DNA of 64,000 nucleotides from Pseudoalteromonas rubra (GTDB taxonomy: Bacteria; Pseudomonadota; Gammaproteobacteria; Enterobacterales; Alteromonadaceae): contig NZ_CP013611.1 in the NCBI RefSeq assembly GCF_001482385.1, positions 310,001 to 374,000 of the forward strand, in the 5' to 3' direction. Positions 1-64,000 of the stretch are shown piece by piece (the first letter of the stretch is position 1; each line of letters starts with the position of its first letter). The notes beneath the pieces were generated by a model. It was not told where the DNA came from. It ran no database searches and saw only the letters and a program-made list of their open reading frames with translations. The position numbers were made by a program, and so were the translations under genes.

Positions 1-570
1 TCCCGTAATGCCATTTTCTCTTAAAAAGGCATCCATCAGTAATACGGCACCAAAGGCGATGAAAATATCTTCACCAAAGAAGACGGCAATATTATCACAC
101 GCTGCGGCATGCGCACTGATCATATCCCGGACAGGTTTTGGCAAATCGCCATGCATGTTACTTGCTGCACCAAGCGCCATAGGCGCTAATAAAGGACGCA
201 CTGTTTGAGGCTGACCTGCAAGGTTGATGAGCCCAAGTGCGGCACTACATTCACGCACAACAAAATAGACGCTGAGGATCCGCGCTGTGGTGGCACCTTT
301 GATACTGGCTATCCAACTTTTGGCATGCTGCTGTAAGCCATAGCGTTCTAAGATAGCAATCACAGGCAAGAGTAATAAAAAGCTTGCTAACTGGCGGGAG
401 TTAAGAAATTTTTCTCCAAAGGTTTCCAGCAAAGTCAGGTAATCTAAATCGACTGCCCAGCCGGTGACGAGCCCGGCACAGGTCACGACCAGCAGGGGGT
501 TAAAACGAAAGGCAAATCCGAGGATCACCACCAGTATCCCTGTAAGGGGCAAAAAATTAAGTTCGCTCAC
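1..570 (-). CDS. DUF969 family membrane protein, probable 5-oxoproline permease component (3' end cut by window edge)
   Basis: The reading frame is open on the minus strand from a GTG at 570 to the window edge, about 190 residues, and its C-terminus is missing. The start is supported by an AGGAG about six bases upstream, and the GTG overlaps the TGA of pxpC by four bases (GTGA), which implies translational coupling. The protein is hydrophobic with several membrane segments and contains NMHGDLPKPVRDMISAHAAA, which I recognise from the DUF969 family. In other bacteria DUF969 is paired with DUF979, and the pair sits beside 5-oxoprolinase or pyroglutamyl peptidase genes, so uptake of 5-oxoproline is the usual inference. 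Transport is inferred from context. A DUF979 gene would be expected just beyond coordinate 1. Confidence 0.8.
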   Translation of the reverse strand, partial: MSELNFLPLTGILVVILGFAFRFNPLLVVTCAGLVTGWAVDLDYLTLLETFGEKFLNSRQLASFLLLLPVIAILERYGLQQHAKSWIASIKGATTARILSVYFVVRECSAALGLINLAGQPQTVRPLLAPMALGAASNMHGDLPKPVRDMISAHAAACDNIAVFFGEDIFIAFGAVLLMDAFLRENGITG

Positions 571-1502
571 GAAATACTCCTGTCGCGATGTGTCAGCGCA
601 AAGCGCAGTTGGTTGAGATGATATTGTTGTTGTTGTGTCTCTTGGTATGCCCGAGCCGGGGTGACCAGCGTGAAATTAATCATATCTCCGGCACTGAGTT
701 GAGCAAAGTGTCTCAGATCCGCCGCAATCACTTGGGCTACCATTGGGTAACCGCCCGTGGTTTGACAATCATTCAGCAGCACAATAGGGGCGCCGTTTGG
801 TGGCAGCTGAACGGTGCCAGGTAAAACCGCCTGACTATTGATAGAAACTTGATGAGTGACTGGCTCAGAGGCCGAAAGTCGCATACCCATTCTATTGCTA
901 TCTGGCGATACCTGCCATTGCTGAGTGCACAATAGCTGCTGTGTTGTGAGGGATAACCGTTCGCAGTGTGGGCCTGGCAATATGCGTATTTGTTTATGGT
1001 AGGGAGGCTGAAGCGCGCCAGCACTACTTTTTGCTACACAGCTTTCATAGTGTAGCTGATCGCCGGCGGCCAATGCTGAACCATCAAAGCCTCCAAATCC
1101 CGCCTGGACATCGGTCGAGTGCGAGCCCAACACGGTATTCAGGGTGAACCCTCCTTCAACACTCAGATAGGCACGCAGTGCATCTGAGCTCGAGGCGAAG
1201 CTCAGGATCTGACCTGGCTTGCTAAAATAGCGCCAGCCGGGCGTCAGTGGTGTATCGTCAAGACGCGCATTCAGGTCACCCCCAGTCAGCGCAAAATTGG
1301 TAGCTGTCGTAAATTTTAGCTGGGCGAGTCCGACTGTGATCTCAAGTACCGCAGTATTTGGCGCATTATCCAGTAACAGGTTGGCAATGTGCAGTGCCAT
1401 GGGATCCATCACACCACTTTGAGAGACCCCAAGATGACGATGCCCATGTCGTCCGAGATCCTGGATACACATTTGCACGCCGGGCTTAATGACTTCTAGC
1501 AT
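567..1502 (-). CDS. pxpC: 5-oxoprolinase subunit PxpC (biotin-dependent carboxyltransferase-like, KipA family)
   Basis: This 311-residue protein has the carboxyltransferase subdomain fold shared by KipA and the C-terminal half of urea amidolyase. The N-terminal segment GHRHLGVSQSGVMDP (from about residue 19) and the later NDCQTTGGYP are typical of the family. PxpA, PxpB and PxpC together form the prokaryotic ATP-dependent 5-oxoprolinase, which opens 5-oxoproline to glutamate and removes this spontaneous damage product of glutamine and glutathione. Its ATG overlaps the end of pxpB by seven bases and its stop overlaps the DUF969 start, so the three genes are a tight operon. pxpA is not in the window and may lie to the left. 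Confidence 0.88.
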   Translation of the reverse strand: MLEVIKPGVQMCIQDLGRHGHRHLGVSQSGVMDPMALHIANLLLDNAPNTAVLEITVGLAQLKFTTATNFALTGGDLNARLDDTPLTPGWRYFSKPGQILSFASSSDALRAYLSVEGGFTLNTVLGSHSTDVQAGFGGFDGSALAAGDQLHYESCVAKSSAGALQPPYHKQIRILPGPHCERLSLTTQQLLCTQQWQVSPDSNRMGMRLSASEPVTHQVSINSQAVLPGTVQLPPNGAPIVLLNDCQTTGGYPMVAQVIAADLRHFAQLSAGDMINFTLVTPARAYQETQQQQYHLNQLRFALTHRDRSIS

Positions 1503-2152
1503 AGGCCCTCCTTCTGTGGCACAAATTTGACGTTATCACCTGGCTGAAACAAGCTGGGGGACTGCACATTGGCATCGAATAAGCGGGTCGTGCTGTGACC
1601 CAGAAGCCGCCAGCCGCCTGGAGAGGCGCTGGGGTAAATCGCACTTAAATCTTCAGCGATGGCAACAGAGCCGGCTGGCACATGTGTTCTGGGTGAGTTG
1701 AGACGGGCAACCTGCAGTTGCTCAGGTACACTACCCAGATAGGCAAAACCAGGTAAAAAACCCAGAAATTTGACCTGATAAGTTGGTGAACTATGCAGCT
1801 CAACGATGTCTTTTGGTGATAAGTTCAGCTGTTCAGCCAGCGGTGCCAGATCTGGGCCAGCTTCCCCTCCATATATAACCGGGATTGTGTGTGTAGTGGG
1901 TTGAAAGTCTTCTGCACTGAGTGATTGCCACAGAGTGAGTAATGCTTCTTGCCACTTGGCGCACTGTGTGTGGTCTTGCAAAACCAGGGTAAGAGAAGTC
2001 TTGCCAACTACAATATCTGTGTAACGGGCTTGTTTTTGCAGGTGACGATGTAGGGCAAACAAGCGATTCTGTTGTTCGTTGTCGAGTCGGGCGCAGTTAA
2101 GGTCGAGTACAACAGCTTGCTCGCCGAGCAGGTAAGTCTGTTCTTGTGTCAT
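1496..2152 (-). CDS. pxpB: 5-oxoprolinase subunit PxpB (KipI family)
   Basis: The protein has 218 residues, the usual size for PxpB/KipI. It carries the family signatures FLGFLPGFAYLG (residues 129-140) and SPGGWRLLGHST (177-188), found in subunit 1 of allophanate-hydrolase-like carboxyltransferases. It works with PxpC and PxpA in ATP-dependent hydrolysis of 5-oxoproline in the cytoplasm. In Bacillus the homologue KipI inhibits the sporulation kinase KinA, but in a proteobacterium next to pxpC and DUF969 the 5-oxoprolinase role is the better call. It is the first gene of the visible minus-strand operon, so a promoter should lie in 2153-2303, although I could not pick a convincing one. Confidence 0.88.
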   Translation of the reverse strand: MTQEQTYLLGEQAVVLDLNCARLDNEQQNRLFALHRHLQKQARYTDIVVGKTSLTLVLQDHTQCAKWQEALLTLWQSLSAEDFQPTTHTIPVIYGGEAGPDLAPLAEQLNLSPKDIVELHSSPTYQVKFLGFLPGFAYLGSVPEQLQVARLNSPRTHVPAGSVAIAEDLSAIYPSASPGGWRLLGHSTTRLFDANVQSPSLFQPGDNVKFVPQKEGLC

Positions 2153-2303
2153 GGTTTCTTATTTTCATTTTATTGTCTTCACATGTGGCGGCCCGTCAGT
2201 GTCGGTTCACTCAGAGGGACACCCGGGCAAAGCATAGCAAGCTTATTGTTGGCTGTCTTGCCAAACCTGTCCAGCGTTGTCAGTCTGAGAGCTAACCACA
2301 GCT

Positions 2304-2333
2304 AAAAAAAAGCCATGCAAGGGTTGCATGGCT
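2304..2333 (-). terminator. Rho-independent terminator of the leucyl aminopeptidase gene
   Basis: A perfect 10-bp inverted repeat (AGCCATGCAA / TTGCATGGCT, 3-base loop, 2311-2333) is followed on the minus strand by eight T residues (plus-strand A tract 2304-2311). It lies 20 bases after the aminopeptidase stop and separates it from the pxp operon. Confidence 0.85.
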
Positions 2334-2352
2334 CTCTTCAGTTGGGATTGAG

Positions 2353-3867
2353 TTAGTTGCTTAACAACCATTCACTCAACAGGCGTACACCAAACCCGGT
2401 GCCACCCGGAGATACTTCACCTTTACCTGTGGTAGTCAGTGCGTTTCCGGCAATATCAATATGTAACCAGCGCGTGTCACCGGCAAAGTGCTGCAGGAAT
2501 GAGGCCGCGGTGGTTGCACCAGGGCCGCCAGAACCAATATTAGCAATATCTGCAATATCGGATTTCAGCATGTCTTGGTAGCCCAGAGGAAGTCGCCATA
2601 GCGGCTCATTGACGGCTTTACCTGCAACCGTAAATTCCGTGACTAGCTGATCATCGTCTGAGAACACGGCTGCGTAGCGGTTACCGACAGCACGGATTTT
2701 CGAGCCTGTCAGCGTTGCAAGATCAACCATTACCTCTGGTTTGTAGTAGGTGCGGGCATACCACATAGCGTCACTCAATACCAAGCGGCCTTCCGCATCG
2801 GTGTTGAGGATTTCGACACTCAGACCTTCTGCTGTACGCAGCACGTCACCGGGTGCAATAGAATTCTCAGAAACCATGTTCGCGGCCATGCCCATCACGG
2901 CAACCACGTTCACATCTGCTTTCGCCAGTGCCATAGCCTTTACGGTACCCAGTACCGCAGCGGCGCCAGCCATATCTGATTTCATGCGGGCGATAGATTT
3001 GCCTGTTTTGATGCTATAACCGCCAGAGTCAAACGTGATCCCTTTACCAACCAGTGCAATTGGGGTGTCGTTATTTCCTTTATAATGGGCTACCACCAGG
3101 CGTGCACCTTCTTTACTGCCTCTGCCAACACCTTCCAATGCGTTCATTCCCAGAGACTTAAGCTGCTCGGGTTCGAGGATTTTGACTTCAACACCATATT
3201 GCTCAAGTTGTTTTGCGGCATTTGCAAAATCAACTGGCGTCATTTCAGTCGGAACTTCTGAGGTCAGGTCACGCGCCAGAAACACACCCTGCTCGATATA
3301 GCTTAAAGTGGTGTACTCGGCCTGGGTTTGACGTTGGTCATCGACACTCAGGCTGTAGGTCATGCTGTGCGTGTTAGGTTCTTTTTTGTATAACTCGAAA
3401 GTGTGGTCGCGCAGATTTGCACCATGTGCATATTGTGCAGCAAGCGCATGGTTACTTAGCTGACCATTAACGCCTTTGAATGCCACACTGACGGTGCCGG
3501 CTTCTTTTTTCTCCAGTTTGGCATGCAGGTTACCACCAAGCTTGGCCATTTTGGCACTGTCCAGCTCATCGCGCTCACCAAGACCGACGACAAGAATGCG
3601 CTTGTGCCTGGAGTCCACTGGCGCTAATACTTCTACAACCTTGCCGTATTCACCTGTAAATTTGTCTGCTTCAAGTGCTTTGGAAAGCTGTTTACGGGTA
3701 TCTCTGTCAAGAAATTTAAATGCATTGCTTTGCTCGCTGTCCTGAAACACAACCAGCGCATCGGTTCTTTCGTTCAGTTTATTGGTGAACTGGATGTCTG
3801 CGGCCAAAGCCGATGCTGAGCCGAAAAGTGCGACGCTGAGTGCGCAAAGACGAGTAGATAATGACAT
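2353..3867 (-). CDS. Exported leucyl aminopeptidase, M17 family (PepA-like)
   Basis: This 504-residue protein has an N-terminal signal peptide (hydrophobic core about residues 6-20, likely cleavage after ALA near 22), followed by the M17 N-terminal macro-like domain and the catalytic domain. The two-metal site is intact: GKGITFDSGG (274-283), MKSDMAG (about 295-301) and NTDAEGRL (355-362), the M17 signature. It should release N-terminal amino acids from peptides. A signal peptide is unusual because classical PepA is cytoplasmic; secreted M17 enzymes do occur in marine Alteromonadales and fit extracellular peptide scavenging. GAGGG precedes the ATG. It is a single gene with its own terminator. 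Confidence 0.92.
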   Translation of the reverse strand: MSLSTRLCALSVALFGSASALAADIQFTNKLNERTDALVVFQDSEQSNAFKFLDRDTRKQLSKALEADKFTGEYGKVVEVLAPVDSRHKRILVVGLGERDELDSAKMAKLGGNLHAKLEKKEAGTVSVAFKGVNGQLSNHALAAQYAHGANLRDHTFELYKKEPNTHSMTYSLSVDDQRQTQAEYTTLSYIEQGVFLARDLTSEVPTEMTPVDFANAAKQLEQYGVEVKILEPEQLKSLGMNALEGVGRGSKEGARLVVAHYKGNNDTPIALVGKGITFDSGGYSIKTGKSIARMKSDMAGAAAVLGTVKAMALAKADVNVVAVMGMAANMVSENSIAPGDVLRTAEGLSVEILNTDAEGRLVLSDAMWYARTYYKPEVMVDLATLTGSKIRAVGNRYAAVFSDDDQLVTEFTVAGKAVNEPLWRLPLGYQDMLKSDIADIANIGSGGPGATTAASFLQHFAGDTRWLHIDIAGNALTTTGKGEVSPGGTGFGVRLLSEWLLSN

Positions 3868-4058
3868 TGATTAAACCCTCAATAACTAATTTGGACTTTG
3901 TTTTACCCTAAACGACCAGATTAATTAATTAAATGTCGTTGAATGACACAGAATCATAGTTAAAGTGCGGGCTGGCAGGTTTTTTCCCTGATAATGAAAG
4001 AGCAGTCACGGTTTCGCGGTCTCAGTAGATAACAGATATTTATTTAAAGGATACCGGA

Positions 4059-5363
4059 GTGAATAAACGACTAATTCTGGGATTTACGCTGATGAGTGCC
4101 GCAAGTCTGGTGAATGCTGGTGAAGTCTCTGTCAACAGCACAATGCCTGAACAAGCCAGCTCACATATTAAAACTTTGGTTCTGGGGTCAGGGTGTTTTT
4201 GGGGGGCAGAAAAACGCTACGAGGCTTTGCCTGGTGTGGTAGATGCTGAATCCGGCTACGCTGATGGCCGTGGGTTTACAGCAAGTTACAAGGCAATTAC
4301 GGCACCTAGCAGGCGTTTTGATCCTAACAATTACGCTGAAGTAGTGCGGGTGACTTATAATGCCAGTCGGCTCTCGACCGCGTCATTGCTTAAAGCTTAT
4401 TTTGAAAGCCATGACCCGACTCAGAAAAACCGTCAGGGCAACGACATTGGTACACAATACCGCTCGATAATACTGTATACCGATAAAGCGCAAAAAGAAC
4501 AGGCTATTTCGTTAACTGAGCAGTATCAGGTATTGTTGACGAAAGCTGGATATGGCCAAATCCAGACCGAACTTAAACCGCTCGCAGCATTCGTTCGAGC
4601 AGAAGAATATCATCAGAATTACCTGGTTAAAAACCCCAATGGGTATTGCCCGGATCACAGTACTGGTGTCACTTTTATCGATATAGCAGAGCAGCAAGTT
4701 GACAATGACGCTTTGTTAGCGGGCAAGCACGTGGTTGTGATTGATGCGCCTTACTGCCCATATTGTGACAAGTTTAAGCAGCAAGTCGTGAACGACTATC
4801 AGGGTAGCATTCCTTTACATTATCGCCGTGCCAGCCAGTTGCAGGGGCTGAGTATTATGTCAGCGACCTGGGCGACACCGACCATTTTATTCCTTGAAAA
4901 TGGTAAAGAAGTTGCTGGGTTTCAGGGCTATATGAACCGTAAGGAATTCTATCAGGCGCTGGGCGCATTTAAATTGGGTGACAGCGACGCCTTTAAAACC
5001 GCGTTTGAACAGGGCACAGACAGACCATTTTGTAAACAATATGACTTGTTCAAGAAAACAGGGGATGGGGTCTTTGTCGACAAGCTCAGCGGGCAAGCCT
5101 TATTTGATACGAAAGATAGGTTTAATTCGGGCACTGGCTGGTTGTCATTTAAGCACCCGGTCGCAGACAGTGTTACTTATCATGAGGATAATAGTCATGG
5201 TATGCAACGCGTTGAGATCCGTTCCAGTTCATCCGGAATTCATCTGGGTCATGTGTTTGCTAAGGAAGGGCCCGGCGGAAGTGACCGCTACTGCATCAAT
5301 GCGACCGTATTAGAGTTTAAATCAAGACAGGATTATCAGGCAAATCACTTTTCATCTGACTGA
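4059..5363 (+). CDS. msrAB: Exported trifunctional methionine sulfoxide reductase MsrA-thioredoxin-like-MsrB
   Basis: The protein has 434 residues from a GTG start (AAAGG at 4046-4050). A signal peptide (about 1-21) precedes three domains. MsrA spans about 40-200, with catalytic Cys46 in GCFWG and YCPDH near 197. A thioredoxin-like domain spans about 222-305, with redox motif CPYC at 233-236. MsrB spans about 320-422, with catalytic Cys412 in RYCIN. It reduces both S and R methionine sulfoxides in exported proteins, and the middle domain may recycle or relay electrons. The MsrB part lacks the two CxxC zinc knuckles of many MsrBs (SGIHLGHVF in place of a Cys-containing version). Neisserial PilB has the same three parts in a different order (thioredoxin, MsrA, MsrB). 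Confidence 0.92.
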   Translation: MNKRLILGFTLMSAASLVNAGEVSVNSTMPEQASSHIKTLVLGSGCFWGAEKRYEALPGVVDAESGYADGRGFTASYKAITAPSRRFDPNNYAEVVRVTYNASRLSTASLLKAYFESHDPTQKNRQGNDIGTQYRSIILYTDKAQKEQAISLTEQYQVLLTKAGYGQIQTELKPLAAFVRAEEYHQNYLVKNPNGYCPDHSTGVTFIDIAEQQVDNDALLAGKHVVVIDAPYCPYCDKFKQQVVNDYQGSIPLHYRRASQLQGLSIMSATWATPTILFLENGKEVAGFQGYMNRKEFYQALGAFKLGDSDAFKTAFEQGTDRPFCKQYDLFKKTGDGVFVDKLSGQALFDTKDRFNSGTGWLSFKHPVADSVTYHEDNSHGMQRVEIRSSSSGIHLGHVFAKEGPGGSDRYCINATVLEFKSRQDYQANHFSSD

Positions 5364-5386
5364 GTAACTTGGTCTGAGCTAAAGGA

Positions 5387-5578
5387 CTAGCACCCAATCG
5401 CCTGAGACAGCGGGCAATTGTTGATTGACTCTTCCCAGCAAAAGCGGTTTTCGGTAGGTGCACAGTTATTGAAATAGCTTTTGGGACGACCTCCAGCCAC
5501 TTGTGGCGTCGCTTGCATTGCCAGTGCTTTGTCTGTACTGAGTCTTTTGATGCTTTTTTTGTTTAAATTGAGTTTCAT
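5387..5578 (-). CDS. Small Gly-Gly leader peptide, putative RiPP precursor with four-Cys core
   Basis: I start this gene at ATG 5578 (AAGGAA about eight bases upstream) and not at the longer upstream ATG, giving 63 residues. The leader MKLNLNKKSIKRLSTDKALA is lysine-rich and runs to TPQVAGG, a double-glycine cleavage site of the kind used by peptidase-containing ABC exporters. The predicted core is 33 residues, begins RPKSYFNNCAP, contains four cysteines and ends in Cys. Two further peptides with the same leader style lie at 41360 and 44725. No lanthipeptide synthase, PCAT exporter or other maturation enzyme is adjacent, so modification is unknown. The precursor call comes from the leader architecture and is not a demonstrated product. 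Confidence 0.65.
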   Translation of the reverse strand: MKLNLNKKSIKRLSTDKALAMQATPQVAGGRPKSYFNNCAPTENRFCWEESINNCPLSQAIGC

Positions 5579-5780
5579 TTTGATATTCCTTTTAAAAAAA
5601 TGCGTGATGTTCATTTGTTGAACAATATCCACGTTAGTATAGTTGTAATAATGTTGTAAAATTGTTTTTCATGTGTATTTGTAAATAATTATATCACAAA
5701 AAAGACATGTAATGAGGAGGTACGGCAGAACGAATTTATAACTATACTGAAGAGACTTATATTTTGACTTCGCTCTTACT

Positions 5781-6710
5781 ATGCATCGTTTGTTCTGTGT
5801 TTTGATTCTGGCATGGTCATTGTCGCTGAGGGCCGTGCAGCCAGTGCAGATCCTCTACAATGACTGGACCAGCCAACAGGTTCTTTCTCATATTGTGGCA
5901 GATATTTTTACGGAGCTGGGTTACCAGACTGAGTTTATCGAAGCCAAAACGGATGGCCAATGGTTCTTACTCAAAGCCGGTATGGCAGACGTACAGGTTG
6001 AAGTGTGGGAAGGCACCATGGCGGATAAATATGCGCAGTTGATGCAGAGCCAGATCATAGTCGACCTGGGGGATTATGCGCTTAAAACCCGAGAGGATTG
6101 GTGGTATCCACTGTATGTTAAGCAACATTGTCCCGGGCTTCCTCATTGGGAAGCCCTGATCCAGTGTGCGGAGGTATTTGCCCGTCCTGGTTCCCAGGGT
6201 AAAGGTGTGTATATTGCAGGTCCGTGGGAAAAGCCTGACAGAGCCAGGATCCGGGCACTGAAGCTGCCATTTGTTGTGGAACAAGTAGACAGCGGTGAGG
6301 CCTTGTGGAAAAAACTGGCCATCGCGCACAAAATCAAACAGCCCATCCTCATGTTTAACTGGACGCCTAACTGGGTGGGTGCCGTGTATCCAGGTGAGTT
6401 TGTTGAGTTTCCGGACTTTGACGAGCGCTGTGAAACTGAGCCCAGTTGGGGCGTGAATCCCAAGTTTTTGTTTGACTGCGGCAACCCCAAATCTGGCTGG
6501 CTAAAAAAAGTGGCCAGCACGCTATTTGTTGAACAACATCCCTGCCTGGCGGAGGGGTTGCGTCAGTTCAATATGACCGGTGCAACGCTTGAACAGCTTG
6601 CTGCTATGGTAAATCTGGAGAATTTCACCCCAAGCCTGGTTGCCAAGCACTGGCTTGAAAATAATCAGGTACGTTGGCGTAAATGGTTTGTCAGCTGCTT
6701 ACGCGCTTAA
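5781..6710 (+). CDS. Orphan substrate-binding protein of the glycine/proline betaine (OpuAC/ProX) family
   Basis: This 309-residue protein has a short signal peptide (about residues 1-18) and an OpuAC-type binding fold. VQILYNDWTSQQVLSHIVAD is the first strand-helix, VWEGTMADKY a ligand-loop region, and MFNWTPNWVGAVYPGEFVEF an aromatic-rich segment typical of binding pockets for quaternary amines. The family binds glycine betaine, choline or related ligands in the periplasm for an ABC importer. No permease or ATPase gene is adjacent, so it either serves a transporter elsewhere or acts as a sensor partner. Ligand identity is inferred from family only. Confidence 0.75.
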   Translation: MHRLFCVLILAWSLSLRAVQPVQILYNDWTSQQVLSHIVADIFTELGYQTEFIEAKTDGQWFLLKAGMADVQVEVWEGTMADKYAQLMQSQIIVDLGDYALKTREDWWYPLYVKQHCPGLPHWEALIQCAEVFARPGSQGKGVYIAGPWEKPDRARIRALKLPFVVEQVDSGEALWKKLAIAHKIKQPILMFNWTPNWVGAVYPGEFVEFPDFDERCETEPSWGVNPKFLFDCGNPKSGWLKKVASTLFVEQHPCLAEGLRQFNMTGATLEQLAAMVNLENFTPSLVAKHWLENNQVRWRKWFVSCLRA

Positions 6711-6772
6711 AATATCTACAGAAATACCACATAACGGTATGTTTTATATAGCTGTAATAGAAAAATGTGAAT

Positions 6773-7795
6773 TTACGCGGATCTCCGGACAATCAGCTTA
6801 GGTGGTAACAGGGTATCTGTGACTGTTTCTCCTTTAATTAAAGAGAGCAGGTTATTGACCAGCATCTGACCGGCCAGCGTTGTATTCTGTTGCACCGTAG
6901 TCAGGGCGGGTGAAATAAAGTTGGCGGCAGCAATGTTATCGAAGCCAATAACCGCTACATCATCAGGCACTTCTTTGCCAGCTTCTTTGAGTGCTTTGAG
7001 CGCGCCAATTGCAATGAGGTCGCTGGCTGCGAATAACGCGTCAAATTGAATATTATTAGCCAATAAAGACCGGGTTGCATGATAACCCGACTCCTCAGTT
7101 GAAATCGCATTGGCGATTTGGCGCTCTGATAATACACAGTCATTGGCTATCAGCGTATCTCTAAACCCCTTGAAGCGTGCGAAAAATTCAGGGCTGTGCT
7201 CTGATGCGTCACCGACAAAAGCATACTGAGCGCGATTTTGCTGTAACAGATGTTCCGCTGCCAATTTACCACCACCATAGTTATCACAGCTGACCGTCAA
7301 ATCCTCACGCCCATCGACTGTCGCTCCCCAGCAAACAAATTTGGTATCCTGAGTGAGCAATTGCTGAAGGCGAGACTGGTAGTCCATGTAGTCACCATAT
7401 CCAAGCAGAATGATACCGTCGGCACGGTGGCTATCCTCATAGTCTGCTCGCCAATCTTGACTCGTGGACTGGAAGGACACCAGCAGATCATAGCCTTGCT
7501 TTGCACAGGCTCGGGTGATGCTGCCCAGCATATTAAGAAAAAACGGGTTGATTTGTGATTCATCACCGGTTGGGTCTTCAAACAGTAACAGAGCCAGTGT
7601 GCTGCTTTGCTGAGTGCGCAGGTTACTGGCGTTTTTGTCGACTTTATAGTTGAGCTCCTTTGCGACTTCCCAGACGCGGCGACGTGTCTCTTCATTGACC
7701 AACGGGCTGTTTCTCAGCGCACGGGACACTGTAGACTGGGAGACGCCCGCAAAATGGGCGATATCAAAAGAGGTGGCTTTGCCTTTAGGTTTCAT
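6773..7795 (-). CDS. LacI family transcriptional regulator
   Basis: The protein has 340 residues, normal for LacI/GalR. The N-terminal helix-turn-helix lies at about residues 8-30 (SFDIAHFAGVSQSTVSRALR), followed by the hinge helix region near NASNLRT and a periplasmic-binding-like effector domain ending with IGFDNIAAANFISPALTTV. It is transcribed divergently from glk, across a 388-base intergenic region. Sugar control is likely from the neighbourhood, but its effector and operator are not evident. Because a second LacI regulator lies between glk and edd, either one could own the TGACACCGGTGTCA sites; the second is the better candidate by position. Confidence 0.88.
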   Translation of the reverse strand: MKPKGKATSFDIAHFAGVSQSTVSRALRNSPLVNEETRRRVWEVAKELNYKVDKNASNLRTQQSSTLALLLFEDPTGDESQINPFFLNMLGSITRACAKQGYDLLVSFQSTSQDWRADYEDSHRADGIILLGYGDYMDYQSRLQQLLTQDTKFVCWGATVDGREDLTVSCDNYGGGKLAAEHLLQQNRAQYAFVGDASEHSPEFFARFKGFRDTLIANDCVLSERQIANAISTEESGYHATRSLLANNIQFDALFAASDLIAIGALKALKEAGKEVPDDVAVIGFDNIAAANFISPALTTVQQNTTLAGQMLVNNLLSLIKGETVTDTLLPPKLIVRRSA

Positions 7796-7985
7796 AGTGC
7801 ATTGGTTCTGAGTGATAACCTGATTATTGTCAGCAAATGAATAAAATTTGCAAGCTTAATATCTCTGTTTCCTCTTTAGTAACATATTTAACTGATTGTA
7901 CTGTCACTATACTGTATACGACAAATAGAATTGGCGTGAAAACACGCAGTTGGCATACGCAGCACCGATCTGACCAAAATTTTTA

Positions 7986-8014
7986 TTGCCTCCATCTGAC
8001 ACCGGTGTCATAAT
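7986..8014 (+). promoter_or_regulatory. Probable glk promoter with the operator in its spacer
   Basis: TTGCCT (7986-7991) and CATAAT (8009-8014) are 17 bases apart and fit a sigma70 promoter. The 14-bp palindrome TGACACCGGTGTCA fills the spacer and overlaps the -10 element, the expected position for repression. Confidence 0.6.
7997..8010. promoter_or_regulatory. Operator TGACACCGGTGTCA upstream of glk
   Basis: A perfect 14-bp palindrome with a central CG, as usual for LacI-family operators. The identical sequence occurs twice more before edd (10331 and 10364), which ties glk and the Entner-Doudoroff genes into one local regulon. Confidence 0.8.
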
Positions 8015-8183
8015 GTCACTGTTTTATCATTTTGTTGTCAAAACGTATTTAGCTGTCCTTTCGGGGACAGCCTTTTTTCAGCTGAACGTGCAAAGTTATC
8101 TAGCTGAATCTTGGCATCATCACCCAAGCCAGTTACCTTGGAAGTTGTGCACTAAGTGCACCCAGATAAAAGAGAAAAACAAC

Positions 8184-9200
8184 ATGAGCCAGACAACACC
8201 TCATAGCTCGAATGACACAGGACAGGCCTTTGAGCCAATTGTCGTCGCGGATATTGGCGGTACCAATGCCCGCTTTGCCGTCGTAACCCACTACGAATCG
8301 AGCAACAATCAGTTTATTATTAGTCATCAGTCTACGTATCCCAGCGCCGAATTTCCCTCTTTTGAAACTGCCATTAGCCGTTACCTCAATGAACTCCCAA
8401 TAGCCAAACCAACACGCGCGTGTTTAGCCGTTGCGGGCCCCGTTAAGGCTCAACAGGTTTATCTGACGAATCTCGGTTGGCAGTTTAACAGTCAGGATAT
8501 TAAACAGCAGTTCGGTTTTAATGAATTGGCTGTGATCAATGACTTTGCAGCCTTTGCTTACGCAGCGCCGTATCTAGACCCAAAACAAAATATAGAAATT
8601 AAATCGGGTCAGGCACAGGCCGGCGCCAACATCGCAGTGATGGGACCTGGCACTGGCTTTGGTGCCGCATGTCTGACCAGAGACATTAATGGTAGTGCTG
8701 TTATGAGCTGTGAAGCTGGCCACATTAGCCTCGCTGCAGTGACCGAACTGGACCAGCAACTGTTGGTGGCTCTGAAGCAGGAGATTGCACATGTCTCTGT
8801 TGAAGAGGTGTTTTCGGGGCGTGGATTGGCACATTTATATCAAGCCATGGCTAAAGTAAAAGGCCGTACCGCAGAAAGGTTGACTGCTGCACAGATCAGT
8901 GAGCGCGCATCCGAGTGTGAGATCTGCGATGCCACGTTGAATCATTTTTGTGACTGGATTGGCAGCGTAGCTGGCGATCTGTCGTTAACGTTTGGTGCGC
9001 TTGGAGGCGTATTTATTGGTGGTGGGATATTGCCGCGAATGGCAGAGCGACTCAAATCAAGCCAGTTTGTTGAGCGTTTTGTGACTAAAGGGCCTATGAG
9101 TCAGTACGCAGGCCAGATCCCAGTCACCTTAGTTGTGCAGGAAAATATTCCTTTGATTGGTGCCGCAGCGTGTCTACATGAGCGTGCGAGCATCAGATAG
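8184..9200 (+). CDS. glk: Glucokinase (ROK-unrelated bacterial Glk family)
   Basis: The start chosen is ATG 8184, giving 338 residues, because the N-terminal phosphate-binding motif VADIGGTNAR lies at about 21-30 as in other Glk proteins; the open frame extends further upstream without homology. Further motifs are VAGPV, INDFAAFAYA, GPGTGFGAA and GGVFIGGGILPR, all typical of hexokinase-fold glucokinases. It phosphorylates glucose with ATP in the cytoplasm, feeding glucose-6-phosphate into the Entner-Doudoroff enzymes encoded next door. A LacI-type regulator begins 15 bases after its stop, so the two are probably cotranscribed. Confidence 0.93.
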   Translation: MSQTTPHSSNDTGQAFEPIVVADIGGTNARFAVVTHYESSNNQFIISHQSTYPSAEFPSFETAISRYLNELPIAKPTRACLAVAGPVKAQQVYLTNLGWQFNSQDIKQQFGFNELAVINDFAAFAYAAPYLDPKQNIEIKSGQAQAGANIAVMGPGTGFGAACLTRDINGSAVMSCEAGHISLAAVTELDQQLLVALKQEIAHVSVEEVFSGRGLAHLYQAMAKVKGRTAERLTAAQISERASECEICDATLNHFCDWIGSVAGDLSLTFGALGGVFIGGGILPRMAERLKSSQFVERFVTKGPMSQYAGQIPVTLVVQENIPLIGAAACLHERASIR

Positions 9201-9214
9201 TCAGGATAAGTGTA

Positions 9215-10228
9215 ATGAAGAAAGTGACCATTAACAGTGTCGCACAGTATGCGGGAGTCTCGAAAAAGACGGTTTCTCGAGTGCTGAATAATGAACCTAA
9301 CGTCAGCCCGGCGACCCGTGAGAAAGTACTCAAGGTGTTCAAAGAGCTGGACTATCGGCCAAACCCGATAGCTCGGGGGTTGGCGCGTAACAAGAGCTTC
9401 ATTATCGGCTGTCTGTATGATAACCCGAGTAAAAGTTACATCACTCGGGTGCAAAGCGGTGCGTTAGAAGCGTGTCATAAACACAATTACAACTTGCTGA
9501 TCCACCCATGTGAGCTCAGGGGGGAGGCGTTAATTGACAACATAGATCAATTGCTGACGACGTCTCGCCTCGACGGGCTGGTGTTGACGCCGCCATTTTC
9601 TGATTCAAGGGAATTGATAGAGTTTCTTAAGCAGAAACAAGTCAATTACGCATTGGTGGCTTCTGCAATTCAGGATGATGACTCCATTTCTGTATGTAGC
9701 AACGACGAGCAGGGGGCATATGAACTCACCGAGCACTTGATTACGCTTGGGCATACCGACATTGCATTTATCAAGGGACACCCGGATCATAGTGCCACCG
9801 AAAACCGATTTAACGGTTATAAACGGGCGCTCGAACAGCACAAAATTCCTTTACAAGAACGGCTTGTGGCTGAGGGTAACTTCAGTTACCACTCGGGTGC
9901 AGATAGTGCTAAGGCGATACTGGATCTGACGCCACGTCCCTCCGCTGTGTTTGCCTCGAACGACTACATGGCGGCAGCTGTCCTTAAGCTGGCAACCCAG
10001 CGGGCGTTGCGAGTGCCGGAGGATTTGTCTATTGCCGGGTTCGATAATGCACCTATTGCCAGGCATATCTGGCCGGGCCTGACGACCATTGCACAGCCAG
10101 TCGAAGAGATGACCCTGCAGGCGGTTGAGCAACTGATACTGCAGATTTCTGAGCCTCAGGAAGAGGTTTATCATCGTGTGCTGGAAGCGCGTCTAATCAC
10201 TCGCGAGTCAACAGCCCAAAACCACTAA
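9215..10228 (+). CDS. LacI family regulator of glucose / Entner-Doudoroff genes (inferred)
   Basis: This 337-residue LacI-family protein has a helix-turn-helix at about residues 4-25 (TINSVAQYAGVSKKTVSRVL), the hinge segment YRPNPIARGLARNKS, and a sugar-binding-type effector domain ending IAGFDNAPIARHIWPGLTTI. It lies between glk and edd, in the same orientation and only 15 bases after glk. The three identical LacI-type operators in front of glk and edd suggest it controls both units and itself. That link is positional inference. A strong terminator follows, so edd must have its own promoter. Confidence 0.88.
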   Translation: MKKVTINSVAQYAGVSKKTVSRVLNNEPNVSPATREKVLKVFKELDYRPNPIARGLARNKSFIIGCLYDNPSKSYITRVQSGALEACHKHNYNLLIHPCELRGEALIDNIDQLLTTSRLDGLVLTPPFSDSRELIEFLKQKQVNYALVASAIQDDDSISVCSNDEQGAYELTEHLITLGHTDIAFIKGHPDHSATENRFNGYKRALEQHKIPLQERLVAEGNFSYHSGADSAKAILDLTPRPSAVFASNDYMAAAVLKLATQRALRVPEDLSIAGFDNAPIARHIWPGLTTIAQPVEEMTLQAVEQLILQISEPQEEVYHRVLEARLITRESTAQNH

Positions 10229-10249
10229 ATCCCATTTTTATACTTGCCC

Positions 10250-10280
10250 AAAGCCCGGCCATTACTGGTCGGGCTTTTTT
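10250..10280 (+). terminator. Rho-independent terminator after the LacI regulator
   Basis: Stem AAAGCCCGGCC / GGTCGGGCTTT with a six-base loop and a T tract to 10280. It isolates the glk-regulator unit from edd. Confidence 0.85.
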
Positions 10281-10330
10281 GTTTGTTATTTGTTCATTTG
10301 TGAAATTTAGACTAAATTTAACGGAAAGGT

Positions 10331-10344
10331 TGACACCGGTGTCA
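10331..10344. promoter_or_regulatory. Operator TGACACCGGTGTCA, copy 1 upstream of edd
   Basis: Identical to the glk operator. It overlaps a perfect -35 hexamer TTGACA (10330-10335); TAAATA at 10355-10360 is a possible -10 with a long 19-base spacer. Binding here would block RNA polymerase. Confidence 0.8.
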
Positions 10345-10363
10345 GAAACGTGAGTAAATATAG

Positions 10364-10377
10364 TGACACCGGTGTCA
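10364..10377. promoter_or_regulatory. Operator TGACACCGGTGTCA, copy 2 upstream of edd
   Basis: A second identical copy whose centre is 33 bases (about three helical turns) downstream of copy 1, so two dimers could sit on the same DNA face and act cooperatively. Confidence 0.8.
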
Positions 10378-10431
10378 GGTTGGGGTGAGAGACAACCTGA
10401 TAGCGTACCTTTGAACGGGTAAATCAAAGCT

Positions 10432-10459
10432 GCTCAGTACAGGTAGAGCTGTACTGAGC
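10432..10459 (+). promoter_or_regulatory. Leader hairpin in the edd 5' untranslated region
   Basis: Perfect 10-bp arms GCTCAGTACA / TGTACTGAGC with an eight-base loop, followed by CTTTTCCTCT, sit between the operators and the edd start at 10489. It could be an attenuator-like or mRNA-stabilising structure. The T run is interrupted, so it is a weak terminator at best. Confidence 0.5.
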
Positions 10460-10488
10460 CTTTTCCTCTAACAATAGAGAGTTGAATT

Positions 10489-12342
10489 ATGTTGCATCCT
10501 CGAATTCATGAAGTCACTCAACGCGTTATCACTCGCAGTCAGCGATCTCGTCATGCCTATCTTGAGCGTATCGAACAAGCAAAAAAACAAACTCGAGTCA
10601 GAGCCGGACTAGGCTGTGGTAACCTGGCACACGTGATGGCGGCCTGTTCGAGCAGTGACAAAACCAGATTAAAAGCTGATGAGCAGCCAAACCTGGCCAT
10701 CATCAATTCGTACAACGACATGTTGTCTGCCCACGTGCCTTACAAAGAATATCCGGATCAAATCAAAGCGATTGCCGAAAAATACGATGCGACCGCACAG
10801 GTTGCCGGTGGTGTACCGGCAATGTGTGACGGTGTAACGCAGGGTCGCGATGGCATGGAGCTGTCTTTATTTTCACGTGATGTGATAGCAATGTCGACAG
10901 CGGTTGCACTCTCACACGACGTGTTTGACGGTGTGTTCTGTCTGGGGGTGTGCGACAAGATTGTTCCGGGACTGTTGATTGGCGCACTATCTTTTGGCCA
11001 CCTTCCCATTTACTTCTTACCTGCGGGACCGATGCAGTCGGGTATTCCAAACAAAGAAAAGGCGCGTGTTAGACAAAAATTTGCACAGGGCCTGGTGAGC
11101 CGCGAAGAGCTATTGGAAGCGGAAAGTGCGTCTTACCATAGCGCAGGTACCTGTACTTTCTACGGTACCGCTAACTCAAACCAAATGCTCATGGAAATTA
11201 TGGGTCTGCATTTACCGGGCAGCTCATTTATCAACCCTTACACTGAACTGCGCGAAGGCCTGACAGCCAGCGCAGTAGAAACCATGTTGAAGCAACTCCA
11301 GGGTGATGACAAAGCGAATAGCCTGGCGGAAGTGGTCAGTGAGAAAACTGTGATTAACGGATTGGTTGGTCTGTTAGCGACGGGGGGGTCAACTAACCAC
11401 GCTATTCACCTGGTTGCGATGGCAAAAGCGGCTGGCGTCGAAATCACGTGGAAAGACATGGCTGATTTATCGGAAGTTGTGCCGTTGCTGACGCGTATTT
11501 ACCCAAATGGCTCAGCCGATGTGAATCACTTCCAGGCTGCTGGTGGTATGGGATTCCTGATGCGTGAGTTGCGTGATGCGGGTTACCTGCACAATGACGT
11601 AAAAACCATTGTCGGCGAAGGCCTGGATGCATACACCAAAGAACCTGTATTGGATGTCGATCCTTCACTCATCATGACGGACAGCAAGGGTCCTGCAAAA
11701 GTGAAGTGGATTGATTGCCCGGTAGATTCTCTGGACGAAGATGTACTCAGACCCGTTTCTAACCCATTCAACAATCAAGGTGGCTTACAGCTACTGAGTG
11801 GAAACCTGGGTAAATCAGTGATTAAAGTGTCGGCCGTTGCAGAGCAGCACCAGGTGGTGTCGGCACCTGCCAAAGTATTTAGTTCACAAGCCGCACTGCA
11901 AGAAGCTTATACGCGAGGCGAACTTAATCAGGACTTTATTGCGGTTATCAAAGAGCAAGGTCCTAAGGCAAAAGGGATGCCGGAATTACACAAATTGACA
12001 CCGGTCATGGCGAGTTTGCAGGATGAAGGCTTTAAGGTTGCCATCGTGACAGACGGTCGTATGTCAGGCGCCTCAGGCAAAGTCCCTGCGGCTATTCACC
12101 TGGCTCCGGAAGCCGTTGAAGGTGGCCCGATTGCGAAAGTACGGGAAGGCGATTTGATCACATTAGACGCACCAAAAGGTGAGCTGCTACTGCATGTCAG
12201 CGACGAAGAGCTTGCCCAGCGCGAGATTGAACTAACGGAAGTTGGTACAACCTTTGGTACAGGCCGTGAGTTATTTAGCGGCTTTAGAAATATTGTCAGC
12301 AGCGCCGATTTAGGTGCGAGTGCATTCGGCATAGAAGAATAA
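10489..12342 (+). CDS. edd: Phosphogluconate dehydratase (Entner-Doudoroff)
   Basis: The protein has 617 residues, close to the length of E. coli Edd. It belongs to the IlvD/Edd iron-sulfur dehydratases: [12 protein letters not shown] (about 108-119), CDKIVPG (155-161), GSTNHAIHL, and the C-terminal [19 protein letters not shown] are all present. It converts 6-phosphogluconate to 2-keto-3-deoxy-6-phosphogluconate in the cytoplasm. The eda gene starts 23 bases after its stop and gapA follows 17 bases after eda, so the three are one operon under the double operator. The upstream zwf-pgl genes are not in the window. Confidence 0.96.
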
Positions 12343-12365
12343 TAGCAACTGGGAATGAGGACATT

Positions 12366-12986
12366 ATGAGCATTAAAGAGATTTTATCAGCGGCACCGGT
12401 AGTACCCGTTATTGTTATTGATGATTTAGAAGATGCAGTGCCATTAGCGCAGGCATTATATCGCGGTGGTCTTCGCGCATTAGAGGTGACATTGCGTACG
12501 CCAGTTGCTGCACAAGCAGTAAAGGCGATGAAAGAAGCGGTACCAGAGGCCTATGTAGGCACAGGTACTGTGGTCGACAAAGCCTCGTTTGACGCTTCTG
12601 TTGAGGCTGGCGCCGACTTTATGGTGAGCCCGGGTGTCAGCTTAGAATTACTGGCGCTGGCAAAAGAGTCTGATATCCCGTTTCTGCCTGGTGCGGCGAC
12701 GCCTAGCGAAGCGATGGAACTGGCAGCGCAGGGCTTTAAGTTTCTTAAGTTTTTCCCGGCAGAAGCTGCAGGTGGCACGGCAATGCTGAAATCAATCGGT
12801 GGTCCTTTACCTCAGGTGACGTTTTGCCCAACTGGTGGGATCAGCTTAGCAACAGCACCCAACTATCTGGCACTGAGCAATGTAATCTGTGTTGGAGGGA
12901 CCTGGATGCTCGATAAAACACTTATCGCAAACAAAGACTGGCAAGCCATCGAAGCGCTTGCTCGACAAGCAAGTGAAGTAAACTAA
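12366..12986 (+). CDS. eda: KDPG/KHG aldolase (Entner-Doudoroff)
   Basis: The 206-residue protein is a class I aldolase of the Eda family. The Schiff-base lysine lies in KFFPAEAAGG (Lys128) and the catalytic glutamate in LEVTLRTP (Glu40). It cleaves 2-keto-3-deoxy-6-phosphogluconate to pyruvate and glyceraldehyde-3-phosphate. It sits between edd and gapA in one operon, so the triose phosphate product is handed directly to the next encoded enzyme. Confidence 0.96.
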   Translation: MSIKEILSAAPVVPVIVIDDLEDAVPLAQALYRGGLRALEVTLRTPVAAQAVKAMKEAVPEAYVGTGTVVDKASFDASVEAGADFMVSPGVSLELLALAKESDIPFLPGAATPSEAMELAAQGFKFLKFFPAEAAGGTAMLKSIGGPLPQVTFCPTGGISLATAPNYLALSNVICVGGTWMLDKTLIANKDWQAIEALARQASEVN

Positions 12987-13003
12987 TTTAGGGGAATAGG
13001 GTT

Positions 13004-14008
13004 ATGATTAATATTGCAATTAATGGCTATGGCCGTATCGGTCGAAATGTACTGAGAGCACTTTACGAATCAGGTCAAAATGACCAGATCAAGATTGTCG
13101 CGATCAATGATCTGGCACCTGCACAGACTAACGCGCACCTGACTCAGTTTGACTCTGTACACGGACGCTTTAACTTCCCTGTTGAATTGAAAGACAACAC
13201 GCTGACTGTTGGTGAAGATAAGATCACGCTGACCCAAGAGCGAGACCCTGAGCAATTACCGTGGCGTGATCTGGATGTCGACATCGTGCTTGAGTGTACG
13301 GGTTTGTTTACTTCACGTGAAACTGCGGGCAAACACATTACTGCGGGTGCAAAGAAAGTCATTGTGTCTGCACCTGGAACGGATATGGATGCCACTGTTG
13401 TGCACGGTGTGAACAGTGATGTGCTAAATGCAGACAGCACTATTATTTCAAATGCGTCTTGTACGACTAACTGTCTGGCACCAGTTGCGAAAGCACTGAA
13501 CGATTCCATTGGTATTGAGCAGGGCAGTATGACCACCATTCATGCATATACCAATGACCAAAACCTGTGTGATGTCTATCACAAAGACTTATACCGTGCA
13601 CGTAGTGCCACACAGTCTATGATCCCGACCAAAACTGGTGCGGCTAAAGCGGTTGGTCTGGTGCTGCCTGAGCTGGCGGGTAAACTGGATGGCATGGCAG
13701 TACGCGTGCCTACCGTCAATGTCTCTGTGGTTGACCTGACCTTTATCGCTAAACGTGAAACATCTGCTGCGGAGGTCAATGAGATCCTTCAGGGGGCTGC
13801 AGAAGGTGCAATGGCAGGTATCCTCGAATATAACACTTTGCCGCTGGTATCTGTGGACTTCAATCATAACCCGGCTTCATCAGTCTTTGATGCGACGCAG
13901 ACTAAAGTGGATGGAAAATTGGTTAAAGTTATGGCTTGGTATGACAACGAGTGGGGTTTCTCAAATCGTATGCTTGACCAGGCAAAAGCATTGGCTGCGT
14001 TCCTGTAA
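13004..14008 (+). CDS. gap: Glyceraldehyde-3-phosphate dehydrogenase, type I
   Basis: The 334-residue protein has the N-terminal NAD-binding motif [10 protein letters not shown] and the catalytic cysteine in SNASCTTNC (Cys153), followed by the substrate-binding [13 protein letters not shown] region and the conserved C-terminal [12 protein letters not shown]. It oxidises glyceraldehyde-3-phosphate to 1,3-bisphosphoglycerate. Placement after edd-eda makes it the lower-glycolysis partner for Entner-Doudoroff flux, and it should share repression through TGACACCGGTGTCA. A second GAPDH gene elsewhere in the genome is likely but cannot be seen here. Confidence 0.95.
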
Positions 14009-14048
14009 GTAACACGCTTAGCGGCAATTTAAATTCTTGCGTCATTTT

Positions 14049-14074
14049 AGCCCCACACCATGTGGGGCTTTTTT
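14049..14074 (+). terminator. Terminator of the edd-eda-gap operon
   Basis: Perfect 9-bp stem AGCCCCACA / TGTGGGGCT with a 3-base loop and six T residues, 41 bases after the gap stop. Confidence 0.9.
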
Positions 14075-14211
14075 GTACGCGCTTTTTTATACAAAGCGGC
14101 GTGTTTACCTTTTTTAACGCCAAAGTTGGCCTATTAGGCGCGTGGTGTTTGCACCTTAGGGCTGATTTTTATTACACTGCGCACAATTTTAATTAACGAC
14201 AAAGAAATAAC

Positions 14212-15639
14212 ATGAAAGAAGGGTTTAAAGTACCTCATACGCTCATCCTGCTGTTGTCTATGATGCTGGTGGCATATATTGCGACTTGGCTAGTTCCGCA
14301 AGGTTTCTTCGATACAGTCACGCTCGATAATGGCCGTCAGGCTGTAGTGCCCGGCACTTATGCACTTGCTGAAGCACAAACTCATTTAACGCCCATGGAT
14401 TTCCTGGTCGCTATTCCGCGCGCATTTGCAGCTGCACAAGACGTTATTTTCTTTGTTTTTATTGTCGGAGGTGTTCTGTCAATTGCACGTGCAACGGGTA
14501 CCATTGATGCCTTAATTGGCCGCCTGCTTGAGCGGTTTGGTCATAAGCCAAATATTTTGATTTTTATGGTGGTGTTTTGCTTTGCACTCGCATCCGGCGC
14601 CATTGGTACTGCGGGCGAATATATTCCCTTTGTCCTGATTCTGGTGGGACTGTGTAAAGCAATGCGGCTTGATGCGATGACTGCTGTGGGCATGGTCGTG
14701 GCAGGGTATGGGATTGGTTATGGTGTGTCAGCCTTTAACCCTTTTACCGTGATGGTAGCGCAAAAGGTTGCTGATATTCCGGTTTACTCAGGTATTGAGC
14801 TACGTCTGGCGATTTTCTTGCCGTTCGTTTTAATTGGTTTCCATCACGTATGGAGCTATGCCAAAAAAGTACAGGCAAACCCTGAATTATCCCTGACGAA
14901 AGGCCTGCCTTGTCCGCTTGCTGGTTCAGCAGAAGCGAATTACCCGATGCTTAATAAGCGCCACCAAATGATCTTGTTTGGCCTCGTTGCTGCCATTATC
15001 ACGGCTGTCTGGGGTATTTCTCAAAAGGGCTGGTATCTGTATGAGCTGGGTGCGGTGTTTATCTCCTGGGGTATTTTCACAACGTTAGTCGGCCAGATTG
15101 GTGCTGACCGCGCTGCAAATGAGTTTATTGAAGGCGTGAAAGATCTGGCAAGTACTGCCATCCTGATTGGTGTTGCAAGGGGCATTGCGTTAATTATGGA
15201 AGATGGACAGATCTTGCATACCTTGGTTTACGCTATGTCGTCGCCGCTGTCACATTTAGGCGCTGAGCTGGCTGCGGTCGGCATGTTCATTATGCAAACA
15301 CTGTTGAACCTGTTTATTCCTTCGGGCAGTGGTCAGGCATATGTAACTATGCCGCTTATGGCACCGGTTGGTGACATCATTGGTGTGTATCGTCAGGTTG
15401 CAGTGCTTGCATACCAGTTTGGTGATGGTTTCTCTAACATGATTATTCCAACCAACGCTGTGCTGATGGGTATCATCGGAATGGCCGGTGTACCTTATCA
15501 TTTATGGTTCCGATTCTGTCTGCCGCTATTCGGCAAGCTGATGCTGGCAGCGTCAGTGGTATTGGTGCTTGCGGTTACATTTGGTTATGGTGAAGATGTA
15601 CAGCCAAAAGTGAGTGCAACGACACAGGTGCAATCGTAA
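14212..15639 (+). CDS. YfcC family (C4-dicarboxylate/arginine-ornithine type) membrane permease
   Basis: The 475-residue protein is almost entirely hydrophobic, with about 12 predicted membrane segments. The segments GTAGEYIPFVLILVGLCKAM, GYGIGYGVSAFNPFTVMVAQ and LFIPSGSGQAYVTMPLMAP are characteristic of the YfcC/DcuC-like ion transporter superfamily. Members carry dicarboxylates, basic amino acids or peptides; the substrate cannot be read from the sequence. It is a single gene with its own leader (14075-14211) and a hairpin downstream. It has no obvious functional link to the Entner-Doudoroff operon. Confidence 0.85.
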   Translation: MKEGFKVPHTLILLLSMMLVAYIATWLVPQGFFDTVTLDNGRQAVVPGTYALAEAQTHLTPMDFLVAIPRAFAAAQDVIFFVFIVGGVLSIARATGTIDALIGRLLERFGHKPNILIFMVVFCFALASGAIGTAGEYIPFVLILVGLCKAMRLDAMTAVGMVVAGYGIGYGVSAFNPFTVMVAQKVADIPVYSGIELRLAIFLPFVLIGFHHVWSYAKKVQANPELSLTKGLPCPLAGSAEANYPMLNKRHQMILFGLVAAIITAVWGISQKGWYLYELGAVFISWGIFTTLVGQIGADRAANEFIEGVKDLASTAILIGVARGIALIMEDGQILHTLVYAMSSPLSHLGAELAAVGMFIMQTLLNLFIPSGSGQAYVTMPLMAPVGDIIGVYRQVAVLAYQFGDGFSNMIIPTNAVLMGIIGMAGVPYHLWFRFCLPLFGKLMLAASVVLVLAVTFGYGEDVQPKVSATTQVQS

Positions 15640-15648
15640 TATCTATCT

Positions 15649-15675
15649 GCTCGCAGAGTATCCGCTCTGCGAGCA
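15649..15675 (+). terminator. Hairpin downstream of the YfcC-type permease
   Basis: Perfect 11-bp inverted repeat TGCTCGCAGAG / CTCTGCGAGCA just after the stop. There is no clear T run, so it may be a weak terminator or 3'-end protector. Confidence 0.5.
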
Positions 15676-15928
15676 ATCTCTTCGCTCACAGCCCGGCCCC
15701 CTCTAAACCCTCTTTATCCTAATTAATGATATATGTTGTCGCTAATTCTAGCTTTCAGTTTGTTACCTACCCAGCTTGTTGTTTTTATGACGTAGCTCAC
15801 AAACTAGGTTTTGGGTGTTTTTGTTACCTTTTATGTTATTTTGTAAATATGTTTTTGTATTTTTGTTCTTGGCAGTGGAAAAGTTGAAGTGCTAGTAATA
15901 GAGGTGAACCCAAAAAAGGAACTGTACA

Positions 15929-17803
15929 ATGAAAATAAAGAAACAGCCTCTTGCTTGTATTATCGCGACACTACTCAGTGTAAGTGCTTCTGCAACAACT
16001 GATCGTGACTATCAACACCGCTGGCTTGATCCAAATGGGGATCCTATGCTTGCATTGCAGTGGAACTTACTAAATTCCGGTTCACTGGCAAATACCCAGT
16101 CTGGAATTGACCTGAACTTGTGGCAGACGCATATCTGGGGTCACAAAGGACAGGATATTCTGGTAGCAGTCGTGGATTCGGGTGTTGACATGGAACATGC
16201 AGACTTAGATGCCAATACAATAGATGATCCCTTAATTAATCCACAACCTAATGCTGGTAGCGATCATGGCACTATGGTGGCGGGGATAATTGCTGCGGTA
16301 CAAAACAACATCGGGGTGCGTGGAGTTGCGCCAATGGCAAAGGTTACGGCATTTACCAATTATGGCGGAACCTTCGAAAGTCATGAGCAGTGGAAGATAA
16401 GTCATGGTTACGATGGTGACCTTTTGGATAACTCAACCACAGATCGGATCCGTATCTTCAATAAAAGTTATGGTATGAGTCCGTCGGTGAGTTTGCCTTA
16501 TACTTTTTCAAAAACCATTCAGGATAGCCAGGGTAAAGATATCCTGATGTTTAGCCAGCCTGAGCAGGAAAAGATCTATGAAGCGGTTTCTCTGTCCACT
16601 GAACAGGATCCCCGCACCGCAGTCTACGTGCAGGCAGCCGGAAATTCATATCGGGATTCTCGCATTCACTATTTTACAGACACAGGATTAGACTTTTTCG
16701 GTTACAGTTTTCCCGTTGGCGGTAATTATGGCTTGCCCTGGACAAACGGTAACTCACTTTATACTCCTGCGAACTTCTGGAATCTGACGGTCAGTGCGCT
16801 GAGTGCAGATGGTGTATTGTCTGAGTACTCGACGGTAGGGAGTAATGTGTTTCTGACTGCCCCTGGTGGATTGGACAGGGGCACCCCGGGTCATGCAACT
16901 ACGCGTATTTCATGCGCCTGGTATCTGGAAAACATTGATGCAAACTTCAATTGTAATGGAGACGATGATTTTACTGTGCGTATGAATGGTACATCGTCAG
17001 CGGCACCGAATACGTCGGGTGCTATTGCGTTGCTGCTTTCTGCTGCGCAGCAACAGAACCATGATCTGACACCGCGCGACATCCGTCATCTCCTGGCACG
17101 TACAGCAACAAAAGTGGATCCGACACGCGCCGACATCGACGTGAATGGCATTACAGCATTTGAAGGGTGGAGCACCAATACAGCAGGGCACACATTCTCA
17201 CCTTACTATGGCTTTGGTTTGATTGATGTAGATAAAGCGACAGAGCTGGTGCGCCGCTATGCAATCGAACAACTCCCTTCTGAGTTGGTTAAGACGCCCT
17301 GGTATGGGCTGAATGAAGCAGTGAATCCAACTATTGAAGATGATGCCAGCCAGACGACAACGGCAAGCATTAAAGTAACAGATGACTTGTTTATAGAAGG
17401 TGTTCAGATCCGGCTAGATGCACGACACGCACGTATTTCAGATTTGAAAGTAGAGCTGGAGTCACCGAATGGTACCCGCAGTATCCTGATGTCACCCTTT
17501 AATAACCTGGTAGGGCAGCATCTGGGCTTACCAGAGCAGTCACCCGGTAGCCAGGATGGCTATACAGATCATTTGATGCTCAGTTACAAGTTTTGGGATG
17601 AGAAAGCCAATGCAGGCGATGGCCAGTGGAAGCTACATATCACAGATATGAGTAACGAAACCCGGGCTTTTGGGATCTTTGACTTCGTCAATGGGAGTCA
17701 AGTCCATCAGGTAGAGAACAACCCTGAGGCTGGTGTATTACAAGGCTGGTCTATTCGTATTCTGGGTCATAAAACGAAAGTAACGAAGAAAAAAGCGCTG
17801 TAA
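15929..17803 (+). CDS. Secreted subtilisin-like (S8) serine protease with C-terminal P/proprotein-convertase domain
   Basis: The 624-residue precursor has a signal peptide (about 1-22). The catalytic triad is visible: Asp83 in VVDSGVDMEHADL, His113 in DHGTMVAGI, Ser356 in NGTSSAAP, with the oxyanion Asn in AAGNS near 239. There is little room for a propeptide between the signal peptide and the catalytic domain. From about residue 455 to 615 a P domain follows (ISDLKVELESPNGT, GQWKLHITDM), as in kexin-like and many marine secreted proteases; this domain often aids folding or substrate binding. The domain order matches kexin-type enzymes. It is a single gene, probably for extracellular protein degradation. 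Confidence 0.92.
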   Translation: MKIKKQPLACIIATLLSVSASATTDRDYQHRWLDPNGDPMLALQWNLLNSGSLANTQSGIDLNLWQTHIWGHKGQDILVAVVDSGVDMEHADLDANTIDDPLINPQPNAGSDHGTMVAGIIAAVQNNIGVRGVAPMAKVTAFTNYGGTFESHEQWKISHGYDGDLLDNSTTDRIRIFNKSYGMSPSVSLPYTFSKTIQDSQGKDILMFSQPEQEKIYEAVSLSTEQDPRTAVYVQAAGNSYRDSRIHYFTDTGLDFFGYSFPVGGNYGLPWTNGNSLYTPANFWNLTVSALSADGVLSEYSTVGSNVFLTAPGGLDRGTPGHATTRISCAWYLENIDANFNCNGDDDFTVRMNGTSSAAPNTSGAIALLLSAAQQQNHDLTPRDIRHLLARTATKVDPTRADIDVNGITAFEGWSTNTAGHTFSPYYGFGLIDVDKATELVRRYAIEQLPSELVKTPWYGLNEAVNPTIEDDASQTTTASIKVTDDLFIEGVQIRLDARHARISDLKVELESPNGTRSILMSPFNNLVGQHLGLPEQSPGSQDGYTDHLMLSYKFWDEKANAGDGQWKLHITDMSNETRAFGIFDFVNGSQVHQVENNPEAGVLQGWSIRILGHKTKVTKKKAL

Positions 17804-17833
17804 ATTCAGAACAGTGGTTGCAGAGCAACCAGT

Positions 17834-17880
17834 AAACCAAAACGCCGTGTCTCATAGAGGTGCAGCGTTTTGGTTTGTGT
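17834..17880. terminator. Inverted repeat after the subtilase gene
   Basis: Perfect 12-bp arms AAACCAAAACGC / GCGTTTTGGTTT with an 18-base spacer. The T-rich end on plus and A-rich start allow function in both directions. The long loop lowers confidence. Confidence 0.6.
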
Positions 17881-18381
17881 CGTTTTAAATCGGCTAGTCT
17901 AATTTAAGCTCAAAACTAGCTGTCTTCTTTGCTGGTTGATTTCCTCACCTTCGTTTACTTTGATAAGCCATTCTGTTTTCTTTGACTGGCGTATCGCCAC
18001 CGTCGGACCTCCACCGTATGCAGTAAGGGACAGGCCCATCGTGATGTCTAATACCAATTTCACGGAGCAAAGATGACGCTCACTGTGTTAAAAATTTCTC
18101 ATTTTGAATCTTTACCTAAGGTATAAATTCGCAAAGTTTTGGCTAGTTATCGAACATATTCTCTCGCCTTAAAATAGAACACTTAATTAAGGAAATTGGT
18201 GTAAAAAGCGCTTTTTATTGGGGAGGCATCTCATTTTGAAGCATACTGATAGCTGCTTTAAAAGCCGGAATGTTGGTGATTTTTGAGTTATGTAAACAGC
18301 AGTGATTATTGAGTGATTGTAAATAAAGGGGGGAGGCAGGCTACCAGCCAGTAACTGGCAGCCTGTAAGAGGTTATTTTGG
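17881..18381. other. Non-coding gap between the subtilase and the TonB-dependent receptor
   Basis: About 500 bases without a supportable gene. It contains the imperfect terminal-inverted-repeat element at 18050-18203 described separately. The rest is AT-rich with scattered stops. Confidence 0.6.
18050..18203. repeat. Possible MITE-like element (imperfect terminal inverted repeats)
   Basis: TAATACCAATTTCAC at the left end is an imperfect inverted match to GGAAATTGGTGTAAA at the right end, bounding about 154 bases with no open frame. This size and architecture suit a miniature inverted-repeat element or an IS remnant. I see only one copy in the window, so the call depends on finding others. 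Confidence 0.35.
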
Positions 18382-20598
18382 TTAGAATGTTGCGCGGTAG
18401 CGAACACCAAACTCGCTGGCATCATTGCTCTTGATCACCAGGATATAGTCACCGGTATTCAGGCGTGCATCATCGTAACGTTCATCAAAGATGTTACGAC
18501 CGTACAAAGAAATATCCCAGTTGGTGTTAGCTGGTGCGTAAGAGATATCAAAGTTTACTGTAGTACGGTCATCGATTTGAGTCATACGGCGCGGATCTGA
18601 ACTTGGCTCACCATACATGCTGTCGCGGTATGAAATATCAAAACGTGTGTTGACGGTTGCATTGTTACTCAGTTCAAATTCGTAAGATGGGCTTATAGAA
18701 GCGGTCCACTCAGGTGTGAGTGGGGCAACCGGCTTAATGCCGTTTTGCTCTTCTACATCCACATCCATGAAGCCGAAGCTTGAATGCAGGGTAAAGCGGT
18801 CTGTGACATAGTAGGTGCTTTCAAATTCGATACCGCGTGATGTCTGTTCAACAATCAGGTTGTTTGTGTCGAATCCAGAGTCCGTGACTACGTTCACCTG
18901 ATATGGCAGGTCTTCATATTCGGTGTTGAAAAACGCCACACTCATGCTGAAGTCGTCAGTCAACTGACCTTTAAAGCCGGTTTCATAGTTGATAGCGCTG
19001 ATGTTCTCACTCGCCATGAAAGCATTATTTGCACGTACAGCAGCAGCGGCATTCGGGTTGTCAAAACCGCCTTCGCCGAAGAACTGACCGATCAGGAAAT
19101 ACGGACGAGCTGGGTACTGACCAGACTGATAACCAGTTTGAACCGTACCGTACCAGTTCAGACCATTTTCAAAGGTATAGTTGGCAGCGGCTTCCCATGA
19201 AATCTCATCCCAGTCTTTGCTTGATGAAATGGTGCCAACAGGGTCAAATACGTTAGTTGATGCTTCTTTTTCATCTTCTGTGTAACGTACACCACCGGTC
19301 AGACGCAGATCATCTGTCAGGTCATATCCCAGGTTGAAAAATACCGCGCGGCTGGTTGTTTCCTGATCCAACTCAAGTTTAGTTGGGCCACCGTCAAAGC
19401 TTGCTTCGTCTGAACTCTGGCGGTTGCTGCCTTCTTCATTAAACCAGTACAGACCCGTTACAAAATCCGCGCGACCCAGGTAGCCAGTTAGTTGCAGTTC
19501 AACAGACGTCTGATCAGCTTCACCACGTTCTGGATAGTGATCGAGCGCAATAGCTGTACCATCATCATCCAGGCCCGCTTTGTACTCTGAAGAGCGTTTG
19601 CTGAAGATAAACTTAGTGCCAAAATCGGCATTGATATCGTATTCGGCAGTTAATGAGATACCGTTTGCTTTGTTCGAAACGGTTGCTGTCTCAATGCTGC
19701 TGGTTGCATTGTCATACGGGTCGGCGGCGACCATAGAGTTACGCAGGCCTGCTTTATATAAACGGCCTTCCGGCATTTCATCGATTAAAACAGTAAACGG
19801 ACGTGTACCACCTTCACCGTCATTTGCGTCAGCAGTCAGGACCAAACGTAGATCATCAGTGGGTGTGTATTTTACAGACATACGACCGTGGAATTCCTGA
19901 TTCTCACCTACATCGTATTCAGCATTTGGTAGGTTAGTAAATTCACCCAGCCCACCGCGGCGGTTAAAGCCCATATTAAAGTTGAACGCCAGTTCATCAG
20001 TCACGGCCTGGTTAGTGAACATGCTTGCTTTGATGCGGCCACGTGTACCTGTTTCCGCGCTAACCTTAGTGATTGCTTGCTGGTCTGGCTGCTTAGTGAT
20101 GATGTTAATAGCACCACCAATTGAGTTACGGCCATATAAAGTACCCTGAGGACCACGCAGTACTTCAATACGCTCGATATTAGCCAGGTTCCAGTTTTGA
20201 CCTACCTGGCGACCCAAATAAACACCGTCTACATAGACACTGACACCTGGATCTGTGGTGATGAGGTGGTCTTGCAAGCCGATGCCACGAATAAATGGGT
20301 TTGCAGATGAGTTATGACCTGCAGAAAAACCTGTGATATTCAAATTTGGAACAAATTTGCCCACATCAGTGATGTCAGAGATACCTTGCGCATCCAGATC
20401 ATCTCCTGAGAATGCACTCATAGCGATCGGTACTTCATAGATAACCTGTGAACGTTTGGTCGCGGTTACTGTGATGGCTTCGATTTTTGATTTCTCAGCT
20501 TGTGCTTCTTCTGCTAAAACGGGGGCAGAAGATAAGCCGGCCATTGCCAGTGCCATGGCGGTTGCGATCGGAGTAAGATTGCGTGCTGTGGTGCTCAT
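18382..20598 (-). CDS. TonB-dependent outer-membrane receptor
   Basis: The 738-residue protein has a signal peptide (about 1-29, AxA-type end near PVLAEE), a TonB-box-like ITVTATKR near residues 42-50, a plug domain (PIAMSAFSGDDLDAQGISDI, then IERIEVLRGPQGTLYGRNSI) and a beta-barrel ending in an aromatic residue (FGVRYRATF). These are the hallmarks of TonB-dependent receptors for iron complexes, vitamins or glycans. The barrel resembles the large FecA/FyuA-like group of marine bacteria, but I cannot assign a ligand. No regulator, permease or NagR-type box is adjacent; the receptor stands alone. Confidence 0.9.
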   Translation of the reverse strand: MSTTARNLTPIATAMALAMAGLSSAPVLAEEAQAEKSKIEAITVTATKRSQVIYEVPIAMSAFSGDDLDAQGISDITDVGKFVPNLNITGFSAGHNSSANPFIRGIGLQDHLITTDPGVSVYVDGVYLGRQVGQNWNLANIERIEVLRGPQGTLYGRNSIGGAINIITKQPDQQAITKVSAETGTRGRIKASMFTNQAVTDELAFNFNMGFNRRGGLGEFTNLPNAEYDVGENQEFHGRMSVKYTPTDDLRLVLTADANDGEGGTRPFTVLIDEMPEGRLYKAGLRNSMVAADPYDNATSSIETATVSNKANGISLTAEYDINADFGTKFIFSKRSSEYKAGLDDDGTAIALDHYPERGEADQTSVELQLTGYLGRADFVTGLYWFNEEGSNRQSSDEASFDGGPTKLELDQETTSRAVFFNLGYDLTDDLRLTGGVRYTEDEKEASTNVFDPVGTISSSKDWDEISWEAAANYTFENGLNWYGTVQTGYQSGQYPARPYFLIGQFFGEGGFDNPNAAAAVRANNAFMASENISAINYETGFKGQLTDDFSMSVAFFNTEYEDLPYQVNVVTDSGFDTNNLIVEQTSRGIEFESTYYVTDRFTLHSSFGFMDVDVEEQNGIKPVAPLTPEWTASISPSYEFELSNNATVNTRFDISYRDSMYGEPSSDPRRMTQIDDRTTVNFDISYAPANTNWDISLYGRNIFDERYDDARLNTGDYILVIKSNDASEFGVRYRATF

Positions 20599-21078
20599 GT
20601 ATGTTCCTCAAGTTAGAAACGGTTAATTTTAAATCTCGTGTGTGGTGGTTTCTGCGAGGGAAGTCGCCAACCGGGTTGAATGGCTATCACTGAGCTGGAT
20701 TTTGACATTTATAAAATTGACGCGCACAAAAAAGCAATCACCATATGGGGACTGCATGACTTTTATTAACAAGAATTTTAAAAATGAAAGGCCAGCAAAA
20801 GCTGCTATTCGGTTGGGCGTGCATTCTACAATGGAATGAAATAATTTTGCAATAAAACTTGGTTAAATTTTTTTATTTTGCTCGGTTTTTGAATAGTGTT
20901 GTCTGTGTATTCGGTAAATTTACATGAATGTGCCTTTTTTGTAAAAACTCACTAAAGCTAAGTTTATTGTGTTGTAATTTGCAATTATATTCTCTGCCCA
21001 TTTTGATTTGCTCCTGTAACCTGTGCTAGCGTTGTAGTTTGGACCCAAAATAGGGTGTCTCAGGCGCAGGAAGGAAGT
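20599..21078. other. Divergent intergenic region, TonB receptor / EamA transporter
   Basis: About 480 AT-rich bases that should carry both promoters. I found no strong palindrome. The one open frame of any length (20642-20839) has no ribosome site and no recognisable content. Confidence 0.5.
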
Positions 21079-21978
21079 ATGGATTTTAAAAGTATCATGT
21101 GTGCACTATTAGTGGTGACAGTGTGGGGGGTTAACTTTTCAGTGATTAAACTGGGGCTGGAAGAGTTGCCGCCTATCTTATTTTCCGGCTTGCGCTTTTT
21201 GATTGTGGCAATTCCTGCCGTGTTTTTCATTCCCTTTCCCAGGACCTCTGTGTGGCATGTACTCGGGGTGGGTTTATTTCTCGGTGTTATTAAGTTTGGC
21301 TTGCTGTTTGTCGCAATGGAAAATGATGCCTCAGCAGGCATTGCCTCGCTATTACTTCAGGCACAGGTGGTGTTTACGATAGTACTGAGTGCACTGGTGC
21401 TCAAAGAGCAAGCCAGCCGGTTTCAGATTGTTGGCGCCGTCATTGCGTGCAGTGGATTTGCCATGTTCTTTATGAGTCAGACTGGTAGTGTGACTTTGCT
21501 GGGGGTAGCATTAATACTGTGTGCAGCCTTAAGCTGGGCGGTGTCGAATCTGATTATGAAGCAATTACAGCAAGTTAACTTATTACATTTCATGGTCTGG
21601 GTCAGTGTGGTGGTCCCTTTACCGCTGTTTGCCTTGTCCTATTATCTTGAAAACGATATGCCGATAAGCCTTGTTCTAAGCAGTAGTGGGCAGACCTGGC
21701 TGGCTTTACTTTATGTTGGGCCTGTTTCAACTCTGCTGGCATTTGCACTGTGGGGCTGGCTGCTTGGCAGGCATCACGCTGCAGCAGTTACCCCGTTTGC
21801 GTTACTCATTCCTTTGGTTGGCATCGTGAGTGCAAACGTGATCCTGAACGAGCAGGTCGACACATTTGAGTTGATTGGTGGTGCTGTGATCCTCTGTGGT
21901 CTGACATTTTCCGTTTTAGGTGAGCGGTTATTTCAATTCTTTTCAAACACAGCGTCAGTAAAACGAAAAGTCAGCTGA
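21079..21978 (+). CDS. EamA (DMT superfamily) transporter
   Basis: I choose ATG 21079 (AGGAAGG about six bases upstream) over the open-frame start 24 bases earlier, giving 299 residues. Ten membrane helices are expected from two EamA repeats: the first around LVVTVWGVNFSVIKLGLEEL with PPILFSGLRFL, the second around AALSWAVSNLIMKQL and ALWGWLLGRHHAAAVTPFAL. YdcZ/RhaT/EamA-like exporters move amino acids, cofactors or drugs; no substrate can be assigned. The gene stands alone before adk. Confidence 0.85.
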   Translation: MDFKSIMCALLVVTVWGVNFSVIKLGLEELPPILFSGLRFLIVAIPAVFFIPFPRTSVWHVLGVGLFLGVIKFGLLFVAMENDASAGIASLLLQAQVVFTIVLSALVLKEQASRFQIVGAVIACSGFAMFFMSQTGSVTLLGVALILCAALSWAVSNLIMKQLQQVNLLHFMVWVSVVVPLPLFALSYYLENDMPISLVLSSSGQTWLALLYVGPVSTLLAFALWGWLLGRHHAAAVTPFALLIPLVGIVSANVILNEQVDTFELIGGAVILCGLTFSVLGERLFQFFSNTASVKRKVS

Positions 21979-22155
21979 CAAATTTGCCAGAGCGGGTGCA
22001 GTTAAATTGGCCAGTTGTCTTTGCTAATCCGAATATTGCGACCTGGTGGGCGAAATTTGTTCGTCCTATAGCAATCAGCGCTAGACAATTGGTCTAAGTC
22101 CCTTGAGTATCCCAGCTCAATGTGAAAAAATTCGACACAATTAAAATCCAGTTAA

Positions 22156-22821
<666 letters not shown>

Positions 22822-22841
22822 GTTAGCCGTTAGAGTAAATT

Positions 22842-22871
22842 AAAAAAGCCAGCTGAGATGCTGGCTTTTTT
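22842..22871. terminator. Bidirectional terminator between adk and cmoB
   Basis: AAAAAAGCCAGC / GCTGGCTTTTTT with a six-base loop: T tract in both directions, placed between converging genes. Confidence 0.92.
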
Positions 22872-22895
22872 GTACCCAATGAACAGGCTAATGAT

Positions 22896-23864
22896 CTAGG
22901 CTTTTGCGACAATAATTGCCCTGAGCGGAGCCGGGTAACCTTCAATGGTCTTACTGGGGTCGCTTGGATCCAGAAAGTCTGCAAGCGATTCGGTTTGCAT
23001 CCACTCGGTACGTCTTTGTTCATCCAGCGAGGTCACGTCTTTGTCAACCACCTGTATGTCTTTAAAGCCAACGCGTTGCAGCCACAATGCAAGCGCATCA
23101 CAGCTTGGAATGAACCATACGTTACGCATTTTTGCGTAGCGATCTGTGGGTACCAGGACGGTGTTAACATCACCTTCGATGACCAGAGTTTCAAGTACCA
23201 GTTCACCACCTGGGCGCAACTGAGCTTTCAGCTGAGCCAGGAAGTCAATGGGGGAGCGGCGATGATACAGAACACCCATTGAGAAGACCGTGTCAAAGGC
23301 TTTCAATTCGGGGAGCTGCTCTACACCTAGCGGCAGCAGATGGACATTGGGGTCCGGGTTGAAGTGTTTGATAGCCTGAAACTGACTCAAAAACAGATCT
23401 GAAGGATCAATGCCCACGACAAATTCAGCCCCCGCGCCGCGCATTCGCCACAGGTGATAACCAGAGCCACAGCCGATATCTAACACATTACGGCCATGTA
23501 AATCGCTAATATGAGGCAATAAGCGATCCCATTTCCAGTCGCTGCGCCATTCGGTGTTTATGTCGATACCATGAACATGAAAAGGGCCTTTGCGCCATGG
23601 CATCATACGTTTGAACAGATGTGTCAGCTGCTTTTGATGCCCGTCAGAAATGGGGGGTTGGCGAGTAAAAGAGACTTTGCTCTGAATATCAACCTGATCA
23701 GCGGGTAAATTAGGCAGGTTTTTTAATACTTTTTCCCATTGTGGCCAGTCGCCATGCTGCGCTTCTTTTTGCCAATGAGACAGCTGAGCCGGCAATGTTT
23801 CCAGCCAGTGACTGAGTGGGCTTTTTGCAATGGCGGCGTAAAAATCGGTAAACCAGGAATTCAT
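22896..23864 (-). CDS. cmoB: tRNA U34 carboxymethyltransferase CmoB
   Basis: Starting at ATG 23864 gives 322 residues, the usual CmoB length, and leaves 10 bases after cmoA; the open frame reaches eight residues further upstream. The N-terminus [15 protein letters not shown] and the SAM-binding [16 protein letters not shown] are typical. CmoB transfers the carboxymethyl group of carboxy-SAM to 5-hydroxyuridine at the wobble position of certain tRNAs, forming cmo5U. It is cotranscribed with cmoA, which makes the carboxy-SAM. Confidence 0.95.
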
Positions 23865-23874
23865 AGTCTTTCTC

Positions 23875-24600
23875 TTATTTAATCGCAATCATGGAGCAGA
23901 AGTTAAAGCACTGATACCACACCTGGGTGTGAGCAAACCCAATCTGCTCGAGGCGATTTCTGTGGGCGCTGAGGCTGTCAGTACGCATTATGTTTTCAAT
24001 CGCGGTACGCTTTTGGCTGATCTCCAGTTCTGAATAGCCATTGTGTCGCTTGAAGTCATGGTGAAGATCAATCAGCAGATTGTCTTTGATATCATTTTCG
24101 CCTTTGATCTTCTCTGAGAGCAACAAGACACCGCCAGGCTTAAGTCCCTGGTATATCTTTTCCAGTACTATGGCTCTTTGGTCCTGAGGAATGAACTGTA
24201 AAGTAAAGTTCATTGCAACGACGCTGGCGTTGTCGATCGCTAATTCGTTGATGTCGCCCAGTTGCACATCTACCGGGACATCGGACTTAAAGCCCTTAAG
24301 ATGCATCTGACAGCGCTCAACCATAGGCAAAGAGTTGTCTACAGCGATAATGCGGCAATTCTCTTTGTCGATATTACGGCGCATACTTAGGGTTACTGCG
24401 CCTAGTGAGCAGCCCAAATCATATAGATTTGAGTTACTCTGAGCATACTGTCCTGCCAGTTTGCCCATGGTACTGACTATGGTGGCATAACCCGGCACTG
24501 AGCGCTGGATCATGTCCGGAAATACTTCTACAACGTTTGCGTCGAAGGTGAAGTCTCTGACTTCTTGCTCTGTGGCATATATACTGTCTTTGCCCGTCAC
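23875..24600 (-). CDS. cmoA: Carboxy-S-adenosyl-L-methionine synthase CmoA
   Basis: The 241-residue protein contains the CmoA-specific N-terminus ([20 protein letters not shown]), the SAM fold ([19 protein letters not shown]) and the C-terminal [11 protein letters not shown]. It converts SAM and prephenate to carboxy-SAM, the cofactor used by CmoB for wobble uridine modification. It lies immediately upstream of cmoB in the same operon. Confidence 0.95.
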
Positions 24601-24725
24601 ACTGCTAGTCCAATTTGTCTTAGAAAAAAATAATCATGCTATTTTAGCATTTTATACTAGATAGTCAGTGATAAATTGAGTAGCTTGGCTAGTATTAACA
24701 ATAAGAAGTAAGTTAGAGAACCAAC

Positions 24726-25412
24726 ATGGCGAAAAATAAAGTGATCAGCACAGAAGATATCCTATCCACACTTTGTCACTCGGTGACTGAGGTTTTGTCC
24801 TCGGCAAGTGGCAATCAGATTGCCTATTCGGCAATGGTACAGAAGATCACCCGCACCTGTATGCGTCCAGATATTGGTTGTTTTGTCCTGTTTGATGGCG
24901 GTTTTACCGGTCTGGTTGTGACCAACTTTACTGCTCAGGCTGCAATGGAAGTTTATCAGGACTACATGCGGTCAATGGGGATGCCGGAAAGCGAAATTGC
25001 ACAAAGTCATTTGTCAGACGACGTATCTAACGTGATGGGAGAACTGATGAACCAAATCGTTGGTGACTTCACCAGCAAAGTCCGTGAGCAGCTTCATACC
25101 TCTATCACACAGAACCAGCCTAAAATGATGGCGATCAATAAGCAGGTTCAGATATCGGTTGATACGACCATGGACAGACCACAGGCACGCCGCGTGACCT
25201 TCACCACCCAGGGCCAGAATATATTCTATCTGGAGCTGGCAATGGACAAGACGGAGTTTATCAAGCTACACGATTACGATATCACAGAAGCGGTGGACCC
25301 AGATGATATCATCGCCAGTCAGAGATCGAAAAAGGCAGAACCTGCGAAAAAAGCCGAGTCGCCAGCAGAAGATGTGGCAGACGACGACTTTATGGCCGAT
25401 CTTGGGTTATAA
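24726..25412 (+). CDS. DUF3334 family protein (CheX-like)
   Basis: This 228-residue soluble protein matches what I recall of DUF3334, common in Vibrio and Alteromonadales. The centre, DVSNVMGELMNQIVGDF (about residues 99-115), resembles the helix of CheX/CheC phosphatases that contacts the response regulator (pattern E-x2-N). The C-terminal 40 residues are an acidic, lysine-rich low-complexity tail ending DDDFMADLGL. A chemotaxis or signalling role is suggested only by this similarity and by the two-component genes that follow. It is a single gene facing the histidine kinase gene head-on. Confidence 0.7.
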   Translation: MAKNKVISTEDILSTLCHSVTEVLSSASGNQIAYSAMVQKITRTCMRPDIGCFVLFDGGFTGLVVTNFTAQAAMEVYQDYMRSMGMPESEIAQSHLSDDVSNVMGELMNQIVGDFTSKVREQLHTSITQNQPKMMAINKQVQISVDTTMDRPQARRVTFTTQGQNIFYLELAMDKTEFIKLHDYDITEAVDPDDIIASQRSKKAEPAKKAESPAEDVADDDFMADLGL

Positions 25413-25449
25413 CGAATAAAAGTTCGCCCTATTTGGGCAACAGAACTGC

Positions 25450-28400
25450 CTAATTGACCGCAGCGCTGCCATTACTAGTGTGCTGCGGCACATAAGGCTC
25501 AAGCAGGGAGTGAGCTTTTTCAAACTCATACTGAGTAATGAGCTGATTAAGCTCATCTAATACGTCCTTAGGCAACGGTTCATCAATGTGCAATGATGAG
25601 ACTAACTCAGTGGCACATGAGTCGTATTCTCTCAGCGCCTTAGCGAGTGCGAACAAGGGGGCTTCAGTCGGTTCTGTGTGACTATCTGAGGCACTGTTCG
25701 CAGCTGCTTTTTGAGTGTGTGCTATGCCAGAATCAATATGATGTGTAACCTGGGCATGGCAGTCTCTGATGTAATCCAGCAAACTGTCTATCTGTGTTCC
25801 ATCTACACGAGTGTCCTTAAGCTGAGATTCTAATTCAGCGCATTGACCTGTCAGATAGGTCATTGACAAGTTTGCACTTGCGCCTTTCAGTGCGTGGAGT
25901 ATATGTTCAGCAAGCTCAGTGTTGCCAATGGTGATGGCCTGTTTGAGGTTGATAAGTTCTTCTATCTGCTGTTTAACAAACTTCTCAAGCAGTGAGAAAT
26001 ACACCTCCCGGTTTCCAGCTGCCCGGTTAATACCGGCTTCAATATCTATTCCTTCAAATGTATATGCTTCCGTTTCAGAGTCTTGCTCCAGAGAGTTCTG
26101 ACGCTGTTCCGGGACTTGTAAAGAATTAACACCACCTGCCTCTTGTTTCTGGGTATGGGCCAGGATGGTCGCAACCATGTTCTCAACATCGATTGGTTTT
26201 GCAATGTGACCCACCATCCCCGCATCCAGACAAGTCTGAATATCATCTTGCATGGCGTTGGCTGTCATGGCCAAAATGGGAGGCTGGGCTGTGTTGGTAA
26301 GCTGACCGATTGCACGTGTGGCCTGGAGTCCATCCATAATCGGCATTTGCATGTCCATCAGCACAATATCAAATGTGGTACTCTTTACCGCATTAAGTGC
26401 CTCCTGACCATTGTTGGCAACCGCCACCGTTGCACCATGAAAAGATAGGATTTCAACCGCAATTTCCTGATTGACAGGCTGATCTTCGGCCACCAATATG
26501 GTTAATCCGGATAGCCTGTTATCCTGGGCAGGACAACTCGTATTGAGCTGTTGTGGTTGAGGCGCCAGGCAGGCTTGTAAGCAATCGAATACGCTTGATG
26601 GGTTAATAGGCTTCAATAGAATATTTGAGATAATGTGTTTTTGCTCTTCTTTCAGGCCCAGTTCTCGTCCATAGGCGGTGACCAGGGCATATTGACTTGC
26701 AGGAGACTGGGCATGTAGCTCCATAATGGTATCAATGCCGTCTTTTTGCGGCATGTGCCAGTCAATAAACGCAATATCAAAGTGCGGCTGTTGATTCCGT
26801 ACGTACTCGATACAGGCGTCACCGGAAGAGAATAGCTTAGAAGCGATGCCAAACTTTTTCAGCATTGCGGCCAATACTTCACGTGCCAGGGCATTGTCAT
26901 CTACTATCAGTGCCATTTTATCTTTGAAGTGTTCAGAAGGCTGACTCACAAGACGGGTAGGGGTTGCGAAGGGTAGCGGCAAGGTAAAGTAGAATGTAGA
27001 CCCTTTACCCAGTTCACTCTCGACAAAAATTTCGCCACCCATTAGCTTTACCAGATGTTGTGAAATCGTCAGCCCCAGGCCCGTGCCGCCGTATTTACGG
27101 GTAATGGAAGTATCGGCCTGCGCAAACGATTGGAATAATCGGGTTTGTTGCTCCAGGCTTAATCCTATTCCGGTATCGATGACACTGAAAAGCAGCCGGG
27201 CACTTTGTTCATCCTCACTCTGATAGCTGATATTGATGGTGACATGGCCTTGCTCCGTGAATTTCACAGCATTGCCGGCCAGGTTGATCAGCACCTGACT
27301 GATACGCAGAGGATCGCCGATATAGTCATTGCTTACATCCGGGTGAACATCAAATATCAACTCAAGTTGCTTTTCATCTGCCTTTAATCCGACGATGGTT
27401 GCTACATTATCTAGGACCTTATCAAGTTGAAAATGGGTTGATTCAATTTCGACTTTACCCGCTTCGATCTTCGAGAAATCCAGGATGTCATTCAGGAGTT
27501 TAAGCAGCTGCTTAGCGGCATTGTCGATTTTTTCAACATAACTACGCTGTTTGATATCAAGCTGTGTATTCAGCGCCAGATGCGCCATACCTATAATGGC
27601 ATTCATGGGGGAGCGAATTTCGTGGCTCATATTGGCAAGAAACTCACTTTTTACTTTGGCATTTTTGTCAGCAAGCTCCTTGGCTGCCAACATGTTGCGT
27701 TCCAGCTCATTGCGTTCAGTCATGTCTAAAAAGGTGCCTACCACACCGCCAACTTCTTTATACCCATCAAAGAAGGGGGCTTCATGAACGATGAGTTCTC
27801 GAGATTCCTGCTGACCATTTTTTAGCGTAAGCTCAAACTGATGTTGCGCCTGTTGCTCTATTGTGAAGCGCGACTTTTGCTCCAGATAACCTGTGGTGTA
27901 GACATCAAACACGTCCTGTATGCGCATACCGGTCACTTCGGCTTCAAACAGATCCAGAAAATCCAGAAATGCCCGGTTAACACCTAAAAAGGTGCCATGA
28001 ATATCCCGATAATAAGTGGGATTCGGAATGGCATTCAGAATGTGCAGCATCATTTCAAGATGCTGTGACAGGGCTGTTTCAGCGGCGAGCTGCTGCTGCG
28101 CATTCTCACAAAGCTGTATCTGGATAGCGAGGTCCTCGCACAGCTGTTGAATGCTGCTTTGTTGCTCATAGTCGAAGTGCTCAACACTGGCAATATACAA
28201 TGCACCCCTGAGCTGATTGTTGACTAGTAGGGGATACAGTGCCGCGCTTTTTATTGAAATTACTACGGCGCCCGCTTTTACTTCAAAGGCAGTATTGCCT
28301 GCATCCAGACTTTGGCGTGTTAATGTCCGGCATAATTGCGTGTATTGGATACCTAGGTTATCAAAACAGGGTGGGCAGCCAATGGTTTGTATTGGTATCA

Positions 28401-29352
28401 GTGTATTTTCATCCGTATTGCAAATTGCCACACTGGGGGCTGCATAATGGGTGGCGAAAAATTCCAGAGCAAAGCGCCGCAGTTCATCCGGATCACGGCT
28501 ATGTCTGATCCCCTGGTTAAACATTTCTCGCAATTTAGCGATTTCTATTCGATTGTGAAGTTTGTCATGCATCTGACCAACAACATTTGCCAGTCCACTG
28601 AGCTCAGCTCCAAGTTGTTCAGGGAGTTGTAACTGTGCGTTGCCTGTTTGGTTGGCATTGTGTAAAGTCTGACAAAGCCTTTGCAGCGGCTCGAATAATC
28701 CGAAGTTGCTCCACCACGCTACCAATATCGTGGCTGCGCTAATCAGTACAACGCCCCATACAATGAGTGTTTTGAGTTGCACAAAAATATGCTCTTTGTC
28801 AGTACGCAATTGCTGGCTCTGTTGCATGAATAGCCCATTTAATTGCGCTAGTTCGGCCATTATATGCTGTAGCTCTGCGTGATAATTCGCCAGGTTAAAC
28901 GCTGCAACGACAAAACCTGGCTGGTTGAGTTCAGCCTGGGTCTGAACAAAAAGTTGCCTAAGATCACTATGCAAGGTTGCAAGCTGAGCTGCTGAGGATT
29001 CAACAGGCAGAGTCGAGATGGCCTGGAACAGGCTGACTGGCTGTTGAACTGTCTGCTTGAAAGCAGCAGAGCCCAGTTTACCAGTGATTATCGGTAGTTC
29101 AGCCGTACTGAATTTGGCCAGTTTTTCGAGTTGATCCGACTGCGAACTATTCAGGTATTGAGAAAGTTGCATGTTGTGGTTTTGCGCATGTGCTGTGAGG
29201 CTGGATGAAACAGTACTAAGGGTAGTAAGATTGTCTAGCTTTTCATTAATGGGTGCTATTTTGGCAAAATTAAGAAGGAGTAATAACGCTGCAATAAACA
29301 ACAACGACAGTATCACCGAATAAACGATATTTACTCTGAATCTTACACCCAT
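25450..29352 (-). CDS. Hybrid sensor histidine kinase (TM-GAF-PAS-HisKA-HATPase-REC-REC-HPt)
   Basis: This 1300-residue protein has two membrane helices (about 10-30 and 192-214) bracketing a roughly 160-residue periplasmic domain. A GAF-like region and a PAS domain (NPTYYRDIHGTFLGVNRAFL) follow. Kinase core: phospho-acceptor His577 in MSHEIRSPMN, N box INLAGNAVKF, G boxes DTGIGLS and GGTGLGLTIS. Two receivers follow, with acceptors Asp864 (IDWHMPQKDG) and Asp1000 (LMDMQMPIMDG), then an HPt domain with His1153 (HALKGASANL). All phosphorelay residues look intact, so this is a complete BarA/EvgS-style relay. It is transcribed divergently from the receiver-kinase gene at 29461, which may be its partner. 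The signal is unknown. Confidence 0.93.
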   Translation of the reverse strand: MGVRFRVNIVYSVILSLLFIAALLLLLNFAKIAPINEKLDNLTTLSTVSSSLTAHAQNHNMQLSQYLNSSQSDQLEKLAKFSTAELPIITGKLGSAAFKQTVQQPVSLFQAISTLPVESSAAQLATLHSDLRQLFVQTQAELNQPGFVVAAFNLANYHAELQHIMAELAQLNGLFMQQSQQLRTDKEHIFVQLKTLIVWGVVLISAATILVAWWSNFGLFEPLQRLCQTLHNANQTGNAQLQLPEQLGAELSGLANVVGQMHDKLHNRIEIAKLREMFNQGIRHSRDPDELRRFALEFFATHYAAPSVAICNTDENTLIPIQTIGCPPCFDNLGIQYTQLCRTLTRQSLDAGNTAFEVKAGAVVISIKSAALYPLLVNNQLRGALYIASVEHFDYEQQSSIQQLCEDLAIQIQLCENAQQQLAAETALSQHLEMMLHILNAIPNPTYYRDIHGTFLGVNRAFLDFLDLFEAEVTGMRIQDVFDVYTTGYLEQKSRFTIEQQAQHQFELTLKNGQQESRELIVHEAPFFDGYKEVGGVVGTFLDMTERNELERNMLAAKELADKNAKVKSEFLANMSHEIRSPMNAIIGMAHLALNTQLDIKQRSYVEKIDNAAKQLLKLLNDILDFSKIEAGKVEIESTHFQLDKVLDNVATIVGLKADEKQLELIFDVHPDVSNDYIGDPLRISQVLINLAGNAVKFTEQGHVTINISYQSEDEQSARLLFSVIDTGIGLSLEQQTRLFQSFAQADTSITRKYGGTGLGLTISQHLVKLMGGEIFVESELGKGSTFYFTLPLPFATPTRLVSQPSEHFKDKMALIVDDNALAREVLAAMLKKFGIASKLFSSGDACIEYVRNQQPHFDIAFIDWHMPQKDGIDTIMELHAQSPASQYALVTAYGRELGLKEEQKHIISNILLKPINPSSVFDCLQACLAPQPQQLNTSCPAQDNRLSGLTILVAEDQPVNQEIAVEILSFHGATVAVANNGQEALNAVKSTTFDIVLMDMQMPIMDGLQATRAIGQLTNTAQPPILAMTANAMQDDIQTCLDAGMVGHIAKPIDVENMVATILAHTQKQEAGGVNSLQVPEQRQNSLEQDSETEAYTFEGIDIEAGINRAAGNREVYFSLLEKFVKQQIEELINLKQAITIGNTELAEHILHALKGASANLSMTYLTGQCAELESQLKDTRVDGTQIDSLLDYIRDCHAQVTHHIDSGIAHTQKAAANSASDSHTEPTEAPLFALAKALREYDSCATELVSSLHIDEPLPKDVLDELNQLITQYEFEKAHSLLEPYVPQHTSNGSAAVN

Positions 29353-29460
29353 ATATGTGCCACACCGTTGAGTTTACTAACATAGTAACCATAGTCGCGT
29401 GCGGGCATTTCTCAAGCTATGCTTACTGAAAGTGTGCAAAGCAATGAGGAAGATAAAGGA

Positions 29461-30573
29461 ATGGCCGACATTTTGGTGGTTGATGATGTTGCTGAAAACC
29501 TGCATATGCTGCAATTGATCCTACGTCAGCAAGGACATACGGTGCTGGCGGCGATAAATGCTGAGATAGCCTTAAACATTATTAAGCGTAAACCACCTGA
29601 ACTGGTGATCACGGACATAAAAATGCCAGGTACTTCGGGCATTGAATTGTGTAAGATACTGAAGACGGAAAAACACACCAGTCATATCCCGGTCATTTTT
29701 GTCAGCGTCCACAGTGACACCGACTGGATAGTCGAAGCACTGCATGCAGGCGGCAACGACTATATAACCAAGCCTTTTATTCCAGCCGAAATTCTCGCCA
29801 GAGTTGATACCCAAATAAAACTGCTGGATGCACAAAAAAGTGCTGTTAAACAGCAGCTTTCTCAGGTTATGAACGAAATGGTCATAGGCGTTGCCCATGA
29901 AATTAATACGCCACTGGGCACGGCCATTACCGCGGTGAGCCATTGCTCTGATACGGTGCATAAGCTCATGCTAGATTTGCAAGCAAACAGGGCCAATCTC
30001 GAAGTATTTGCAGATAAGCTGGCACAATGTGACACCAGCCTGGCGTTAAGCCAGAAAAACCTGACCCGGGTGGCAAAATTTGTTTCTATGGTGAAACAGA
30101 TTGCCCGGGTTGAGTGCCCGGTGTCACCCACTCGAGTGAGTCTGGCCGACCTTGCTAATAAAGTGTATAGCGCCTGGTCGGACAAACCCGTCAATGTGCA
30201 TGTTGCCGTCAATCAGGATCATGTGGCTATGTTTGATGGTGGGTTAGTGGCATCGGTATTAGACACTTTGATCGCCAATTCTCTGTCTCATGGTCGCCAG
30301 GAGGGGGCGCTTCAGGTGAATATCGTGATCTCGATAGAGGATGGGCAACTGGGTATCAGCTGTTCAGATAATGGTTTAGGGCTGGATGGAATTTCGGAAG
30401 AAGACATGCTCAAACCATTCGTAACGACAAAAAGAGGCAACACTGGCCATGTGGGACTGAGTGCCTCGGTGGCGGCGAACTTGATCGTTAATGCTTTGGA
30501 TGGCACGTACAGTGTGCGCAATCACCAGAATGGTCTGGAGTGGCAAATATCATTACCTGTGGATGCAGTTTGA
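29461..30573 (+). CDS. Response regulator-histidine kinase hybrid (REC-HisKA-HATPase), soluble
   Basis: I choose ATG 29461 (GAGGA ten bases upstream) over the open-frame ATG at 29419, giving 370 residues. A receiver domain (VVDDVAENLHMLQLIL, acceptor Asp52 in ITDIKMPGTSG, Lys in YITKPF) is followed by an unusual kinase core: His146 in GVAHEINTPLGTA, N box DTLIANSLSHG, G1 CSDNGLGLDG, and GHVGLSASVA. There is no membrane helix. Such REC-HK proteins commonly act downstream of hybrid kinases. It is divergent from the large hybrid kinase with 108 bases between the starts, so shared control is likely. Confidence 0.88.
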   Translation: MADILVVDDVAENLHMLQLILRQQGHTVLAAINAEIALNIIKRKPPELVITDIKMPGTSGIELCKILKTEKHTSHIPVIFVSVHSDTDWIVEALHAGGNDYITKPFIPAEILARVDTQIKLLDAQKSAVKQQLSQVMNEMVIGVAHEINTPLGTAITAVSHCSDTVHKLMLDLQANRANLEVFADKLAQCDTSLALSQKNLTRVAKFVSMVKQIARVECPVSPTRVSLADLANKVYSAWSDKPVNVHVAVNQDHVAMFDGGLVASVLDTLIANSLSHGRQEGALQVNIVISIEDGQLGISCSDNGLGLDGISEEDMLKPFVTTKRGNTGHVGLSASVAANLIVNALDGTYSVRNHQNGLEWQISLPVDAV

Positions 30574-30752
30574 TCTGAGTCAATCAGGGAGATTATTGAT
30601 GGAGTGGGCGGACATAAGTCCTTATCTGCGGCGGTGTATTTCTCTAAGCTCGCGAGCAAGATTTTATCTTAATTCAAAAAGTTAATTTTCAATGTTCGAG
30701 TTGCAGTTAATTTTTTGAATTTAAGTCACGTTAATATATCGGTGGAACCATT

Positions 30753-31595
30753 ATGCAACAGCTACCTACAGTTGACTATCAAGCGCCTGACGCGGCGAAA
30801 CAATTTGTTGAATCTCTGCGCTCTACAGGCTTTGGTGTACTAAAGAACCACCCAATTCCTCAGGAACTGGTTGAGTCTATCTATAAAAACTGGCAAGAAT
30901 TCTTTAACTCAGAAGAAAAGCATGCGTTTTTATTCAATAAAGAAACACAAGACGGTTACTTTCCGCCTGATGTATCTGAAGTTGCAAAGGGCTTCACAAT
31001 TAAAGATATTAAAGAGTACTTCCACGTTTATCCAAAAGGCCGTGTACCGGCACAGTTGGATGCAGAAATTCGAGAGTACTACCGTCTGGCAAATGAATTT
31101 GCGGCGCAGCTACTAAGCTGGGTTCAGGCCGAAGCGCCTGAGGACGTGCGTGCTAAGTTCTCGATTGATCTAAAAGACATGATCAAAGAGTCTGAGCAAA
31201 CGCTACTGCGTGTTTTACACTATCCGCCGATGACAGGTGACGAAGAACCAGGCGCTATCCGTGCAGCAGCGCATGGCGATATCAACTTGCTGACGGTATT
31301 GCCTGCAGCTAATGAACCTGGTCTGCAAGTACAAAGACAAGATGGCAGCTGGCTAGACGTGCCGTGCGATTTTGGCAACCTGATCATTAACATTGGTGAT
31401 ATGTTGCAAGAAGCGTCTGGCGGTTACTTCCCGTCTACTATTCACCGTGTGATCAACCCAACGGGTAAAGCCAGTGATAAGTCGCGCATCTCGTTGCCAC
31501 TTTTCCTGCATCCGCGTCCGGATGTAGTACTGTCTGAGCGCTATACAGCAGATAGCTATCTGCAAGAGCGCCTTCAGGAGCTGGGTGTAAAATAA
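30753..31595 (+). CDS. 2-oxoglutarate/Fe(II)-dependent oxygenase, isopenicillin-N-synthase-like family
   Basis: The 280-residue protein has the two-part fold: N-terminal DIOX_N-like region (STGFGVLKNHPIP) and C-terminal jelly roll. The iron triad is His174-x-Asp176 (AAHGDINLLTVL) and His231 (STIHRVINP); Arg245-x-Ser247 in SRISLPLF is the 2-oxoglutarate clamp. It should hydroxylate or desaturate a small molecule; substrates in this family cannot be inferred from sequence. It is a housekeeping-looking single gene, and its relatives are widespread in gammaproteobacteria. Confidence 0.88.
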   Translation: MQQLPTVDYQAPDAAKQFVESLRSTGFGVLKNHPIPQELVESIYKNWQEFFNSEEKHAFLFNKETQDGYFPPDVSEVAKGFTIKDIKEYFHVYPKGRVPAQLDAEIREYYRLANEFAAQLLSWVQAEAPEDVRAKFSIDLKDMIKESEQTLLRVLHYPPMTGDEEPGAIRAAAHGDINLLTVLPAANEPGLQVQRQDGSWLDVPCDFGNLIINIGDMLQEASGGYFPSTIHRVINPTGKASDKSRISLPLFLHPRPDVVLSERYTADSYLQERLQELGVK

Positions 31596-31661
31596 TCCTA
31601 ATCAGCTTATCCGAAAGGGTGTATCACCGACAGGTATGAGCTGAGTCTGGCTGGTATATCA

Positions 31662-31683
31662 AATGGCGCGAAAGCGCCGTTTT
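31662..31683 (+). terminator. Short terminator after the Fe(II) oxygenase gene
   Basis: GGCGC-GAAA-GCGCC tetraloop hairpin with AAAT before and GTTTTA after, 67 bases past the stop. Confidence 0.55.
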
Positions 31684-31984
31684 ACGTTTCGAAATATACC
31701 CATGTACCAACCTTGCATTGACCGGTCCTCAAAAAGAGAGAGTTGGCTTGTCGCCGACAGTGTTAGAATTTTTCATTGTACTTGTGGTGATTTCACAGTC
31801 TTGGGATTGACGGCTCCATTCATTAGACGGGTATTAAATCAAGCTGGTGCCTTGTTCCTGAAAATTACGGATTTTGTCGCAAAAAAAGGACAATATTCAG
31901 TTCCTTGCAAAAATTTTTCTGACAATTAAGCAAAAGTATGCAATATTAAAATTTTTCACAGTGCGAAAAAATAATAAAAAACTT

Positions 31985-32002
31985 AATGACAACGCTGTCA
32001 TT
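31985..32002. promoter_or_regulatory. NagR operator upstream of nagK-nagA
   Basis: AATGACAACGCTGTCATT matches the known NagR (LacI family) operator pattern of Shewanella-type GlcNAc regulons. The same site with small changes occurs before nagB. NagR itself is not in the window. Confidence 0.85.
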
Positions 32003-32087
32003 TGTTGTGTAACATCAAATCAACATGACTGAATACCGGTTGCCTTTGAATGAGGAGGCACCAATCACAACTTTTAGGGGTCGCTAC

Positions 32088-32999
32088 ATGATGGCTAAAC
32101 AGGTTGAACATGACCAGTTATATATAGGTATCGATGGTGGAGGGACGAAATGTCGCGCTACCATATACTCTGCAATACATGGCGTACTAGGCACTGGTCT
32201 TGGCGGTCCTGCGAACCCGCTGCACGGATTTGAAAGAACCTTAGAGTCAATCATGGTTTCTACTCAACTGGCATTACAGGACGCAGGACTTAGAGTAGAG
32301 CAGGTACATGAACTCTATGCAGGTTTAGGCCTTGCAGGCGTCAATTTACCGAGCTTATATGACAAAATTATGCGCTGGGATCACCCGTTTAAACAGATGT
32401 TTCTGACCACCGATTTGCATACTGCCTGTATTGGTGCACATGAAGGTGAAGATGGTGCTGTAATTATAACCGGAACTGGCTCTTGTGGCTTTGTGCTGGT
32501 GGATGGTAAAAGTGCCAATTATGGTGGACATGGCTTTGCTCAGGGAGACATTGGCAGTGGTTCCTGGATGGGACTGGAAGCAGTTAAGGCTGTACTGTTG
32601 GACTTAGACGGGTTAGGACCAAACACAGCGTTGTCACAGGTTTTCTTACAGCATTTTAATACCAATACTGCAATGGGCATTGCTGAGCAAATGGCAGGGC
32701 AGCCATCCAGCAGTTACGCCAAACTGGCGCGCTATGTATTGGATGCTGCGAAAGGTGGAGACACGCTTGCACTGGAGATTGTTAAAACGGGTGCTGATTA
32801 TGTCAGTCGCCTTGCCCGCAAACTCCTGGAGAATAATCCGCCCAGATTATCAATGATTGGTGGTTTATCTGAGCCGCTTAGCCAGTGGCTAGACCCGGAA
32901 GTGGCAAATCAAGTAGAGCTGCCAAAGCAGCCGCCAGAAATGGGGGCTATTTATTTCGCCATGCAAAGCATTCAACGTCAATCGGAGCGCTTGGTATAA
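32088..32999 (+). CDS. nagK: N-acetylglucosamine kinase (BadF/BadG/ROK-like NagK)
   Basis: I choose ATG 32088 (AGGGG 11 bases upstream), giving 303 residues; the open frame begins 21 residues earlier without homology. The phosphate-binding YIGIDGGGTKCRATIY and GAVIITGTGSCGF motifs identify the BadF/BadG/BcrA/BcrD ATPase-type GlcNAc kinases found in Alteromonadales. It phosphorylates cytoplasmic GlcNAc to GlcNAc-6-phosphate, needed because uptake here is via a permease and not a PTS. nagA starts three bases after its stop, so they form an operon behind the NagR box. Confidence 0.92.
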   Translation: MMAKQVEHDQLYIGIDGGGTKCRATIYSAIHGVLGTGLGGPANPLHGFERTLESIMVSTQLALQDAGLRVEQVHELYAGLGLAGVNLPSLYDKIMRWDHPFKQMFLTTDLHTACIGAHEGEDGAVIITGTGSCGFVLVDGKSANYGGHGFAQGDIGSGSWMGLEAVKAVLLDLDGLGPNTALSQVFLQHFNTNTAMGIAEQMAGQPSSSYAKLARYVLDAAKGGDTLALEIVKTGADYVSRLARKLLENNPPRLSMIGGLSEPLSQWLDPEVANQVELPKQPPEMGAIYFAMQSIQRQSERLV

Positions 33000-33002
33000 A
33001 AT

Positions 33003-34121
33003 ATGAACAGATTTTTGGCCAGCCGTTTGTTTGACGGCACACAATTTAAAAATGATGTTGAGTTTGTTGTCGACAATGGCAAACTTCGATTTGAATCGCA
33101 TCCGTCGGGAAGTGACGTGACGCGACTTGAAGGCATTACCGCACCGGGATTTATCGACGTTCAGGTTAATGGCGGCGGCGGTGGCTTCTTAAATGCTGAC
33201 CCGACGTTATCGTGTCTGACGACCATTGTTACAGCACATGCGCAGTTTGGTTCAACTGCTTTAATGCCAACGTTGATCACTGACCAGGTTGCTGTGATGG
33301 AGCAAGCTGCAGATGCGATTGCTGAGGCCATTGCCCGTAAAGAACCAGGTGTTGCCGGCGTGCACTTTGAAGGTCCACATCTGTCGCACCCAAAGAAGGG
33401 CACACACAGCGAGCAGTTTATTCGTCCTATCTCTGAGCGTGAATTTGCCATTTACGCTCGTACAGACTTAGGGATCAAAATGGTCACTCTGGCTCCGGAA
33501 ACCGTGCCCCTGAGTGACATCAAGCGCCTGGTTGAACTGGGCGTGAAAGTGTCGATTGGTCATTCTAATGCTGATTTTGAAACCACCATGGCAGCACTGG
33601 AAGCCGGGGCTGATGGCTTTACTCATTTGTTTAATGCCATGTCGGCATATACTTCACGTGAACCTGGTGTCGTAGGTGCGGCATTGTGGGAAGACAATGC
33701 CTGGTGTGGCCTGATCGTGGATGGTCATCATGTGCATCCAGCATCGGCAAAGCTGGCGATCCGTAGCAAACAGCGCGGTAAGATCATGCTGGTAACGGAT
33801 GCCATGCCACCAGTGGGCACGGATGATCAGGAGTTCGACTTTTTTGATGGTCGCAAGGTGATCCGCACGGGTGACAGGTTGAATTCGACCACAGGCGAAT
33901 TAGCAGGCAGTGTCTTGGACATGGCCAGTGCGGTGCGCAACAGTGTTAATACGCTTGACGTTACCTTGTCAGAAGCGCTGCGTATGGCTTCTTTGTATCC
34001 GGCACAGTATTTGGGTTTGGCAACTAAAGGACGTCTTATTGATGACGCCGATGCCGACTTTGTAGTGCTCGATGATGATCTTCATGTGTTGCAGACTTTT
34101 ATTAACGGGCAACGCGTATAA
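33003..34121 (+). CDS. nagA: N-acetylglucosamine-6-phosphate deacetylase
   Basis: This 372-residue amidohydrolase-fold protein has the NagA N-terminal APGFIDVQVNGGGG, GVHFEGPHLSHPKKGTH with the metal-binding Glu, GHSNADFETTMAALEAGADG, THLFNAMSAYTSREPG and the catalytic Asp in LVTDAMPP. It converts GlcNAc-6-phosphate to glucosamine-6-phosphate and acetate in the cytoplasm. It is placed directly after nagK and before nagX, separated from nagX by a terminator. Confidence 0.95.
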   Translation: MNRFLASRLFDGTQFKNDVEFVVDNGKLRFESHPSGSDVTRLEGITAPGFIDVQVNGGGGGFLNADPTLSCLTTIVTAHAQFGSTALMPTLITDQVAVMEQAADAIAEAIARKEPGVAGVHFEGPHLSHPKKGTHSEQFIRPISEREFAIYARTDLGIKMVTLAPETVPLSDIKRLVELGVKVSIGHSNADFETTMAALEAGADGFTHLFNAMSAYTSREPGVVGAALWEDNAWCGLIVDGHHVHPASAKLAIRSKQRGKIMLVTDAMPPVGTDDQEFDFFDGRKVIRTGDRLNSTTGELAGSVLDMASAVRNSVNTLDVTLSEALRMASLYPAQYLGLATKGRLIDDADADFVVLDDDLHVLQTFINGQRV

Positions 34122-34138
34122 TTTTCCCTGGGTAAAAA

Positions 34139-34167
34139 ACCCCGCTGCAGTTTAGCGGGGATTTTTT
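34139..34167 (+). terminator. Terminator between nagA and nagX
   Basis: ACCCCGCT / AGCGGGGAT stem with GCAGTTT loop and six T residues. nagX starts only 20 bases later, so its expression may depend on read-through. Confidence 0.8.
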
Positions 34168-34186
34168 GTATGTGTAGGTAGTAACT

Positions 34187-35308
34187 ATGTCAAATAATAA
34201 GAAAAGACTGGCATCACTCGATGCTCTGCGCGGTATGGATATGTTCTGGATCCTCGGTGGTCAGTCCATATTTGCCGCATTGTTTGTATTAACCGGCTGG
34301 CAGGGGTGGAAAATATTTGAAGCCCAAACGCTCCACAGTGCCTGGCATGGTTTTACCTTTTACGACCTGATATTTCCCTTGTTTATCTTTTTGTCAGGCG
34401 TAGCAATGGGTCTCAGACCCAAGCGCATTGACCACCTGCCAATGGCAGAGCGCAAACCCATTTACATAAAAGCGATTAAGCGACTTGGCTTATTGTGTCT
34501 GTTTGGGGTGTTATATAATCATGGCTGGGGAACAGGTATACCTGCCGATCTCGGTGAAATCCGCTACGCCAGTGTGCTTGGACGGATTGCTATAGCCTGG
34601 TTTTTCTGTGCCATGCTGGTGTGGCATTGTAGTCTGAAGACCACAGCTTTGACCGGCGTGGGCATTTTGCTGGCCTACTGGCTGCTACTTTGCTTTATTC
34701 CTGTACCAGGTGGCAGTGCTGGTGAACTCACACCAGCAGGCAGCTGGAATGCCTGGGTCGATCAGGCATTGCTACCCGGGATTACTTATCAAAACCGTCC
34801 GGTTGATCCTGAGGGGATTTTGTCCAGCTTTCCTGCCATTGTTAATGCAATAGCGGGCGTGTTTGCAGGCCAGCTGATAGCTCAGTCGGATAAACTCGGA
34901 CAGTGGCAGGTAGCAGGGCGTTTGTTTGCCGCAGGTATCGTCAGCCTGGCGCTAGGCTGGCTGTGGGATTTACAATTTCCTGTTAACAAAGAGCTATGGA
35001 CGAGCTCTTTTGTGCTGGTCACAGTGGGCTGGAGCGCAATTTTTCTTGCGGTCTTCTTTACGCTGGTGGATATACTCAATGGCCAAAAACTCGCTTATCC
35101 ATTCGTGATCATCGGTGCCAACTCTATCATTATTTATCTGGCATCTAGCCTGGTCGACTGGGCCTTTATTAGCCGCAGTGTGTTTGGCGGTATCATCACT
35201 GCTGTGCCAACGCACTGGCAGGCATTGATCAGTGTATGTGCTTTGCTGGCGGTTCAGCTTCTGGTATTACACTGGATGTATAAGCGTAAGATCATTGTTA
35301 GTGTGTAA
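34187..35308 (+). CDS. nagX: NagX, inner-membrane acyltransferase-like protein of GlcNAc/chitooligosaccharide use
   Basis: The 373-residue polytopic protein begins SLDALRGMDMFWILGGQSIF, the signature of the DUF5009 / heparan-alpha-glucosaminide N-acetyltransferase-like family known as NagX in Shewanella GlcNAc regulons. About ten membrane helices are visible. Its exact biochemical role is unproven; it has been proposed to act in transport or inner-membrane processing of amino sugars. It lies in the nag block between nagA and nagB. Confidence 0.88.
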   Translation: MSNNKKRLASLDALRGMDMFWILGGQSIFAALFVLTGWQGWKIFEAQTLHSAWHGFTFYDLIFPLFIFLSGVAMGLRPKRIDHLPMAERKPIYIKAIKRLGLLCLFGVLYNHGWGTGIPADLGEIRYASVLGRIAIAWFFCAMLVWHCSLKTTALTGVGILLAYWLLLCFIPVPGGSAGELTPAGSWNAWVDQALLPGITYQNRPVDPEGILSSFPAIVNAIAGVFAGQLIAQSDKLGQWQVAGRLFAAGIVSLALGWLWDLQFPVNKELWTSSFVLVTVGWSAIFLAVFFTLVDILNGQKLAYPFVIIGANSIIIYLASSLVDWAFISRSVFGGIITAVPTHWQALISVCALLAVQLLVLHWMYKRKIIVSV

Positions 35309-35350
35309 TAACGCAAAACATACTAACTCCGATATTTAGTTAGCAAACTC

Positions 35351-35379
35351 AAAATGGCCCGTTGCTAGGGCCATTTTTA
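35351..35379 (+). terminator. Terminator after nagX
   Basis: AAAATGGCCC / GGGCCATTTT with a seven-base loop. It precedes the separate nagB promoter region. Confidence 0.88.
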
Positions 35380-35444
35380 TTTGGCTATAAAAAAAGTACA
35401 TTTTTTTATCACTTTTACTTTACAAGCGCGCTTTTTTCTCTAAT

Positions 35445-35462
35445 AATGACAGCGTTGTCATA
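35445..35462. promoter_or_regulatory. NagR operator upstream of nagB
   Basis: AATGACAGCGTTGTCATA, nearly identical to the site before nagK, 120 bases ahead of the nagB start. It indicates that both units belong to the same regulon. Confidence 0.85.
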
Positions 35463-35582
35463 ATGGTAATAACCTAAACAGTGTATCCCAGTTAGGTTTT
35501 GATCTGACCTTGTTTTGATTGCACGCAAAGCAAGGTTCAGATCCCATTTTTCCTGTTTGTTCACAACCTTGAGCCTTACATT

Positions 35583-36377
35583 ATGCAAATAGTAATTCTA
35601 AAAAACGCAGCAGAAGTTGCGGCATATGGTGCCGATATTTTCACTCAACAGTTAGCACGTAACGCAGGCTCTGTTTTGGGACTTGCCACAGGGTCAACTC
35701 CCGTTGCTTTGTATCAGGAACTTATCCGCCGTAACGAAGCGGGCTCGGTGAGCTTTAGCAAAGCAAAGACCTTTAATCTGGATGAGTATCTTGGATTGGA
35801 TGGTGAGCACCCGCAAAGCTACCGCTATTTTATGAATGAACAGCTGTTCAATCACGTAGACATTAACAAAGATAATACGCATGTTCCGCCGGGTGATGCT
35901 AAAAACCCAATTGAAGCGTGTAAAGAATATGAAGCACAGATCAACGCAGCGGGCGGTATTGACGTTCAGCTATTGGGGATCGGTCGAAATGGTCACATCG
36001 GTTTCAATGAGCCTTCTTCGGGCCTGACGTCACGTACTCGGGTGAAAACCCTGACTAAGGCAACCATCGACGATAACGCTCGTTTCTTTGCGGCCGACGA
36101 ATACCAGCCTCATCTATCGATCACTATGGGGATCGGGACTATCCTGGACGCTCGCAAAGTTGTGTTGCTTGCGACTGGCGAAAATAAAGCGGATGCTGTA
36201 CATGCCATGATAGAAGGGCCGTTAACTGCAGCGTGTCCTGCATCGGCACTGCAAATGCACCGTCACGCCGTTATCGTGCTAGATGAAGGCGCAGCCAGCA
36301 AACTAAAAGACATCGAATTCTACAAGCACATTGAAGCTGAAAACCAAAAGCTTCAGGAATATCTTGCCTCTCTGTAG
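35583..36377 (+). CDS. nagB: Glucosamine-6-phosphate deaminase
   Basis: The 264-residue protein is of the NagB isomerase/deaminase family: [32 protein letters not shown] with the catalytic Asp, and [13 protein letters not shown] are intact. It converts glucosamine-6-phosphate to fructose-6-phosphate and ammonia. Many Alteromonadales use the non-homologous NagB-II (SIS-domain) enzyme; here the classical NagB is used. It is monocistronic with its own NagR box and terminator. Confidence 0.95.
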
Positions 36378-36398
36378 TGTGATTTCACACTGTAGTTC

Positions 36399-36421
36399 AA
36401 GCCCGTAAGGGCTTTTTTTTT
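36399..36421 (+). terminator. Terminator after nagB
   Basis: AAGCCC-GTAA-GGGCTT hairpin followed by nine T residues. Confidence 0.9.
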
Positions 36422-36483
36422 GCCGCAAAGCTATTGGCATTCGGCCCAGCTATGTTAGCGTGTCGTCAAAGAACAAGAAAAGG

Positions 36484-37437
36484 ATGAACGTCGTGCTGCA
36501 CTACACGCAAATGAACCTGGATCGGGCCTCGGCTGAACGTAAAGATCCCAACTGGTTGTTGGGCCAATATGGTGAGAAAAGTCGCTGGTTATTGGTGTGG
36601 AATAATAAAAACCTGATTGCGAGTGACAGGCGTGAATTGGCGCTGTTATCTCAGTCGCAGATTGCCACACTCGACCGTGCAGAAGCGGTTTTTTTAGGTA
36701 TTGACGATACCCATAGTTATTTTTCGCTCGATGTGAGTGAGGTTGAGCAAGAGTTGCTTCAGGGCTGCATTGATGTCAGCTTTGAAGAACATGCCGATAA
36801 TCAGGCCTTTCATTTCGAAGACATGCGGACCATAGGTCCAAAGCTGGATGTTGAGCTTGCCTCGGTGGGCGTGTTGGCGCGAGGGTTATGTTACTGGCAT
36901 AAAACGCACCGCTTTTGTGGTCGTTGTGGTAGCCTAAATCGCTCTGTTGAAGCCGGACATGCACGCTTGTGTAACGATACTGAATGCCGTCATATGACGT
37001 TTCCGCGTACCGATCCTGCCGTTATCATGCTGGTCACGCATATCTTTCCCGATGGGGTTGAGCGTTGTTTACTTGGTCGTCAGGCGCAGTGGCCTGAAGG
37101 CGTGTATTCGACCTTGGCTGGATTTGTTGACCCGGGCGAAACGCTTGAGCGAGCCGTGATCCGTGAAGTGAAAGAGGAAGCTGGGGTTGATGTTGATGAG
37201 GTACGTTACCTGGCTTCGCAGCCCTGGCCATTTCCGTCGTCAATTATGCTAGGCTTTATTGCAACAGCAAAAAGCACCGAAATCTTTGTTGAACAGGATG
37301 AACTGGAGCAGGCACACTGGTTTTCCCGGGAAGATCTCGATGGTTTTGCCGAATGGGGAGACGATGCGCCGGGATACAAACTTACCCGAAAAGACTCTAT
37401 CTCCCGATATCTGATTGAATACTGGCGTCAGCAATGA
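36484..37437 (+). CDS. nudC: NADH pyrophosphatase / NAD-RNA decapping Nudix enzyme NudC
   Basis: The start is uncertain: ATG 36484 (317 residues) is preferred over GTG 36460, though neither has ideal ribosome-site spacing. The protein has the NudC zinc ribbon (FCGRCG and CNDTEC, about residues 150-172), followed by a full Nudix box from GFVDPGE to REVKEEAGV and the NudC-specific SQPWPFPSSIMLGF segment. It hydrolyses NAD(H) to NMN(H) and AMP and removes NAD caps from RNA. metC follows 27 bases downstream. Confidence 0.93.
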   Translation: MNVVLHYTQMNLDRASAERKDPNWLLGQYGEKSRWLLVWNNKNLIASDRRELALLSQSQIATLDRAEAVFLGIDDTHSYFSLDVSEVEQELLQGCIDVSFEEHADNQAFHFEDMRTIGPKLDVELASVGVLARGLCYWHKTHRFCGRCGSLNRSVEAGHARLCNDTECRHMTFPRTDPAVIMLVTHIFPDGVERCLLGRQAQWPEGVYSTLAGFVDPGETLERAVIREVKEEAGVDVDEVRYLASQPWPFPSSIMLGFIATAKSTEIFVEQDELEQAHWFSREDLDGFAEWGDDAPGYKLTRKDSISRYLIEYWRQQ

Positions 37438-37464
37438 TGCACCTAGTCCAAAATTGAGCACTTT

Positions 37465-38634
37465 ATGAAGAAGAATACCAAACTGGTGGCTGTAGGCCGC
37501 AAATCACAGTACACCAAAGGCGTTGTTAACCCGGTTGTACAAAGGGCGTCAACCGTCGTTTTTGACTCCGTTGCTGATATGCAGGAAGCCATTTCCGAGC
37601 GCGGCAAACGAACCTTGTTCTACGGGCGTCGTGGCACAAATACCCATTTTGCATTGCAAGACGCCATTATGGAGCTGGAAAATGGCGCGGGTTGTGCGCT
37701 GTATCCGTCAGGCGCTGCTGCAATTTCACAAGCTTTGTTGTCATTTTTGAAAACCGGTGACCACCTGTTAATGGTGGACACTGCGTATGAACCAACGCGC
37801 GATTTTTGTGACAAGATCCTTTCAGGGCTTGGCATCACAACAACGTATTATGATCCATTGATTGGCGCAGATATCGAGTCTCTGATCCAGGACAACACCA
37901 AAGTCTTGTTCCTGGAATCTCCGGGCTCTATCACGATGGAAGTGCAAGATGTGCCCAGTCTGGTTAAAGTGGCCAAGGCAAAGGGCCTCATTACTATGCT
38001 GGATAACACCTATGGTAATGGCTGGCATTATCGTCCGCTTGAGCATGGGGTCGATATCAGTATTCAGGCTGCTACCAAGTATATTGTTGGTCATTCTGAT
38101 GTCATGATGGGCGTGGCTGTTGCCAACGAAACCCTGTGGCCAACACTGCGCGAAAATTCGTATCTGCTGGGGCAGTGTACCTCGGCAGACGATGCTTATC
38201 TGGCATTACGCGGCTTGCGAACTATGCCAGTGCGTTTACAGCAGCATGAGAAGTCCGCATTACAGGTTGCGAACTGGCTGGCGGGCCACCCGCTGGTTGA
38301 TCATGTGCGTCACCCGGCCTTAAAAAGTTGTCCCGGGCATGAGTTTTTTAAACGCGACTTTAGCGGCAGCAATGGTTTGTTCTCTGTTGTCATGAAGCAG
38401 GGACATCGTAAAGCCATTAACCGTTTCCTGGACAGTCTGCATCATTTTAAGATGGGCTTTTCCTGGGGGGGCTTTGAGAGCCTGGTTACGGCTAACGCCA
38501 GCATGGCGCCACTGCGCAGTACCACCGGCTGGCAGCATGGCCCGGTGATCCGCCTACATATCGGTCTGGAAGATGTGGAAGACCTGATTGCCGATCTGGA
38601 GCAAGCGCTTAAGGTTTATCAGGAAAGCTTGTAA
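37465..38634 (+). CDS. metC: Cystathionine beta-lyase
   Basis: This 389-residue PLP enzyme of the Cys/Met metabolism family binds cofactor through Lys205 (SIQAATKYIVGHSDVMMG). The MetC-like C-terminal segment MGFSWGGFESLV is present. It cleaves cystathionine to homocysteine, pyruvate and ammonia in methionine biosynthesis. It is close to nudC and may be cotranscribed with it. Family members differ in beta or gamma specificity; the C-terminal motif favours MetC. Confidence 0.92.
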   Translation: MKKNTKLVAVGRKSQYTKGVVNPVVQRASTVVFDSVADMQEAISERGKRTLFYGRRGTNTHFALQDAIMELENGAGCALYPSGAAAISQALLSFLKTGDHLLMVDTAYEPTRDFCDKILSGLGITTTYYDPLIGADIESLIQDNTKVLFLESPGSITMEVQDVPSLVKVAKAKGLITMLDNTYGNGWHYRPLEHGVDISIQAATKYIVGHSDVMMGVAVANETLWPTLRENSYLLGQCTSADDAYLALRGLRTMPVRLQQHEKSALQVANWLAGHPLVDHVRHPALKSCPGHEFFKRDFSGSNGLFSVVMKQGHRKAINRFLDSLHHFKMGFSWGGFESLVTANASMAPLRSTTGWQHGPVIRLHIGLEDVEDLIADLEQALKVYQESL

Positions 38635-38641
38635 CGGAAGA

Positions 38642-38667
38642 GGGCGGTGATAAATCACCGCCTTTTT
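38642..38667. terminator. Terminator between converging metC and sbcB
   Basis: GGCGGTGA-TAAA-TCACCGCC hairpin followed by five T residues on plus. It lies between two convergent genes. Confidence 0.85.
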
Positions 38668-38677
38668 ACAGGCTAGC

Positions 38678-40129
38678 TTAGAGGCTCTGAGCGTAGTGGT
38701 ATAGCGCTTTGAGTACTGCCAAATTCTTCTCATTTCCTTCATGTTCGTACACCAGGTTTTCCAGCGTGATCATAAAGTCCTGAGCATTAATAGACGGATT
38801 ATCCTCGCCGTGCATCAGTTTGTTCTGACAGTATTTTCGCCACTGGTCTAATTCGCTTTCAGAGAGACTCTCCGGCCAGTTTCTGGCGCGATAACGAAAC
38901 AGCAGGGTGTGGAATTTAGGATCTTCGAATTCCAACGCCAGCGACCCTAATTCATGAGGCGGTGCACTGCGTACAATGGCCAGCTTGGCTTTGTCAGCTT
39001 TGCTGATAAAGCCGTTGTAAAGCTGATAGTCGGGGTTGGTGGTGTCGCTAAAGTCGCCCTGATCGTTAAACACTTCAGCCACCTTGTTGCGCAGCTCAGG
39101 GTTTGATTTCAGCACTTTTAGATTTTCCAGGCACTGTTCGCGGTCAATGCCCAGGCGTGCTGCGTTTTCCGGCAACAGCGTTTTAGCTGGAGCCAATATC
39201 GGACATTTGTTCAGGTGAACCAGTTTCAGACCAACCGGCAGCTCATTTTCGCCTAAGTCACTGTGCTTGGTATATAAGCGCGCCCGCAACTCTTCTACCG
39301 ACAGGTCCAGCAGGACCTGCGGATCGTTGGTCAGATTAAAACACACTACGGCATTTTTATTGACCGGATGAAAGCTCATGGGTGCAATCCAGCTGGTACA
39401 ACCCTGAGTGGCCGGAATGCGTGAAGACGTATGCACCAGCGGTTGCATATTAAACACATCAATCAGATCAGTCAGTGCTTTTTTACCACGCAGTGAGAAG
39501 AAAAACTGATACAGTTTGGGCTGTTTTTCTTTGATCAACTTTGCCAGCGCGATGGTTGCGGTGACATCACTCAGTGCATCATGCGCATCCGCGTGTTCAA
39601 TGCCATTGGCTTTGGTGAGATCTTCCAGGCGAAAGCTTGGCGTGCCATCTTCTTTTTCTGGCCACACAATGCCTTCAGGGCGCAGTGCATAACAGGCACG
39701 TACTAAATCAATGATGTCCCAGCGGCTGTTGCCATTTTGCCACTCGCGCTCATAAGGGTCATAAAAGTTACGATACAGGCTGTAACGGGTTACTTCATCA
39801 TCGAACCGGATGCTGTTATAACCAGCGACACAGGTATTGGGCTTACTGAATTCAGCGTGAATTTTCGCCATAAACTCACTTTCTGGTAAACCATGCTTCA
39901 GCGCATGTTGCGGCGTGATCCCGGTTACCAGACACGCCTCCGGCTGAGGCAAATAATCCGCCGCCGGACGACAATATTCAATCAGTGGCTCACCAATGAT
40001 ATTTAAGTCCAGGTCAGTGCGGATACCGGCAAACTGACTCGGCCGGTCTTTTTGCGGGCTGGCACCCCAGGTTTCATAATCGTGCCAGTAAATTGTCGGG
40101 AAATTATCAGTCAATTCTTGTGTCGCCAT
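38678..40129 (-). CDS. sbcB: Exodeoxyribonuclease I
   Basis: The 483-residue protein has the DEDD exonuclease motif I (YWHDYETWG, Asp17 and Glu19), motif II (GYNSIRFDDEVTRYSLYRNF) and motif III (HDALSDVTATIALA), followed by the SH3-like and C-terminal helical domains found in ExoI. It degrades single-stranded DNA 3' to 5' and acts in recombination and mismatch repair. It marks the end of the conserved housekeeping part of the window. Confidence 0.96.
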   Translation of the reverse strand: MATQELTDNFPTIYWHDYETWGASPQKDRPSQFAGIRTDLDLNIIGEPLIEYCRPAADYLPQPEACLVTGITPQHALKHGLPESEFMAKIHAEFSKPNTCVAGYNSIRFDDEVTRYSLYRNFYDPYEREWQNGNSRWDIIDLVRACYALRPEGIVWPEKEDGTPSFRLEDLTKANGIEHADAHDALSDVTATIALAKLIKEKQPKLYQFFFSLRGKKALTDLIDVFNMQPLVHTSSRIPATQGCTSWIAPMSFHPVNKNAVVCFNLTNDPQVLLDLSVEELRARLYTKHSDLGENELPVGLKLVHLNKCPILAPAKTLLPENAARLGIDREQCLENLKVLKSNPELRNKVAEVFNDQGDFSDTTNPDYQLYNGFISKADKAKLAIVRSAPPHELGSLALEFEDPKFHTLLFRYRARNWPESLSESELDQWRKYCQNKLMHGEDNPSINAQDFMITLENLVYEHEGNEKNLAVLKALYHYAQSL

Positions 40130-40660
40130 TAGGCTATAAATCCTATCTTAATCAACCTGTTATTCTTATTAAGCTCAGCAGGCTGCTATTCAGAGTTTGC
40201 TGTTTTTAAACCCAAGTGCGTGTATCACTGTGTATACCACACTCAATCGGTGTGTATACAAATACGCATTCCGCCAGGGCCCAATACAAACCAAAAAACT
40301 GGAAATCTAAGTCGTTGCGTTATTGTCTCATAGTGATGGGATGGGAGTAAACGGAAGAGGCCGGATGCGGTTGAATGCAAAGATGTCAAATGCATCATGC
40401 CCGCTGTAGCGCCCCATAAACTGCATCATCTTTGTTTAACGCTTGGAAAACGGTAGAAAAGGCAGAACCCGTGAGTGGGGTAGTTACAAGCGCAATAATC
40501 TATCTAAGCAGCAGGTTTTGAACGTTAACGTTGGAGTGTCTAAACTTAAAGAAGCCATTGCAAAGCATATGACAGGGCTGTTGAGGTCATGTGTTCTTAT
40601 TGCTTACTTTGAATCAGTGACCGTTTCAGTTCCTTGTGAACCGGTGGCTCTGGAGGCTTG
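40130..40660. other. Gene-poor region upstream of sbcB
   Basis: About 530 bases. Two copies of TGTGTATAC (around 40229 and 40251) are the only repeated motif noticed. The open frame 40443-40661 shows no family resemblance and no ribosome site. Confidence 0.5.
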
Positions 40661-41074
40661 ATGACGCGTAACCATTCTGATCAACAGCATACCCATGTTA
40701 AGCAGCTGCTTAATAAAATGGATCCCGAAGTAGCGGCAAGTTTTAGCTATAAACAACGTAAAGCGCTGCAAAAGGTCATTAATACCCGGGACTGGCGGGG
40801 TCATGCCATTGATTTCAGACCGACACTGGCATTACCGTTTTTACCCTGGAGTTTTTATATCGTTTTCCTGGGTGGCGTTAACCGACGCAGCCTGACTAAC
40901 ACTGAACGCTTTACTGCGGCCATTGTGTTCCTGGTTAGTTTGTTGATTGTTGGGCTGATTCTAATCGGTCTTGTTTTTGTTGCGCTTTATCTACTTAAAT
41001 CCTGGCTGGGTATTGATATTTTGGCAGGCGAATCTTTGGGATTGTGGGACTACTTTAAGACGCTTTTTGAATAA
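40661..41074 (+). CDS. Small membrane protein of unknown function
   Basis: I choose ATG 40661 (TGGAGG five bases upstream), giving 137 residues. A hydrophilic N-terminal half (QQHTHVKQLLNKMDPEVAASFSYKQRKALQKVI) precedes a probable membrane-dipping LPFLPWSFYIVFLGG and one long membrane helix (AIVFLVSLLIVGLILIGLVFVALYLL). This arrangement recalls short proteins in Alteromonadales sometimes mis-annotated as 3-phosphoshikimate 1-carboxyvinyltransferase; it has no such enzyme domain. Function unknown. Confidence 0.6.
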   Translation: MTRNHSDQQHTHVKQLLNKMDPEVAASFSYKQRKALQKVINTRDWRGHAIDFRPTLALPFLPWSFYIVFLGGVNRRSLTNTERFTAAIVFLVSLLIVGLILIGLVFVALYLLKSWLGIDILAGESLGLWDYFKTLFE

Positions 41075-41359
41075 GGTGTTTAATTATATGCCGAACGACG
41101 ATTTCGTTGGGTTCGTGGCGTTTAAATGGTGTTCATAGTCAAAAAGTCTAACGCTGTCATTTTTGTTTGTGTGAAAAAAGTTCAATATCACAAATAACCT
41201 AAAAAACAGTTACCTAAAATAATACACAGATAAAGCGGGTAAAATTGCTTGATGTTTGTTGCTAATTTGAACACATTGTTTAACTGATGAGCATAGTCAG
41301 ATAATTGTGACTTAATCATCAGTCGATTAAACAATTAAAGCATTACAACAGGAAACAAC
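41075..41359. other. Leader region before the Gly-Gly peptide gene
   Basis: AT-rich. It contains AACGCTGTCATTTT (to about 41163), a right half of the NagR operator without a matching left half. Confidence 0.4.
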
Positions 41360-41518
41360 ATGAAACTTAAAAAGGTTAAATTAAAAACGCTCAGTCCCGG
41401 CAAAAACATTAATGCACAGCAAACTAATCAAATTGCAGGTGGTGCCAGTGCTTACAGTAAAGACTATGGTGCGTGTCACACTGCTCCCGTGTTTTGTCCG
41501 ACAGCTTATATCTGTTGA
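41360..41518 (+). CDS. Small Gly-Gly leader peptide, putative RiPP precursor with three-Cys core
   Basis: This gene is too short for most gene callers: 52 residues from ATG 41360, with AGGAAACA just upstream. The leader MKLKKVKLKTLSPGK runs to TNQIAGG, a double-glycine site, and the predicted 24-residue core begins ASAYSKDYGAC, contains three cysteines and ends in Cys. The leader matches the style of the peptides at 5387 and 44725 (MK-rich start, a TL or LS element, then T-x3-GG). No maturation enzyme is next to it. The next gene encodes a delta-endotoxin-like protein. Confidence 0.65.
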   Translation: MKLKKVKLKTLSPGKNINAQQTNQIAGGASAYSKDYGACHTAPVFCPTAYIC

Positions 41519-41891
41519 TAAGGCAGCTTAGCCCGGATCAGTCCGGGCTTTATGGCTTCAAAGTAAACCTATATTCACCCCTTGTGTTAGCCCATTATTC
41601 GCAAACAAGTTGGACTGTCACTACATTGTACAGCGTCCTATATCGACCTCACCTTTATGTAAGTCTAACTTTATTTTGAGCATCATGGCCTTCTAAACGA
41701 TGTCAGTCATTACTGTGTTTTACATCTATTTAGAGTCAAGAATTGTCCTGTATTCACAGATGAACGAGATGGTGTGTGAAGAAACTTAACGTGCACCGAT
41801 TGCGTTAGGTTGCTGTACCTATGGACACGATATACACTCAACAGTGGAATGTTACAGGTTGTATTTCAAACGATAATATATGGAGAGTGTT
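41519..41891. other. Gap between the peptide gene and the delta-endotoxin-like gene
   Basis: About 370 bases with the terminator at 41530-41553. I see no further gene. Confidence 0.5.
41530..41553 (+). terminator. Hairpin terminator after the Gly-Gly peptide gene
   Basis: AGCCCGGA-TCAG-TCCGGGCT followed by TTAT; strong stem, short T run. Confidence 0.6.
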
Positions 41892-42887
41892 ATGTTGATG
41901 CAAGACGACAATGAAAAACCAGAAGGTCCGGAGCCGGACTTTGATGGGCAAGGGCCTGAATTTGAACTCAAGGTAGACGGCCAGGTAATGTTGCTGGGCG
42001 CGGCACCAGAAGGCGAAGTAGAACAAAAGTTTGAAGATATGGCACGGGGCCTGGCCCTTGCCGGGATCTCTGCAATTCCCTATGTTGGTAGCGCGCTTTC
42101 TGCAATCATAGGTGTATTGACTGAACGCAAATTGGATATCTGGGCTGAAATAAAAGAGCGTGTTTATGATGCCATTCACAGGAGTATCCTTGAAGCAAAT
42201 TTGAATGACATTAAAGGTCATTACAACGGGGTTACGGAAGTTTTTAGGCAGGCCAATGATTTTCGTGGTGGGCAACGCTTTAACAAGTTAAATAATCTGA
42301 CGGATACGTTTGTTGAGAAGTTCGAGAGTATCCAGTCAAGCCTTAAAAAAGGGGACTCAGACGAAGTTGATGGAGAAGCGATTTTTTATGCGCTACCCTA
42401 TATCGTGCCATTTTGCGCGTTGGAGCTGGCAAACAGAAATATGGTGATCCGTGCAAGCTGGTGGCATGACTTGTTAAATCGAAATGTTCATAAAAAACAT
42501 CATGAAGATCGTAAGAATGAGTTTGTGGCCTTTATTACCCTGTCTGCCTGGCAGTCGTTACAGTGGCGTCTTGGGCAAATTGAATTAAAGGACATGACCC
42601 AAAATCCAAATAATGCATCGGCCTTTTACCGGTACGTGGATAATTTCACTGGTAAGGAGATAAAAGGGACAGGCCCGTTTAACCCTATTAGTAACCCGGA
42701 TGCGCCTATTTTTAAAGAAGTGGCGGCTTACCATGAAGAAGTAAAAGCAGAAACGGTCAATTTTATTATTGAGCATTCAGTCGGATTTGTGAAGGATTGG
42801 GGAGTACCTCAAAAAGCAGAAGAGTGGGATCCTTCACCACCTTCACCGTTTTGGTCATGGATAAAGTGGCTACTGGGTTGGAAATAA
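41892..42887 (+). CDS. Protein with delta-endotoxin (Cry) N-terminal helical-domain resemblance, putative pore-forming
   Basis: Starting at ATG 41892 (GGAGAG five bases upstream) gives 331 residues. The first 30 residues are acidic and proline-rich. From about residue 45 a hydrophobic helix GISAIPYVGSALSAIIGVL leads into KLDIWAEIKERVYDAIHRSI, then a series of amphipathic helices including a central LPYIVPFCALELANRNMVIR. This order (hydrophobic hairpin, W-x2-I-x3-V-x3-I helix, then a central helix before A-x2-H/N-L) is that of domain I of Cry toxins, which inserts in membranes. The carbohydrate-binding beta domains II and III are absent. There is no signal peptide. A toxin role is inferred from this resemblance alone. 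Confidence 0.55.
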   Translation: MLMQDDNEKPEGPEPDFDGQGPEFELKVDGQVMLLGAAPEGEVEQKFEDMARGLALAGISAIPYVGSALSAIIGVLTERKLDIWAEIKERVYDAIHRSILEANLNDIKGHYNGVTEVFRQANDFRGGQRFNKLNNLTDTFVEKFESIQSSLKKGDSDEVDGEAIFYALPYIVPFCALELANRNMVIRASWWHDLLNRNVHKKHHEDRKNEFVAFITLSAWQSLQWRLGQIELKDMTQNPNNASAFYRYVDNFTGKEIKGTGPFNPISNPDAPIFKEVAAYHEEVKAETVNFIIEHSVGFVKDWGVPQKAEEWDPSPPSPFWSWIKWLLGWK

Positions 42888-43216
42888 AACGGTGATCATA
42901 TTGACCGCCCCTTTACAATAAGTTTGTGAGGGGGTTGTCAGATTTATATCGACAGGCAAGGGATCAGGTCTTGGCTTTAAACTCTAAAATAACGCGTCGT
43001 TGACCTCGCTACTGCAAAGATATTGGCGTATTTTCGTATGCCTCTGTCTGGTGATATTGTGCAAAACAAAAGACAAGGCACGAAATTATGGTGAAACTAG
43101 TACAGGATTACCCGTGTTAAGTCAGGAAGGTTTGAATCAAAACAGAGCTTTTTTAAAGGGCGCTTATAGCCCTGCGCACATAAAGAGACAACATCTGGCA
43201 GGGCAAGTTTTACTAC
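42888..43216. other. Gap downstream of the delta-endotoxin-like gene
   Basis: About 330 bases; no gene, strong hairpin or repeat that I can support. The open frame 43000-43302 runs into the 3' end of the opposite hydrolase gene and is rejected. Confidence 0.5.
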
Positions 43217-44068
43217 CTATGCGGTTATCAATTCGTCAAATGCTTCTTGTGCTTGTTGGCTCTGTAAAATTCGGCCATGCCCCAGACCCTGCGTTTCTAT
43301 GAGTTTGACCTTAGGCATTTTAGTGGCTGCTTGTTTAGATACGGCAAACTGCGCGAATTTGTCATGCTTATCATGGACGATAATGCAGGGGGCCGTTTTG
43401 TTTTTCAACTTCTCAAATGGATCGACTGATGCCATTGGATAGTTGTATTCATTTTCAACTTTACTGACGACGGAGCGAAACAAGCGCATTGAATAGCCTG
43501 AACGTTCAATACTGCCAAATAAGTTACTGACATAATCTAACAAAGGTGCAATCAACAGCAGTGGTTTGTTGATAAGCGTGGGGTGTTTACATTCAATTGC
43601 GGCTGCGCAGCCCATACTGTGTGCTATAACACCTTTTACCTGATCTGTGCTCTCCAGCACAGCTTCCAGCCCAGACACAAAAGCGGGCAGGTGGCCCACT
43701 GAACCTTCACTGCTGCCATGAGCCGGATGATCAAAGGCCAAAGCGGTATAACCTTGCTGTGCGATGTATTGCATCAATGGAAAGAACTGATTGGCACTGC
43801 CAGACCAGCCATGAGTGAATACCCAAACGGGTCCGCTTCCCATCCGGTATGTTTTAAGTAACCCTTCTCTTGATGGGATACTTTCTTCAATCATATCACT
43901 TGGTACCGTATTTTTTGGCTTAGCCCGCACCGGTGTGAGTAGTAATTTAATCGCGGTTTTTTCTGCATGTCTGGGAGCGACTCTATGATGTGCGCGAGTC
44001 ATCACATTGAGCATATGTTTTTTGAGATTAAACCTGCTGTCTGATTTAAAGTAAATTTTGTCACTCAT
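43217..44068 (-). CDS. Alpha/beta hydrolase
   Basis: ATG 44068 has GAGGAAT upstream and gives 283 residues; the open frame extends ten residues further without a ribosome site. The fold elements are clear: oxyanion region VFTHGWSGSANQF, nucleophile elbow IAHSMGCAA (Ser in G/A-H-S-M-G), acidic strand CIIVHDKHDKFA and catalytic His in GLGHGRIL. It is cytoplasmic, with no signal peptide. Substrate unknown; the family includes esterases, lipases and thioesterases. Confidence 0.85.
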   Translation of the reverse strand: MSDKIYFKSDSRFNLKKHMLNVMTRAHHRVAPRHAEKTAIKLLLTPVRAKPKNTVPSDMIEESIPSREGLLKTYRMGSGPVWVFTHGWSGSANQFFPLMQYIAQQGYTALAFDHPAHGSSEGSVGHLPAFVSGLEAVLESTDQVKGVIAHSMGCAAAIECKHPTLINKPLLLIAPLLDYVSNLFGSIERSGYSMRLFRSVVSKVENEYNYPMASVDPFEKLKNKTAPCIIVHDKHDKFAQFAVSKQAATKMPKVKLIETQGLGHGRILQSQQAQEAFDELITA

Positions 44069-44724
44069 ATTTATTCCTCTGCGAAGCAATACCATCATCC
44101 GTTGAATTGAAAACGAGCGGTCATGCTATTAATGTGTTCAAAAAAGCTGAAAATGATCAGCCTGTGCGTTATTTTTTTTTGCTCAAGTTGCGCTGGAGTC
44201 AGCCATTCTCACACCAGTTACGGTTTAAACGCGGCACCGAGTCTGAGTCGTTTTGTACTCTTATCCTGCCCATTCATGGAGTGATACAATTGCGCACTCA
44301 GGTACAGACTATGGCATTCAAAAGCGTCTTTTCCTGAATATAAATTAGAACTAAACTCCATGTTTTATATGCCTATTTCTATCTGAAAGGGCTGGCAAAA
44401 TCACACCTCGTATAAATGCTTCATTGGCAAATTCAGCAACTGCTGCTACTAAAATGCGACGTGCAAAATGTTATCTTAAGTGTATTTATAGCACGACCGT
44501 TCTTTTAATGGTAGTGATAACTTTGCTAGACGGTTGTGAAAGGGAAGTAGAAATCACGGTGAACACCGATTCTGACTGCGTCAATTTGCTAAATCTTTGT
44601 CTGGGTTTACTTTGGTTATTGTGCTGTGGATTACCGTTACGCAGGTGTATCTTAAGATTGGTACTCGTTAGGTTTAGTTAAGGGTAGCCTTCATATAGGC
44701 TTACCCGACATAAATTAATGCGAT
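44069..44724. other. Gene-poor region between the hydrolase and the third Gly-Gly peptide
   Basis: About 650 bases. Open frames at 44107-44337 and 44424-44681 lack ribosome sites and have atypical composition. A hairpin GGGTAGCC / GGCTTACCC lies at about 44682-44705, downstream of the minus-strand peptide gene, without a T run. Confidence 0.45.
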
Positions 44725-44877
44725 TTATCGTTCAGTGCAATACTCAATAGAGATAGTAATAGTGATCGTAACGGGGGTTATGCCTCCCCCAACGTGCGGT
44801 GTCGCATCATTAGGCAGAGATTTTTGTTGATTGACCAATGTTTTGAGTTTTGTTTTTTTGACTTTAAGTGATTTCAT
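44725..44877 (-). CDS. Small Gly-Gly leader peptide, putative RiPP precursor with Thr/Ile-rich core
   Basis: A 50-residue gene missed by length cut-offs. ATG 44877 has AAAGGAAA eight bases upstream. The leader MKSLKVKKTKLKTLVNQQ runs to ATPHVGG, and the following core, GITPVTITITISIEYCTER, is rich in Thr and Ile with one Cys. The leader parallels those at 5387 (ATPQVAGG) and 41360 (TNQIAGG). The repeating T-I-T-I core could be a substrate for dehydration or simply a hydrophobic bacteriocin-like strand; nothing nearby tells which. Confidence 0.6.
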   Translation of the reverse strand: MKSLKVKKTKLKTLVNQQKSLPNDATPHVGGGITPVTITITISIEYCTER

Positions 44878-45059
44878 TTAATTTCCTTTAACCTTTTATT
44901 TAAAATAAGTCAAATTCATTAATGTCAGTAAAAGAGCAAATTGTCAAACATAACGCGAGTTAAGTGCAAGAAGCAGCACAGAGTATTAACCACATGAGAG
45001 ATCAAAGAAAGAGTTAAAATTGATTTTACGAATAAGATAAGCGTGAAGGGGGAGAAGAA

Positions 45060-45136
45060 TGGTCGGCATAGCAGGATTTGAACCTGCGACCCCTGACACC
45101 CCATGACAGTGCGCTACCAAGCTGCGCTATATGCCG
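45060..45136 (-). tRNA. tRNA-Pro (anticodon GGG)
   Basis: Read on the minus strand the gene folds as a 77-base cloverleaf: acceptor CGGCATA / TATGCCG, D-arm AGCGCAGCTTGGTAGCGC, anticodon arm with loop ATGGGGT (anticodon GGG), and T-arm with GGTTCGAATCC, ending in discriminator A and an encoded CCA. The anticodon arm closely resembles E. coli proL. It is an isolated tRNA gene. Such genes are common integration sites, but I found no direct repeat of its 3' end and no integrase here. Confidence 0.93.
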
Positions 45137-45640
45137 ACTTGGTTGCCACTATAATGATTTTTATCAGAAAGGCAACACCCCACCAACTCGTTTGGATGTT
45201 TATTAGCCACGCTGTTTCTTTCATCACCTTTAAAGCGTTCAGTAACAATTTGTTGGCTGCTGAAAAGGCGCCAGTTGATGTTATTAAGAAATTAATGCGT
45301 GAGTGAGGCAGAATGGCAACAATGTAGGGCAAAAGCATGCTTGCACTATTTCATGAACGCGACTATAACTTTGAAGCAAATGTTATGAATTTGTATTCAA
45401 TATGAAGATATTGAGCAAACCTCCAGTTGATTGCGTTCTATCAATGTTTTAAAATATGGAATATTGTATGCTCATGTTTGTTCTTAGGTTCAAGCGAATT
45501 TTTCTACTCAATGTTTAAGTTAAATAATAAAAATAAATTAAACAATCGATGCACAGGTGTTGTACATGACGCCTGTAATGTCGTTCGTACTTACTGTTTT
45601 TGTTAAACGGAAAAAGTGCTTTGTATAGGTATGATTAGCA
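45137..45640. other. Gap between tRNA-Pro and the ParB-like gene
   Basis: About 500 AT-rich bases containing the tRNA promoter (on the minus strand) and the ParB-like gene leader. The open frame 45103-45306 overlaps the tRNA and is rejected. Confidence 0.5.
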
Positions 45641-46720
45641 ATGAATAAGATGGAAAAAATTTTTGTAAGTGTCGTCAACAATCAAGACCCGTTACATAGT
45701 GAATCTTTTGAGTACCAATCCGTTTTTCTTAGTAAGGTCAGACCAGATCCAACTAACGGTCGCTTTTTGCCTTCCGTGTTTATTTCAGACGAAGACGCCA
45801 GGTTGTTCATAGAAAAGCGCTTATCTAAGCGGCAGCTGGTTGATAAGTACGAAGCTGAAGAACGTGTGATTATTGGTAAAAGTTGCATCATAAACTGCAT
45901 GAAATATGGCTCTCAGGAATGGAGCAAAGCGCAAAAGAGCGTAGATACCATTATTGAGTTAGGTGATAACATTGCCGTATGCGAAATGATCCAGGTACCA
46001 ACGATTTATCCGCTCGACAGCGGGGATTTTCAAATTCTGACCGGCCATAGACGATTTTTTGCGCTTGTGTATGCAAAAGGGTATGATTCATACGAACAGT
46101 TCAAGGTTTATGACAGAAAGCCGTTATTTACTAAGGTTAAGCAGTTTCAGGAGAACGCAAGTCGTGAAGATCTGCCTCAGTATGGAAAGTTACAGGCATT
46201 TCAAAATGCGCTAAGTGAGATTGAAGCGCTTAACAAGGCCCGTAAAGGCGCCGGGCAAAGAGCACTTACTATAAAAGAAGTGGCAGCAAACCTGGGGATC
46301 TCCATGGGAGCCTATGACAATTATAATGTGCTTACCCGTTACCCAAGTGTGGTCAAAGCTTATGAAGAAGGTAACTCTTTATCTTTTCGAAAAGCGAAAA
46401 AAATAGTGATTACTATTGAATCTGAATTTAAGCTTGCTGAGGGCAGAAAAGCGCTGAATGCTATAGACAAGCAGACTGTTTCTGAAACAATCTATGCGCG
46501 GATGACAGGTAAAAATCAGGTGCGTAAACCCGCCACTGATATGTATAAGCTTGAGCCAATTCGCTCAGCTAAGGCGCTGAAGATGCTATTAACCAGTGAT
46601 GTTACACAAATCGACTGTGGTGTTAACTGGCAAACAGTGGATTGGGAAGATCATGCGAGCATTTCTTCTGCGTTGGTTCAGTTGAGTCAATATTTAAATC
46701 AAGATCAGTCGCAGGGCTGA
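45641..46720 (+). CDS. Orphan ParB/RepB-family protein
   Basis: The 359-residue protein has a ParB N-terminal-like domain (FQILTGHRRFFALVYAKGY, the GHRR box used for CTP/phosphate binding, about residues 128-146), a linker with the ParB-type ENASREDLPQ, and a helix-turn-helix (LTIKEVAANLGISMGAYDNY, about 213-232). The C-terminal third is unassigned. There is no parA beside it, so it is unlikely to be a partition system by itself. Stand-alone ParB-like proteins act as regulators or belong to mobile elements. An alternative start is ATG 45650. Confidence 0.75.
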   Translation: MNKMEKIFVSVVNNQDPLHSESFEYQSVFLSKVRPDPTNGRFLPSVFISDEDARLFIEKRLSKRQLVDKYEAEERVIIGKSCIINCMKYGSQEWSKAQKSVDTIIELGDNIAVCEMIQVPTIYPLDSGDFQILTGHRRFFALVYAKGYDSYEQFKVYDRKPLFTKVKQFQENASREDLPQYGKLQAFQNALSEIEALNKARKGAGQRALTIKEVAANLGISMGAYDNYNVLTRYPSVVKAYEEGNSLSFRKAKKIVITIESEFKLAEGRKALNAIDKQTVSETIYARMTGKNQVRKPATDMYKLEPIRSAKALKMLLTSDVTQIDCGVNWQTVDWEDHASISSALVQLSQYLNQDQSQG

Positions 46721-47318
46721 TCTGAGACTCTTTAGAGACACTCCATATTGACGCTGGCTATTAGTCGTTCAGTATTTTGACGTACACAATTCAGCTTGAA
46801 ATATTCTTTATTTTATAAAATCAATAAGACAAATGTCTAACTTGATTAACACTAGATCCCTACCTATTACTGTATTACGCTGTTTCTGTTCGAAAAACAT
46901 ACAGCTTGTACGATGTCGTTAATTCGTTTGTTTTTCTGACTTTTTGTATCTTTACTGAGTACGTTTGTCTGGGTGCATTTGGCGTGACGTCATAACTTAA
47001 ATAGATGCAAAGCCGGAGCTCACTGTATGTTCTGAACACAAAATATAACCTGTTAAGCTCGCTTGTTGATACGCGCTAATCCTGCATGTTGTTATTTGAG
47101 CAAGTTGAGAGGAATGTACAGGTTATGTTAATTCTAATTGCGTAGTTTATACATGAGAAGTAGTGAATTTGCAGTATAACGCCAGATCTCACGGGTGAGA
47201 TCTGCCGTTATACTGCGTTCAGGAGGGAGAACTGGGCGTGTAGGCAAACGTATACCCTAAGTTTGCGACGCGCAGAGTATGTAATAACGATAGCTTTTTT
47301 CACGAAGGGGTTGAGGGA
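46721..47318. other. Regulatory gap upstream of the dioxygenase-like gene
   Basis: About 600 AT-rich bases, with the long palindrome at 47171-47216 near the right end. No gene found. Confidence 0.55.
47171..47216. promoter_or_regulatory. Long palindrome upstream of the dioxygenase-like gene (site A)
   Basis: Two 21-base arms with one mismatch around a 4-base loop. The inner part CAGATCTCACG-G-GTGAGATC is shared with a palindrome at 53822-53845 (22 of 24 bases identical over the common core). The arms lie about 100 bases before the start codon at 47319. No T run follows, so an operator is more likely than a terminator. Confidence 0.55.
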
Positions 47319-48131
47319 ATGAAGAAAGAGTATTTAGCAAGAATGTTTGATATAGCGGGTGCGGAGAAAGTCGATATATTAACTTTAGAACACGCATTCA
47401 ATTTTGTTCACGGGGGCGAGTTCGATGTGGTCCTGATGCGAGTTGAAGCTCAGGAAAGTGTTGATTTTTGGTGGGAGAGGCAAAGTGAACTCGGTTTGAA
47501 CAGGCCTGAGTACTATACTGGTAGCAGGAACAAAGAGGCAACATCCAGCAAGTCACAGCGAGCCCTGGGTAGTGAGTGTAACGCAAGACCAAAGCGATAT
47601 TTTAATTCAGCGAAAGGTGTCAATTCTGGGCTCAGGCAAACACCTTACTATACTTTCTTTGAACGAGAGTTAAATGTCAGAATACTGGAGCGTGATCAGG
47701 ACCTGGAAATGCGTATCGCATCTCAGTGTGAGTACCCGCCGTCGACCGGGAAACATTTTAGCTTTACACCGCATGCAAATTCTATTTCTTATGCACATGC
47801 TGGTAATTGTTGGCCAGTAAAGGAAAACTGTTTGCAAACGGCCGCATTTCTTACTGTTGAAAATACAACAAATACAGCCGGGTTTAGGATCTGGGATTAT
47901 CTGCCTGAAAGCCGTGGAGAACTGGATGAATTTATTGCGATGCATGAAAAGGATGAAGGCAGAGCTCTGGCGTTTCTTCAGCAGTTCAAAAGCCTGGAAA
48001 TTAACCCTCAAGAAGGGGATTTATGTATTTTCAACTGTCGTAAAATGCACGGTATACCAAGCGCTAATACATTGAGAAAGACTATTGGTTCATTCTTCAT
48101 TAAAGAAGACGGCTGGCGCATATTTAACTGA
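47319..48131 (+). CDS. Unknown protein, possible 2-oxoglutarate/Fe(II) dioxygenase-like fold
   Basis: The start has GAGGGA directly upstream; 270 residues, no signal peptide or membrane segment. The C-terminal half reads like a prolyl-4-hydroxylase-type jelly roll: PHANSISYAH (His152, Asn154, His160), LTVENTTNTAGFRIWDYLPE, EINPQEGDLCIFNC, then His244 (MHGIPSANTLRKTIGSFFI) with Arg253 where the 2-oxoglutarate clamp would lie. The usual H-x-D is H-x-N here, so activity is uncertain. It may belong to the metabolite locus to the right because both carry the same palindrome. The family call is tentative. Confidence 0.45.
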   Translation: MKKEYLARMFDIAGAEKVDILTLEHAFNFVHGGEFDVVLMRVEAQESVDFWWERQSELGLNRPEYYTGSRNKEATSSKSQRALGSECNARPKRYFNSAKGVNSGLRQTPYYTFFERELNVRILERDQDLEMRIASQCEYPPSTGKHFSFTPHANSISYAHAGNCWPVKENCLQTAAFLTVENTTNTAGFRIWDYLPESRGELDEFIAMHEKDEGRALAFLQQFKSLEINPQEGDLCIFNCRKMHGIPSANTLRKTIGSFFIKEDGWRIFN

Positions 48132-49007
48132 GCTGGCTTTGAAAAAAGCTAAGTCAGAAGAGAGCCCTGAAAATGGGCTTCGCAGCGTTTTCGATGTAAG
48201 TAACGAGCAAGGCGAGGTTGTTAAAAAACTCAAAATAAACCCTGGTATTTAGTCTTTATATGGTGGATTAATCTGACCAAAATAGCAGGCAGGCTTTGGC
48301 CTTCAAAACTGCCTAGCTTTTAAAGCTTCGCATGGAGAAAAAAGATGATTAAACCAAGCTGTAGGTTTCGGATGCAAAAATAGGCAATACACCAGCGCTA
48401 ACAGGGCACCATGACCTTGAAGAGGTTAACCGTTTTTGGTAAAAAATATCGGTGTCATAGAGTATAGCTAGCCTATCCGGTTTCAGGCGGAAGTATATTC
48501 AATATTAGTAGAGTATGTTTTGTTTGTGTCCTAAGACACTTAACTGGCATGAGCTGCGCTATATGTAAGTTAACATGGCAGACTGTGCCATCACCAGAGC
48601 GTAATTTCCCTTATACTACCTCTAGGCTCAATGTTGTTCGCCTTCTGTTAAAGGTGTTTTGGTTGGCGTGTGATACTAACACCTAATCGGTTTCATCCAT
48701 TTATACTTTTGTTACATGAAAAAGTAACAACTATCTATTTATTGATCTAGCGCAAAAAGCGCTCATTTCAAGTGGTATACAGTATTGGCGTGAAATAAAT
48801 GCAACATTATAGGTATGAGACGGTAGAGATAGCCAAAGCTATATGCAAAAGAAAAGAATAAGCCAAACGCTGCACTGGTAAAATGCTAAATTATGACCTT
48901 GTTGGCCATCGAAACGGCACTGGTCTGAAGCACTATAAAGATCCACTAAACTACACACTTAATAGTCAAAGACTACGCGACTGGCTTTACCCACTAGTAG
49001 TATTGAG
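48132..49007. other. Gene-free region
   Basis: Nearly 900 bases with stops in all frames. A weak hairpin AGCCC-TGAAAAT-GGGCT is present near 48162. This looks like eroded accessory DNA; I cannot name any remnant. Confidence 0.5.
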
Positions 49008-49166
49008 TTAAGCATTTTCCATGGTAGGGTACTCCTCCTTCAGTTTCTTGAGAAATTGATTTTGCACTTCTTCAAGTTTTATATGTATGCCTTCCCTGGT
49101 GTTGGATGCGCCTTGTAAGTATCCACTTTTGAAGGCTAGCTTAACCAGTTCATCGTTTGTCCGCAT
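49008..49166 (-). CDS. Small hypothetical protein (52 residues)
   Basis: A short open frame on the minus strand from ATG 49166, with AGAGG about nine bases upstream. The product begins MRTNDELVKLAFKSGYLQGA, has a helix-rich, charged composition (ending KKLKEEYPTMENA) and no cysteine or Gly-Gly motif. The codons look gene-like in an otherwise stop-rich gap, which is the main support. Function unknown; it could be a small regulator of the locus to the right. Confidence 0.4.
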   Translation of the reverse strand: MRTNDELVKLAFKSGYLQGASNTREGIHIKLEEVQNQFLKKLKEEYPTMENA

Positions 49167-49595
49167 AGTCTATGCCTCTGTCAATTTGCTAGGGATCACA
49201 GGATAACGACACTGTAAATTACATAGAATACCTACCGTATGAAATACACATTGTGAAAGCAGGTATTACAAATAAGCCATAAAAAAGTAACATGGTATCC
49301 AGATACTTTAAAGTGATTTATGTTCAAAATATTTCTCTTTTTTGTTTCGTTGATGAATCATCTATTGGTGAGATACTAAGGGCTAGGGCTAAAGTATAAT
49401 GGTTTTATAGATGAAGTTTGGTTAGGGGGAAGATTTGGACTAAGCGCAGAGCGAATTAACCTCTGTGGATACCAGTATATAGCCAGATGAGATTGGGGTT
49501 TATGTGCAAAGCTAGGTCAGAAAGGCAATTTGGCGTTTAGATTTTATGAATGTGCTAAGCCACCTATTGTCGATGGCTTAGCATCAAGAAGGCGA
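49167..49595. other. Gap between the small ORF and the 4-TM gene
   Basis: About 430 AT-rich bases. Nothing supportable seen. Confidence 0.5.
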
Positions 49596-50015
49596 TTATT
49601 GCGCCGCGGGAATGGCTGATAAAGTGCGATTTGTCTTTACGATGCCCAGCAGGCCAAAAAACGACACTGGTACAAATAACCATGCCTGAGACAGAATCTC
49701 GAAAGGCAAATTAAACACCTGTGCCATAGCTATACCCAGCACAGCAATGCAGAGAGTAAAGACCAAGGTTCCTGCCGCAAACAGTCTGTTATGCGCGTTC
49801 AATGCACACGCCAGATAGGCAATGCTCATGAATACAAGCTGTAGGGTGGTAATATGCCAACAGTAATACATGCCGTACTTGACAGTATCGGATATGGCAC
49901 TGGATGCGAGCAGGGGGTCGGCAATATCTATTCCGCCCCATACACCATGCAAAAAGACAATTATTGTGCTGAGAATGGCCGCGATAAGATGGAAGGGGTT
50001 AATGTTTTTAGTCAT
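49596..50015 (-). CDS. Four-helix membrane protein of unknown function
   Basis: The 139-residue protein has four hydrophobic helices (about 8-26, 52-72, 78-101 and 108-127) with little loop sequence, including a His-containing first helix (IVFLHGVWGGIDIADP) and the motif WHITTLQLV. I do not recognise a named family. It lies 24 bases after the drug/metabolite exporter gene, last in a three-gene minus-strand unit, so it may assist export or be a membrane accessory protein. Confidence 0.6.
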   Translation of the reverse strand: MTKNINPFHLIAAILSTIIVFLHGVWGGIDIADPLLASSAISDTVKYGMYYCWHITTLQLVFMSIAYLACALNAHNRLFAAGTLVFTLCIAVLGIAMAQVFNLPFEILSQAWLFVPVSFFGLLGIVKTNRTLSAIPAAQ

Positions 50016-50039
50016 TTGTTGAGTTTCCTTTGATAGAGG

Positions 50040-50954
50040 TTATAGTTTGTTTGTGTCGTTTTCAGGTGTCGGGTTTGATGGCAATTGGTTAACCTGTTTA
50101 ACTGATGATGAACGCAGTCGTGCAGGAGCCAGAACCGATAAAATAATGAGTACGATCCCCACTGCTGCAACAGGGGAGGTGGGTTCAAAGAACAGCACAT
50201 ATCCAGTGATTGAAGCAAATACCAATCCGGTGTACTCAGCCGGGGCCAGCAAACTTGCGTCACACATTTGGTAAGCTTTAATAATCAGATATGTCATAAC
50301 CACATATAGCACACCTAAAGCGCCGCCATTGAAAACCAAATGTGCTGAAACGGGCGTACCTTCCCACAGACACAGGGGGATCATCAGAATAATGGTGTAT
50401 AAATTTGACCAGAATAAAGTTTCGAGAGGGTGTTCTTTGTGTGCAACGTACTTCATACAGGCATTATTAAGTGCCAATGCCAGGGCGGTGAGCAGTGCGA
50501 CGAAACCATATATGTTAATTTGTGATGGATTGGTGATAATTAAGATCCCAATAAACCCGGCGAGCGCAGACATCAGCTTTTGAAAGGTATATTGCTCTTT
50601 GATCACAAAGTGGCTCATTATTACCAGAAAGATCGGGGACAGATAAACGATAGCGGTTACCGTCAACAGCGGCAAATTGACGATTGCAATCATGAAGGTG
50701 ATGTTCCCGATAGCAATCAATACGCCTCTGAGCAGGTGTATACGTTTGTGTGCTGGTGGCTTCAATGCGCCAAACATTTTATATAAAAAAGGAATGACCA
50801 GCAGGCTTGAGGCCAGTTGACGATATAAGATGAGTTGGAAAAACGCGACTTCCGTTCCCATATACTTGATGATCACTGTGCCTAAAGTACTTAAAATTTG
50901 CACTGTTAACACTAAAGACAGCGCAAATAAGATGTGTGTATTCATCTTTATCAC
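50040..50954 (-). CDS. EamA (DMT superfamily) exporter
   Basis: This 304-residue protein has ten membrane helices in two EamA repeats: the first from LVLTVQILSTLGTVIIKYMG with FFQLILYRQLASSLL, the second from LLTALALALNNACMKYVAHK to SLLAPAEYTGLVFASITGYV. A second start (ATG 50945) is possible. It is placed between a methyltransferase gene and a 4-TM gene and opposite a PLP decarboxylase, so it is a good candidate for exporting the product or an intermediate of the biosynthetic locus. This role is inference from position. Confidence 0.82.
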   Translation of the reverse strand: MIKMNTHILFALSLVLTVQILSTLGTVIIKYMGTEVAFFQLILYRQLASSLLVIPFLYKMFGALKPPAHKRIHLLRGVLIAIGNITFMIAIVNLPLLTVTAIVYLSPIFLVIMSHFVIKEQYTFQKLMSALAGFIGILIITNPSQINIYGFVALLTALALALNNACMKYVAHKEHPLETLFWSNLYTIILMIPLCLWEGTPVSAHLVFNGGALGVLYVVMTYLIIKAYQMCDASLLAPAEYTGLVFASITGYVLFFEPTSPVAAVGIVLIILSVLAPARLRSSSVKQVNQLPSNPTPENDTNKL

Positions 50955-50999
50955 TTATTTTTTGTCACATTCACTATGTTGTGTCCAGTAGCCCGGAGA

Positions 51000-51018
51000 C
51001 GCCGGTTTCGGCCCGGCG
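51000..51018. other. GC-rich hairpin between methyltransferase and exporter genes
   Basis: CGCCGG-TTTCGGC-CCGGCG just after the methyltransferase stop, with no T run. It could modulate exporter expression within the unit. Confidence 0.35.
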
Positions 51019-51034
51019 GATTAGGGTCACACTA

Positions 51035-51838
51035 TCAGGTCAGTGTTGCGACGACCTCTACATAACAGGTTGAATTAAGCGTATGTGATTGACTCGCTTC
51101 AGCAATGAGTTGCGCGGGAATGGCATCTCGTTGGTCCTGAGTTATCCAGCCAAGTTCAACGGCCTGAGCAGGAAACTCAGCTTGTTGCCACAAAGAAACC
51201 ATTGACTGGTACATTCCTTCTTTTTGAGCAAGGGTTGTAGCCTGTGACATACTGATATTAAACTCTTTGACAGAAAAGCCATTTTGCTCAAGCAGGTGTG
51301 CGAGGGACCGTCCTAAATCCGGGTTGGCGTCATTGTGGAAAAAAGAGCGCCTAAATAAGCCCATCACTTCGGCCAAAGCACTATCTGATGGGTAGAAAAT
51401 ATTGGAACCAAAGTCCACTTCTCTGAAACTAATGTAGCCTCCTGGTTTTAATACCCGGCGGATCTCTGCCAATGCTGCTTCAACTTCTTTGAAGTGCATC
51501 AAAATAGTGTGCCCGTATACTGCATCAAAACTGTCATTTTCGTAGGGTAGTTCAAAAATGCTGGCTTGCTCGAATGAACAGTTAACTACTTTGTGCTGCA
51601 ATGCTGCTTCCGACGCAATGTCTAATTGAGAGCCTTCTTTGTCAATACCAATAATGTGGCAATCAGGTAATGCCTGAGCCAGTCCAATCGTAATTGAGCC
51701 GGGACCACAGCCTACGTCCAGAATGTGCATATTTGGTTTTGCATAGTTTAAAAATAATTTTGCATTATCCTGTGCGGTACGGGTTTTCATGATGTTCACC
51801 GCCGCATCATTGTAACCGAATGGATAGATTTTACCCAC
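51035..51838 (-). CDS. Class I SAM-dependent methyltransferase
   Basis: The start is set at GTG 51838 because AGGAGA lies seven bases upstream and homology begins there; the open frame's extra 35 upstream residues look non-coding. The 267-residue product has motif I LDVGCGPGSITIGLA, the acidic loop IIGIDKEG, motif II SFDAVYGHTILMHF and motif III RVLKPGGYISFREVDF. This is the UbiE/type-11 methyltransferase group that modifies small molecules. It is first in the minus-strand unit with the exporter, and divergent from the decarboxylase, so it probably tailors the metabolite or detoxifies it. Substrate unknown. Confidence 0.85.
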   Translation of the reverse strand: MGKIYPFGYNDAAVNIMKTRTAQDNAKLFLNYAKPNMHILDVGCGPGSITIGLAQALPDCHIIGIDKEGSQLDIASEAALQHKVVNCSFEQASIFELPYENDSFDAVYGHTILMHFKEVEAALAEIRRVLKPGGYISFREVDFGSNIFYPSDSALAEVMGLFRRSFFHNDANPDLGRSLAHLLEQNGFSVKEFNISMSQATTLAQKEGMYQSMVSLWQQAEFPAQAVELGWITQDQRDAIPAQLIAEASQSHTLNSTCYVEVVATLT

Positions 51839-52275
51839 GTCTATTCTCCTTAAAGTACAGTGTACAAAAAGCGCTATCACTAAGCATTCAAGGCTGCCTG
51901 GGCCCAAGCAAGGAGGCTGCTTAGCAGCACACTTGTTATACATGTTAAAATAAATGGAATGAGCATTTACCCTATCGTAAAAAATAATTTGTGTACATGC
52001 TTTACATTATGAATTATTTGATGTCATAGTAATCACAGTTTAAGGGACAGTCGAAATCGCTCCCTTCTACCACCAATATCATATTTCATAATCAGGATGC
52101 CCGGCATCCTCGCGGCATCATTTTGCATGGATTTATGATTGTGCTCGTTTATGGTGGTACATAAAACGTAACAATACACCTTGTGCTGTTTATCAAAGCG
52201 CTTTCATGTTGCATGATGATTACTTCGTCAGCAAGTGTACACATTTGAAACTGATGAGATTAAAAGGATCCTAAA
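51839..52275. other. Divergent promoter region, methyltransferase / PLP decarboxylase
   Basis: About 440 AT-rich bases between divergent starts. No copy of the 47171/53822 palindrome was found in it. No gene. Confidence 0.55.
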
Positions 52276-53766
52276 TTGTCTGACTCACATAGTAAGGCCG
52301 CTGCTTCAGTGTTGCCATCCATTAACAGCGACGCTGTAAGCGAGCAGGACATTGACCTGATCATGTCTACAATGAAAGAACTGGTCATGGCTGAACACGC
52401 TGCGCTCAGCGAACCGCAGGACTACCTGTCTATCAGCCACCAGGTCGCTGAGTTATGTGATTCAGAAGACTCAATTTGTTCACAGGGTGTAGGGGTTGAG
52501 CGCGCTTTGGCGGCATTTGCTAGCTTGCTCTCTCAACAGGGAATACCAACGAATCACAAGGATTATCTTGCATACGTTGGTAGCGCGCCGACGCCAGCAG
52601 CTGCATTGATGGATGGCTTACTCTCATCAACTGGTATGATTGGTTCAGCGTGGTTAGGTGGCGCCGGGTTAATATGGGCAGAAAACCAAGCTTTGGATTG
52701 GCTCTGCCAGCTTATTGGCTTTGAAGAAAAAGCCGGTGGTAGCTTTGTATCTGGCGGTACGGCTGGTAATTTATCCGCGCTAATTGCGGCGCGAAGTGCT
52801 GCAAGGTCCAAGCGTTCCGGCTCAAAATTACAGGGTAACAATGAAGTCTTAGTGATCTGTGATACGGCTCATGCCTCAATCGTCAACTGTGCTTATGTGC
52901 TCAATATAGAAGTGATCCAAGTGGCTGCTGATGCCGAGGGTAAATTCAACGCGGCAGCGGCACAGCGTACCATTGAAGATCTCGTCCAGCAAGGTAGGGG
53001 TGATGATATAGTTGCGCTGGTCGCTTCTGCTGGCGCAACAAACACAGGTCAAATTGACGATTTGATTGGCCTGGGTGGATTGGCCAATGACCTGAATATT
53101 TGGTTCCATGTAGATGCAGCATATGGTGGGGCATTTTTGTGTATTCCTGAGTTAAAAAAGAAGTTTTCCGGGATAGAGCTAGCAGATTCAGTCATCATTG
53201 ATCCACATAAGGGCTTGTTTGTGCCTTATGATTGCTGTGCATTACTGTATCGTGACCCTACACATGTGCCAGCAGCTTTTGAGCAAAGTGCTGCTTATTT
53301 GGATCAGATCAATGCAACTGCTGAATGGAACCCAATGCACTATGCGCTGCACTTATCACGCCGGGCCAGAGGTGTCCCTTTGTGGTTTTCTCTGAGTGTG
53401 TATGGTACAGAGGCGTATGCAAATACGTTGAACAAGCTACTTGATTTGACGCATCAAATTCGTGAACAAGTCCAGGCCACAAAAACACTGGAACTGATAG
53501 AACATACGGATCTGACCGTTGTACTAATCAGCTGCAACGATTGGCAACAGAATGATTATGAACATTGGAGTAACGCTTTGTTGTCTAAAGGCTTAGGTTT
53601 TGTGGTACCGACCCAGTATCAGGGGAAATCCGTGTTACGTTTGTGTGTGATGAATCAGCGCTTATCAATGGAAAAAATATCGTCCTTGCTGGCCGATATG
53701 GTGGCTTACAAAGCAGGAAAACAAGAGAACAAGCACACTTCAGACCTAAGTCGAATAGAGTGCTAG
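52276..53766 (+). CDS. PLP-dependent group II amino-acid decarboxylase
   Basis: The 496-residue protein starts at TTG 52276 with AAAGGA eight bases upstream. The fold is that of aromatic-amino-acid / glutamate / diaminobutyrate decarboxylases: FVSGGTAGNLSALIAARSAA, WFHVDAAYGGAFL (Asp280, which contacts the PLP ring nitrogen) and the cofactor lysine in DPHKGLFVPYD (Lys312). The substrate could be an aromatic, acidic or diamino acid, or an unusual intermediate such as a hydrazino amino acid; sequence alone does not tell. It opens the plus-strand side of the metabolite locus and is followed by the palindrome at 53822. Confidence 0.88.
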   Translation: MSDSHSKAAASVLPSINSDAVSEQDIDLIMSTMKELVMAEHAALSEPQDYLSISHQVAELCDSEDSICSQGVGVERALAAFASLLSQQGIPTNHKDYLAYVGSAPTPAAALMDGLLSSTGMIGSAWLGGAGLIWAENQALDWLCQLIGFEEKAGGSFVSGGTAGNLSALIAARSAARSKRSGSKLQGNNEVLVICDTAHASIVNCAYVLNIEVIQVAADAEGKFNAAAAQRTIEDLVQQGRGDDIVALVASAGATNTGQIDDLIGLGGLANDLNIWFHVDAAYGGAFLCIPELKKKFSGIELADSVIIDPHKGLFVPYDCCALLYRDPTHVPAAFEQSAAYLDQINATAEWNPMHYALHLSRRARGVPLWFSLSVYGTEAYANTLNKLLDLTHQIREQVQATKTLELIEHTDLTVVLISCNDWQQNDYEHWSNALLSKGLGFVVPTQYQGKSVLRLCVMNQRLSMEKISSLLADMVAYKAGKQENKHTSDLSRIEC

Positions 53767-53821
53767 TGCGACAAGTGTTAATCTTTTAGTATGGTTTCAG
53801 GTTTAAAATACGTGCGTTTTT

Positions 53822-53845
53822 GCAGATCTCACGCGTGAGATTTGC
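53822..53845. promoter_or_regulatory. Palindrome upstream of the RhaM-like pair (site B)
   Basis: GCAGATCTCACG / CGTGAGATTTGC, 24 bases with one mismatch. Its core is shared with site A at 47171-47216. It lies about 230 bases before the first RhaM-like gene and 55 after the decarboxylase stop. A shared operator for a regulator outside the window is the simplest reading. Confidence 0.55.
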
Positions 53846-54075
53846 CTTGAGTGTATCCTCATTCTATCGATAAAAATGTACAGGCAATTGAGCGTTTATC
53901 TGAGGCGCACCTATTAGAAAAGATTTCATCGTTCTCTACATTGAAATGAAAACGGGTTCATTGCGTGAACCAGACATATAAAAATTTAAATTCAGCTGTA
54001 CGTATCACATTTTAGGCTTCTCTGTGAGGTGAACGTACGTTTAAATTATGACTAAAGATGAATAGTGAGGTTGGT

Positions 54076-54447
54076 TTGAAAACTTATGGCTTTACGATCA
54101 AGCTTCGTAATGAAGCTGCGAAAGAGCGCTACTTCCAGTATCACAAGTCCGTGTGGCCAGAAGTACACGATGCGCTTGATGATATAGGTGTTCGCTCGGT
54201 ACAAATTTTCTTTATGGATGAGCTGACGTTATTCATGCATATGGAAACAGAAAATGACTTTGTGCCATATGACAGTTTTGCCGCGGCGATGGGGTTGCAC
54301 CCCAGAGTTCAGGGTTGGGACGATATCATGCACATGGAATTGTTAGAGAGATGGCCAGAAAACGACAGCAAAACCGAATGGGCCGTAATGAACAAGATTT
54401 ATCACTACGACACAAGAGACGTAGAAATAGAAGGAGTTGACCGATGA
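54076..54447 (+). CDS. RhaM-like (L-rhamnose mutarotase family) protein 1
   Basis: I set the start at TTG 54076: GAGG lies five bases upstream and this aligns the N-terminus (KTYGFTIKLR) with that of the next gene (KSYGFSINFK). ATG 54058 is the alternative. The 123-residue product is of the dimeric alpha/beta-barrel RhaM family, with the YHKSVWPEVHDAL box (catalytic His and Trp-Pro-Glu of the mutarotase), the strand FMHMETENDF and the C-terminal NKIYHYD. True RhaM enzymes have about 104 residues and work on rhamnose; no rhamnose catabolic gene is nearby. Its stop overlaps the start of the second copy by four bases. Confidence 0.78.
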   Translation: MKTYGFTIKLRNEAAKERYFQYHKSVWPEVHDALDDIGVRSVQIFFMDELTLFMHMETENDFVPYDSFAAAMGLHPRVQGWDDIMHMELLERWPENDSKTEWAVMNKIYHYDTRDVEIEGVDR

Positions 54448-54803
54448 AATCTTATGGATTCAGCATTAATTTCAAAGACGATGCCAGTCGTGAACACTAC
54501 GAAGCGCTTCATCGAGATGTTTGGCCTGAGGTGAAGGATGCCTTTGAGAAAATGGGCATTAAATCGATGCAGCTTTTTCATATGCCGCCTTTAAAATTGT
54601 TTATGTATATCGAAGCCGATGAGCGATTGGTTATTGAGCGCGACTTTAAACAGTATGTGAATATCGGCCCTAAAGTTAAAGAGTGGGATGAGTTGTGTGG
54701 AGGTTTATTAAAGCGCCTGGAGAATAACCAGGGGGTCACAGATTGGCTACCCATGGAAAAAATCTATGCGTATGACAGGCGTGATCATCGCGTCGAATTT
54801 TAA
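54444..54803 (+). CDS. RhaM-like (L-rhamnose mutarotase family) protein 2
   Basis: This 119-residue paralogue of the preceding gene has LHRDVWPEVKDAFEKMGIKS and the C-terminal MEKIYAYDRRDHRVEF. The ATGA overlap with copy 1 implies coupled translation, which fits a heterodimeric barrel. Because the family is a ferredoxin-like dimer with a central pocket, two different subunits could shape a new pocket for a non-sugar ligand. Role in the locus unknown; it precedes the N-hydroxylase by 255 bases. Confidence 0.78.
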   Translation: MKSYGFSINFKDDASREHYEALHRDVWPEVKDAFEKMGIKSMQLFHMPPLKLFMYIEADERLVIERDFKQYVNIGPKVKEWDELCGGLLKRLENNQGVTDWLPMEKIYAYDRRDHRVEF

Positions 54804-55058
54804 CTTTATGCTACTTAGATACATAGTCAATGCATAAGTGAGTAAGTCTGGTGCATATATCCTTTTACTGCACCTAAAGTGTAACGTGTTAACTTTAAAT
54901 TTACCTTTTGGCATTGACTAGGTATTAGGTATTAATTCGAGTGGGTAAAGCTGACAGATGTGTTTATGAAGCCGCATTGAGTCACTCAGGGTGAACTTAG
55001 AGCATGTGTTACTTTGCCTGAATTTCAATCAAATACAGCCGTTAGGATGTAGAATATT

Positions 55059-56399
55059 ATGCAAATACTGGACGTGGTTGGCGTAGGTTTTGGCCCTTCA
55101 AACCTGGCCTTAGCGATTGCTATTGAAGAGTATAACCAAAGTGCCAATACACCTTTGTCGATGAGTTTTATTGAACGCTCAGCAGAGTTCATTTGGCACA
55201 AGGATATGTTGATTAAAGACGCCACGATACAGGTGTCATTTATAAAGGACTTAGTAACGCTGCGTAACCCTGCCAGTGAGTATAGTTTCTTAAGTTATCT
55301 GAAAGCACAGGGTAGATTGCTGAAGTTCTCAAATCTGAAAACGTTTAACCCAACTCGTATGGAGTTTTGTAAGTATTTTAGATGGGCCGCCGACAAACTA
55401 CCTGGTGTTGTGCAGTATTCAAAACGTGTGATAGATGTGCAGCCTGTTGGCACTGAGTCAGTGAATCTATGGCAGGTATTTTATCAACATGTGGAAAGCG
55501 GTGAGATAGAGTCAGTGTTTTGTCGAAATCTGGTTATTGCGACAGGTGGAACTCCTAAATTTCCGGAGAATATCCAACCTTTTCCAGGTAAAATTTGGCA
55601 CAGTTCCGGGTTTTTATCGAATATTGCGCAGTTTGAACACACAGGTACTCCATCATTTTGCGTTGCTGGTGGAGGCCAGAGTGGAGCGGAGATCGTCGAG
55701 TACCTGCATGCCAACTTCCCGCAGGCAACCGTGCATTCCGTCTTTGGTGGGTTTGGCTACAAACCGGCCGATGAAAGCAGCTTTGTGAATGAGATTTTTG
55801 ATCCAGACGCAGTGGATGTGTTTTATAACGTCGCAGCTAAACGCCGGGATGCACTGCTTGCGGAGTTGAGCCAGACTAACTATAACGTCGTAGATATTGA
55901 GTTAATTGATAAGCTTTATCATATTCATTATCAGGAAGAGGTCGAGGGCGTGCCACGTTTACATTTTCGTCGTATGACTCGTGTCGAAGACGCCAAAGTC
56001 ACATCGAATAAAGTCAGGGTGACACTAAGAGATATCCACAATGACAAGGCCGTAACAGAGCACTTTGATGCGTTGATTATGGCAACAGGGTATGAGAGAG
56101 CGTCTCCCCACCCTTTGCTTGATTCATTGTATGGCTTGATTGAGTTTGAGCAAAACAAGCCGATTATCTCTCGGTACTTTTGTGTCAAAACGCAAGCGCA
56201 TGTTAATGCCAGGATTATATTGCAAGGGTTCAGTGAAAATGCACATGGGCTTACTGATACCTTACTATCGACTCTGTCTGTTCGCAGCGAAGAGATCTTG
56301 CAAAATATTCTTGATGTTCCCGTCAATAATGAAAGTGTAACTAAGCCCGCGGCGACGCAGGATAGCGCGGTTAAGGAGCGTAATTATGAATTCATTTGA
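55059..56399 (+). CDS. Flavin-dependent L-lysine/L-ornithine N-monooxygenase
   Basis: The 446-residue protein is of the IucD/PvdA/SidA family: FAD-binding VGVGFGPSNLALAIA (residues 7-21), FIWHKDM and ATIQVSFIKDLVTLRNP substrate/FAD loop, NADPH-binding AGGGQSGAE (about 203-211), and C-terminal IMATGYERASPHPLL. Such enzymes hydroxylate the side-chain amine of lysine (N6) or ornithine (N5). Here there is no siderophore synthetase; instead a DAO-type oxidase follows (14-base overlap) and a cupin/MetRS fusion ends the block, so the product N6-hydroxylysine is more likely used for N-N bond formation. AGGA lies 11 bases before the ATG. Confidence 0.9.
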   Translation: MQILDVVGVGFGPSNLALAIAIEEYNQSANTPLSMSFIERSAEFIWHKDMLIKDATIQVSFIKDLVTLRNPASEYSFLSYLKAQGRLLKFSNLKTFNPTRMEFCKYFRWAADKLPGVVQYSKRVIDVQPVGTESVNLWQVFYQHVESGEIESVFCRNLVIATGGTPKFPENIQPFPGKIWHSSGFLSNIAQFEHTGTPSFCVAGGGQSGAEIVEYLHANFPQATVHSVFGGFGYKPADESSFVNEIFDPDAVDVFYNVAAKRRDALLAELSQTNYNVVDIELIDKLYHIHYQEEVEGVPRLHFRRMTRVEDAKVTSNKVRVTLRDIHNDKAVTEHFDALIMATGYERASPHPLLDSLYGLIEFEQNKPIISRYFCVKTQAHVNARIILQGFSENAHGLTDTLLSTLSVRSEEILQNILDVPVNNESVTKPAATQDSAVKERNYEFI

Positions 56400-57444
56400 T
56401 GTCGTCGTGATCGGTGGTGGTGTGGTTGGAGCGGCAGCTTTCCATCGCCTGGCTCAGCAAGGTTTGAAGGTTGCTTTGCTTGAAAAAGACAGACTATGTC
56501 AGGGAGCAACTAGTTACTCTGGTGGGATCGTACGCTGTTTTCATTCGGATCCGGTGCTAAGTGATATGGCGGTACAGGGTTATCACTATTATCGCCAGTT
56601 TGCAGAGTATACCGACAGTCACTGTTCGCTCACAGAAACCGGTTTTATTTATCTGGATAAACCAGAAAGAAATCAGGCGCTCAGGAGTGAAGTTGACCGG
56701 TTGTCTTCAGTTGTAGAAATGCACTGGTTAACTGATCAGGATGCGAAAAATCAATTTCCTTTTTTGAACATCTCATCCGGACAAGGTGTTGTTTATGAGC
56801 CTGGTGCCGGCTATATGGACACCTATGAAACAACAATCGCCTGGGCAAAAGCGGGTGAGAGAGCTGGGGGCGTTGTGATTGAGGGGTGTCAGGTTGAAAG
56901 GCTGTTAATGGCAAAAGACCAGTTTCAGGGCTTACAAACCAATATGGGACCTATCTATGCAGCCAAGGTTGTGGTGTGTGCGGGACCATTGTCCACTACT
57001 TTATTAGAACAAGCCGGCTTACAGACCTCAGTGTATGCTCAGGAAATTCAGGTAAACCGATTTAAAAGTGACGTTTTCCCGAAACAACACCCGGCTTACA
57101 TTGATGACGAATATAACCTGAATGGGCGTCCAGACAGAGAGGGCGCGGTCCTGGTCGGGTACCCGACATTTAACCGCCAACTGGACTTGCCTAAATCGCC
57201 TATTGCTGCAAACCACACTCAACTGATTTGCGAGCAGGCGGATAAGCGATTTAGCTGGGCTGAGGCCATGCAGAGTTTGGGAGGCTATCGGTGTTTAGAT
57301 TCCTATACCCAGAACGGGCATGGAGAAATCAAGTTTGTGAACGAAAACGAGAACATTGTTGTCGCAGCCGGATTCAGTGGTGGCGGATTTAAGCTTGCCC
57401 CGGCGATTGCGCAACGTGTAGACGAATTAATAAATCATAAGTAA
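56386..57444 (+). CDS. DAO-family FAD-dependent amine/amino-acid oxidase
   Basis: The 352-residue protein has an N-terminal dinucleotide fold VVVIGGGVVGAAAFHRL and the family segment GATSYSGGIVRCF, VVCAGPLSTTLLEQAG, and C-terminal VAAGFSGGGFKLAPAIAQRV. It belongs to the glycine/sarcosine/D-amino-acid oxidase group. It overlaps the N-hydroxylase gene by 14 bases. In actinobacterial hydrazine pathways a DAO-family partner cleaves the N6-(carboxyalkylamino)lysine-type hydrazine to release hydrazino acid plus a semialdehyde; that role is the natural hypothesis here. Without that context, a sarcosine-oxidase-like enzyme would be the default call. Confidence 0.85.
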   Translation: MNSFDVVVIGGGVVGAAAFHRLAQQGLKVALLEKDRLCQGATSYSGGIVRCFHSDPVLSDMAVQGYHYYRQFAEYTDSHCSLTETGFIYLDKPERNQALRSEVDRLSSVVEMHWLTDQDAKNQFPFLNISSGQGVVYEPGAGYMDTYETTIAWAKAGERAGGVVIEGCQVERLLMAKDQFQGLQTNMGPIYAAKVVVCAGPLSTTLLEQAGLQTSVYAQEIQVNRFKSDVFPKQHPAYIDDEYNLNGRPDREGAVLVGYPTFNRQLDLPKSPIAANHTQLICEQADKRFSWAEAMQSLGGYRCLDSYTQNGHGEIKFVNENENIVVAAGFSGGGFKLAPAIAQRVDELINHK

Positions 57445-57458
57445 CAAGGACTAAAGTG

Positions 57459-58382
57459 ATGAACAAAGTAATTGAAGGTGTATTGCCAGTCTGTTTAACT
57501 CCTTTCGATGCAGCATACGATATTGACGAAGAGGATTATCGCAAGCAAATTGATCACGTATACAACGCCGGCGCTAATGGGTTTGTGATTGGCCAGGTGT
57601 CTGAATTGCTCCGACTCAACACCTTTGAGCGTCATAGTTTAATTGAACTGGCTGTTGCGCAAAACGAAAATCGGGGAATTGTTATTGCCAGTACCGGTGC
57701 TGAGAGTACCAGGAACGCCATTGACTATTCTTTGCATGCCCAAGACGCCGGAGTAGACTGCCTGCTACTTATGCACCCCACTACGACTGCGCTGAGTGAA
57801 GAGCAAATGTATAACTATTATCAGGAGGTGATCACTCGCGTGTCGATCCCAGTGATGATCCACCATGCTAAAAGTTATGCGAAGATCCCATTATCGCAGG
57901 AAAATCAGGCCCGACTGGTAAACGAGTTTGGCCAGGATAAGGTATTGTTCAAGCCTGAATCGTCGCCTACGCCGCCCAAACTCAGCATCTTGCGAGATAT
58001 GTCAGAGGGTAAGGCGAAGATCTTTGAAGGTGATGGCGGCATGATGCTGCAAGACTGTTATCGACGAGGACTCGCGGGGACTATCCCGGCTGCTGACACC
58101 GTCGAAATTTTGGTTTGTCTGTGGAGTTTGCTCAAAGCAGATCGAGTTGATGATGCTCGAAATATTGCGCATGCACTGTCCTACCTGATGTGCCTGATGA
58201 TGAATAGTGTCGATTGCTATCAGACGATCGGTAAACATACCTTGAAACGCCTGGGTGTATTTAAAAGTGATCGTGTACGCCCGCCGCTGGATTATATTCC
58301 GGATCAGGAAACGCTGAGTGAAGTTGACAGAACTTTTGACTACATTTACTCCTTGATGGAGCAGGTAAAATGGCAAAAATAA
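57459..58382 (+). CDS. DapA/N-acetylneuraminate-lyase family aldolase
   Basis: I prefer ATG 57459 (AAGGA eight bases upstream) over GTG 57456, giving 307 residues. The TIM barrel has the family start GVLPVCLTPF, a QVSELLRLNTFERHSL loop where DapA has GTTGE, and the Schiff-base Lys165 in LFKPESS. The tyrosine that DapA uses as general acid is replaced (VMIHHAKSYA instead of Y-N-x-P), so it is not a standard dihydrodipicolinate synthase; it may make or cleave a keto acid aldol with a different acceptor. Its end overlaps the next aldolase gene by 13 bases, so the two enzymes are likely coupled. Confidence 0.8.
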   Translation: MNKVIEGVLPVCLTPFDAAYDIDEEDYRKQIDHVYNAGANGFVIGQVSELLRLNTFERHSLIELAVAQNENRGIVIASTGAESTRNAIDYSLHAQDAGVDCLLLMHPTTTALSEEQMYNYYQEVITRVSIPVMIHHAKSYAKIPLSQENQARLVNEFGQDKVLFKPESSPTPPKLSILRDMSEGKAKIFEGDGGMMLQDCYRRGLAGTIPAADTVEILVCLWSLLKADRVDDARNIAHALSYLMCLMMNSVDCYQTIGKHTLKRLGVFKSDRVRPPLDYIPDQETLSEVDRTFDYIYSLMEQVKWQK

Positions 58383-59395
58383 CCTTGCTAGATTGTACCC
58401 TCCGGGATGGGGGGTATCACAATAATTGGGACTTTTCTGACAAATTTGTTGAGCAATATTTGGCGGTGATGTCTGGTTGTGGTGTCGATATCGTAGAGTT
58501 AGGTTATCGCGATGCAAATCCCGATAACCGTCGTGGGCGGTTCGCTAACTGTTCGGACGAATTCTTAGCAGGCTTACCTTTGCCGGCAGGTTTGACTTAT
58601 GCCGTGATGTTAGATGCCAAGCAGGTCGTGTCGAGTACGCAAGCGCTCGATGAGTTCATGTGTCGCTGTATAAAGCCTGCAAGTGAGTCAGTGGTTGACT
58701 TAATGCGAGTGGCGATTAATTACAAAGAGGTCAGTAAAGTCAGTCCGTTGATCAGACGCCTGGCTGCGCAGGGCTACCGTGTAGCGCTCAATTTAATGCA
58801 AGTGACCAATGGCGTTTTAGCTGAACTATCACACAGCCTTCTGGAACTAGAAGAACTAGAGCTGGTCGAGTCAGTTTACTTTGCAGACTCGTTTGGTTGC
58901 ATGACTCCGCTGGATATTCCAAAAGTGGTCGCCAGTATCAGAAAAGGATGGCAAGGAGAAATCGGTTTTCATGGTCATGACAACAAGGGACTGGCTCTGC
59001 TTAACGCGCTTGAAGCCACAAATACAGGTATAACCTGGATAGATTCGACGGTAAATGGCATGGGGCGCGGCGCTGGTAATGTAACGACTGAGTCGTTGCT
59101 CAATGCTTTATATTATGAGCGATATAAAGCGCATCATGGGCATATGAACCAACTGATTGCATGTCACATAGAGCCACTTATGGAAAAGTACAAATGGGGC
59201 ACTAACCTGTTTTATTACATTGCGGCGGAGAAAAAAATTCATCCTATGTATATACAGGTGCTGATCGCGAATAAGCACCTGGACAGGATGGCTTTATTGG
59301 CTGTGCTCGACGAGTTAGCGCAGCACGATGCAAGCCGATTCCGGGCTGATGTTTTGGATATGTGTCTGGAAGCGAGTGTAGCTGAGCCTGCCTAA
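58370..59395 (+). CDS. HMGL-like (4-hydroxy-2-oxovalerate aldolase type) enzyme
   Basis: This 341-residue TIM-barrel metallo-enzyme of the DRE superfamily begins ITLLDCTLRDGGYHNNWDF, with Asp8 and the DGG triad, and binds divalent metal through GFHGHDNKG (His201 and His203). TVNGMGRGAGNVTTESLL is the C-terminal family signature. Relatives catalyse aldol cleavage or Claisen-type condensations of alpha-keto acids. The closest pattern is 4-hydroxy-2-oxovalerate aldolase, but no meta-cleavage pathway or acylating aldehyde dehydrogenase is adjacent. In the locus it probably builds or trims the carbon skeleton with the overlapping DapA-type enzyme. Confidence 0.85.
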   Translation: MAKITLLDCTLRDGGYHNNWDFSDKFVEQYLAVMSGCGVDIVELGYRDANPDNRRGRFANCSDEFLAGLPLPAGLTYAVMLDAKQVVSSTQALDEFMCRCIKPASESVVDLMRVAINYKEVSKVSPLIRRLAAQGYRVALNLMQVTNGVLAELSHSLLELEELELVESVYFADSFGCMTPLDIPKVVASIRKGWQGEIGFHGHDNKGLALLNALEATNTGITWIDSTVNGMGRGAGNVTTESLLNALYYERYKAHHGHMNQLIACHIEPLMEKYKWGTNLFYYIAAEKKIHPMYIQVLIANKHLDRMALLAVLDELAQHDASRFRADVLDMCLEASVAEPA

Positions 59396-59422
59396 GAGCA
59401 GGTGCGATATAAGGGTGAATGT

Positions 59423-60094
59423 GTGAACAGAGTAGAGGATTTTGATGTTGTCGTGTTTGATATGGACGGTGTCCTGATAGACTCGAATCGTAGCAAAGTG
59501 CAAGCAATGCAACGCACAATTGACGAGTTGCATACCGAGCTGAGCGCGGAGTTTATTGGCTACTTTGAATCCAATTTTGGCAAATCAAGACAGCAACACT
59601 TTGGTGTGTATCGGGACATGCTATCCGCTCTGCTTGCGGGTAATTTGTTTGCAAAGCTGGACCTTGGGTTTTCCACCTACAGCGAAGAGGCGTATTTGTC
59701 TGCACAGGTGATCCCCGGGGTCAGGCAATTGCTCGCAATGCTTGAAAGTAAGGGGGTCACACTTTATGTGGCGACTGGCTCACCTCAGGAAAAAGCATGT
59801 ACTGTACTTCAAGACAAAGGCCTGAGTCGATTCTTTAAGGCGATATATGGTGGACCCGTAGACAAAGTATCAAACCTTAGAAAAATACAGGGTGCCGAAA
59901 GTACCAAAAGGATCCTGTTCATAGGTGACTCAATTCAGGATATAAAAAGCAGTGAAGCATGTGACCTTAACTTTGCGCTGTTCGCCCCTTATTCATTACA
60001 CAGCAAGGCGTCTCTCATGGCATTAAAAACAGAACGTTGGGTAGCTGAATTGGACAGCTTTGACAGTTTGTTACCTGACGAAACGCATGTTTAA
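59423..60094 (+). CDS. HAD family hydrolase (phosphatase-like)
   Basis: Starting at GTG 59423 (AAGGG seven bases upstream) gives 223 residues; GTG 59402, seven bases after the previous stop, is the alternative. The haloacid dehalogenase motifs are intact: nucleophile in VFDMDGVLIDS (Asp13-x-Asp15), motif II YVATGSP, and motif IV LFIGDSIQDIKSSE. The cap lies between motif I and II, the usual type for phosphoglycolate phosphatase and beta-phosphoglucomutase. It probably dephosphorylates an intermediate of the locus. Confidence 0.85.
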   Translation: MNRVEDFDVVVFDMDGVLIDSNRSKVQAMQRTIDELHTELSAEFIGYFESNFGKSRQQHFGVYRDMLSALLAGNLFAKLDLGFSTYSEEAYLSAQVIPGVRQLLAMLESKGVTLYVATGSPQEKACTVLQDKGLSRFFKAIYGGPVDKVSNLRKIQGAESTKRILFIGDSIQDIKSSEACDLNFALFAPYSLHSKASLMALKTERWVAELDSFDSLLPDETHV

Positions 60095-60105
60095 GTGGGT
60101 AGGTT

Positions 60106-60969
60106 ATGATGAAAAAGGTAAAAACGGATATTGCTTTAGTCGGCCCACTTAGTGGTCCTCGTTCAGATTATGGTCGCATGTTGGCTCAAGTCGCAGACAA
60201 ACTTAAGCACAGCGAAGGTATTGAGTGCGAGTTATTTGACGATGAAGCTCAACCTGACGCTATTGCGGCTTGCACCAGTCAAATTATTGGCTGCGGTGCA
60301 CGTGTTGTCGTGGGTCACCTCAATAGTTTTTGTGCAATGCTGGCTGCGCCTGTCTACCTTGAAAAAGGGATACCTCTGCTTTTACCGGCAGCAACCAAAG
60401 CTGAACTGACGCACTTTAAAAACGTATTTCGTATTTGTCCTGATGAAGGAAAAATGTTGGATATGATGGTGGCTGTGTTGGAAAAAACGCCACGCCTTGC
60501 GGTCTTTTGCGATGGTAGTCGCTACGGTGCACATCTTTTGCATTTACTGCGATTGCGGTTAGGGCGGTCGTTTTCTTGTGTTGATAAAAGCAGACTGGTT
60601 GTAGATACCCAGATAGACACTGTTCTGGCACTGGGCGTGCACCGTAACCTGGCTGAATTAATCTTACACTTGGATTTGAATAACAGAAGTACCAATGTGA
60701 TTTGCTGTGATGATGCGGCAGTCGATGAATTTGAACACATGGTGGCGCAGACTCGTCAACGGGTTAGTGTGATCTATCCGGTTGGAGGGTTTGAGGAAAG
60801 TGTTGAGCGCGCCTTGAGACTTGCCGACCAGTGTATGATTGAAGCGCCACGTGAACCGATGTCGTACTTGCAGCGCCATCAGGGGTTTTGTGATCGGGAA
60901 TACACGATGAGTGAATTTACACTCCGGCACCTCGACTTGCCCAACGCAGTGGTAAATGAATTTTATTAA
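60106..60969 (+). CDS. Cytosolic type-1 periplasmic-binding-protein-like domain protein
   Basis: The 287-residue protein has no signal peptide (it starts MKKVKTDIALVGPLSGPRSD) but shows the fold of Leu/Ile/Val-binding proteins: VGPLSGPRSDYGRML, DDEAQPDAIAACTSQIIGCG, VVVGHLNSFCAMLAAPVYLE, LLLPAATKAELTHFKNVFRI. It is shorter than typical binding proteins (about 350). A cytosolic copy in a biosynthetic operon suggests a ligand-responsive or chaperone-like role, by analogy with AmiC-type cytosolic binders. Start at 60106 or 60109. Function unknown. Confidence 0.65.
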   Translation: MMKKVKTDIALVGPLSGPRSDYGRMLAQVADKLKHSEGIECELFDDEAQPDAIAACTSQIIGCGARVVVGHLNSFCAMLAAPVYLEKGIPLLLPAATKAELTHFKNVFRICPDEGKMLDMMVAVLEKTPRLAVFCDGSRYGAHLLHLLRLRLGRSFSCVDKSRLVVDTQIDTVLALGVHRNLAELILHLDLNNRSTNVICCDDAAVDEFEHMVAQTRQRVSVIYPVGGFEESVERALRLADQCMIEAPREPMSYLQRHQGFCDREYTMSEFTLRHLDLPNAVVNEFY

Positions 60970-61140
60970 TATATTACTACCATGTGGCTTGTTTGCAGCT
61001 GTTTGGTTGGATGTTGGTGTCTTTTATGTTACAAACCAAATGGTTCTCATTTAATGTAGAACTTAAAGGAAAAGCTAATGTGCTTTGCATTGCGTGAAGG
61101 TGCAAAGACAGTTTAATTTCATTTTGCTAGGAAAGATCAA

Positions 61141-61908
61141 ATGAGTTTTGAAAATAAAAAGGTTGTGATTACGGGCGCAAGTCCGGACTTTGGGCAAACT
61201 CTGTCTATATTGTTTGCTCAAATGGGCGCAGAGTTATTTTTATCAGCCAGAACGCTAGAGAAGGTTGATGCGACGGCTAAGTTAGTCAAGGAAGTGGTTC
61301 CTGATGCCAAGATATCCACATTTCAGGTGGATGTATCTAAGCCCGCTGATATTGAAAAGTTTGCCCATGGTGTTCAGGAAGTGTCAGGTGAAGTGGATAT
61401 CCTGATTAATAACGCGTCTTACTGGCTCGATGGCCATCTGGCACAGGCTGATGATACAGGCATTGTCGAGACTATCAATTCAACGGCGACAGGTAGCATC
61501 TTAATGACTAAACACTTCCTGCCTTTATTGAAAAACTCGAAAACTCCGGACATTGTGTTTGTCAACAGTACAGCTAGCCTGGAAAACAACACACATTCGA
61601 CAGTCAATGAAGCCTTCAGTGCGGCCAAATCTGCCCAGTCTACCTTTGCGGATAGGTTACGTCATCGCATGAAAGGACAAGGCGTGCGCGTTATTTCTGT
61701 TTATCCACCAAATTTCGATAATCCTTCGCCGTTAGATGACGAGCAGTGGAATGAGCGTAGATCGCACACAGAATTGAAGTACCTGACCGCACGCAACGTA
61801 TTTGAGTGTATTAAATTTGCCCTATCTCAGGATCGGGTGTGCTCAATTGATAAGATTATATTAAGCAACAACAACGCGTCTGCGACGGAAGTGATTGACG
61901 AAGCGTAA
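61141..61908 (+). CDS. SDR-family protein 1, catalytic Tyr replaced by Phe
   Basis: This 255-residue Rossmann protein has VVITGASPDFGQTL as cofactor motif, where the usual T-G-x3-G-x-G has Asp at the middle glycine, and INNASYWLDG for the NNAG motif. At the active site the Y-x3-K pair reads F-SAAK (Phe159 from TTC, Lys163). A Tyr-to-Phe change removes the acid used by classical SDRs, so it is probably an inactive partner or performs other chemistry. The gene is 170 bases after the binding-protein gene and followed by a paralogue with intact Tyr. AGGAAAG precedes the ATG. Confidence 0.85.
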   Translation: MSFENKKVVITGASPDFGQTLSILFAQMGAELFLSARTLEKVDATAKLVKEVVPDAKISTFQVDVSKPADIEKFAHGVQEVSGEVDILINNASYWLDGHLAQADDTGIVETINSTATGSILMTKHFLPLLKNSKTPDIVFVNSTASLENNTHSTVNEAFSAAKSAQSTFADRLRHRMKGQGVRVISVYPPNFDNPSPLDDEQWNERRSHTELKYLTARNVFECIKFALSQDRVCSIDKIILSNNNASATEVIDEA

Positions 61909-62179
61909 TCACTTTGACCAGGCAAGGCATACTTAGTGCTTTGCCTGATCATTTAACTAATCAGTCGACAAGGACTGCGTTTCAAATGAGCCAGATAATG
62001 ACGGCGAGTCGTTGTAAATGGCTCATTACTACTGACTAAAGAAAAATATCCCTTTAGGTACAGGTCATTCAGAAATGGACAGAGTGATGTATGCGGCGCG
62101 CGTACAGGTAATGCTGTGTTCGACTAAAAGCATGTCTGGTGCTTTTTTGGTGCCAGAATACAAACTTGGAATATGGGAA

Positions 62180-62920
62180 ATGACTTCACAATTCAAAGAC
62201 AAGCGAGTACTCATTACGGGAGCCAGTCCGGATTTTGGTAGAATTCTTGCGATCCGTTTTGCTCAGCAGGGCGCTGAGGTATTTTTGGTTGCCAGAACGA
62301 TGGAAAAGGCTCAGCTAACAGCTGCTATGGTTCACAATTTTGTTCCTGAAGCCAGGCTACATTGCTATGGCGCAGATATGTGCTTTGCCGACCAAATCAC
62401 GTTACTCAAATCTCAACTGGAGAAAGACACCGACCATATAGATATTTTAATCAATAATGCAGGGTATTGGTTGCAAGGGTCGTTTTTGTCTGCCAAAGAT
62501 GAAGATATCGTACAGGCAATAAGCTCGACACTCACAGGCTCCTCGTTAATGACGAAAAGCCTGTTGCCATTGCTGGCGCGTTCTCACTGCCCGGACATTG
62601 TGAATATCTCCTCTGTGAGTGCGCTACCTACAACTTCAGAGCCGGCACATGAAGCCTATTCAGCGGCGAAAAAAGCAATGGCCACCTTTGCTTCACGGAT
62701 CCGTGACCGGATGGCTGGAAGTGGATTGAGAGTGATGACCATCTATCCGCCTAAATTTATTAATCATAGGCCCACCGAACAGGGGGAATGGCAAGAGCAC
62801 GCACAGGCAACTGAACAGCGCTATGTGACAGATAAAGATGTGTATCAGGCCATTAATTTTGCACTGTTACAGGATCGGGTTTGTTGTTTGAGCGATATCT
62901 ATATGAGTAATAACGCGTAA
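62180..62920 (+). CDS. SDR-family oxidoreductase 2
   Basis: I start at ATG 62180 because the fold begins there (QFKDKRVLITGASPDFGRIL); the open frame carries 35 more upstream residues of no homology. The 246-residue product is clearly related to SDR 1 (same GASPDFG motif, similar length) but keeps the catalytic YSAAK (Tyr160, Lys164) and INNAGYWLQG. It should be the active member, reducing or oxidising a carbonyl/hydroxyl in the pathway, possibly as heterotetramer with SDR 1. The cupin/MetRS gene starts 22 bases later. Confidence 0.87.
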   Translation: MTSQFKDKRVLITGASPDFGRILAIRFAQQGAEVFLVARTMEKAQLTAAMVHNFVPEARLHCYGADMCFADQITLLKSQLEKDTDHIDILINNAGYWLQGSFLSAKDEDIVQAISSTLTGSSLMTKSLLPLLARSHCPDIVNISSVSALPTTSEPAHEAYSAAKKAMATFASRIRDRMAGSGLRVMTIYPPKFINHRPTEQGEWQEHAQATEQRYVTDKDVYQAINFALLQDRVCCLSDIYMSNNA

Positions 62921-62942
62921 ATACGAGAGTGGGGGCGTTAAA

Positions 62943-64000
62943 ATGCAGGTCAAGGAATTAAGTAAATCAGAGTTAGAGAAGTTCTACAATGTATATTATC
63001 TAGGGCTTGATGAAGGCCTTGGAAAACCACTGGACACAGCACAGGGGATGGTGGGAATAGTCTCTGCGGGGACAAGTTCAACACCACATGCGCATCACGA
63101 AACCGAGTTTTTCATAATATTAACCGGCCAGGGGGTGTTTGATCATGGCAACGGTCAATGTGAAGCGATTGAAGCAGGGACTTTAATACTGTCAGAGTCT
63201 TTCCGTCGCCACAGTATCATCAACACCGGTAGTGAAGACCTGTTTTTTGTGAGCATTTGGTGGCGAGAAGCAGAGCTTGAACGCCAGGCTTTAGCTGGTC
63301 AGGCGATACCTGTGTTACCACGTAAAGCGATGTTAATCGCGACCCCACCTACGCCCAACGGCAACTTACATTTAGGTCATTTGTCTGGTCCCTATTTAGC
63401 GGCGGATGTGATGAAACGGTACTTGGTGTCTAAGGGAGTAGAGGTTAACTATGCAACTGGTTTAGACCGCAACCAGAGTTATGTTCCACTTAAGGCACAG
63501 CAACACGGACAAACCGCGGAACAAACTCTGACGCATTTTAGCGAAAGTATTAAGCAAACTTATCAGCTGGCGGGGATTGATTTAGATTTGATTATCTCGC
63601 CTGATGAAGCAGCTGACTATGATGCATATATTCAGGCTTTCTTCACTCAGTTGCACAGTAAAGGTGTGCTAATTGAGAAGGAAGAAGATGCTTATTTCTG
63701 TGATCAAACAGGGGAGTACTTGTTTGAGGCGTATATTAAAGGAACTTGCCCTCACTGTGGTGCCGGATCTGATGGGAGCGCCTGTGAACAGTGTGGACTG
63801 CCTAATCAATGTGTGGATCTGATAGCACCGCAATCCAAGTTTGGGAGTGAGAAGCTCTTGAAAAAGCGCATCAAGCGACTCTATCTGCCTGTACATAAGT
63901 ACATGGCTCAATTGAAGGCATTTTGGCAAAATACAGGTATGAAAGCGCATCTGATGCAGTTATGTCATGCATTGGAAGCCCATGATGATCTGGAAATCGC
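62943..64000 (+). CDS. Cupin-methionyl-tRNA-synthetase-like fusion, probable hydrazine synthetase (3' end cut)
   Basis: The frame is open from ATG 62943 (GTGGGGG upstream) to the window edge, 352 residues read. The N-terminal cupin (about 20-115) has a full metal site: His49-x-His51, Glu55 (TPHAHHETEFF) and His90 (FRRHSIIN). From about residue 126 a class I aminoacyl-tRNA-synthetase catalytic domain of the MetRS type follows: ATPPTPNGNLHLGHLSGPYL (HLGH at 143-146 equals HIGH), LKAQQHGQTAEQTL and the zinc knuckle CPHCG-x6-CEQCG. The cupin/MetRS architecture is known from hydrazine synthetases (Spb40, Tri28, PyrN), which join N6-hydroxylysine to an amino acid and rearrange the ester to an N-N bond. 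KMSKS and the C-terminus lie beyond the edge. Confidence 0.88.
   Translation, partial: MQVKELSKSELEKFYNVYYLGLDEGLGKPLDTAQGMVGIVSAGTSSTPHAHHETEFFIILTGQGVFDHGNGQCEAIEAGTLILSESFRRHSIINTGSEDLFFVSIWWREAELERQALAGQAIPVLPRKAMLIATPPTPNGNLHLGHLSGPYLAADVMKRYLVSKGVEVNYATGLDRNQSYVPLKAQQHGQTAEQTLTHFSESIKQTYQLAGIDLDLIISPDEAADYDAYIQAFFTQLHSKGVLIEKEEDAYFCDQTGEYLFEAYIKGTCPHCGAGSDGSACEQCGLPNQCVDLIAPQSKFGSEKLLKKRIKRLYLPVHKYMAQLKAFWQNTGMKAHLMQLCHALEAHDDLEI

Follow-up and report, generated by a model that had tools for sequence, protein, structure and literature searches.

The right end of the window, a 64,000-nucleotide stretch of the Pseudoalteromonas rubra genome (contig NZ_CP013611.1, positions 310,001 to 374,000), very probably carries a por-type hydrazine biosynthetic cluster, for which we propose a route. 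The block runs from 52276 to 64991 and comprises 12 codirectional genes, all on the + strand, with the end of the synthetase gene lying beyond the window edge (Table 1). Seven of the 11 intergenic junctions measure −14 to +22 bases, and the remaining four are gaps of 166 to 291 bases. This is a real feature and not a chance arrangement because all the genes are long ORFs, nearly all pass the Pfam cut-off for a known family, and other genomes carry the set as well. An earlier note on this DNA had described an N-hydroxylase, an overlapping DAO-family flavoenzyme, and a cupin-MetRS fusion in one codirectional block, along with two aldolases, a HAD phosphatase, a binding-protein-like gene, an SDR pair, and a RhaM pair; the coordinates and Pfam matches agree with it throughout. 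Its extent for the block, 55059..64000, holds for the core genes but starts too late, omitting the decarboxylase gene and the RhaM pair, the latter named in its text.

Table 1. Genes of the block, in window coordinates
Feature	Position	Strand	Length, matches, and remarks
PLP-dependent amino-acid decarboxylase	52276..53766	+	496 aa; PF00282 E 1.4e-54
RhaM-like protein 1 (L-rhamnose mutarotase family)	54058..54447	+	PF05336 E 1.3e-20
RhaM-like protein 2	54444..54803	+	PF05336 E 3.7e-18; overlaps RhaM-like protein 1
Amino-acid N-hydroxylase (NMO), PvdA/MbtG/KtzI class	55059..56399	+	446 aa; PF13434 E 5e-105
DAO-family FAD oxidase, presumed hydrazine C–N cleaving	56386..57444	+	352 aa; PF01266 E 4e-51; overlaps NMO by 14 bases
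DapA/NAL-superfamily enzyme, distinct subfamily	57456..58382	+	PF00701 E 2.7e-29
HMGL-like (DRE-TIM) aldolase, related to 3dxi	58370..59395	+	PF00682 E 1e-23; 3dxi E 6e-50
HAD phosphatase-like protein	59402..60094	+	PF13419 / PF00702; DxD motif
LivJ-like type I binding protein	60106..60969	+	Pfam 30.6 vs cut-off 31.7 bits; signal peptide not seen
SDR1, Phe instead of catalytic Tyr	61141..61908	+	PF00106 E 8.7e-33; FSAAK
SDR paralogue with catalytic Tyr	62075..62920, start probably too far upstream	+	PF00106 E 1.9e-32; YSAAK
Cupin-MetRS fusion, hydrazine synthetase	62943..64000, continues to C1:374991 (window-scale 64991)	+	682 aa, complete on contig; PF07883, PF09334

Like PyrN/ForJ, Spb40, Tri28, AzaE, and DobE, the product of the last gene fuses an N-terminal cupin domain (PF07883 at residues 40–106) to a C-terminal MetRS-like domain (PF09334 at 136–506) and shares their cupin ligands and catalytic lysine. 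Residues H49, H51, E55, and H90, which correspond to the PyrN ligands H50, H52, E56, and H90, are invariant in 30 of 30 aligned sequences, as is the ATP-site lysine K458 (PyrN K458) within a KFSTS motif. In PyrN, the E56A, H52A, and K458A substitutions abolish all or nearly all activity and the H50A and H90A variants retain ≈82% and ≈27% (PMC8664883), so two of the four cupin ligands are weaker evidence. A quick tree of 103 rows, with long branches, places the window synthetase among hydrazine synthetases and apart from three MetRS (SH-aLRT 100; 96 for the 98-row set); it took in the loci of the azaserine and dob organisms (L070 and L078), without PyrN, Spb40, and Tri28 themselves. The synthetases of L070 and L078 differ from that of the window, lying in a separate clade of 51 rows and having P378/H425. 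The housekeeping MetRS of the same genome is a separate gene, 25% identical to the synthetase. With the fusion as query across the family, 122 of 395 genomes gave matches, mostly to MetRS at 23 to 27% identity, and most of the cupin domain was covered only in the source genome and G082. N–N bond formation by this cluster is thus a well supported prediction, and the three core families are, as the earlier note recognized, those of cupin/MetRS-type hydrazine biosynthesis, with the catalytic residues kept and the synthetase grouping with hydrazine synthetases.

Within the same tree, the window synthetase falls outside the Por11 clade, in another clade, and its pocket carries A378 and F425, against F and H in Por11, the positions being placed by the E. 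coli MetRS pocket numbering. They were compared via the alignment to MetRS, which shows only that the window differs; the accessible part of PMC11705231 mentions an eight-residue code by Matsuda et al. without giving its residues. That part, which retells Matsuda et al., ties the N-hydroxylase Por9 to N5-hydroxyornithine and describes Por11 as joining N5-hydroxyornithine or N4-hydroxy-DABA to glycine. Because of its clade and its pocket, the window synthetase may use a substrate different from that of Por11, and such an odd pocket may widen the range of amino acids that these enzymes couple. For the same two reasons, and because the por substrates differ, the proposal that N6-hydroxylysine is joined to glycine or glutamate is not established.

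The tailoring genes have precedent elsewhere. DapA-, HMGL-, HAD-, RhaM-, and LivJ-like genes recur with an NMO, a DAO, and a synthetase in Pseudomonas orientalis DSM 17489, P. entomophila, Pantoea, Xenorhabdus, a Legionellaceae MAG, and a Streptomyces plasmid. Of 82 synthetase loci not chosen for the set, six have both an HMGL-like and a RhaM-like gene, five of them with DapA; L109, chosen because DapA is present, has all three. RhaM-, HMGL-, and HAD-like genes accompany the synthetase in seven other organisms and DapA does so in six, one of which is the published por strain, the genes at these loci being delimited by homology-based extension that sets some starts too far upstream. The earlier note had found the intervening genes unlike the partners it knew from actinobacterial clusters; these loci show that they are not without precedent. 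A literature search for published clusters containing such partners returned the review PMC11705231 and otherwise papers that, by title, looked unrelated.

The P. orientalis locus (L044) comes from the strain of Por9 and Por11, and its genes are expected to be those of the published por cluster, to which the accessible part of PMC11705231 assigns no product. DapA-, RhaM-, and HMGL-like genes, a HAD, an SDR, the NMO, DAO, and synthetase, a LivJ-like gene, and a PLP decarboxylase are common to L044 and the window. The gene order differs, the RhaM and SDR1-type genes are doubled in the window, and the window NMO and DAO are 34 to 35% identical to those of L044. Two por genes, one encoding a 337-aa protein (ATP-grasp-like by eye) and the other a second type of SDR, have no match better than E 0.1 in the window or L007, and the former has none anywhere in the source genome; the 337-aa gene is present in L038, L040, L043, L044, and L109, and the second SDR type in these and L048. 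Judged by its sequences, the window cluster is a divergent variant of the por-type set, because its synthetase lies outside the Por11 clade, the pocket differs, and two por genes are missing. It would represent a second, independent system beside por.

The Legionellaceae MAG (L048) has the same run of NMO, DAO, DapA, HMGL, HAD, and synthetase genes as the window, except that no binding protein or SDR genes interrupt it. RhaM-like and LivJ-like genes lie nearby on the opposite strand, and its DapA is 57% identical to that of the window. L048 differs in having a synthetase of another clade, a GNAT-SDR fusion, a 2OG oxygenase, and two further FAD enzymes. The plasmid of Streptomyces sp. NBC_01483 (L109) carries the tailoring set of the window with an NMO, a DAO, and a synthetase that reads as split frames, and has in addition an asparagine-synthetase-like gene, genes of the 337-aa type and of the second SDR type, and a fusion of the binding protein to a DAO-like domain. 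The presence of the same tailoring genes across gammaproteobacteria and Streptomyces despite divergent synthetases suggests a shared, still undescribed class of N–N metabolites.

The tailoring enzymes keep some motifs of their families and have lost others. The DapA-like enzyme is 49 to 57% identical to those of the other sets; the Schiff-base lysine is kept, and the Tyr of the YNxP motif is replaced by His in six of six. Textbook reactions therefore should not be assumed, because the DapA-like enzyme has lost its usual Tyr and SDR1 its catalytic Tyr. The HMGL-like aldolase carries RDGG and H-x-H motifs, the FDxDGV motif of the HAD protein is kept in seven of seven, and RhaM-like protein 1 scores far under the YiiL equivalog cut-off (22.8 versus 99.6 bits). 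Homologues of the decarboxylase, at 50 to 53% identity, are present in L038, L040, L043, and L044 and were not found in L048, L035, or L109. Across the sets, the decarboxylase is about as conserved as the DapA-like enzyme. Its weak matches to SspA and DndA were the only ones from PADLOC.

The most unusual part of the cluster is the LivJ-like protein. It resembles LivJ and Atu2422, which serve ABC importers, in fold and sequence profile and differs from them in its position within a biosynthetic block and in the lack of any signal peptide visible at its N-terminus (MMKKVKTDIALVGPLSGPR, read by eye). Among the neighboring ORFs, part of which were searched with Pfam, no ABC permease or ATPase gene was recognized. 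Some type I binding proteins of the cytosol, such as AmiC, act as sensors, and the Foldseek matches to this LivJ-like fold include LacI-type regulators, both of which would suit an AmiC-like sensor that controls expression rather than a catalytic or carrier partner. We consider that reading doubtful; in L109 the binding protein is fused to a DAO-like oxidase domain, and no antiterminator or regulator was recognized beside the window protein among the listed ORFs. We suggest tentatively that the protein may instead handle a reactive hydrazine or hydrazone amino acid in the cytosol, as a carrier or as a partner in catalysis, receiving the product of the synthetase or the oxidase and passing it on. 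If so, a solute-binding protein has been turned into a pathway component, and the DapA/HMGL/RhaM set would form a module of its own, turning the hydrazine into a so far undescribed class of product.

The N-hydroxylase and the oxidase bear on which kind of hydrazine pathway this is. The closest solved relatives of the NMO are MbtG, PvdA, and KtzI, and the substrate-binding Lys and Asn of PvdA are kept, within SFIKDLV and FVNEIF. In known hydrazine pathways, an adenylating enzyme and a carrier work alongside a GNAT (PMC13061610), and 4.5 to 8.9 kb downstream, on the same strand, the contig has an A domain and a thioesterase as well as two carrier-protein ORFs and a GNAT. Together with the match in all three enzyme families, these genes would fit a classical hydrazinoacetic acid cassette of the s56-p1, azaserine, and triacsin type, in which N6-hydroxylysine and glycine yield hydrazinoacetate for a carrier-bound hydrazone or diazo pathway and the downstream A-PCP-GNAT genes serve as the loading module. 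Such a cassette is unlikely here, however. The synthetase belongs to another clade, and the NMO scores 113 to 152 bits against those of actinobacterial loci versus 256 to 353 bits against those of DapA-bearing proteobacterial loci. The DAOs beside these synthetases fall into two score classes (287–517 versus 36–97 bits), with the window DAO in the high-scoring class, which the LivJ-like protein accompanies, and the DAOs of actinobacterial loci in the other, a comparison based on loci, with Spb39 and Tri27 sequences not included. Glutathione peroxidase, DUF924, glyoxalase-family, and GNAT genes intervene before the A domain, and among the seven other RhaM/HMGL loci, A-domain matches were seen only in L109, although L040 has a condensation domain ≈9 kb downstream of its synthetase. 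The claim that the DAO cleaves to a hydrazino acid as in actinobacterial pathways is accordingly not supported as it stood; the window DAO, which is only 28 to 38% identical to the nine relatives compared and belongs to a different score class, may cut either C–N bond.

That the genes form a hydroxamate/citrate-type siderophore locus, with the NMO and decarboxylase making an N-hydroxy diamine for a siderophore synthetase, is highly improbable and was rejected: although an NMO and a PLP decarboxylase are typically paired in siderophore loci, the decarboxylase weakly matches a DABA decarboxylase model (167.8 bits versus a cut-off of 900), and the A domain with carrier proteins lies 4.5 kb downstream, the IucA/IucC synthetase family (PF04183), found in two of 14 control genomes, has no match in this genome, the other strong NMO of the genome adjoins NRPS and isochorismatase genes, and the cupin-MetRS fusion, the DAO, and the aldolases would be left unexplained. 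A siderophore or hydroxamate synthetase just past the window edge, combined with a phylogenetic placement of the NMO and MetRS-like protein outside the hydrazine-forming clades, had been named as the finding that would count against hydrazine chemistry; what follows the edge is the remainder of the fusion and then the glutathione peroxidase gene.

Fusions of the synthetase to a DAO and to an NMO among precomputed domains (P0081 and P0088), together with the binding protein–DAO fusion of L109, point to the hydrazine cluster. The sequences themselves show which families the proteins belong to, that catalytic residues are kept, and that the set recurs; hydroxylation, N–N formation, and oxidative cleavage we infer from homology to tested enzymes. 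The NMO would act on a basic L-amino acid (Orn, Lys, or DABA) and hydroxylate its side-chain nitrogen. With ATP, the MetRS-like domain would activate a second amino acid and esterify it to the N-hydroxyl, and the Zn-cupin domain would rearrange the ester to form the N–N bond. The DAO would then oxidize one C–N bond, releasing an aldehyde or keto acid together with a hydrazino acid or ω-hydrazino amino acid. The roles of the DapA, HMGL, HAD, RhaM, SDR, decarboxylase, and binding proteins, and the product, are guesses: the LivJ-like protein, presumably cytosolic, might bind this amino-acid-like intermediate and cooperate with the oxidase; a short carbon chain might be built or trimmed by the two lyases (DapA-like and HMGL-like), the HAD phosphatase, and one or both SDRs and be joined to the hydrazine, giving most likely a hydrazone or an N–N heterocycle; and the PLP decarboxylase might remove a carboxylate. 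Only some hydrazine pathways have an assigned product, and the characterized ones covered in the accessible part of PMC11705231 come mainly from actinobacteria.

The cluster appears rare among relatives of its host. To the left of ≈40.1 kb, exonuclease I is conserved enough to serve as a boundary marker, and to its right, blastn against six congener stretches gave no match longer than 150 bases; one of these stretches reaches only ≈7 kb beyond the exonuclease I gene. The right edge of the insertion was not found, the downstream glutathione peroxidase gene and an AstE-like gene being too poorly conserved as markers, and a megablast search of the block against plasmids gave no match. Co-occurrence in other Pseudoalteromonas, which had been suggested as a check, was not borne out, with the DapA marker present in one of 108 genus genomes and in one of 369 evenly drawn class genomes, in both cases that of the source. 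Because only one of the 108 genus genomes carries the marker, a recent or silent acquisition of the cluster is possible.

The cupin–MetRS fusion, truncated by the window's edge but complete on the contig, has the domain order cupin then MetRS-like, as do the s56-p1, triacsin, and pyrazomycin enzymes in the available part of PMC8664883. That text reports no or almost no activity for the PyrN variants E56A and K458A and <3% for H52A, whereas H50A retained ≈82% and H90A ≈27%. The window synthetase carries H49, H51, E55, H90, and K458, each of them unchanged across all 30 sequences of an alignment (the window protein included, members picked from the 120 matches listed). A quick maximum-likelihood tree built from 103 MetRS-like domain rows, three of them outgroup MetRS, has long branches and open forks that make its deep order unreliable. 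It places the window synthetase with hydrazine synthetases (support 100 versus the outgroup; 96 for a 98-row set omitting two relatives whose match falls short of the cupin), within a starred set of ten rows comprising itself and nine proteins from the listed relatives. The retained PyrN-type residues and this tree position support the earlier note's proposal of an N–N bond-forming cluster, and the window very likely contains a hydrazine biosynthetic cluster. A siderophore synthetase had been named as evidence to the contrary; a genome-wide search turned up no IucA/IucC. The genome's other strong amino-acid N-hydroxylase (NMO), next to NRPS and isochorismatase genes, probably belongs to the siderophore locus of the strain.

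The synthetase gene closes a block of 12 genes in this 5.91-Mb genome, in which seven of the 11 junctions measure −14 to +22 bases and four gaps span 166 to 291 bases. The block had been correctly described as co-directional, but its extent was drawn too short, leaving out the first three genes.

Features in and around the hydrazine block and in compared loci (window positions may run past 64000; C1 is the contig, with the window at G000:C1:310001-374000, L007 the stretch reaching right of the window, and L109 a Streptomyces sp. NBC_01483 plasmid locus)
Feature	Position	Direction	Content
Hydrazine block	window 52276-64991	co-directional	PLP decarboxylase, 2 RhaM-like, NMO, DAO-family FAD oxidase (DAO), DapA-like, HMGL-like, HAD, LivJ-like binding protein, 2 SDRs, cupin–MetRS fusion
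Complete fusion	C1:372943-374991		682 aa
WelO5-like protein	window 47319-48131		below Pfam cut-off
Second small cluster	L007 5784-11835 = C1:377784-383835	same strand as hydrazine block	WelO5-like 2OG protein, hydrolase, NRPS A domain, carrier ORF, PhyH, carrier ORF, thioesterase, GNAT
WelO5-like 2OG protein	L007 5784-6650		below Pfam cut-off
Carrier ORFs	L007 8919-9200; 10247-10507
Other strong NMO	G000:C1:2454712-2455731		in stretch L139
L109 synthetase	L109 15001-16849		in fragments across frames (sequence error or decay)

We used tblastn with the window's proteins on 81 loci, namely L009 and the best 80 of 526 fusion relatives detected on scanning 84,980 species genomes. From 20 plasmid records matching the synthetase, two were added, Pantoea ananatis pOC5aB (L110) and L109, the latter chosen since DapA matched the same record. 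The intervening genes had seemed unfamiliar as partners, yet they recur as a set: of the 82 loci other than L109, six carry both RhaM-like and HMGL-like genes (L035, L038, L040, L043, L044, and L048), five of which also have DapA (L035 is a 7-kb contig), and all three are found in L109. None of the three was detected in the remaining 76 loci (E 1e-5; L110 at 1e-4). L038 and L043 are nearly identical, so independent recurrences are fewer, the independent cases being Pseudomonas/Pantoea, Xenorhabdus, a Legionellaceae MAG (L048), Serratia, Streptomyces, and the window. L048 retains the window's run NMO-DAO-DapA-HMGL-HAD-synthetase, a second order is common to the Pseudomonas, Pantoea, and Xenorhabdus loci, and L109 has a third; a set kept together while its order is partly reshuffled favors a functional unit. 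Between distinct lineages, identity is 49 to 62% for DapA and 22 to 44% for NMO and DAO; the decarboxylase shows 50 to 52% (window versus L040, L043, and L044). Among the fusion relatives, P0081 (1061 aa) joins the synthetase to a DAO domain and P0088 (1096 aa) to an NMO domain, according to precomputed Pfam domains.

L110 is another hydrazine-type cassette, on a plasmid typed as conjugative, with NMO, stand-alone cupin, MetRS-like, FAD oxidase, ATP-grasp, binding protein, GNAT, MFS, and NIPSNAP genes. The small NIPSNAP protein presumably has a fold like that of RhaM. In open-licence papers, we found no print description of the tailoring set beyond the por mention; the 129 clusters mined in Actinobacteria and Proteobacteria, according to the accessible portion of PMC13061610 (Nature 2026), may include its relatives.

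The earlier note asked about co-occurrence in other Pseudoalteromonas; the DapA marker appears in one of 108 genus genomes and one of 369 class genomes, each time the source genome itself. By blastn, the chromosome matches congeners up to exonuclease I (40.1 kb) and no farther in the stretches compared, which puts the cluster in an accessory region.

L044 is Pseudomonas orientalis DSM 17489, the por strain. The parts of PMC11705231 available describe Por9 as an N-hydroxylase specific toward compound L-28 (N5-hydroxy-L-ornithine) and Por11 as coupling glycine in vivo to L-28 or N4-hydroxy-DABA, and enter the por product as unknown. NMO, DAO, and synthetase adjoin in succession in L044, matching the numbering 9, 10, 11; from strain and gene order, we infer that they are Por9-11. 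In section 15 of that source, the accession given for Apy10, WP_057724699.1, directly follows that of Por9 (WP_057724698.1) and may be that of Por10. The window synthetase falls outside the starred clade containing L044 in the MetRS-like-domain tree, making the window set a relative of por rather than its orthologue. The por-type label requires five changes on the synthetase tree, so the tailoring set pairs with several synthetase lineages.

The closest solved structures to the NMO are MbtG, PvdA, and KtzI, and it retains the PvdA lysine and asparagine, which we take to hold the amino acid; these residues and relatives mark it as a predicted amino-acid rather than diamine hydroxylase. The DapA-like enzyme keeps the Schiff-base lysine in 6/6 sequences, with histidine in all six where three other DapA-type enzymes of the genome have the YNxP tyrosine. 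Of eight SDR1-type sequences, seven (window SDR1 and six from other loci) have phenylalanine at the catalytic tyrosine site, and window SDR2 is the sole one with the tyrosine. HAD has DxD in 7/7 sequences, and the HMGL-like protein retains its arginine-aspartate and H-x-H motifs (the former beyond view in the L035 fragment).

Alignment to MetRS, using what we take to be the E. coli amino-acid pocket positions, gives A378 and F425 in the window, in contrast to F and H in L044 and P and H in the azaserine and dob organisms (L070 and L078). At position 425, 77 of the 100 non-outgroup rows carry H and four carry F (window, P0002, P0003, and P0006). Given this pocket, the partner amino acid may be other than glycine. 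The window lacks the second SDR type of L038, L040, L043, L044, L109, and L048, as well as a 337-aa gene shared by the first five, whose product, as a single and hence weak query, matched nothing in the whole genome. By eye this protein is ATP-grasp-like; Pfam returned nothing for L038, L040, and L044, and the L109 version has an L-amino-acid-ligase match below the cut-off (E 0.0046). An asparagine-synthetase-like gene is shared by L035 and L109 (54% identity across 255 residues), with none in the window or L007; the albofungin hydrazine transferase is such an enzyme, according to the part of PMC11705231 available.

A small A-domain/carrier-protein cluster lies 2.8 to 8.9 kb downstream of the hydrazine block. 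A link between the two is possible; this cluster might act on the hydrazine product or be unrelated to it. Two similar WelO5-like proteins flank the block, with a putative iron-binding motif, by eye, of H-A-N in the window copy and H-A-D in the L007 copy.
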